The notes under the pieces: generated by a model
Database searches by the model: none
Seen by the model: the letters and a program-made list of their open reading frames with translations, nothing else
What the model was told of the DNA's origin: nothing
From: a virus
Length of the DNA stretch: 23,969 nucleotides
Strand: one strand, 5' to 3'
IMG/VR virus record: IMGVR_UViG_3300022538_000110
Location: 1 to 23,969 of that record
Shown here: one piece after another, positions 1 to 23,969 of the stretch
Position numbering within the stretch: the stretch's first letter is position 1
How the letters are laid out: the number at the start of each line of letters is the position of its first letter
Translations under genes and position numbers: made by a program

Positions 1-90
1 CGTGAGGTAACGAGAATGTTAATTTATATAGAATATAAATCTACGGGATTTGGTAAAAACCATTTCTATGACTTTGCAAAGGAGAGAATA

Positions 91-303
91 ATGAAAGAGG
101 AAAAAGAAAAACAAACAAATAACGAGGATTTACTAAAAGAACTTAAAGAAATAAAGGATTTGTTGGAGAAACAAAAGGATATACCCTATATACCTTATCA
201 ACCATATCCATATCCGTATTACCCACCTTATCCTTACGATGGATGGTATCCATATTATTATGAACCATATTATCCAAATTATAATGAATACAGGCATTTA
301 TGA
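91..303 (+). CDS. small Tyr/Pro-rich protein, function unknown
   Basis: A 70-residue protein. The first half is charged and probably helical (Lys/Glu-rich, ELKEIKDLLEKQK). The second half is a low-complexity Tyr/Pro stretch (PYIPYQPYPYPYYPPYPY) rich in aromatics. I chose the ATG at 91 because GGAGAG lies 5 nt upstream. The same frame is open back to base 1, with another ATG at 16 preceded by GAGGT, so a longer protein entering from outside the window cannot be excluded. Its 3' end overlaps the next gene in a different frame. I recognise no family. Similar Tyr/Pro tails occur in assembly and surface proteins, but that is only an analogy. Confidence 0.6.
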   Translation: MKEEKEKQTNNEDLLKELKEIKDLLEKQKDIPYIPYQPYPYPYYPPYPYDGWYPYYYEPYYPNYNEYRHL

Positions 304-553
304 GCATTTATTTGAAGAATACCCATTTAATGAGCATTTTGAATTAAATGCTTTTCAAATGGCGTTAATAGCCAAAGAAACATTACCATATACTAAAGTT
401 AAGAGAACATTACATACGAAAGAAGAAATTACTCCCGAAATGTTAAAAAAAGCCATTAAAGTGCTTAAACAATATAAACCCAAAAGAGAAAAGCCTTATT
501 ATGTGCAAGTAGAAAATCCAAGAGTATTTCACGTAAAGATGTTTATATTTTAA
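284..553 (+). CDS. small hypothetical protein
   Basis: An 89-residue reading frame overlapping the end of the preceding gene by 20 nt in another frame, which suggests translational coupling. The ATG at 284 (MNTGIYEHLFEEYPF) is the most protein-like start. An in-frame ATG at 239 would add an unnatural Ile/Met/His-rich head that is only a shadow of the Tyr/Pro codons. No good Shine-Dalgarno precedes 284, which fits coupling. The product is charged and probably helical in the middle (EEITPEMLKKAIKVLKQY) and ends in basic and aromatic residues. No family is recognised. It is the last coding frame before the RNA block. Confidence 0.55.
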   Translation: MNTGIYEHLFEEYPFNEHFELNAFQMALIAKETLPYTKVKRTLHTKEEITPEMLKKAIKVLKQYKPKREKPYYVQVENPRVFHVKMFIF

Positions 554-564
554 AGGGGGGAATA

Positions 565-618
565 ATGTTTATCTGCGAAACAATAATGGGGGTGCATATT
601 CGACCGAAAAAATGTTAA
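565..618 (+). CDS. possible 17-codon leader ORF running into the tRNA-like RNA
   Basis: A strong Shine-Dalgarno (AAAGGGGGG) sits 4 nt before ATG 565, which opens 17 codons ending at TAA 618. The frame runs through the acceptor strand and first half of the central stem of the tRNA-like RNA at 588-661, so RNA folding and translation would exclude each other. The peptide resembles nothing known. It may be a vestige or a chance start. It is listed because the ribosome site is as good as those of the real genes around it. Confidence 0.22.
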   Translation: MFICETIMGVHIRPKKC

Positions 619-661
619 CAATTCTTTTCGGATACGTGGGTAGTTCCCACCACCTCCACCA
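588..661 (+). ncRNA. tRNA-like RNA resembling a tmRNA tRNA-like domain without its coding segment
   Basis: Seen: a 7-bp acceptor stem, GGGGGTG (588-594) with CACCTCC (651-657), then A658 and an encoded CCA. The third pair is G:U, and with A73 this is the alanine identity signature. The D region is unstructured and reads CATATTCGAC, matching the conserved TTCGAC near the 5' end of bacterial tmRNA. A long central stem, CCGAAAA/TTTTCGG (604-610/625-631), extends by three more pairs around a bulged C to a 7-nt loop GTTAACA. A T-arm GTGGG/CCCAC (636-640/646-650) carries only a 5-nt loop, TAGTT. The 3' end CACCTCCACCA is also tmRNA-like. A normal tmRNA has hundreds of nt (tag frame, pseudoknots) where this has a hairpin. 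The alternative is a D-armless tRNA with an over-long anticodon stem. Confidence 0.6.
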
Positions 662-666
662 TATAA

Positions 667-749
667 TTGACTAAGGCGACATTATCATAGAAAGTCGCAA
701 TAGTCAAAAATCCACTAATGCAGGTTTTTAGGATAATCTGGCATTGGTG
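667..749 (+). ncRNA. two strong adjacent hairpins between the tRNA-like RNA and tRNA-Thr
   Basis: Hairpin 1 pairs TTGACTA (667-673) with TAGTCAA (701-707), then GCGAC (676-680) with GTCGC (694-698), separated by an AG/AA internal loop; the loop is 13 nt. Hairpin 2 pairs CACTAATGC (713-721) with GCATTGGTG (741-749, one G:U), then AGGTT with AATCT, with one bulged G. ATTATC in loop 1 (681-686) is complementary to GATAAT (732-737), which covers part of loop 2 and its 3' stem strand, so a loop-loop contact is possible. Neither hairpin has a U-tract, so they are not ordinary terminators. They could be processing signals or part of one structured RNA with the element at 588-661. Confidence 0.4.
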
Positions 750-759
750 AATTTATATT

Positions 760-836
760 GCTGGCATAGCTCACATTGGGAGAGCAACTGTCTTGTAAAC
801 AGTAGGTTGTCTGTTCGATTCAGACTGTCAGCTCCA
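760..836 (+). tRNA. tRNA-Thr (anticodon UGU)
   Basis: A complete cloverleaf: acceptor GCTGGCA/TGTCAGC (one G:U), D-stem GCTC/GAGC with GG in the loop, anticodon stem ACTGT/ACAGT with loop CTTGTAA (anticodon TGT at 794-796, U33 present), 5-nt variable loop, T-stem GTCTG/CAGAC with loop TTCGATT, discriminator T and encoded CCA. It reads ACA, a codon frequent in the AT-rich Thr-rich structural genes of this phage. It is the only structurally normal member of this RNA cluster. Confidence 0.92.
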
Positions 837-837
837 T

Positions 838-913
838 TGCAGGGAAGACCTTCGGTAGGGTCGCCAGTCTCATAAGCTGGGCTTAACGGGTTCAAGTCCT
901 ACTCGATTCGCCA
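838..913 (+). tRNA. degenerate or atypical CAU-anticodon tRNA
   Basis: The core is a good tRNA: D-stem GACC/GGTC (847-850/859-862) with GG in the loop, anticodon stem CCAGT/GCTGG (864-868/876-880), loop CTCATAA with anticodon CAT at 871-873, T-loop TTCAAGT and CCA at 911-913. However, the expected acceptor strands TGCAGGG and TCGATTC do not pair, and only three pairs of the T-stem form (ACGGG/CCTAC). It begins 2 nt after the tRNA-Thr CCA and ends 2 nt before the next tRNA-like gene. Either it is a decaying tRNA-Met/Ile2 or it folds or is repaired unusually. Confidence 0.45.
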
Positions 914-914
914 T

Positions 915-988
915 TGTGGGGATAGATTTGGTAATCTGTCTTGTCTCATAAGCAAGAAGTGGCAGTTCGATTCTGTCCCCCACTTCCA
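915..988 (+). tRNA. tRNA with CAU anticodon (Met, or Ile2 if lysidine-modified)
   Basis: The acceptor GTGGGG (916-921) pairs with CCCCAC (978-983), and position 1:72 is a U-U mismatch (T915, T984). Discriminator T985 is followed by an encoded CCA. The D-stem AGAT/ATCT has a very short loop TTGGTA that keeps GG. Anticodon stem CTTGT/GCAAG has loop CTCATAA (CAT at 947-949). T-stem GGCAG/CTGTC (one G:U) has loop TTCGATT. An open 1:72 pair is typical of initiator tRNAs, but the three G:C pairs of initiator anticodon stems are missing, so an elongator or Ile2 role is more likely. Confidence 0.65.
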
Positions 989-1252
989 AATGTTATATCG
1001 AAAGTGCAGAAAGTAGCCCCAGAGGACACATATTGCAGTCGTAATGTAATTACACATTATTCAAAGCAGATGTAATGTTTTGTTACACATAAACAGCACT
1101 TAATGTTCACTTATAGCTAATGTTCATTAATTTGTAGTAAGATTTGCTAATTCCGTTTCAAAGCGAATTACTGTAAATAATGACAAGGTGGGTTACGTTG
1201 GCAATAACCTACGCACCTACAAATAAGTGAGGAGGAAAAGGACAGATAATAT
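989..1252 (+). promoter_or_regulatory. AT-rich leader with TAATGT repeats and a hairpin before the next gene
   Basis: No gene is visible. TAATGT occurs at 1042, 1073, 1101 and 1118, with an inverted ACATTA at 1054. Small hairpins form at 1043-1058 (AATGT/ACATT) and 1071-1087 (TGTAA/TTACA). A larger stem at 1186-1218 pairs AGGTG/CACCT and GGTTA/TAACC around CGTTGGCAA and ends just before the GGAGG of the downstream gene. This looks like an untranslated leader that could control ribosome access. No convincing promoter was found. Confidence 0.35.
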
Positions 1253-1456
1253 ATGAAAACAATATTTATAAAAGATGATAGATTAAGAGAAATAATAGCA
1301 TATAGAAATGAGGAAATAGTGAGATTATCACTAAACGGCACAATAAAAGGCTCTTATCGAATAGTGGAATCGTCAAAAGAATTTGAAGATGGAATATATT
1401 TCGGCTGGGATATTATTGATAATGAGGATGGGTGGAAACTTAAAAAAGGTGCGTAA
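1253..1456 (+). CDS. small hypothetical protein
   Basis: A 67-residue acidic protein beginning MKTIFIKDDRLREIIAY, with alternating charged and hydrophobic residues that suggest beta strands, and a closing aromatic segment (GIYFGWDIIDNEDGWKL). GGAGG lies about 17 nt upstream of the ATG and AAGGA about 11 nt, so initiation may be modest or helped by leader folding. It stands alone between two non-coding regions. I recognise no family. The composition suits a small cytoplasmic regulatory or accessory phage protein, but no function is claimed. Confidence 0.6.
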   Translation: MKTIFIKDDRLREIIAYRNEEIVRLSLNGTIKGSYRIVESSKEFEDGIYFGWDIIDNEDGWKLKKGA

Positions 1457-1491
1457 ATGTATACAAAGACTTTTGGACGTAAATGTATACA
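1452..1491. repeat. 14-bp direct repeat CGTAAATGTATACA, two copies
   Basis: CGTAAATGTATACA is present exactly at 1452-1465 and 1478-1491, start to start 26 bp. Each copy contains the palindrome GTATAC. The first overlaps the stop codon of the preceding gene. Exact paired sites in a control region suggest a protein-binding site, but no binder is known. Confidence 0.5.
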
Positions 1492-1500
1492 GAAAAAAAT

Positions 1501-1580
1501 AAGTGTAAACACTTAGGCACAGATAATATACAGAAGTGTTTGCCAACCATACTTGACATATTATTGCATAAATTGGCAAA
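1501..1580 (+). promoter_or_regulatory. set of mutually exclusive hairpins (attenuator-like)
   Basis: AAGTGT (1501-1506) can pair with ACACTT (1509-1514). AAACACTT (1507-1514) can instead pair perfectly with AAGTGTTT (1534-1541). TTTGCCAA (1539-1546), which overlaps that element, can pair perfectly with TTGGCAAA (1573-1580). The three pairings compete in sequence, as in attenuators or riboswitch expression platforms. No U-tract follows the last stem, so transcription termination is not evident. Confidence 0.35.
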
Positions 1581-1623
1581 GTTACCACACAAAATATTGA
1601 ATATCACGATTAGTCAGGTAAAG

Positions 1624-1692
1624 TTGACTTAAAGTAAAAGATGTCAGATTAAGACCATTTTACTTGACTTACAGCTTTATACTTACGATTAT
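1624..1692 (+). promoter_or_regulatory. repeated TTGACT boxes, candidate promoters for the late operon
   Basis: TTGACTTA occurs at 1624 and 1664, and each is followed at the same distance (23 bp from box start) by GATTA; the second reads TTGACT, 17-bp spacer, GATTAT (1687-1692), a moderate sigma70-like match. Another TTGACT lies at 1714 and TTGACA at 1553. AAGTAAAA (1632-1639) and TTTTACTT (1658-1665) form an 8-bp stem between the boxes. Whether these are promoters or operator repeats cannot be decided by eye. Confidence 0.35.
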
Positions 1693-1700
1693 ATTAGCAC

Positions 1701-1740
1701 AATAATAGCACATTGACTAAAATAATAGCACATCGTCTAA
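1701..1740. repeat. 20-bp tandem repeat, two copies
   Basis: AATAATAGCACATTGACTAA (1701-1720) is followed directly by AATAATAGCACATCGTCTAA (1721-1740), differing at two positions. Partial copies flank them: ATATTAGCAC at 1691-1700 and AATATTAG from 1741. The array lies 80 bp upstream of the gene at 1820 and just after the TTGACT boxes, as expected of an operator or iteron-like site. Confidence 0.6.
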
Positions 1741-1819
1741 AATATTAGTTTCAGCAAACGCTGATTATGGCTTATAGAGTGAAAGTGCGGTTTTTAGCAT
1801 TCTTACGAAAGGGGGAAAT

Positions 1820-2035
1820 ATGACTTTAAAACTAATTAAAAATCACAAAACTTTATCAGAATGGTTTAACGATTTACCTATAAAAACTAAGGTAGAGACG
1901 TATAACTTTGTTCAAAGTTTAACACCTGTATTTGTTCCTGATATTTTTGTGGGTGATCCACCACCGACTGACGTAGGAACAATTCCACTTGATTCAACTG
2001 GTGGGAAGGGTGGCATAGACTTACATACTGAATAG
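1820..2035 (+). CDS. small hypothetical protein with Pro/Gly-rich tail
   Basis: A 71-residue protein with an excellent ribosome site (AAAGGGGG before ATG 1820). Residues 1-40 look folded and helical (HKTLSEWFNDLPIKTKVETY). The tail is Pro/Gly/Asp-rich (GDPPPTDVGTIPL, then STGGKGGIDL) and probably extended. It is the first gene after the repeat-rich control region and sits two genes upstream of the terminase. That position would suit a small terminase subunit or early assembly factor, but no helix-turn-helix or other supporting motif is visible, so I leave it unnamed. Confidence 0.6.
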   Translation: MTLKLIKNHKTLSEWFNDLPIKTKVETYNFVQSLTPVFVPDIFVGDPPPTDVGTIPLDSTGGKGGIDLHTE

Positions 2036-2040
2036 TAAAA

Positions 2041-2370
2041 ATGAAAATCAGATTTCTTCAACCTTCTTATGAAGATGAATTTAATCAAAAATTTATAAAA
2101 ATTAAGGAAGATAATGAACCTGAATATATAGGAGGTTTATTTGTTCCGATTAATGGCAAAATAGGTAAAATATACTATTTAAAAAATGGTAAAGACATAG
2201 AAGAAGAAGTTATCGAAAATACTATATACATAGCAAAACAATCTAAATATATTAATACTATTAGAATATTGTTACACGAATTAACACATTATATAATATT
2301 GAAAATTATTGGAGATTGGCAATTTTTACAAAAGTTATTAGACAAAAATCAAGAAGCATATAAAAGATGA
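2041..2370 (+). CDS. short HExxH zinc-metallopeptidase-like protein
   Basis: A 109-residue protein. Residues 72-90 carry a hydrophobic helix with HELTH (79-83), the zinc-binding HExxH signature of gluzincin-type peptidases, near the C-terminus. The N-terminal 70 residues are mixed strands, with no signal peptide. A third zinc ligand could be a later Glu or Asp, but none is obvious, and the protein is shorter than most ImmA/IrrE or SprT-like peptidases. It starts 5 nt after the preceding stop with no clear Shine-Dalgarno, suggesting coupling. A second small HExxH protein is encoded at 10371. Proteolytic activity is inferred from the motif only. Confidence 0.6.
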   Translation: MKIRFLQPSYEDEFNQKFIKIKEDNEPEYIGGLFVPINGKIGKIYYLKNGKDIEEEVIENTIYIAKQSKYINTIRILLHELTHYIILKIIGDWQFLQKLLDKNQEAYKR

Positions 2371-2406
2371 CGTTATAAGTAATTTTATGGGGGAATAAGG
2401 AAATGT

Positions 2407-3780
2407 ATGAATACAACCCCCATATACGATCCTGAAAAGGATATAAAACTTCCCTACAAATATACCCCTCGCTGGTATCAAATTCCCTTCTTTAAAGCCC
2501 TTGAGATGGGCTATAAACGCTTTGACCTTGTATGGCATAGACGTGCAGGCAAGGACATCTCCATTGTAAACGCAACCTCTACCGCTATGGGAATGGGTAA
2601 ACTCTTAAAATATGGTGGTATAGGCACTTATTACTACTTTTTTCCCACATTTGCACAAGGTAAGAAGGTTATCTGGGATGGTATGACCAAAGAAGGCATT
2701 AGATTCCTTGATTTTATACCTGAAAAGCTTCGTTATAAGACCTGGAATGATGAGATGAAAATACGCCTCACAAACGGGTCATTATTCCAAATCATCGGCA
2801 CTGATAACTTCGACGCCATAATGGGAACTAATCCTATTTGGTGTGTTTTCTCCGAATATGCCCTACAAAATCCCAAAGCATGGGAATACATAAGACCAAT
2901 CTTGACTGAAAATAACGGAATTGCTATATTTCCTTATACCCCACGAGGAAGAAACCACGCTTACAACCTTCATATTACCGCAGAAGATAACCCTGAACGT
3001 TGGTTTTCCGAAGTCCTGAATATTGATTACACTAAAGCAATCACCAAAGAAGCCGTAGAACAAGAGAGAAAAGACGGAATGTCTGAAGAACTTGCTCAAC
3101 AAGAGTTCTACTGTTCATTTATGCGAGGAATTGAAGGGTCAATCTATGGCAAACAAATTTATAAAGCCAGAGAAGAAGGTAGAATTAAAAGCATTCCTTT
3201 GGATGATGCTACCCCCGTTCATACTGCTTGGGATATAGGAGTAACTGACTTTACCTCAATTATCTTCTTTCAACAATTCCCCGGTGAATACCACATAATT
3301 GACTTTTATGAAAATCAAGGTGAGGGAGTTCAGCACTACGCTAAAGTTTTACAGGACAAAGGATACACTTACGGAAATTATTATGGTCCACACGACTTAA
3401 AATCTAAATCTTGGACAAATGAAGGTTTGCCAACTATTCAGGTAGCCAAACAATATAATATTCATTTTCAGATTGTGCCCAGAATGTCAAAAGCAGACCT
3501 CCCCGAAGCTGGAAGAAATTTAATCAGTAAATGCTACTTTAATAAAGACAAACCTGAAGTCTTGGTCTTAGTTAATCACTTAGAGAATTTTACCAAAGTT
3601 TACAGCAGGGCTATGGGTTGTTATATGAACACATATAAACACGATGAACATTCTCATGCTGGTACTGCTTGGGGATACTTCGGAGTATCTCAAAAATCCC
3701 AAGAAATATACAATCCTAATAGGATGTTTGAAGAAGAAGACAATATACAAAAACACTGTTCAAAATACAGTGGATTATAA
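2407..3780 (+). CDS. terL: terminase large subunit (DNA-packaging ATPase/nuclease)
   Basis: A 457-residue motor that drives DNA into the prohead and cuts it. It has an adenine-binding Q motif region (PRWYQIPFFKAL, about 21-32), Walker A HRRAGKD (44-50), a Walker B-like strand IWCVFSE (144-150; Ser before the catalytic Glu, as in many podovirus terminases), and a C-terminal RNase H-like nuclease with Asp276 (AWDIG), Asp300 (IIDFYE) and Asp330 (HDLK). The last nuclease motif reads SHAGTAWGY (416-424), where relatives usually have SHxADAxRY, so the usual Asp is Thr420; Asp413 is nearby. GGGGGAATAAGG precedes ATG 2407. No small subunit is recognisable beside it. Confidence 0.93.
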   Translation: MNTTPIYDPEKDIKLPYKYTPRWYQIPFFKALEMGYKRFDLVWHRRAGKDISIVNATSTAMGMGKLLKYGGIGTYYYFFPTFAQGKKVIWDGMTKEGIRFLDFIPEKLRYKTWNDEMKIRLTNGSLFQIIGTDNFDAIMGTNPIWCVFSEYALQNPKAWEYIRPILTENNGIAIFPYTPRGRNHAYNLHITAEDNPERWFSEVLNIDYTKAITKEAVEQERKDGMSEELAQQEFYCSFMRGIEGSIYGKQIYKAREEGRIKSIPLDDATPVHTAWDIGVTDFTSIIFFQQFPGEYHIIDFYENQGEGVQHYAKVLQDKGYTYGNYYGPHDLKSKSWTNEGLPTIQVAKQYNIHFQIVPRMSKADLPEAGRNLISKCYFNKDKPEVLVLVNHLENFTKVYSRAMGCYMNTYKHDEHSHAGTAWGYFGVSQKSQEIYNPNRMFEEEDNIQKHCSKYSGL

Positions 3781-3789
3781 GGTAAAAAA

Positions 3790-3969
3790 TTGAACAAGGT
3801 TATTACAATAAAAGAATTTGAATTTGATTGTCTTTATGGTGAAATAGAATATTTTACTTATCAAATTGCTTTGGGTGTGAGTATCAGACGCTTTGAAGAT
3901 AGTTGGATGTTCAGAATATATTTTGGACCATTTAAAATTTGGGGCAATTTGGGGAAGAAAAATTATTAA
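3790..3969 (+). CDS. small hypothetical protein with TTG start
   Basis: A 59-residue frame starting at TTG 3790, with AAGGT 7 nt upstream, filling the gap between terminase and portal genes almost exactly. The product begins LNKVITIKEFEFDCLYGEIEY and contains an amphipathic, aromatic second half (DSWMFRIYFGPFKIWG). It is easy to miss because no ATG opens the frame. It resembles no family I can name. Its codon use and composition match the neighbouring genes, and the next ribosome site follows within 30 nt. Confidence 0.6.
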   Translation: MNKVITIKEFEFDCLYGEIEYFTYQIALGVSIRRFEDSWMFRIYFGPFKIWGNLGKKNY

Positions 3970-3994
3970 ATTTAGGGGGAGATAGGGTGGTAAT

Positions 3995-5875
3995 ATGGAA
4001 ACAGAAGAAAAAGCCAAAACAAAAGGTGAAGCTTTAGTTGAATTTGTCTTAAACAGATATTCGTATTCCAAAAATGAAATGCTTGGTAAACAAGGCAAAT
4101 GGAGAGAATTTTATGAAGATTATCGTGGCTCCACTTTAGCCAACAAAGAAGCCTGGCAAGCCAACTACATCGTTCCTTCATTGAAAGAATGTATCCGCAT
4201 TAAAACACCTCTTTATATGAACATCTTATTTTCCGCAGGCATTAAATCCTTTGATGTTGAAGCTGTGGAAGAAAATGATGAACCCATGATTCCACTGATA
4301 AAATCTCTAACAACCTATGACTTGAATAATGTCGGTAGAGATAGAAGTGGACTTTTTGGACAATGGGAAGCATATATAAAACAATTTGAAATATATGGTT
4401 ATACTATTGCAAAAATCCCCTGGAAGAAAGAAAAGAACAAAAAGGGTGAACTAATCTTTGAAGGTCCGGATATGGAAGTATGGGATATATTTTCAGTTTA
4501 TCCTGATCCTGGTGTTAATAACATAGGTGGTAGCTGGATAATTCTTCAGAAAAAAGATATTTTTGTAAGCTATTTAAGAATGTTGGAAGATGGGGGAACA
4601 TATCACAGTATAAAAGATTTAGAAGAAACCTCCCAACCTGGCGATGATGATACCACTAAAGGCGTTAAAAAAGATGACCGGGTAGAATTATTAGAATATC
4701 ACGGTGAAATACCCAAATCTTTACTTGAAGGTGAGGTTACCGATGAAGAACAAACTAATCCTTATGAAGATAAATATGTAGATGCAATAATAACCATAGC
4801 CAATGGAAAAGTATGTATACGAAACGAAGAATATCCTTATGATTGTGGAAACATATTCATAGATTCTTGTAAAGATAGGATGCCCAATGAACAATTTGGG
4901 ATAGGCACAGGTGAAGACATCCAGGCTATGGCAGCAGAACTCACTAATGCTCATAATAAATTTAGTGATGCTGTCAACCTTATCGCCAACCCAATGGGTA
5001 TAGTAAATCCCCAGAAATTAGCAGGGTTATCAAATATACTCATTGCTCATCCTGGCAAGTTATTCGTTGCCAACCCCATGGTTGATAACGTTGCCCATGC
5101 TTTGCATTTTATTGATACTACCGCTGCTGCAAGTGCATTATCTCCTCTTATCAAGTTCATAGATATGATGGATAAGAGAATACAAAAACTCTCTCAAGCT
5201 GTTCCCTCGATTTCACCTTCTCCCAGCAAAAAAGAATTACATCCTACTTTGGGTGGAACATTATTAATGCAGGCTAATGCAGCAGAACCACTTAAACACG
5301 TTGTTAAACACGCTTTAGAACCTGCTTTTCAAAAGATGTTGGAAATATTCTATAAGCATAATATTCAACATTTAAGTAAGGCTTCTGCATATAGGGTTTT
5401 AGGTAAAAAGAAAGCAGAACGCTGGTTTAAAGAGAAAAAACGCAGAGAAATTACAAAAGAAGATATCAAGTTACAGGGTAATCCTGATTTCATACCTCGT
5501 GGGGTATCGGTTTTCGCAGAGAAACAAGTTGAAATACAGAACTTACTGACTTTCTTAGAGATATCCTTAAAAGCTTTGGTGCCAAAATTAGACCCAATGG
5601 GAAACCCGACGCAAGGTGAAGATGGTAAGACTGTAATGGAAAACTTGGTTGATATCAGAGAAATTATAAAAAGACTCGCACAAATCTTCGGATTTAAAGA
5701 TATAGAGAAATTAATTCCTTCTCTAATAGAAGAAAGGGAAAGAGAAGAAATGAGAACTACTGCGGGGGAGGCTGAAAAGATAACCTCTAAGGCAGGCATT
5801 CCCACGCCTGCTACCCCAAAAAGACTGGGCGTTACTCCCCCGATGTCCAGTCCGTTGGGGACACAAAGGAGATAA
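3995..5875 (+). CDS. portal protein (head-tail connector)
   Basis: A 626-residue protein whose family forms the dodecameric ring at the capsid vertex through which DNA passes and to which the tail attaches. The N-terminus is helical (about 1-60). WQANYIVPSLKECIRIKTP and the following membrane-like helix are typical of podovirus portals, followed by the wing region (DPGVNNIGGSWII, about 170-185). A middle segment, QFGIGTGEDIQAMAAELTN, is a portal-like helix, and the C-terminal third is long and helical, ending in a Pro-rich tail. It lies directly after the terminase and before the scaffold, as expected. The start is supported by GGGTGG before ATG 3995. A 98-aa gene begins immediately after its stop. 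Confidence 0.88.
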   Translation: METEEKAKTKGEALVEFVLNRYSYSKNEMLGKQGKWREFYEDYRGSTLANKEAWQANYIVPSLKECIRIKTPLYMNILFSAGIKSFDVEAVEENDEPMIPLIKSLTTYDLNNVGRDRSGLFGQWEAYIKQFEIYGYTIAKIPWKKEKNKKGELIFEGPDMEVWDIFSVYPDPGVNNIGGSWIILQKKDIFVSYLRMLEDGGTYHSIKDLEETSQPGDDDTTKGVKKDDRVELLEYHGEIPKSLLEGEVTDEEQTNPYEDKYVDAIITIANGKVCIRNEEYPYDCGNIFIDSCKDRMPNEQFGIGTGEDIQAMAAELTNAHNKFSDAVNLIANPMGIVNPQKLAGLSNILIAHPGKLFVANPMVDNVAHALHFIDTTAAASALSPLIKFIDMMDKRIQKLSQAVPSISPSPSKKELHPTLGGTLLMQANAAEPLKHVVKHALEPAFQKMLEIFYKHNIQHLSKASAYRVLGKKKAERWFKEKKRREITKEDIKLQGNPDFIPRGVSVFAEKQVEIQNLLTFLEISLKALVPKLDPMGNPTQGEDGKTVMENLVDIREIIKRLAQIFGFKDIEKLIPSLIEEREREEMRTTAGEAEKITSKAGIPTPATPKRLGVTPPMSSPLGTQRR

Positions 5876-6172
5876 ATGGATAAATCTACAGAACAATTAA
5901 AAAATCTTGAGTTATGTGCCGAAGGTGCAGATAAAGTAAGAGCATTAGTAAAGAAACCCGGTTGGAAATTAATTGAAGAATATCTTGAAATTTTAAAAAA
6001 TCAATACTTGAATGTTCTTAAAACAGAAAGAAATTTAGATAAAATTTACTATGCTCAAGCTGTGATAAATGTAATAGAAAGTCTTTCATATTCTATAAAT
6101 GCATCTATATATCACGGCGATGAAGCCGATAAACAAATTAAAGAGATAAAGAAAAAAATAAAGAAAAAATAA
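5876..6172 (+). CDS. small helical protein between portal and scaffold genes
   Basis: A 98-residue, almost wholly helical, basic protein ending in a Lys-rich tail (EIKKKIKKK). Its ATG directly abuts the portal stop (TAAATG), and the ribosome site GGAGAT lies inside the portal gene, so the two are translationally coupled. Aromatic and Tyr-rich helices (GWKLIEEYLEILKNQYLNVL) alternate with charged turns. I recognise no named family. The position, between portal and scaffold in a podovirus operon, suggests a head-assembly accessory role. Confidence 0.7.
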   Translation: MDKSTEQLKNLELCAEGADKVRALVKKPGWKLIEEYLEILKNQYLNVLKTERNLDKIYYAQAVINVIESLSYSINASIYHGDEADKQIKEIKKKIKKK

Positions 6173-6189
6173 AGGAGGATTTTTAAACT

Positions 6190-7119
6190 ATGTCAAAAGA
6201 AGAAGTCAATAACCTTGAAAAACCTACCCCGAAAGGACAAGTAGGTAAAGAGGCTGATGAAATCAAAGACATTGACGAGCTTTCCCATGAAGAACTCAAG
6301 AAGAAAGTAATGGCTGAAAGTGAAAAAACTGAACCCAAAGATGAACCCAAAGATGAACCCAAAGATGACCCTAAAGATGACCCTAAAGATGAAGTTAAAG
6401 ATGAAGTTAAAGATGAAGAAAAAGATGAAGAAAAAGAAGAGAAAGAAACTTGGGAACAAAAATATGATAACTTACGCAAATTACAAAGTTCCCAAACTGA
6501 CGAACTTGGAGACCTGCGTAAATTCAGAAAGGAAACTGAAGAATTAAAGGAAAAGACTAAAGAATATCAGATAAACTCTACTAAAGACCACATCCTTCGA
6601 CAAGTCGAAGAAATGAGACCCGAAGAGAGAGAGAAATTCTATGAAAAATTTAGTGAGAGTCCTGATAAAGCTTTAACACCGCTTATTTCTAAGATACTGT
6701 CACCTTTTATGATTATTCAAGCAAGACATAACAATGAATTGGTAAAATCCAAATTAAGAAAGGATACCAAAGACAGTATAATTCCTTATGAAAAGTACGA
6801 AGATGAAATTAACGAAACACTAAACAAATACAACAAAAATGGTAGAAATGAATTGTTTGATAAATTCGGTTCAGGTGCTTTTGAAGAAGCCTATAATGTG
6901 GTTTACAAAAAGCACATAAAAGAAGAAACAAAGAAAGAAAAAGAGGAAATCGTGGAGAAAGCAAAAAAGGAAGCAGAGGAAGATTTTAACAAGAAAAAGA
7001 ACACATTTACAGAACCGCAAGGTAAATCGTCTGCTTCAAAGGGTGGGAAGCCAATTAATCCTGAAAATTTGACTTACAAACAATTAGCTAAAAAAGTTGG
7101 CAAACCGAATGATGATTAA
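6190..7119 (+). CDS. capsid scaffolding protein
   Basis: A 309-residue, very charged protein immediately upstream of the major capsid gene, as scaffolds are. The N-terminus is acidic, then comes a tetrapeptide repeat (EPKD/DPKD/EVKD/EEKD, about residues 48-84), then a long coiled coil (about 85-150), a helical middle, and a second coiled coil near 235-275 (KEEIVEKAKKEAEEDF) before a basic Gly/Ser/Lys tail, the usual capsid-binding end. The family acts inside the prohead to nucleate and shape the shell and leaves before or during packaging. AGGAGG lies 9 nt before ATG 6190. The acidic repeat is unusually regular. Confidence 0.8.
   Translation: MSKEEVNNLEKPTPKGQVGKEADEIKDIDELSHEELKKKVMAESEKTEPKDEPKDEPKDDPKDDPKDEVKDEVKDEEKDEEKEEKETWEQKYDNLRKLQSSQTDELGDLRKFRKETEELKEKTKEYQINSTKDHILRQVEEMRPEEREKFYEKFSESPDKALTPLISKILSPFMIIQARHNNELVKSKLRKDTKDSIIPYEKYEDEINETLNKYNKNGRNELFDKFGSGAFEEAYNVVYKKHIKEETKKEKEEIVEKAKKEAEEDFNKKKNTFTEPQGKSSASKGGKPINPENLTYKQLAKKVGKPNDD
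6331..6438 (+). repeat. 12-bp tandem repeat inside the scaffold gene
   Basis: Nine 12-bp units of the form GAACCCAAAGAT drift stepwise through GACCCTAAAGAT, GAAGTTAAAGAT and GAAGAAAAAGAT, each encoding four residues ending in KD. Neighbouring units are identical in pairs or triples, the pattern of recent slipped-strand or unequal-crossover expansion. The array is a likely site of length variation between related phages. Confidence 0.9.
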
Positions 7120-7180
7120 ATAACTTAGTCATCTCTGGGGGAAATTAATTAAAAAATAATTTTCACGGAGGTGAAAAAAT

Positions 7181-8413
7181 ATGGCTAATGATTATAGTAG
7201 TGCTGTAGAAACTACTACCGCAACTCTTCTTGCCCTAATGAAGATATATTACGATAAGACTCTGCTTTACTTTGCTAAACCAGTAATGGTTGCAGACCAA
7301 TTCGCAGACCATTCTCGTGATATTCCCCAAAAAGAAGGTAAGAGTGTTAATTTTACCCGTTGGGTACCCCTTACCAAGATAATGGACTATACAACCGAAG
7401 GTGCAAATCCTGCTGAAGTAGAGATGGAAGCTTTCGATTTCGAGAAGACTGTTTTAAAGTATGGTAATACTATTCGACTTACCGAAACTTTAAAACTTAC
7501 TGCTTACGACGATGTATTAAATGGTGCAGTTGAACTTCAGGGCGTAAACATGGGTGAAAGTATAAATTATCTATATAGAAAAGCTATGGCTACTGGATTC
7601 TATCCATTAAGGGTAGACAACTCAACTACTTATGCAAAAACTTGTGTATGTGATGCTGGTTCTGCCGTTAATGGAGTGGTGGCTGCTTCTGAATTAGGCG
7701 GACAAGCTGACCATTTCTGGGTAGATGGAGTAATAACAATAACAAGTGGACAAAATGCGGGATATAGCGGATTAGTAATTGCTTCTGTAACATCTACTGG
7801 TGCGATTACCTTTAGTCCTTCTTTAAAAGAAGCTTGTGCTACTGGTGATACGTTTAGAATTGTAACTTCTGTTGGATTAACTTCCTCAAACGTAGTAACT
7901 TGTGCATCCGTTGAAAGAGCTGTTGCAATACTTAAAAAGAACAAAGCTCCTAAATATGATGGCAAAAACTACATAGGATTTATAGCTCCGTTTGTAACTT
8001 ACGATTTTAGACAAGATAGTGCATGGGTTAATGCCGACCAATATGCTGGTTCGACCAAATTATTTAATGGTGAAATTGGTAATTGGGGCGGAGTCCGTTG
8101 GGTAGAAGACACTGAAGGTTGGACTGAATTAATTGCTGACGGAACTGCATACAATTCCAATGACGTAGGATTTGGAGCTTACTCTGCAACTGGAACTATC
8201 AACCACACTCCAATATTCGGAAAACATGCTTATGCTGGAACAAGAATTGCTGGAGTAAAAGACAAACTTATCGTCAAGGTTTCAGGACCACAAGATACTT
8301 CCAATGCAACCAATGCTTACTCAAAGGTATCTTGGAGAGTATTCTTTGTTGCTGTACCTTTAAACGCAATGTTTGGAATTAACTTAATTTCGGGTGCAAG
8401 CACGATAGCTTAA
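7181..8413 (+). CDS. major capsid protein, N4-gp56 family type
   Basis: A 410-residue shell protein. The N-terminal pattern, YYDKTLLYFAKPVMVADQF then a Gly-Lys-Ser-Val-Asn-Phe strand and EGANPAE, is that of the N4 gp56 major capsid family (HK97 fold), and the length is close to that of N4 gp56. Residues of about 175-225 look like a small inserted beta domain (ADHFWVDGVITITSGQNAGY). The C-terminal half carries the Gly/Trp-rich core (GEIGNWGGVRWVEDTEGW). A strong GGAGGTG lies before ATG 7181. It follows the scaffold gene and is followed by a stem-loop at 8441, consistent with high and separately tuned expression. Confidence 0.88.
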   Translation: MANDYSSAVETTTATLLALMKIYYDKTLLYFAKPVMVADQFADHSRDIPQKEGKSVNFTRWVPLTKIMDYTTEGANPAEVEMEAFDFEKTVLKYGNTIRLTETLKLTAYDDVLNGAVELQGVNMGESINYLYRKAMATGFYPLRVDNSTTYAKTCVCDAGSAVNGVVAASELGGQADHFWVDGVITITSGQNAGYSGLVIASVTSTGAITFSPSLKEACATGDTFRIVTSVGLTSSNVVTCASVERAVAILKKNKAPKYDGKNYIGFIAPFVTYDFRQDSAWVNADQYAGSTKLFNGEIGNWGGVRWVEDTEGWTELIADGTAYNSNDVGFGAYSATGTINHTPIFGKHAYAGTRIAGVKDKLIVKVSGPQDTSNATNAYSKVSWRVFFVAVPLNAMFGINLISGASTIA

Positions 8414-8440
8414 AAAACATAAAAAATAACACAATAGGAA

Positions 8441-8467
8441 GCGGACAGGGCGTTAACCCCTGTCTGC
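8441..8467 (+). terminator. stem-loop after the major capsid gene, partial terminator or mRNA end
   Basis: GCGGACAGGG (8441-8450) pairs over 10 bp with CCCTGTCTGC (8458-8467, one G:U) around a 7-nt loop. GTATAAAAAGG follows, with no U-tract, so full intrinsic termination is unlikely. A stable 3' stem that protects capsid mRNA or attenuates downstream reading is more plausible. Confidence 0.55.
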
Positions 8468-8491
8468 GTATAAAAAGGAGGTGACAATAAA

Positions 8492-9817
8492 ATGTCACAG
8501 ACAATTACAAAACATATAGGCGAAGGCTTTGCAAGAGGTGAACTCTATGCAGCTTTAGCTTATGATTCTACCGACCAATTCGGTGGAATGAAAATTAAAG
8601 CTTTAATGCTTAACTCAACTGGAAGAATATCTTTTTTAGATGCTAACGCTTATATCTATTCTTCGGCTACTACCGTATTAGATATTTGTGCTACAACAAT
8701 TAATATTACTGGTTCAACCGTAACAGCATTTACATATCCTGTTACTATAACACAGACTAATCCTACTTCTGCTACCAATGGAATTTACTCTCTAATTAAT
8801 GCTGGTTCGGACTGGACAACTGGTTCATTGGCTGCGATTCGTGGAAAAGCAGTTTCGACTACAACCACATTAACATCTGGCAATATATATGGTGGTTGGT
8901 TTGGCTTAATGCTTGATACGAATTTTGCTGGTGAAGGACTTGGATTAAGTTGTGGAATATATGCAAATGTTGATACAGCCAATACAGTTAGTACGGTTCC
9001 AAGTGCAGTAGCATATTTTGAAATTGCAAGCGGTACTGGTGCTGATTATGCCAATATGCCAATACTTGTGCTTGCGGATGGAAGCACAAGTCAGTCTAAT
9101 TATGCTCTTAGTTTGGGATTTGCTCCTGCTGGAAATACTGTTTCAGCAACTAATTCAAGTGATATTCTTTATCACCAAACTATTCATATTATGGCTAATG
9201 GCTCTGATGCATACATACCATACTCAACGGGTGCAGGCACATACACTACTGCTTATCCGATAGTATCAACAAGTTATCAAACGATTACTAATACTGGTCC
9301 AACTTCTGCCACAAACGCATTTTATTCTTTAGTTACTGCTGATGCCGCATGGACAACTGGCTCAATAGCAGCAGTTAGAGGTAGAACGAATGTAACTATG
9401 ACTGGTGCAGGTGGAAATGTTTACGGTGGTTGGTTTGCTATTAAATTTGTAAGTGGAGCACCAACTGGATTAGGATTATCAACTGGTTTATACGCAGAAG
9501 CAGGAAGTGATATAACTGGCATAAAGGTAAGTTCTGTTCTACAAGCCTGTTTAATTGGGAATAAAGATATGACTGCTGTTCCAATTTTGGTTTTACAAGA
9601 TAATGTTACTGGAACTCAAACCAATATCTTAATGGAGGTTGGTTTCGCCGCTGGTGCTTCAACAGTATCTTCTGGTGCTGATGCTACAACTAAAGTATTA
9701 AGAACTGGAGGTAATGCAGCAACCAATATTCAAAATAAACAAGGGCTTCACGTAAGAGTTAATGGTGCTTATTATTACATTCCACTAATTGCTGATGGTG
9801 ATTGGCAGGATGATTAA
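8492..9817 (+). CDS. Gly/Thr/Ser-rich structural protein with internal duplication
   Basis: A 441-residue protein placed directly after the capsid gene. It contains two similar halves. SATNGIYSLINAGSDWTTGS with SGNIYGGWFGLML near residues 93-150 recurs as SATNAFYSLVTADAAWTTGS with GGNVYGGWFAIKF near 271-325, and both continue with GLGLS and a VLVLxD-type strand. Composition is beta-rich, almost free of Lys, and without coiled coils. The placement and composition suggest an abundant virion protein such as a capsid decoration or fibre-like head protein, but no named family is recognised. AGGAGGTG lies before ATG 8492. Stem-loops flank the gene on both sides, so it may form its own messenger unit. 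Confidence 0.75.
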   Translation: MSQTITKHIGEGFARGELYAALAYDSTDQFGGMKIKALMLNSTGRISFLDANAYIYSSATTVLDICATTINITGSTVTAFTYPVTITQTNPTSATNGIYSLINAGSDWTTGSLAAIRGKAVSTTTTLTSGNIYGGWFGLMLDTNFAGEGLGLSCGIYANVDTANTVSTVPSAVAYFEIASGTGADYANMPILVLADGSTSQSNYALSLGFAPAGNTVSATNSSDILYHQTIHIMANGSDAYIPYSTGAGTYTTAYPIVSTSYQTITNTGPTSATNAFYSLVTADAAWTTGSIAAVRGRTNVTMTGAGGNVYGGWFAIKFVSGAPTGLGLSTGLYAEAGSDITGIKVSSVLQACLIGNKDMTAVPILVLQDNVTGTQTNILMEVGFAAGASTVSSGADATTKVLRTGGNAATNIQNKQGLHVRVNGAYYYIPLIADGDWQDD

Positions 9818-9834
9818 TAAAAATTAAAATGCTT

Positions 9835-9860
9835 TGCTGGTTTCATGCTTAAAACCAGCA
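9835..9860 (+). terminator. stem-loop after the duplicated structural gene
   Basis: TGCTGGTTT (9835-9843) pairs perfectly over 9 bp with AAACCAGCA (9852-9860) around CATGCTTA. No U-tract follows (TACTCTATG), and the next ribosome site begins 11 nt later. As with the stem at 8441, it probably stabilises or partly terminates the upstream message. Confidence 0.55.
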
Positions 9861-9885
9861 TACTCTATGAAAGGGGGAAAACCAA

Positions 9886-10209
9886 ATGAGAAAACTTGAC
9901 CTTAAAAAATACAATATTGAAGTTAAAGATGAAAAAGGTGTAACTCAATCAATACCTTATGATTTTAAAGAATCGCTTATACACTTAATGTTTCATCCAA
10001 ATTTACAATTGTCAGGTAAGGTACTTTTAGAAACTAATATTGTGGCTGAAAAACTAATAAAAGCCGATAAAGAAATTTTACTTGAAGAAGATGAATATAA
10101 CAAAATTAAAAGTGCTATTGATAATTTTAAAGGCTTCTCTAAAAATGAAGTTAGACTTGTAGAACGAATTTATAATTGTCCAACAATTGATATTAAAGAA
10201 AAGAAATAG
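9886..10209 (+). CDS. small phage protein of the capsid region, function unknown
   Basis: A 107-residue acidic protein. It starts with a basic-hydrophobic strand (MRKLDLKKYNIEVKDEKG), then a helical segment around FKESLIHLMFHPNLQLSG, a segment EKLIKADKEILLEEDEYNKI, and a helical end FKGFSKNEVRLVERI. Short genes of this build commonly follow capsid genes in tailed phages, but I know of no established function. AAAGGGGG precedes ATG 9886. It is followed by AGGAGG and a 46-aa gene 10 nt later, so the group is co-translated. Confidence 0.7.
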   Translation: MRKLDLKKYNIEVKDEKGVTQSIPYDFKESLIHLMFHPNLQLSGKVLLETNIVAEKLIKADKEILLEEDEYNKIKSAIDNFKGFSKNEVRLVERIYNCPTIDIKEKK

Positions 10210-10219
10210 GAGGAAAATT

Positions 10220-10360
10220 ATGCCGATCGGATTTGAACGTTGTGTAAAAAATGGCGGTAAAGTCAGAACCATAAAGTTGGGCGGCAATAAATATCGCCAT
10301 ATTTGCACTTTAAATGGGAAAACATATCAAGGGCATATTAAGACTAAGAAGAAAAAATAG
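10220..10360 (+). CDS. 46-residue basic Cys-containing protein
   Basis: A very short gene with an ideal ribosome site (AGGAGG, 6 nt before ATG 10220) and another AGGAGG directly after its stop for the next gene. The product begins MPIGFERCVKNGGKVRTIKL, has a second Cys (YRHIC) and ends in a Lys-rich tail (IKTKKKK). The alternating pattern suggests a small beta sheet. Similar tiny basic proteins occur in environmental phage and bacterial genomes without a known role. Nucleic-acid binding is a guess from the charge. Confidence 0.72.
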   Translation: MPIGFERCVKNGGKVRTIKLGGNKYRHICTLNGKTYQGHIKTKKKK

Positions 10361-10370
10361 GGAGGAAATT

Positions 10371-10697
10371 ATGAAATTAAATATTAAAAAGCAAAAATTG
10401 GGTGGCACTTATTATGATGTTGAGGAAGTGGATGATTTAAGAGGGGACAAGAATGAATCATTATCTGGAAGGATTTTCCAAGACCAATGTAAAATTCTCC
10501 TAAATAAACAACATAGTTATCAACAAAAACTTCACACTTTACTCCACGAAGATACTCACGGTATGTTTTGGGAATGGACGATAGATGGTGCCGAGGATTT
10601 AGTAGAACCTGTATCAAATGGTTTTTATGCCTTGATAATAGATAATCCTAAATTCATACAAAAAATATTAGATTTTAACAAGAAATTAAGGAAGTGA
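10371..10697 (+). CDS. HExxH metallopeptidase-like phage protein
   Basis: A 108-residue protein starting at ATG 10371 with GGGAGGAAA just upstream; the longer open frame from 10314 lacks a ribosome site. LLHEDTH gives HExxH at 59-63. About 16 residues later, EDLVEPVSNGF supplies a possible third ligand, Glu79, as in gluzincin peptidases. The end, DNPKFIQKILDF, resembles the C-termini of small phage metallopeptidases. No signal or membrane segment. It lies among head-neck genes, where it might process a virion protein, act on a host protein, or be packaged. Activity is inferred from the motif. Confidence 0.7.
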   Translation: MKLNIKKQKLGGTYYDVEEVDDLRGDKNESLSGRIFQDQCKILLNKQHSYQQKLHTLLHEDTHGMFWEWTIDGAEDLVEPVSNGFYALIIDNPKFIQKILDFNKKLRK

Positions 10698-10702
10698 TTT
10701 AA

Positions 10703-11215
10703 ATGACGATAAAACAATTACCATATCGAACACAAATGATTGACCCCATTAAATTCGATGTATCAATCTATCCTGTTTCAGCTCTACTTACTACCAATGG
10801 AGTGCAATATGAAACTACAGTTACTAATAGTACTACTACATATGCTGATTTATTCAGCATTGATACAGATACATATTTCCCAGCAGTTAAAGGAAAATTA
10901 GCTTGGGTTTATGTAAATTTATCTATAGAATTTTTAGGTGGTTCAAATACACCTGTTACAACTTATAAAGCAGAGTTTAAAAAGAAAGATGCTTCATCTT
11001 GGACTATTATGTCAGCAGAAGAAACTTATCAAACTACCACGGGTTCTGTAGGAGTTAGATTAGAAGGATATATTGATATAGATACAGTAGATAGAGCACC
11101 CTTTGATATTAGGGTACAGTTTAAATCTGACGGAACAGGTGCAACTAATATGGTGTCTGCCAAATTAAAGAATGATACAATAATACGCTTAGTTGGTTCA
11201 AGGGAAGTGAGGTAA
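10703..11215 (+). CDS. beta-rich structural protein, function unknown
   Basis: A 170-residue Thr-rich protein with strands throughout and little helix (NGVQYETTVTNSTTTYADLF, VYVNLSIEFLGGSNTPV, DIRVQFKSDGTGATNMVSAK). The pattern of a galectin- or jelly-roll-like sheet ending in a basic strand (IIRLVGSREVR) fits a virion surface or fibre-attachment protein. AGGAAGTG precedes ATG 10703. It is followed within 2 nt by the LamG-like gene, which suggests the two products work together in the particle. No family is named. Confidence 0.65.
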   Translation: MTIKQLPYRTQMIDPIKFDVSIYPVSALLTTNGVQYETTVTNSTTTYADLFSIDTDTYFPAVKGKLAWVYVNLSIEFLGGSNTPVTTYKAEFKKKDASSWTIMSAEETYQTTTGSVGVRLEGYIDIDTVDRAPFDIRVQFKSDGTGATNMVSAKLKNDTIIRLVGSREVR

Positions 11216-11216
11216 A

Positions 11217-12179
11217 TTGTTTAATCAAATAGGTGGATTAAATGCTATAGGGAGTCCTTTGCCTCCTGACCAAATTGGTGGCGAATCCTTTATCCGCCAC
11301 ATAGGTAATGATAAACTTATTTTTGATTTCCACGAAGGAAGCGGGACTACTGTTCACGATAAATCAGGTAATGGGAATGATGGCACATTTGGAGCAGGGG
11401 TTAAAGCACCTACTTGGAAAAGGAATAGTTTATATTTTGATGGTGGGGATTATATTGATTTAGCAGCTAATTTTTTGGCTCAAGCAGATTTTATTAACGG
11501 TGGCAGTGTTTTAGTTATATGCAAATTTAGTTCTGGTGCAATAGCAAAAGTAATAGATATAGAGGGAGCATGGATTTTTCATTTTAATACTTCTGGCAAT
11601 ATATGTTCAAGTATAGATGGGAGTAGCGGCCTGCCTTCAAGTATATCATCATCAGACCATGGTAATAATTGTTGTTGTTGCATAATAGCAACTTGGGATA
11701 AAGAAACATCAAATCCCGTTGCTGGAACAGATATCGAATTTGTAGATGGTGGGGGTGGAGAAGATACTATAACTTCGGTTGCCGCCGCCTTTGGTGATTT
11801 TGTAGCAGGAGACATAATTACTGTTTCTGGCTCTGCTTCCAATGATGGGGATTATACTATTCTCTCAGTTGTAGCCGCAACCATTAACGTAGCTACTGGT
11901 GAACTAACCGCAGAAGGAGCAGGACAAAGTGTAACCATCGCATCTACGGGTCTCACGGTTAAAAATATTATAGATGGTGTTGAAGACGGAATTAGCACTC
12001 AAAGTCTTTATGATATTGACGGTTTAAATAGGACAACGTGCATTGGAAGTATGTATGGTGGTGCGCAAAAATTTTATACTGGTGGTATGAAAATGGTTCG
12101 CATTCTCAGTAAATGTTTATCGGGAATAGAATGTCAGCAAGAATATCTGGTGAATAAATTCAGAGGGAATAAAGAATAG
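11217..12179 (+). CDS. LamG/concanavalin-like domain virion protein with inserted beta domain
   Basis: A 320-residue protein starting at TTG 11217 (GAGG 4 nt upstream). Residues 34-82 carry the typical start of a LamG/concanavalin-type jelly roll (LIFDFHEGSG, then DKSGNGNDGTF, then LYFDGGDYIDL), a fold that commonly binds sugars. Residues of about 169-243 are a separate insertion (DTITS, FVAGDIITVSGSASNDGDY, SVTIAS) of a type seen in many phage structural proteins. The jelly roll then resumes with GMKMVRI. Four consecutive Cys (152-155) precede ATWD, where relatives usually have no such cluster. Likely a host-binding or decoration protein. Its stop overlaps the next start by one base. Confidence 0.75.
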   Translation: MFNQIGGLNAIGSPLPPDQIGGESFIRHIGNDKLIFDFHEGSGTTVHDKSGNGNDGTFGAGVKAPTWKRNSLYFDGGDYIDLAANFLAQADFINGGSVLVICKFSSGAIAKVIDIEGAWIFHFNTSGNICSSIDGSSGLPSSISSSDHGNNCCCCIIATWDKETSNPVAGTDIEFVDGGGGEDTITSVAAAFGDFVAGDIITVSGSASNDGDYTILSVVAATINVATGELTAEGAGQSVTIASTGLTVKNIIDGVEDGISTQSLYDIDGLNRTTCIGSMYGGAQKFYTGGMKMVRILSKCLSGIECQQEYLVNKFRGNKE

Positions 12180-12361
12180 TGCCAAAATACGAATTTTTGT
12201 GTGATGGATGTGGCAAAATATTGGAAATACGCTGTAGCTACAAGGATATCAAAGAAATACCTTGTAAATGTGGCGGTAAGTTAATAAAACAGTTCACAAC
12301 TACGAAATCTATTTTCAATCGTTGGGGGCGAAAGGGGAAAAACAATGATACCTTTAAATAG
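12179..12361 (+). CDS. FmdB-like zinc-ribbon protein
   Basis: A 60-residue protein starting at GTG 12179, which overlaps the preceding stop (TAGTG). MPKYEFLCDGCG is the characteristic opening of the FmdB/CxxC zinc-ribbon family. Cys8 and Cys11 form the first knuckle and Cys29 and Cys31 the second, which is CxC rather than the usual CxxC, as in some phage members. The tail is basic. Members are annotated as regulators on thin evidence. In phage structural operons they may be small assembly or nucleic-acid-binding proteins. The end overlaps the next small gene in another frame. Confidence 0.75.
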   Translation: MPKYEFLCDGCGKILEIRCSYKDIKEIPCKCGGKLIKQFTTTKSIFNRWGRKGKNNDTFK

Positions 12362-12476
12362 AGATGATGTCTATAAGAAATTTAAAGAATTAGAAGATAA
12401 AATTGACATCATAGATGAGAATACCAAATTTCTTGTTAGATTGTTTGAAAAAGTTTTAAAAAAGAAGGCGAAATAA
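12345..12476 (+). CDS. 43-residue helical protein
   Basis: A short gene with a clear ribosome site (AAAGGGG, 7 nt before ATG 12345), overlapping the end of the zinc-ribbon gene in another frame. The next gene starts directly after its stop (TAAATG). The product (MIPLNRDDVYKKFKELEDKI, then a hydrophobic-basic helix FLVRLFEKVLKKK) is a single amphipathic coiled coil. Function unknown. The tight spacing on both sides supports translation. Confidence 0.65.
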   Translation: MIPLNRDDVYKKFKELEDKIDIIDENTKFLVRLFEKVLKKKAK

Positions 12477-13169
12477 ATGTTAGCGACTTTAGCTGCGTTA
12501 ATTGCAGACGTCAGAAGTTTAATTAATGAAACTACTGAGAGTTTTTGGACAGACGTTGAAATAACACGTTGGTTGAATGAAGGGCAGGAAATCTTTGCCA
12601 CAGAGACCAAATGTCTTTCTAAATATTATTCTCACGAATTAGAAGCTTCTGATATTAAACACGATAGAGAAATAAGAATGAACAGTGATTATGTTGCTTT
12701 TGATGAGGGTGGAGTTTTATATAATGATAAACCTCTAACCCCGACTTCCTTAAAAGCATTAGATGAGTGGGTAGGTTCTTGGAGAGATACCACAGGAACA
12801 CCTACTCGTTTTTATCTTAGGGGAGATATGATGGGATTTTATCCTAAATGTTCTGCGGGAGACACTGTTAAATACTATGGAATTGAAAGAGCTACAACCT
12901 TATCTGGGAGTGTAGTTCCTTTTTCAGGTGATTATAGGGTTGTAGCTTTTAGACGACATATTAGGGATTATGCAATATCTCTTTGTTGGGAAAAGAAGAA
13001 TGAGATTAAAAAAGCCGATAAAAAAATGGCAAGTTTTGAAAAAGGATTATATACCGCAAACGCTATCCTAAATGGAGAGAAAAACCAACCTAAGATGATA
13101 ATTCCCGCATATAGATCAAGAGCTCACGCTTATTCAATAAGATATGGAAGAACAGATACTTTTGATTGA
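12477..13169 (+). CDS. head-tail adaptor (neck) protein
   Basis: A 230-residue protein. The opening, LAALIADVRSLINE then FWTDVEITRWLNEGQEIFA, is the helical pattern of phage adaptor proteins that ring the portal and hold the tail (comparable to T7 gp11 in role). A beta-rich middle domain follows (TGTPTRFYLRGDMMGFYP). The C-terminal helices, RHIRDYAISLCWEKKNEIKKAD and an Arg/Tyr-rich tail, complete the fold. It starts immediately after a 43-aa gene and precedes the tail tube/nozzle gene, the usual order in podoviruses. No strong Shine-Dalgarno of its own (AAGAAGGCG), so it is probably coupled. Confidence 0.78.
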   Translation: MLATLAALIADVRSLINETTESFWTDVEITRWLNEGQEIFATETKCLSKYYSHELEASDIKHDREIRMNSDYVAFDEGGVLYNDKPLTPTSLKALDEWVGSWRDTTGTPTRFYLRGDMMGFYPKCSAGDTVKYYGIERATTLSGSVVPFSGDYRVVAFRRHIRDYAISLCWEKKNEIKKADKKMASFEKGLYTANAILNGEKNQPKMIIPAYRSRAHAYSIRYGRTDTFD

Positions 13170-13181
13170 TATTTATAAGGA

Positions 13182-14927
13182 GTGATTTCTATAAAAAAAA
13201 TATTTAGAATCCTCGATGACCTTTCTCCTTCCGAGATGAAACTCCGCAACCTCCCCCGCAAACCTTCGGGCTTGTACAATATGAGTCTAAATGAATATGG
13301 TCAATTAGTCAAACGTGCAGGATATAGTGAATACAATACCACTTCACTTGGTGCAGGTAAAATATTGGGTATGCACCGTTTTTATAAGCAGGATACCTCA
13401 TCTAAAGAATTTCTTATAGCTTGGGGTACAAGTCTGTATAAATTAGCTGAAACTGATCCGTGGGGAGCAACTGCATTAACAAGTTGTCCAACTTTAACCG
13501 CTGCTTCCGATACTTATTTTTACGATATTTATAATCATTGTTACATCGTTAATGGTGCAAATACAATGATGAAATATAACCTTACTAATGTCAGAACAGT
13601 AGGGATTACCCCACCTGCCGCTGCACCAACTGGAACTTCTCCTGCAACGGGAAGTTTATCTGCCGGAGATTATTTAGTCAAATATACTTATGTAGACGAA
13701 GATGGATGGGAAAGTAATGCTTCTCCTGCAAGTGCTGCGATAACTGCTTCTGCCAACGATAAGATTACTTTGGCTATAGTAGTTTCGAGTGATGCTAAGG
13801 TAGCCAAGCGTAGGATTTACAGAACTATTGCTGATGGTGCAATTTATTATTACGATAAGGAAGTTGCCAACAATACAGCCATAACTGTTGATTTAACCCA
13901 AGCAGATAGCACGTTAGGACAGGCTAACGTCTTACACACCGACCACACCGCACCTATCTCCGCACCGCATTTAGGAACTAAACGCAGAAGTAGGGCTTAT
14001 ATAGCTAAAGCTGGTATAGTTTATATCTCCAATTTAACCGAACCTGAATATTTTCCACTCGTTACCGGTCAGTATATCTGGACAGGCAACGAACAGAAAG
14101 TTACAGGTATGTTAGAACAGTTGACTGGTCTGCCTGTATTTACTGATGACTCGATTGAACGATTGTTAGGAACAGATAGGGATAACTTTGAATTTAAAAA
14201 CAGCTACGCCACAGAAGGTTGTATTGCCACTCGTTCATTGGTAAATTGTGATAATTTATTAGTTTATTTAGAATTTGACGGAATACACTACTTTGATGGT
14301 GTTTCGACTGGAGTATTCAGTGAGGCACTAAATAAATATATAAAAGATAACATCGTAGATGCTTATGCTTATTTATCTTGTGGGACTTATTATGACGATA
14401 AATATATCTTATGCTATCCAAAAACAGGCGGAACTTATCCTACCGAAACTATTTATATTGATTTAAAAAACAAAACTTACGGTATTTATTCTTTTGCTTT
14501 TGGTTGCTTTTCAAAATGGAGTCGTGGAACGGACGGGCTTTCCTTAAAAGGTGGTAGCAATACAGTAGGTAGGGTATATGAAGTTTTCAATGGTTTAGAA
14601 GATGACGGGGAAAATATAGAAGCCTATGACCAAACAGAATATATAGATTTAGGAATACCCGAAAGAGAAAAGAATTTTTACAAAATATATGTAAGGTGTG
14701 AAGTTACTACCGAATCTACTTTAACAGTATATTACCAGACTGATATAGACACAGAGGCATCTGTAACTACAACTCTAACAGCAGATAAAGACCAATGGTA
14801 TGAAATAGACCTTCCAAGCAATGTTAGAGGAAGGGCAATAAAGATTAGACCAAGAGTAAACAATAAACTTGCAGTTACTTTCAAAGGGTATTTAATCCAG
14901 TATGATATCGAGGAGTTGAGGGTTTAA
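13182..14927 (+). CDS. tail tube/nozzle-like protein
   Basis: About 580 residues. The N-terminus, LDDLSPSEMKLRNLPRKPSG followed by a Gln-Leu-Val-Lys-Arg-Ala-Gly segment, is typical of podovirus nozzle-type proteins, and strand-rich repeats with short Gly/Asp turns suggest a propeller-like body (GMHRFYK, YIVNGANTMMKYN, ISNLTEPEYFP, VYLEFDGIHYFDG). A fibronectin-like insert is near 145-235 (TGSLSAGDYLVKYTYVDEDG). The role is to continue the DNA channel below the adaptor. The start is uncertain. GTG 13182 lies inside the ribosome site AAGGAG, whereas ATA 13191 is optimally spaced, so initiation at a non-standard codon is possible. Confidence 0.75.
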   Translation: MISIKKIFRILDDLSPSEMKLRNLPRKPSGLYNMSLNEYGQLVKRAGYSEYNTTSLGAGKILGMHRFYKQDTSSKEFLIAWGTSLYKLAETDPWGATALTSCPTLTAASDTYFYDIYNHCYIVNGANTMMKYNLTNVRTVGITPPAAAPTGTSPATGSLSAGDYLVKYTYVDEDGWESNASPASAAITASANDKITLAIVVSSDAKVAKRRIYRTIADGAIYYYDKEVANNTAITVDLTQADSTLGQANVLHTDHTAPISAPHLGTKRRSRAYIAKAGIVYISNLTEPEYFPLVTGQYIWTGNEQKVTGMLEQLTGLPVFTDDSIERLLGTDRDNFEFKNSYATEGCIATRSLVNCDNLLVYLEFDGIHYFDGVSTGVFSEALNKYIKDNIVDAYAYLSCGTYYDDKYILCYPKTGGTYPTETIYIDLKNKTYGIYSFAFGCFSKWSRGTDGLSLKGGSNTVGRVYEVFNGLEDDGENIEAYDQTEYIDLGIPEREKNFYKIYVRCEVTTESTLTVYYQTDIDTEASVTTTLTADKDQWYEIDLPSNVRGRAIKIRPRVNNKLAVTFKGYLIQYDIEELRV

Positions 14928-14928
14928 T

Positions 14929-16488
14929 ATGCTTGTTGATTTTAATTTAGAGGGATTAGAAGAAAAAGATGTAAGGGAAATTAAGTTCTTACTGCAAGAA
15001 ATAAATGACACGCTTGAAGGTGGTATCTGGCACACGAATATAAAAGAAGGTGCTATTATGGGTGTACTTTCTGATAGTTTATACAATACTAAAATAGGTA
15101 CTGAAGCACTACATTCTAATACTACGGGCTATCGCAATTCAGTATTAGGTTATCAGGGATTATATTCTAATCTCACGGGATATCAAAATTCGGCAATAGG
15201 TTTTCAAACTTTATCTTCCAATACTTCGGGTTTACGTAACACAGCAATAGGCTATCAAGCACTTTATTCTAATACTATAGGTTATATTAACACAGCAATA
15301 GGCTATCAAGCACTTTATTCTAATACTATAGGACTTACGAATACAGCGATAGGCAATGAAGCACTTTATTCTAATACTATAGGATATTCAAATACAGCAA
15401 TGGGTTATGAAGCTCTTAGAGACAATATTTCTGGTATAAGAAATACAGCGATAGGTGATTATGCGTTAACACTTAATACTACAGGAAATGAAAGTACAGC
15501 AATAGGTACTGAATCACTATCGGAAGGTATTCCAGGAAACAGGAACGTAGCATTAGGATATGCTGCTCTTTACAGTACCACAGGAGAAAATAATGTAGGT
15601 GTAGGAGCTTTCGCTGGAGGTTTAGATACAGGCGATGGCAATGTTTTTCTTGGTTATTATGCGGGTTATGCCGAAACAGGTTCAAATAAACTATATATAG
15701 AAAATAGTAATTCCGCCACGCCTTTAATCTACGGTGAATTTGACAATGATTTAATAGCAATATACGGCAATCTCGGTATAGGAACAAAAACTTTTGGCAC
15801 TTCTGCAACCAGAACTTTAGCTATGTTAAATGGCACAGTTCCCTCTACAAGTCCTGCTAATGCGATCCAATTATATGCAGAAGATGTTTCTGCCAGTAGT
15901 GAGTTAAAAGTTAGAGATGAGGGTACTACCGTTACTACTTTATCTCCGCATAATTTTGAGTTATTTAAACCAGATAAAAATGACCCTTTCCCCTGGAGTT
16001 ATCATTCAGTAAATCAGTTAATAGGAAAGAAAGTAAATGCTGACATTAGCGGTGCATTGAGGGAACTTGAACAGTTAACAGGAAAGAAATTTCTATATTA
16101 TGAAGATGTGAATAAAATATCTTTAGAGGAATATTTAGAGGATAAAAAGAAACAGTTAATAGCAAATTACATTGCAGAAAACGGAACTGAAATTGAAGTA
16201 GAAAAAGATGAAGCTTGGGGAGAAGTAGAAGTTGAAATGCAGGATGCGAAGATAATAACAGAATATGACACAAGTTATGAGTTTGACGAGAAAACAGGAA
16301 AAGTAAAAGAAATTAAAAAACCCAAATATGGGAAGAAAAAAGTATTTAAGAATAAATTAAAGAATGGATATAGGTTTAATGAGGAAACAGGGAAATTCTT
16401 AAAGACAATTAAACCGACCAAAGAAGAAGCGGAAAAAGAGATTAAAAAAGAACTTATAATACCAGATTGGATAAAAGATAGATTATAA
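14929..16488 (+). CDS. tail fibre/appendage protein with 17-residue repeats
   Basis: A 519-residue protein starting 1 nt after the preceding stop. Residues 1-50 are likely the anchoring helix. From residue 53, about ten 17-residue repeats follow (consensus NTAIGYQALYSNTIGYI), the left-handed-helix style seen in trimeric adhesin heads and phage fibres, degrading after about residue 220. A connector, then SPHNFELF and WSYHSVNQLIGKKVNADI, a C-terminal block common to environmental phage fibres that recalls self-processing or chaperone-associated ends. The last 120 residues are highly charged and helical. The likely role is host-surface recognition. Confidence 0.8.
   Translation: MLVDFNLEGLEEKDVREIKFLLQEINDTLEGGIWHTNIKEGAIMGVLSDSLYNTKIGTEALHSNTTGYRNSVLGYQGLYSNLTGYQNSAIGFQTLSSNTSGLRNTAIGYQALYSNTIGYINTAIGYQALYSNTIGLTNTAIGNEALYSNTIGYSNTAMGYEALRDNISGIRNTAIGDYALTLNTTGNESTAIGTESLSEGIPGNRNVALGYAALYSTTGENNVGVGAFAGGLDTGDGNVFLGYYAGYAETGSNKLYIENSNSATPLIYGEFDNDLIAIYGNLGIGTKTFGTSATRTLAMLNGTVPSTSPANAIQLYAEDVSASSELKVRDEGTTVTTLSPHNFELFKPDKNDPFPWSYHSVNQLIGKKVNADISGALRELEQLTGKKFLYYEDVNKISLEEYLEDKKKQLIANYIAENGTEIEVEKDEAWGEVEVEMQDAKIITEYDTSYEFDEKTGKVKEIKKPKYGKKKVFKNKLKNGYRFNEETGKFLKTIKPTKEEAEKEIKKELIIPDWIKDRL
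15085..15594 (+). repeat. 51-bp coding repeats in the fibre gene
   Basis: About ten 51-bp units, each 17 codons. The central copies are nearly identical at DNA level: GCAATAGGCTATCAAGCACT recurs in consecutive units, and the CTTTATTCTAATACTATAGG that follows it recurs in three. This points to recent unequal crossing-over and to likely length variation of the fibre shaft. Confidence 0.9.
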
Positions 16489-16517
16489 AAATAAAGGGGG
16501 TAAAGGAAGATGATTTT

Positions 16518-17804
16518 ATGACTTATGCAGAATTTAAAAGCAAATACCAAAATGGTTATGGTCTTACTACTTCAACTAAATTAAGTGATGCTTGGCGTAA
16601 ATATCAATTAACTGGAACATTGCCAGGTGCTACTACTGTAACTACTACACCAACGACACCGACACCAACTATTACTGACCCCACAGGTGGTTATCCTGCC
16701 GTGCCTAGTACACCAATGATTACCGCACCTACTACACCAACTACACCTACCACTCCAGTAATGCCAACTGTTCCCCCAATTACAGTTCCTACTATAGCTA
16801 TGCCACCAGCACCCACTCCACCAACATTACCTCCAGTTCCAACTTTAACACCACCAGTATTACCAGAAGTTCCAACACTTAAAACACCAACTATGCCTGA
16901 AGTTCCCACTGTCCCACCCTATGAAAAAACACCAGAACAAATTGCATGGGAAGAAGAATATGGCGTGGATTTAAGAGAGTGGAGAGAAGCAGGCGGGTAT
17001 GGGATACCCGAAGATATTCAAACCAAGATGATTCAGAAGGAAACTGACATCTTAAAGGCAAGAGAAGCTGAAAACATAAGGGTAATGAAGAACAATATGG
17101 AAAGACGACAAATTACTAATTCGGGTTTCGTCTTTGCCAATGAACAAACAATTAAGTCAAATACAACAGTAGCAATTGCCAACAATATAAGAGATGTCCA
17201 AATATCAAGTGCATTAATGAAGGCGGCTTCATTTGAGAAAGCTATGGGTGCAAGTGCACAATTCTTAGGATATTTAGCTGACGAATCCTTAAAAGCGTAT
17301 GCACCTAAGATAGCTCAATGGGAAAAAGAAGCCCAGTATAGATTAACCGAATATGGAGTAGAAGCTTCATACGGATTAGCTAAGGCAGATTTAGAAAAAA
17401 GTTATGCTTTAGCAGGTTATGCGATGGCAGGTCAATATGGTTTATCTCAAGCGGAATTGGAAGCTCGATATGGTTTAGCTGAATATGGAGTAGCAGCCGA
17501 ATATGGAATGGCAGGTTATCAAGCTCAAGTGCAAGGTGCTATAGCACAATTCCAAGTTAACGCAATGGCTATTATGACAGAATGGCAGGGTAAAATGGAT
17601 TTATACAAAATGGAAATTAATCAAGCCTATGCACAAGATAATATTAATTTAGCTAATCAATGGACTCAAACATTACAGGATGACCAACAGGCACACGAAG
17701 AAATTTTAGCAGAAATGGAATTAGAGGCTGCGAATGCTCAAGCAGCCGCAGAAGGTGCAGGAAATATTTTTGGAACAATTATAGGATTTCTCTTTGGTAA
17801 ATAA
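16518..17804 (+). CDS. Pro/Thr-rich internal or tail-associated virion protein
   Basis: A 428-residue protein. Residues 1-30 are a small helical head (YAEFKSKYQNGYGLTTST). About 35-135 is an extended Pro/Thr/Val linker (for example PTPTITDPTGGYPAVPSTP). From about 140 on it is helical and Ala-rich, with imperfect repeats around YGLAKADLEKSYALAGYAM and YGLSQAELEARYGLAEYGV. The C-terminus is a hydrophobic Gly-rich segment (AGNIFGTIIGFLFGK) that could insert in membranes. As the first gene of the internal virion cassette it may be an ejection protein, analogous to but not visibly homologous with T7 gp14. Ribosome site GGGGGTAAAGGAAG; the ATG at 16510 opens only three codons. Confidence 0.65.
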   Translation: MTYAEFKSKYQNGYGLTTSTKLSDAWRKYQLTGTLPGATTVTTTPTTPTPTITDPTGGYPAVPSTPMITAPTTPTTPTTPVMPTVPPITVPTIAMPPAPTPPTLPPVPTLTPPVLPEVPTLKTPTMPEVPTVPPYEKTPEQIAWEEEYGVDLREWREAGGYGIPEDIQTKMIQKETDILKAREAENIRVMKNNMERRQITNSGFVFANEQTIKSNTTVAIANNIRDVQISSALMKAASFEKAMGASAQFLGYLADESLKAYAPKIAQWEKEAQYRLTEYGVEASYGLAKADLEKSYALAGYAMAGQYGLSQAELEARYGLAEYGVAAEYGMAGYQAQVQGAIAQFQVNAMAIMTEWQGKMDLYKMEINQAYAQDNINLANQWTQTLQDDQQAHEEILAEMELEAANAQAAAEGAGNIFGTIIGFLFGK

Positions 17805-17805
17805 T

Positions 17806-18222
17806 ATGATAAAACAAATTACCGATAGTAAAACATTTTTAGAAATATGCGATAAATTAAAATATGTGCCTAACTGCAAGTTGAAGGAAAATAGACTTTA
17901 TGGCTATATGGTATCCGGGCTATATAACAAAAAGACATTAACCTTTGCCAGTTATGATGACGAAATGAATGGATGTGCAGTTATCACCATTAGTAATGAT
18001 ATAACAGGTGATTTAACACTATTTGTGATGTTTTTATGGATTGATCCCCATTATCGTAAATTATGGAAGGAATATATGAAATTTACCGAAGAAAAGGCGA
18101 GAGAATATAAGGTCAAAAAAATAAGTTTTACCACGAGTAGAAGCGAAAAGGCGATTGAAAGAAAAATGGATAAATATGGTTATAAGAAAGTTTATAACGT
18201 AATAGAAAAGGAGATGGTTTAG
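17806..18222 (+). CDS. GNAT-fold acetyltransferase-like protein
   Basis: A 138-residue protein. LTLFVMFLWIDPHYRK, then KFTEEKAREYKVKKISFTTS and ERKMDKYGYKKVYNVIEKEM match the central strand, acetyl-CoA-side helix and final strand-helix-strand of GNAT proteins. The acetyl-CoA-binding RxxGxG loop is poorly kept (HYRKLWKEY), so activity is uncertain. A GNAT-like product next to internal virion genes recalls podovirus core proteins of similar size. I prefer ATG 17806, 1 nt after the preceding stop; TTG 17794 in frame would add four residues. It ends directly at the next start (TAGATG). Confidence 0.62.
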   Translation: MIKQITDSKTFLEICDKLKYVPNCKLKENRLYGYMVSGLYNKKTLTFASYDDEMNGCAVITISNDITGDLTLFVMFLWIDPHYRKLWKEYMKFTEEKAREYKVKKISFTTSRSEKAIERKMDKYGYKKVYNVIEKEMV

Positions 18223-19392
18223 ATGGCTGGAACAGGTGGATTTTTTTTAAAGGGTTTAGGTTCAGGTCTACAATCAGGTTTTCAAATGGGTCAACAGATG
18301 CAAGAGATGAAATGGCAAAAGGAACAGAGAAAAAAGTTAGAAGACAAACAAAAGAAAATTGAAGAAAGTATATCCAGTATTGGAAATTTGTTTAAACAAT
18401 ATGGGGCAGATAACACATATTCAGATGTTGAAATTATGCAATTAAATACGGCTCTTTTAGCTTCTGTTCCCGAAGTTCAGGAAATATATAAAGGTGCCAT
18501 TAATAATATACAAACAATGAATAAAGCGAAATTCGAGGAAGACCTTCAATGGTTGGATTTGTTTATAGATTGGACAGAGGGATTAGACCCAAGTAATGTG
18601 CAAGGGATATTTGATACCGTTAAAGGGCGGGTTCAAACTGATAAGGGTAAACAATTATTTACAGCCTACGACACAATATCTAAAAAGAGATATGAGGCAA
18701 TAAAAGCACAACCTACAACTGAAGTATTTACTACGGCAGAAGCAGTTAAAGCGAAATATCCGAATGCAGGATACGAATATAGTGCTACCGCAGGAGGATA
18801 TGTTCCAACATTTCAAAAACCTGAAGCACCTAAAACAGAATTAGACATAATGGGTGAAACAGGAAAGAAACTTGATTATGCTTATGCTACAGGCAACGCT
18901 TCTCATTTTAATCAAATGGCTAAATCTTTAGGAGTAGATACTACATTTGAAACATATAAAAAGAAATATGAAGAACCAGAGGAAGTAATAGGGAAAGTAA
19001 CACCAATAACATTTAAAACTTTACAAGATATAAAAGAATCTTTTAATAATGTTAAAACAAAAGCAGAATATGATGAAGCACTTGCCAGTTATAATGCCTC
19101 AAAAGAAGCCAAAGCCAGTGATTGGACACCACCACCTTTTGAGAATCAATTAACCGAACTTATTAAAAAAGTAGAAACTGCTATTTGGGCTGATTTTGTT
19201 AATAAAAATACTGGTAAATTAAAAGATAAAGGTGAACGGGAAGATTATAACGAACATCTACAATATTACTTGAATTTAATAGAAGAAGCCAAAAGGGCTG
19301 GTATAGATATAAGTCAATTCCAAGCATTTATACCGTATAAAGAGCTATATTGGGGTGCAGGTAATCCATTGGTAATGTCGGAAAGTTGGTAA
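18223..19392 (+). CDS. internal virion (ejection) protein, helical
   Basis: A 389-residue protein. A Gly-rich hydrophobic N-terminus (GTGGFFLKGLGSGLQSGF) leads into a charged coiled coil (QMQEMKWQKEQRKKLEDKQ), and the remainder is helical with turns, including a GYEYSATAGGYVP motif near 190. Gly-rich heads of this kind are common on proteins ejected through or into the cell envelope. The ATG abuts the preceding stop and GGAG lies 12 nt upstream. Location between the GNAT-like gene and the very large protein supports membership in the ejection apparatus. No family is named. Confidence 0.65.
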   Translation: MAGTGGFFLKGLGSGLQSGFQMGQQMQEMKWQKEQRKKLEDKQKKIEESISSIGNLFKQYGADNTYSDVEIMQLNTALLASVPEVQEIYKGAINNIQTMNKAKFEEDLQWLDLFIDWTEGLDPSNVQGIFDTVKGRVQTDKGKQLFTAYDTISKKRYEAIKAQPTTEVFTTAEAVKAKYPNAGYEYSATAGGYVPTFQKPEAPKTELDIMGETGKKLDYAYATGNASHFNQMAKSLGVDTTFETYKKKYEEPEEVIGKVTPITFKTLQDIKESFNNVKTKAEYDEALASYNASKEAKASDWTPPPFENQLTELIKKVETAIWADFVNKNTGKLKDKGEREDYNEHLQYYLNLIEEAKRAGIDISQFQAFIPYKELYWGAGNPLVMSESW

Positions 19393-19393
19393 T

Positions 19394-22300
19394 ATGCAAA
19401 AAATATGGGATATATTTAAAGAAAAAAAAGAAGAAATAAAACTTGGTAGTCAATTTGGTGGTGGCTGGGGAATATCTGATATTGTGAAAAAAGAGGAAGA
19501 AAAAGATGTTTTTAAACCCCAAATTGGTTTAGATATCAAACCAGAAATTACTCCTATAAAACCCGAAGAAAAAGGTTTCGCAGTGAAACCTGAAGAATCA
19601 GAAAATATTTTATCTAATTTATTAGCCACAATGGAAGATTATAAAAGACAAATCAACGAACTTGAAAGCATTGGTAAAGAAAGACCATTTGTTGAAGTAG
19701 AACTTAGAAATTATAGATATGCAATAGGACAATATAATAAAGCTGTTAATAAATATAATGAAATCATTAAAAAACCTGAAATTACTACAAAACCCAAAGA
19801 GAAACCTAAACCTCTTTTTCAAGATGAAAAGATGATGGAGTTGCATAAGATTAATTTTGAATCTTTTAAATTATGGTTTAAAGAATTGAAAGAGTCTAAA
19901 GACAAAATAGCATTTTTTAAAGGGGAAGGTCAATCCCCAGAACTTAAAGAATTGCGTAAACAATATAAGGAGAAGGCTCCTTATATGTATGAAAAGTCAG
20001 AACAATGGATTAGTAATGTTTCTATGATTGCTGTGGGTGTAGGAATGGCATATCAATTAGTTAATGCTGCTGTTACATCTGGATTTAAGGTCAAAGATAA
20101 AGTAATAAATGCTAAAGAATTAAGAGAAGTATTGGCAAGGGCAAGGGCTGCTTATGTTCCAGAAACAGGAAAATTTAAAACTACTTTAAGTGATAACGAT
20201 TTTGCAATAATGAAGCAATTAAATATTTTCTTTAAAACAAGTGGGAGAGGTACTGCTGCCAGGGAAATGCTTGAAAAGATTGTAGAAAAGACGGGTGGGC
20301 TTAGCTTTCCCCAACAAGTTAATATCTTCGGAACTAAATTATACGCTGGTCTCCCTGCTGATGAGATAGTTAAAAGTTTAGTTAAAGCAGGTAAGGTTAC
20401 TGCTAATATAGCCAGAGAATTATCATTAGCCAAACCCGAATTAGTTTCACAAGTAATACAGAACTTATCTTTTGCTTCTCCTGTAATAGCCAGTAAGTTA
20501 GCTCCTGAATTGGTTAAATTGATACCAAAAACAGAACCCAAAGAACTCACCAAAGAAGAAATATATGCTGAAAAATATGGCATTCCTCTTGAAAAAGTAA
20601 AAATTACTGAAGTCCCAAAAGAAGAATTAAAGGAAACTATCGGCGAAAAAGAAATAAAAGCATTAGAAGAAGCAATCGGCAAAAAACCTGAAAGAATATT
20701 GGAAAAACCGCTTACAGGTAAAGAAAAATTTTTAGCAAAGATGGAGGAAATAAGAGCTAAAAAAGTAGAAAAACCATTGCTTGAAGAAGAAGTTACTGTT
20801 AGTTTAGAAGAAGAAGGTAAAGTTGAAGCATTGTGGGCTGGTGAGGAAGTTGGAGGAACGGAGGAAATAACTGACCCAGTAGATAAATTAAACGAACTAA
20901 TTAAAAAAGCCAAACCTTTAAGGGGTAGGCTCGAAACAAAGTATACAGAAGAAAGAGCAAAAAGAATCAAAGAAGTAGAAAGAGTAATTGATGAGGTTGG
21001 CGGAGAAGAAGGATATAGAATTGCTTTATCTAAATTAAAAGGAGAATTAGTTAAACCAGAAACTAAAATTACATTTGAACCTATTAAAGATAAATTATCT
21101 AAACCAGAATTGGACAATCTTTATAATAGTACTTTTAAACATCCTTATTTGGATGAATGGGAAAAGATAAGTGCTGCCAGTGAATTGACTAAATTATTAC
21201 AAGGAGAACTTCCTACTCCCAAAGGATTGGTTTTATTAGAAGAAATTTACGGTTCTAGTTTAATAAAAAGTGTTCTTTCTAAAAGAGCATTAGGATTAAA
21301 AATTACTGATGTTCTTATTGATTTAGGTAACTTACCAAGAGCAATTTTAGCAACTGCCGATATGTCTGCTTTCTTAAGACAGGGCATTATTCCTGTTATA
21401 TCTCATCCAGTAATTTCTGTTAAAGCAATGAAAAAGACTTTTCAATTTGCTTTTAGTCCTAAAGCATTTGACCAATATTTCAAAGATTTAAGGAAAGATA
21501 AATTATATCCTTTAATAAGAAAAAGTGGTTTATCCATTACTGACCCATCAGGATTGGCAAGTGAACGAGAAGAAGCATTTATCTCTCGTTCATTACAAAA
21601 AACACCAATCATAGGAGATGTTGTAAAATTTGCAGAAAGAGCCTATGTTGGTTTTCTGAACAAGGTAAGAGTAGACCTTTTTAAAACTTTTGCCGATGAA
21701 CTTTTATCAAAAGGGTTTAGTCCAGTAAAAGATATAAACTTATTTAAAGCCACCGCAGATGTAGTAAATACCTTTACTGGTAGAGGAAGTATGGGAACTT
21801 TAAATAGAATAACCCCGCAATTAAATATAATCTTCTTTTCTCCCCGTTTAATAACGGCACGATTCAATGCTTTAAATCCTATTTGGTATGCAAAAATGCC
21901 TAAAGAAATCAGAATGAAAGCAATAGGTGATTTTAGTAAATTTGTAGTGTTCGGTTTAACTTTGCTTGCTTTAATTAAGGCAAGTGGTTTAGGAGATGTT
22001 GAAACCAATCCAAGAAGTTCCGATTTCGGGAAAATTAGAATAGGAAACACAAGATGGGATATTTGGGGAGGATTTCAACAATGGGTAAGGGTCTTTGCTC
22101 AAGTAGTTACAGGACAAAGGAAAAACACCGCAACGGGAGAGATTATATCTTTAACTAAAGATGAATATCCCTTTACTACGAGAAAAGAAGTTGCATTAAG
22201 ATTTATTGAAGGAAAACTTGCTCCTGTTCCAGCATTGGTAAATGAATTAATATCTGGGGCAAAAACTTTTGAAGGAGAAGATATTTCTTTAAGAACAGTA

Positions 22301-22519
22301 GCAAGGGAAAAATTTATTCCTATGTATATTCAAGACATAACAGAAGCTTATATGGATGGTGGATTAGGAAGGTCTGTGGGAGCTGGACTTCCAGCATTCT
22401 TCGGAGTGGGTGTTCAAACTTGGCAAGAAAGAAAAAAGAAAAAACAATTAGCAGAAATATGGAAAACACTCGAAGCTAAAAAAACAAAGAAATCCGATAT
22501 ATGGGCAACGTTTGAATAA
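19394..22519 (+). CDS. large internal virion protein, 1041 residues
   Basis: The largest gene of the window. Residues 1-200 are charged and helical with Pro/Glu/Lys linkers. Near 205-235 is a hydrophobic stretch (MIAVGVGMAYQLVNAAV). The middle (about 380-500) is Glu/Lys-rich linker. The last 430 residues form a conserved-looking block (DLGNLPRAILATADMSAFLR, then membrane-like FVVFGLTLLALIKASGLG) resembling domains in phage large polyvalent and ejection proteins. No transglycosylase motif was recognised. It probably travels with the DNA into the cell. The C-terminus holds two copies of a motif, EIWKTLE and SDIWATFE, the second shared with the convergent gene. ATG 19394 overlaps the upstream gene end (TAATATG), with no Shine-Dalgarno of its own. 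Confidence 0.7.
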   Translation: MQKIWDIFKEKKEEIKLGSQFGGGWGISDIVKKEEEKDVFKPQIGLDIKPEITPIKPEEKGFAVKPEESENILSNLLATMEDYKRQINELESIGKERPFVEVELRNYRYAIGQYNKAVNKYNEIIKKPEITTKPKEKPKPLFQDEKMMELHKINFESFKLWFKELKESKDKIAFFKGEGQSPELKELRKQYKEKAPYMYEKSEQWISNVSMIAVGVGMAYQLVNAAVTSGFKVKDKVINAKELREVLARARAAYVPETGKFKTTLSDNDFAIMKQLNIFFKTSGRGTAAREMLEKIVEKTGGLSFPQQVNIFGTKLYAGLPADEIVKSLVKAGKVTANIARELSLAKPELVSQVIQNLSFASPVIASKLAPELVKLIPKTEPKELTKEEIYAEKYGIPLEKVKITEVPKEELKETIGEKEIKALEEAIGKKPERILEKPLTGKEKFLAKMEEIRAKKVEKPLLEEEVTVSLEEEGKVEALWAGEEVGGTEEITDPVDKLNELIKKAKPLRGRLETKYTEERAKRIKEVERVIDEVGGEEGYRIALSKLKGELVKPETKITFEPIKDKLSKPELDNLYNSTFKHPYLDEWEKISAASELTKLLQGELPTPKGLVLLEEIYGSSLIKSVLSKRALGLKITDVLIDLGNLPRAILATADMSAFLRQGIIPVISHPVISVKAMKKTFQFAFSPKAFDQYFKDLRKDKLYPLIRKSGLSITDPSGLASEREEAFISRSLQKTPIIGDVVKFAERAYVGFLNKVRVDLFKTFADELLSKGFSPVKDINLFKATADVVNTFTGRGSMGTLNRITPQLNIIFFSPRLITARFNALNPIWYAKMPKEIRMKAIGDFSKFVVFGLTLLALIKASGLGDVETNPRSSDFGKIRIGNTRWDIWGGFQQWVRVFAQVVTGQRKNTATGEIISLTKDEYPFTTRKEVALRFIEGKLAPVPALVNELISGAKTFEGEDISLRTVAREKFIPMYIQDITEAYMDGGLGRSVGAGLPAFFGVGVQTWQERKKKKQLAEIWKTLEAKKTKKSDIWATFE

Positions 22520-22533
22520 AATTATTCAAACGT
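22508..22533. terminator. convergent-gene palindrome
   Basis: ACGTTTGAATAA (22508-22519) and TTATTCAAACGT (22522-22533) are perfect 12-bp inverted arms two bases apart. Each arm holds the last three sense codons and stop of one converging gene. The weaker symmetry extends to 31 bp per side. No U-tract follows on either strand, so it is a candidate two-way transcription barrier rather than a proven intrinsic terminator. Confidence 0.6.
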
Positions 22534-22725
22534 CTTCCAAATGTCTGATTTGCTTGAACCATAACTTGTATTCACTCGACCCGTTATAGTGTTTATTCTT
22601 GTAACAACAACTGTATTTTCATCCACTCTAACTGACTGTATCTGATACTTCGGCACGACTAAATAAACTAACCCACACATAACAACCACAATCAACCCTA
22701 TTAAAAGAACTTTTTTAATATTCAT
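22522..22725 (-). CDS. small single-pass membrane protein
   Basis: A 67-residue protein: MNIKK, a transmembrane helix (about 6-27, VLLIGLIVVVMCGLVYLVV), a short soluble beta-rich part (VRVDENTVVVTRI) and a tail ending SDIWKTFE. It has no lipobox. Its ATG shares a base with the stop of the upstream lipoprotein gene (TAATG), and its ribosome site GGGGG lies inside that gene, so the two are coupled. The tail nearly repeats the end of the large virion protein encoded on the other strand. Part of a likely moron; an envelope role such as exclusion is inferred, not shown. Confidence 0.72.
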   Translation of the reverse strand: MNIKKVLLIGLIVVVMCGLVYLVVPKYQIQSVRVDENTVVVTRINTITGRVNTSYGSSKSDIWKTFE

Positions 22726-23147
22726 TATACCCCCTGATCATATATTTTCCAACTACCACCGACTTTTTGTAAATATGTATACCCATATTTAATATCGCTT
22801 TCTGCATAACCACAAGCAGTCAAAAGAACAGTTACATGAACGTAAGCTTCCGCATAACTACCATAAACACTAACACTAATAACATCTACAAAATAAGTTA
22901 TTGTTACAACATTACAATATAAATATAAAACATTGATAGCATCTTCTATAATCGAAACTCTATAATAAGCATCTGAACCGTAAATACAATAACTTTTAGC
23001 CTTGTTCCAATTTTGGTCATTTATTGCAAGTGAAAAATTTTGTATAGTATTTCTTACACTTGTATCTTCACTAATGAGAACTACTGTGCAACCAGATAAA
23101 AATATAAATACCAGAAATAAAATTATAAAAGCTTTTTTAATGTTCAT
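22725..23147 (-). CDS. secreted lipoprotein
   Basis: A 140-residue protein with a type II signal peptide: MNIKK, a hydrophobic core and lipobox LSGC (Cys20, Thr at +2). The mature part begins with a helix around VRNTIQNFSLAINDQNWNKA and continues with strands ending GGSWKIYDQGV, a layout seen in small NTF2-like or DUF4878-like lipoproteins. I start at 23147, where GGGGGAATT precedes the ATG; nine extra residues upstream (MACLLFGGI) lack a ribosome site. Phage-encoded lipoproteins on their own promoter often alter the infected cell's surface, for example by blocking receptors; here that is inference. Confidence 0.78.
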   Translation of the reverse strand: MNIKKAFIILFLVFIFLSGCTVVLISEDTSVRNTIQNFSLAINDQNWNKAKSYCIYGSDAYYRVSIIEDAINVLYLYCNVVTITYFVDVISVSVYGSYAEAYVHVTVLLTACGYAESDIKYGYTYLQKVGGSWKIYDQGV

Positions 23148-23246
23148 AATTCCCCCAAACAGTAGGCAAGCCAAGCCACAGAGATAAACTTGATAGATGG
23201 CTACACCACCAAGAAAATAATAAACTTGACCCGCCTAATTGCCCTA

Positions 23247-23326
23247 TAGCAGACGAATCAAGCAAGAAAATGACCACAAGGTTATGGCAATAGCCTCGTG
23301 TAAAGAATAACTCAATTCGCCTGCTA
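23247..23326 (-). ncRNA. structured 5' leader RNA of the lipoprotein operon
   Basis: In minus-strand sense, TAGCAGGCGAAT (5' arm, 23326-23315) pairs with ATTCGTCTGCTA (23258-23247) over 12 positions including one G:U. Inside, CACGAGG (23300-23294) pairs with CCTTGTG (23281-23275), again with one G:U. On the plus strand both wobbles would be A-C mismatches, which points to minus-strand RNA. Loop bases ATTGCC could pair with GGCAAT just downstream (23243-23238), giving a pseudoknot. It begins where the 23330-23358 promoter should start transcription. Confidence 0.55.
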
Positions 23327-23329
23327 CCC

Positions 23330-23358
23330 ATTATAACAGAAAAACTCCTAAATTGCAA
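23330..23358 (-). promoter_or_regulatory. extended -10 sigma70-type promoter for the lipoprotein operon
   Basis: Read on the minus strand: -35 TTGCAA (23358-23353), 17-bp spacer, and -10 TATAAT (23335-23330) preceded by TG one base before it (extended -10). Predicted start is near 23323, at the foot of the leader stem. The -35 lies in the loop of the hairpin that would end the upstream transcript, so the two functions overlap. Confidence 0.7.
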
Positions 23359-23481
23359 TAGGAGTTCGCTGAAACGCTGAATTTGTATTTTTTTTAAAGA
23401 ACTTACCCTTACTTAATACCCACATACATATAGAAGAGTATTATATATCTCCTATATATACTTGAAGGGCTTCGCCCTTAA
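23338..23481 (-). ncRNA. putative short minus-strand RNA, about 140 nt
   Basis: Bounded by the near-consensus promoter at 23488-23515 and the hairpin plus T-tract at 23340-23366. It would begin with the small stem AAGGGC/GCCCTT (23479-23465), continue through an AT-rich part with no usable ORF, and contain a doubled TTCAGCG motif before the terminator. It may be a small RNA or only an attenuated leader. Confidence 0.4.
23340..23366 (-). terminator. intrinsic-type terminator of the upstream minus-strand transcript
   Basis: On the minus strand AACTCCTA (23366-23359) pairs perfectly with TAGGAGTT (23350-23343) around TTGCAATT and runs straight into a five-T tract ending at 23340. The stem is only moderately GC-rich, so termination may be partial, with read-through into the lipoprotein leader. 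Confidence 0.5.
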
Positions 23482-23487
23482 CTAAGA

Positions 23488-23515
23488 ATTATATCACAAT
23501 ATTTTTCGCTGTCAA
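23488..23515 (-). promoter_or_regulatory. near-perfect sigma70 promoter, minus strand
   Basis: TTGACA (23515-23510), 16-bp spacer, TATAAT (23493-23488): both hexamers match consensus exactly. It faces the lipoprotein operon and lies upstream of the terminator at 23340. Such a promoter would be used by unmodified host RNA polymerase early or during a prophage state. Confidence 0.78.
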
Positions 23516-23550
23516 GGCAGAAAAAGGGGTTAATAGGCATAATTTAAAGG

Positions 23551-23624
23551 CTACTAAAATGGTGGTGAATAATATAAGTTAATTAAAATAAGAGTTTTTA
23601 TATACTACTGAAATGGTAGCGATT
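23551..23624. repeat. pair of 20-bp imperfect direct repeats
   Basis: CTACTAAAATGGTGGTGAAT (23551-23570) and CTACTGAAATGGTAGCGATT (23605-23624) match at 16 of 20 positions, 54 bp start to start. Each has internal dyad symmetry (CTAC with GTAG or GTGG), so they could be operator half-sites or small RNA hairpins. They lie upstream of the plus-strand gene at 23710. Confidence 0.5.
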
Positions 23625-23681
23625 ACCGAGACTGTTAAGTTAAAAGGGTTTGTAAAAAAAAATAAAAAAAGTTTTTATAAT

Positions 23682-23696
23682 GTTTCGCTGCGAAAC
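23682..23696 (+). promoter_or_regulatory. hairpin just before a ribosome binding site
   Basis: GTTTCG (23682-23687) pairs with CGAAAC (23691-23696) around CTG, immediately before AAGGAG. TATAAT at 23676-23681 is a possible -10, but no -35 stands at a proper distance behind the A-tracts. The stem could mask or position the downstream ribosome site. Confidence 0.4.
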
Positions 23697-23709
23697 AAGG
23701 AGTATGAAG

Positions 23710-23874
23710 ATGGACTGGACAGAAGAGGAAAAAGGAACAATAGAATATTACCACGATGATTCAGACTGGTTTTATAATGGTTGGTTTTATGGGTGGTTTG
23801 ATAATAAGAGTACTCCGTCTTTTACGGAAGAAACTAAAGGAACAATATCTTGGGATGAAGAAACAAAGGAGTGA
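23710..23874 (+). CDS. small acidic repeat protein
   Basis: A 54-residue protein starting at ATG 23710, 7 nt after AAGGAG; ATGs at 23680 and 23704 lie before or too close to that site. It contains WTEEEKGTI (3-11) and FTEETKGTI, and a shortened third copy WDEETKE at the end, separated by an aromatic stretch (DWFYNGWFYGWF). Short Trp-Thr-Glu-Glu-Thr-Lys repeat proteins of this style are found beside tail or fibre genes in environmental phages. Function unknown. The next gene starts 8 nt later. Confidence 0.65.
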   Translation: MDWTEEEKGTIEYYHDDSDWFYNGWFYGWFDNKSTPSFTEETKGTISWDEETKE

Positions 23875-23882
23875 TTTAAATA

Positions 23883-23969
23883 ATGGGAAGTAATACACTA
23901 AATTCTTATTTTTATAAACCGAGTTTAGGTGCTTCGGGGGCAGTCGAATTAGCTCTCTTTGATGCTAAA
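23883..23969 (+). CDS. partial gene at the right edge, probably virion-associated
   Basis: The first 29 codons of a gene that continues beyond the window, with AGGAG about 12 nt before ATG 23883. The visible start includes SYFYKPSLGASGAVELALFD. A Tyr-Phe-Tyr-Lys-Pro-Ser opening followed by Gly/Ala resembles the N-termini of phage fibre and other structural proteins, but too little is present for assignment. It closely follows the 54-aa repeat gene and is probably in the same operon. Confidence 0.6.
   Translation, partial: MGSNTLNSYFYKPSLGASGAVELALFDAK

Follow-up and report, generated by a model that had tools for sequence, protein, structure and literature searches.

Trans-translation is nearly universal in bacteria; the tRNA-like domain (TLD) of tmRNA is the binding partner of SmpB, and the G3:U70 pair is the main determinant for alanyl-tRNA synthetase (AlaRS). 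To our knowledge, interference of phages with this process is hardly documented. The closest described molecule is the tmRNA of mycobacteriophage DS6A, which has been characterized as "TLD only" (PMC4131195, PMC11915505). According to these reports, which cite Mao 2009, such a molecule is a strong inhibitor of tmRNA irrespective of whether it can be charged, and may act by titration of SmpB; the inhibition was observed in E. coli with the RNA of a phage other than the one studied here. An engineered TLD, made of 25+34 residues with UUCG as its closing loop, has been seen bound to SmpB in a crystal (PDB 2CZJ, PMC3985003). In the 2025 tmRNA database (PMC11915505) no more than nine tmRNAs, whatever their source, are classed as "standard, no CDS", and bacteriophages account for 79 entries altogether.

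We examined a comparable RNA in a virus record of 23,969 nucleotides (IMGVR_UViG_3300022538_000110; the whole of this stretch is called the window below), which carries genes for terminase, portal and major head protein. The RNA is 74 nt long, occupies positions 588-661 of the plus strand and reads GGGGGUGCAUAUUCGACCGAAAAAAUGUUAACAAUUCUUUUCGGAUACGUGGGUAGUUCCCACCACCUCCACCA. As a preliminary description had proposed, it begins and ends with a 7-bp acceptor stem (588-594, GGGGGUG, paired with 651-657, CACCUCC) whose third pair is G3:U70, and which is followed by A73 and an encoded CCA (658-661). There is no D-stem; instead the unpaired D-region at 595-603 (CAUAUUCGA) carries the UUCGA of the tmRNA-type element pointed out in the same description. 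The long helix proposed to lie in the place of the tmRNA helix P2 is found in the predicted fold at 604-631, with strands 604-613 and 621-631, a single bulged C and the 7-nt loop GUUAACA at 614-620. An AUAC stretch separates it from a T-arm at 636-650 (GUGGG-UAGUU-CCCAC, stem 636-640/646-650), the loop of which has the five bases noted earlier as non-canonical, rather than the 7-nt T-psi-C loop of canonical tmRNA. The predicted minimum free energy is -24.7 kcal/mol (z -2.99), and equal stability was reached in one of 200 shuffles.

In a search over 811 bases, the Rfam tmRNA model RF00023 matched this RNA with 26.6 bits (E 9.4e-9), a score below the 47-bit gathering cut-off of that model. The alignment spans model positions 1-374, the middle 304 positions being deleted and replaced by a short loop and the T-loop being shortened, and in it the RNA is without a tmRNA-type mRNA-like domain, tag frame or pseudoknots. 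A covariance model (R1), built from an alignment (A1) of 33 other phage RNAs with the window left out, recovered it with 39.6 bits (E 4e-8). The RF00023 match and that of an independent family model show that the resemblance is not due to chance. An ordinary or intron-split tRNA, including tRNA-Ala, was considered and rejected: the D-arm and anticodon arm are missing and with them any alanine anticodon, as had been observed, the loop reads GUUAACA, and ARAGORN and Rfam at normal thresholds report only two nearby tRNAs and nothing at 588-661. These comparisons, along with the relatives considered below, support the earlier proposal that the window RNA is a phage tmRNA cut down to its tRNA-like domain by removal of the centre, and we regard the identity of the RNA family as message-less tmRNA TLDs as very nearly certain from its sequences.

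Upstream, an open reading frame on the same strand (239-553) ends 34 nt before the RNA. A 17-codon open reading frame read from the sequence (565-618, plus strand), whose ATG follows a purine-rich GGGGGG leader, overlaps the RNA over its 5' half, with its stop codon in the apical loop. Hence the assertion that the RNA has no tag frame holds for a frame of the tmRNA type, with the qualification that this short frame overlaps it; the latter is probably incidental, or might couple translation to folding. No promoter or terminator consensus above chance was found close to the RNA. Directly 3' of it, at 667-703, lies a strong imperfect hairpin (TTGACTA..GCGAC/GTCGC..TAGTCAA) with no T-run. Further downstream on the plus strand are genes for tRNA-Thr(TGT) at 760-836 and tRNA-Met(CAT) at 915-988, both called by ARAGORN and Rfam, and the large terminase subunit gene (terL) at 2407-3780 (phrog_2, 2e-20), 1.75 kb from the RNA. 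Since some phages integrate into ssrA, the RNA might have been an attachment-site copy of the 3' end of a host ssrA gene; Escherichia phage PhiR12_5, for example, has an ssrA-like 3' end beside its integrase gene. Such a site comprises the 3' end only, whereas the window RNA has a pairing 5' acceptor strand, UUCGAC and P2, and the window proteins that were scanned yielded no integrase. The complete, conserved and pairing 5' half rules this origin out, leaving it a negligible probability.

Used as a pattern, the window's own letters retrieved a single other contig, which has 99.8% identity across 7,036 bases and an identical RNA; no other close relative of this subtype was found, so selection on the window copy itself is not visible. 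Two of the contigs fetched as terminase relatives contained a similar RNA: one of 103 nt just upstream of terL (L020, 1093-1195), and a TLD-only RNA of 88 nt named tRNA-Leu(taa) by ARAGORN (L016, 4215-4302). Four degenerate pattern scans of IMG/VR yielded a set selected for TTCGA, the counts from which are lower bounds. A structural filter demanding a 7-bp acceptor, a 5-bp T-stem and a TTCGA-type element 10-18 nt from the 5' end, and leaving position 70, base 73 and CCA free, retained at least 93 distinct message-less TLDs of 63-89 nt, all of which have G3:U70 and A73. They are located in at least 119 viral loci, including a few that overlap with or duplicate the contig of the window, and in seven genome contigs; a further 15 matches to the filter are apparently chance occurrences in coding sequence or register shifts. 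RF00023 scored 10 of 13 tested relatives above its cut-off, with up to 75.3 bits, which together with the conservation and covariation described next indicates that the relatives are tmRNA homologues devoid of a message. ARAGORN misses most family members or labels them as tRNAs, implying that surveys based on it undercount the family. In BLAST searches of named isolates with a family member, the regions examined held full-length tmRNAs or matched at the 3' end only, with no clear TLD-only case, and no isolate with a TLD-only RNA emerged when three subfamilies served as queries. One phage contig (L310) combines a TLD-only RNA with more than 25 tRNA genes.

The preliminary description had made conservation of the acceptor G:U, A73-CCA and the central helix in related phages the decisive point. 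In a scan that left the acceptor free except for CCA, every listed match with TLD spacing combines G3:U70 and A73 with an acceptor of 7 bp (6 bp in one case), features that the matches with tRNA spacing, which are ordinary tRNAs, do not share. Another scan, which was complete, fixed only the 5' half and GGAC..GGGT; 37 of its 38 distinct sequences possess all seven acceptor pairs, all five T-stem pairs, a 7-nt loop, U70 and A73, and CCA is encoded in 19. G3:U70 and A73 are therefore essentially invariant where position 70 and base 73 had been left free. The encoded CCA is the exception to the expected conservation, being present in just 76 of the 93 listed members, while GGA precedes the T-stem in 86 of these 93, a feature not selected for in three of the scans. 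The central helix, which was never part of any selection, is kept as well: 92% of it is paired in A1, where each of its seven pairs shows two-sided changes. For the structure as a whole, A1 gives a covariation score of 0.585 against 0.135 for shuffled alignments; none of 500 shuffles reached this value, and sliding gave no more than 0.134. The score of alignment A2, a 51-row model-fitted alignment leaning towards the structure, is 0.664. In members of 80-84 nt (e.g. L100, L471 and L481) P2 encloses a recurrent element, shared across groups, that consists of an A-rich stretch and a mini-hairpin of the form AAA(G/A)CCnCAAGnGGA.

Among the listed members, the window RNA is nearest to a 77-nt group, agreeing with L250 in 58 of 79 alignment columns, the region around GTTAAC included. 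The self-complementary GUUAAC had been thought to permit dimers; this notion, and with it a kissing-dimer role, is not supported by comparison, as GTTAAC is present in six and broken in eight of the 14 listed members of the most similar group. Other differences are confined to particular elements. The T-loop, of 5 nt in the window RNA, has 7 nt in all other 92 listed members; the D-region is about three bases shorter than in its relatives in A1 and lacks their GG; and GGAC of the relatives is replaced by GGAUAC. Both partners of the usual D-loop/T-loop contact are thereby lost, and this altered elbow may entail poor binding of SmpB by the window RNA. The acceptor and the T-stem remain intact, and it is these that carry the determinants for AlaRS. 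One could regard the window copy as a decaying relic of a once functional family member, a view to which its unique T-loop, the missing GG and a degenerate tRNA-like sequence nearby (842-913) lend some colour. This last lies between the two called tRNAs, has CAT in its loop and an encoded CCA, and elicits from ARAGORN no call and from the models a weak tRNA-Sec match. Given that the acceptor, central and T helices are intact but for one bulged base, that A73-CCA is retained and that a second contig has the very same RNA, we consider decay unlikely, and on its sequence the window RNA is better described as a divergent variant of the family.

A complete scan of 84,980 prokaryote species genomes with a similar pattern, one that 56 of the fetched viral loci fit, returned 116 stretches, seven of them TLD-only. 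Of these seven genome contigs, two have a terL-like gene within the locus (L364, L425), one encodes an apparent terminase and portal (L358) and one has a neighbour gene common to viral loci (L387), the remaining carriers being L371, L392 and L413. Judging from these occurrences, the family is widespread, residing mostly in viral contigs of many unrelated phages. Terminase genes often adjoin the RNA; distances to terL were computed from record coordinates, and the names terS (small subunit) and, in some cases, terL denote similarity to seeds judged by eye, with no family match. In the 77-nt group (e.g. L301, L157, L176 and L179) the terS stop codon is split as TA|G, such that the RNA starts with its G, and CCA is followed by a GAGGA-type leader and the ATG of the next gene, with terL about 1.5-3 kb further on. 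The gene order of the 70-73-nt group is terS-RNA-terL, and about 0.27 kb separates the RNA from the terL frame. In L299, L020 and L149 terL follows the RNA at a distance of at most about 0.6 kb; the last of these has a 782-aa terL frame with an apparent intein-like insertion. In L084, L178, L016 and the window the distance from the RNA to terL is within 1.2-3.7 kb on the same strand. This arrangement, with terS-TLD-terL order in two groups, a first G common to the TAG stop of terS, and direct placement upstream of terL in L299 and L020, raises the question of whether the fold is mainly an RNase P/RNase Z processing signal punctuating the terminase operon, or an RNA related to packaging. Yet a processing signal needs no invariant G3:U70, A73, UUCGAC or GGA, and in L044, L167, L082, L235 and L320 the RNA is 8-20 kb away from terL; hence we hold such a role to be quite improbable.

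No SmpB gene was found in 36 carrier records, many of which are fragments so that each is weak evidence by itself; a phage-encoded SmpB was accordingly dropped as a candidate, and the partner would have to be that of the host. A phage-encoded partner of the RF-1/ArfB type was likewise set aside, as a gene with an RF-1 domain occurs in just one of the 36. In Tunturiibacter phage Tunturi_4 (L453, 2118-2465), an RF-1-domain release factor gene adjoins a tmRNA-like 3' end. The precedent of the DS6A RNA and of the inhibition ascribed to such molecules favours competition for SmpB, which the preliminary description had also suggested. We therefore regard as the most likely reading, and give an even chance to, the view that the TLD-only RNA of the phage competes with host tmRNA for SmpB during infection, with AlaRS, EF-Tu and stalled A sites as secondary targets of the competition. 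The direct evidence comprises the sequence and structure, the homology, the conservation of alanine identity and P2 in the relatives, the distribution across phages and the lack of an SmpB gene in the carrier records checked; that the window RNA is expressed, processed and charged, binds SmpB and inhibits tmRNA is what we infer. Possible benefits to the phage would be that tagging of its own unfinished proteins is prevented, or that it could cope with messages cut by host defence nucleases.

The main rival is tag-less rescue of the sort presumed for mitochondria: an alanyl-TLD would enter stalled ribosomes with host SmpB and take over the nascent chain, and a hydrolase such as ArfB or Pth would then release the complex, so that ribosomes would keep turning over and phage proteins would remain untagged for proteolysis. 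All features for charging and peptide acceptance are conserved in the relatives, message-less mitochondrial tmRNAs have been kept together with SmpB (PMC11915505), and in one carrier record (L167) a gene with an RF-1/GGQ domain follows the RNA at a distance of 1.2 kb. Against these points, such a domain is limited to that single record, and the sole functional report on a molecule of this kind describes tmRNA inhibition (PMC4131195). We accordingly view tag-less rescue as a tentative alternative with a minority of the probability. A broader proposal, about evenly balanced in our estimation, is that message-less, alanine-chargeable tmRNAs constitute a widespread class of phage effectors intercepting ribosome rescue in many lineages, often from within the terminase operon. 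In the 77-nt group, release by RNase P, if the cut at the 5' end of the RNA occurs, would deprive the stop codon of terS of its final base and leave a non-stop message.

RNAs of this kind were previously known from one phage, DS6A; what is new is the breadth of the family, its strict alanine identity and the frequent neighbourhood of terminase genes. No mention of this breadth, strict conservation or terminase-operon setting was found in the open-access literature, and earlier notice elsewhere is possible. With at least 93 distinct RNAs, an invariant alanine identity and a covarying P2, an oddity becomes a testable class, and the recurrence of the same stripped-down RNA in many unrelated phages suggests that phages may commonly jam or borrow host ribosome rescue.

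Compared with known systems, the DS6A RNA, like that of the window, is phage-encoded and comprises little beyond the tmRNA TLD, the 5' and 3' halves being joined directly and without a tag. By description, the window RNA differs in its 5-nt T-loop, its shortened D-region and its origin in a phage without sign of close kinship. The engineered TLD of 2CZJ has the same architecture as the natural phage RNAs, with 5' and 3' parts joined by a short hairpin loop, but is a laboratory construct without CCA. The tmRNAs of jakobid mitochondria and Mallomonadaceae plastids, the latter of about 65 bp, also retain the tmRNA domain without a tag (PMC11915505); unlike the window RNA they are organellar rather than phage-borne, and the mitochondrial genes are usually permuted. 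The circularly permuted two-piece tmRNA of marine phages (PMC9004378) is phage-borne like the window RNA, though it has a message piece and a permuted gene order, neither of which is found here. An unannotated stretch of Synechococcus phage S-CRM01 (L510, 2501-2560; ...CATCTCCAC-TTCTT-GGGGATGCCAAGGTTTCGAC) resembles a circularly permuted tmRNA whose spacer is very short. Finally, canonical one-piece tmRNA (RF00023) has in common with the window RNA the G3:U70 acceptor, A73, UUCGAC, the absence of a D-stem, P2, the T-arm and CCA, but extends over about 350-400 nt with a tag frame and pseudoknots, whereas the window RNA has neither in its 74 nt.

Follow-up and report, generated by a model that had tools for sequence, protein, structure and literature searches.

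Convergent genes of an uncultivated virus that end in nearly the same peptide across a palindromic junction

In phages, membrane proteins acting on the C-terminal regions of ejected proteins are exemplified by SieA of P22 and by Ltp of the Streptococcus thermophilus phage TP-J34 (PMC10883804, PMC3952083), and escape from SieA is reported to map to the C-terminal regions of the ejection proteins gp16 and gp20 (PMC10883804). The phage polyvalent proteins are described as large, multidomain products that are encoded beside virion genes and presumed to enter the virion and be injected from it (Iyer et al. 2017, PMC5512222). No C-terminal peptide shared by convergent genes is described in the titles and abstract openings that searches of open-access papers listed.

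The stretch analyzed here, by computation throughout (the window), is the 23,969-base record of an uncultivated virus, in which terminase, portal and capsid genes are followed by genes for internal virion and structural proteins. An earlier note, made from the letters of the window, had drawn attention to a pair of convergent genes, one for a large late protein and the other for a small membrane protein, and its description of their junction is borne out. The large protein ends in KSDIWATFE-stop and the small one in KSDIWKTFE-stop, with the stops 2 bp apart (22519/22522); the innermost 12 nt, ACGTTTGAATAA, are identical in both arms of the inverted repeat, the Ser, Asp and Ile codons differ synonymously (TCC/TCA, GAT/GAC, ATA/ATT), and a single codon pair changes the residue (GCA/AAG, Ala/Lys). 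The peptide EIWKTLE, which had been noticed just upstream in the large protein, is also present (Table 1).

The shared tail and its neighborhood

Table 1. Position of the junction, its repeat arms and the surrounding features in the window.
Feature	Position	Strand	Remark
Large late protein, 1041 aa	19394..22519	+	ORF; last plus-strand gene of the virion operon
First motif copy EIWKTLE in the large protein	22454..22474	+	precedes the second copy by 14 residues; not part of the arms
Left arm of the inverted repeat	22490..22519	+	encodes KSDIWATFE and the large-gene stop
Right arm of the inverted repeat	22522..22551	-	encodes KSDIWKTFE and the small-gene stop
Small membrane protein, 67 aa	22522..22725	-	ORF; homologues in L003, L020, L022 and L098
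Lipoprotein gene	22725..23147	-	LSGC lipobox by eye; stop overlaps the small-gene start (TAATG)
Promoter-like site TTGACA-16-TATAAT	23488..23515	-	precedes the minus-strand genes; 12/12, by consensus match alone

The arms of the repeat are identical at 24 of 30 positions and span both stops, and this is the more complementary of the two inverted repeats of the window (at least 20 nt, arms within 200 nt). The RNA fold of the junction has z -8.1 on the plus strand and z -5.8 on the minus strand, none of 200 shuffles being equally stable on either. The likeness of the two tails is real and beyond chance. Over the last ten residues they score 45, at the top of 465 pairs of predicted genes, where the runner-up reaches 10; against 200,000 random pairs drawn from the 1112 C-termini of 18 contigs, a pool that itself includes the window pair, P is about 3e-5; and among the 71 convergent pairs of the 18 contigs that are separated by no more than 60 bases, scored over the last 8 residues, the window comes first with 40, followed by the contig of the relative L022 (G003) with 35, a third pair with 17 and all others with at most 6. 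Chance likeness was rejected on these rankings, together with nulls of random pairs and of shuffled tails.

Spread of the motif through the phage, for which the earlier note had proposed a search, was likewise rejected, since the pattern [DE][IVL]Wx[TS][FLIVM]E has just three sites when the window is read in six frames, all already known. Among viral contigs, DNA encoding DIWxTFE-stop was found only in an identical contig and in one match in L094, where no listed gene ends in it. The identical contig belongs to record 3300022539_000040, in which the junction DNA is unchanged and the products of both genes are 100% identical to those of the window.

In the AlphaFold model of the small protein (mean pLDDT 64.7), a helix at residues 3-23, hydrophobic by eye and a candidate membrane anchor, is followed by three strands and by a flexible tail (residues 58-67, pLDDT below 50) that carries the motif. 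The model of the last 551 aa of the large protein has a mean pLDDT of 50.7 and a disordered end, so that in both predictions the tails resemble free peptides at the C-terminus. The large protein has no match in Pfam, PHROG, PADLOC or NCBIfam, and in the Pfam and PHROG scans it shows no recognized polyvalent enzymatic domain. Its counterpart in L020 carries an ART-PolyVal domain (E 5.5e-8), and in L004 a KptA-like match stays below the cutoff; from this domain in L020 and the virion-operon context, the large protein is probably packaged or ejected and polyvalent-like. A search of genome contigs with the large protein gave one match, to the contig of a Bacteroidetes MAG, which is insufficient to name the host. 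The small protein and the lipoprotein have no Pfam or PHROG match at E up to 0.01 and no PADLOC match at E up to 0.1, and only sub-cutoff matches in NCBIfam, the lipoprotein queries of the Pfam and PHROG scans lacking the first three residues.

Other features of the window may be recorded here. On the minus strand, the 12/12 promoter-like site (23515-23488) is followed some 120 nt on by a terminator-like hairpin (23367-23342); the 151 nt of 23335-23485 (minus) fold more stably than any of 200 shuffles (z -4.2) and belong to no Rfam family at the gathering threshold, and 23335-23515 (minus) is a candidate small RNA or attenuated leader. As a class, promoter-like sites are not enriched in the region (11 found, 14.5 expected). 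On the plus strand, tRNA genes for Thr (tgt) and Met (cat) lie at 760-836 and 915-988, and the gene preceding the capsid gene (6190-7119) encodes an acidic run of PKDE/VKDE repeats.

The same gene pair in related phages

Within the collections searched, the convergent pair occurs in only four independent phages, the window, L003, L020 and L022, the small proteins of the last three being 48 to 54% identical to that of the window. The small protein was searched for in viral contigs with a single sequence, two alignments and one DNA pattern; the DNA-pattern search gave seven loci, and L100 and L101 carry the pattern by chance. No relative of the small protein was found in the genome contigs, nothing significant in the phages and none in the plasmids. 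At each of the six junctions compared, the two stops either share a 4-bp overlap or are no more than 3 bp apart.

Strong sharing of the tail is seen in two of the four phages, with the same residue at 9 of 10 codons in the window and at 8 of 10 in L022, the stop included, and the two shared tails are unrelated in their letters. In L022 the large protein ends in QSTKLKFNF-stop and the small one in ESTKLKFRF-stop, with synonymous differences (ACT/ACG, AAA/AAG, TTG/TTA) and a junction that folds better than shuffled sequence (z -3.6). Sharing is weaker in L020 (GKKFSF-stop and GHKYRF-stop), where the arms agree at 18 of 30 positions, no stable hairpin is formed (z -0.8) and the C-terminal part of the large protein differs by eye; the likeness of the peptides has P 0.0004 to 0.0015 against random pairs and 0.001 to 0.003 against shuffled tails. 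In L003 (ISPIKVSF-stop and NKIRLID-stop) the likeness is weak, with P 0.016 to 0.14 and 0.06 to 0.26 under the two nulls. Lys, Ile and Phe abound in the tails of these three relatives, which makes weak matches easy to obtain. L081 and L092 have the same large-protein family opposite other small genes, with no shared tail in L081 and none that is clear in L092 (P 0.02 to 0.06). Arm identity is 24, 24 and 17 of 30 at the three orthologous junctions listed and at most 16 at others, the value of 17 not being distinctive because L092 also reaches it.

The earlier note had taken relatives that keep the palindrome and lose the peptide frames as the case that would speak against selection on the peptide. 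Such a case is found in part, since L003 keeps a hairpin, in another register (z -2.1), beside tails with no clear shared peptide.

A general C-terminal motif of the large-protein family was considered and rejected, since the tails of the other relatives, compared over 8 residues with the other genes of their own contigs, score at best 5 to 14; this comparison omitted G001, the contig of L020, where the large gene was missed by the gene caller, and the L020 pair was scored separately. In the more distant G007, G008 and G009, the large protein and the late protein preceding it both end in FN[KR] (KNRFNR/TRPLFNK; GNPFNK/DYFNR), G007 and G009 being counted as one because their tails are identical; this may be a signal that marks the C-termini of internal virion proteins. 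The tails of the facing genes in L020 and L022 end in YRF, FRF, FSF and FNF, an ending that the window tail does not fit and that we take to resemble the C-terminal signal of outer-membrane beta-barrel proteins.

Evidence as to which gene had the tail first comes from the copies outside the arms and from a homologue outside the convergent setting. The peptide EIWKTLE is identical to the small-gene copy at 15 of 21 nt, with mismatches at codon positions 1, 2 and 3 numbering 1, 0 and 5. In the large protein of L020 (1300 aa), the best matches to the small tail include the terminal GKKFSF and, 15 residues upstream of it, GKKFTF; one internal site scores equally. The small-protein homologue of L098 is not convergent with its neighbor and has no hairpin after its gene, and its end, RSRSIWDKYK-stop, resembles the small tail of the window when aligned at the stop (P 0.0006 to 0.002 against random pairs, 0.002 to 0.007 against shuffled tails). 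On this one homologue, the tail seems to be older in the small protein. The end of the large protein is hypervariable and is swapped wholesale between close relatives, which, taken with the apparent age of the tail in the small protein, suggests that it was the large gene that captured it. The record of L098 itself has 7855 bases, a 77-base terminal repeat, an HK97-type capsid gene beside that for the small membrane protein and, by eye, terminase-like and DNA-binding genes; the terminal repeat indicates that it is probably a circular element of about 7.8 kb, possibly a satellite.

Hairpin or peptide

Two nulls were applied, both of which can be used on any pair of convergent genes. In the hairpin-only null, the same number of mismatches is placed at random in the arms and the equal codons are counted. 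For the window, 9 of 10 equal codons have P = 0.002, a post hoc value, the window having been chosen on account of this feature; for L022, 8 of 10 have P 0.046, or 0.063 with transitions and transversions kept; and in L020 and L003 the null is not rejected (P 0.40 and 0.32 respectively, with a range of 0.3 to 0.43). The joint P is 0.001 for all four phages, 0.037 for the three relatives and 0.067 for L022 with L020. Amino acids are conserved while synonymous sites change freely, and the evidence for peptide-level constraint that is independent of the window is marginal (P 0.037 to 0.067).

In the second null, both peptides are re-encoded at random with the codon use of the phage itself. Arm identity, observed against the mean of the re-encodings, is 24/22.9 in the window, 24/21.4 in L022, 18/16.6 in L020 and 17/14.5 in L003, none of which is significant singly (P 0.38, 0.14, 0.30 and 0.14), although all four lie above the mean and jointly give Stouffer z 2.09 (P 0.018). 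The fold energy is no better than that of synonymous encodings (P 0.26 and 0.34 for the strands of the window, 0.17 to 0.45 in the three relatives). With arms and fold so near the re-encoding expectation, the peptides explain most of the palindrome, and the small excess that remains in the arms is compatible with an origin as an inverted copy or with a slight influence of the hairpin.

These results bear directly on the possibility that the junction is a nucleic-acid element, that is, a 3'-end hairpin working in both directions as a terminator, a protection of mRNA ends or a cruciform site, with the shared peptide following from symmetry about the stops. The very stable fold of the window, that of L022 and the weaker one of L003 agree with it, as do the close or overlapping stops in six of six junctions and the need of convergent operons for transcription ends. 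On the other hand, a canonical terminator was rejected, as a GC-rich stem with a T run is absent from 22490-22551 on both strands and from the junctions of L022 and L020; the hairpin is near-absent in L020; the fold is matched by synonymous encodings in four phages on both strands; and a bias of mismatches toward third codon positions is not predicted. Such a bias is present, the mismatches of the arms at codon positions 1, 2 and 3 numbering 1, 1 and 4 both in the window and in L022. A hairpin element is on balance an unlikely account of the junction.

The other rival is mutational. Inverted duplication, or homogenization of the arms by template switching, would have produced a shared peptide with no function, whose likeness then fades by drift, gene ends being tolerant of new tails. 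Template switching is reported to generate inverted repeats and to mend existing ones, in coding DNA as well (PMC8794818, PMC8604942), and the wholesale replacement of the large-protein end between close relatives, the arms slightly more alike than the peptides demand and the want of a clear shared peptide in L003, L081 and L092 are all as such a process would leave them. Unconstrained drift should not favor third positions, yet these are favored in the arms of both phages with strong sharing and, outside the arms, in five of the six mismatches of the EIWKTLE copy; moreover, the similar tail of L098 occurs where there is no convergent neighbor. A neutral origin of this kind is less likely than not to be the whole explanation and stays a serious rival. 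The claim of the earlier note that the peptide itself, beyond any hairpin, is under selection stands in part, being favored by the nulls, by the third-position bias outside the arms and by L022, and not by L003, L081 and L092, where a clear shared tail is missing.

Proposed origin and possible role of the shared tail, and comparison with known systems

The reading preferred here, tentatively and at somewhat short of an even chance, is that the end of the small gene was copied in inverted form into the large gene and was then kept as a C-terminal docking motif. We infer that template switching, or a similar inverted duplication, carried an inverted copy of the 3' terminus of the small gene over the two facing stops and into that of the large gene, whereby the hypervariable and disordered end of the large protein would have gained the motif of the small protein together with its stop. 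Afterwards, drift would have altered synonymous sites with both tails preserved as protein, selection on the peptide being the presumed cause of their persistence, and the palindrome would now largely be a side effect of encoding matching peptides on the two strands. The motif itself would most likely be a short C-terminal docking peptide by which the large and the small protein bind, at the host membrane, either a common partner or one another, a shared docking site being the most economical function. It counts against this reading that the large-protein tail of the window bears no relation to those of its relatives, an unexpected state for a conserved docking motif if the partner does not change as well. 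A peptide kept after inverted copying explains the junction better than a terminator does. If the reading is right, a junction of facing stops can be a route by which a functional C-terminal motif is donated to a convergent neighbor in a single event, with both tails kept matched afterwards, and the pair would also hint that the ejected proteins of phages have a partner on the membrane side.

The earlier note had gone further and proposed that the membrane protein presents the tail of the ejected large protein, occupies its docking site and in this way excludes a second phage. The minus-strand genes with their own promoter-like site, the lipoprotein and membrane protein adjoining the late operon, and a precedent in kind such as SieA of P22 (PMC10883804) are compatible with exclusion. 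The scans of Pfam, PHROG, PADLOC and NCBIfam, however, show no homology to known exclusion or defense families, and the precedent systems, in the available parts of their accounts, show no shared peptide. The direction is also probably the reverse of that proposed: because the tail seems older in the small protein, as L098 indicates, the large protein would be the likelier mimic if there is mimicry at all. Exclusion by mimicry in its proposed form is accordingly held to be very improbable.

A bolder form of the preferred reading, inverted copying with a retained motif, is unlikely as a whole. A late, probably ejected protein would have captured the C-terminal docking motif of its antisense neighbor, in two copies, and the tails would stay matched while the motif changes between phages, a self-renewing mimicry held in one palindrome and competing for a membrane site in entry, in exclusion or in escape from exclusion.

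Among the systems with which the pair can be compared, SieA offers the likeness of a phage inner-membrane protein that acts via the C-terminal regions of the ejection proteins of a short-tailed phage; it differs in having no sequence match to the proteins of the window, and the available part of its account describes no shared tail peptide (PMC10883804). Ltp is a lipoprotein, and the small gene of the window is coupled to a lipoprotein gene; Ltp is described, however, as acting via repeat domains with negatively charged residues and not via a copy of the tail of its target (PMC3952083). With no homology in the scans that were run, SieA and Ltp would serve as precedents in kind only. The coding palindromes reported from the mitochondria of Nematomorpha are perfect and lie inside protein-coding genes (PMC6649704), whereas in the window the same peptide is encoded by two genes on opposite strands. 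The polyvalent proteins (PMC5512222) are approached through the ART-PolyVal domain of the L020 counterpart, the large protein of the window differing in its lack of a recognized domain. Inverted repeats made by template switching are described for RNA genes and for coding genes of yeast, in accounts whose available parts do not mention repeats that straddle convergent stops and equalize two C-termini; in these systems a single event makes or repairs the repeat and changes several codons, which fits the origin proposed here for the shared tail (PMC8794818, PMC8604942).
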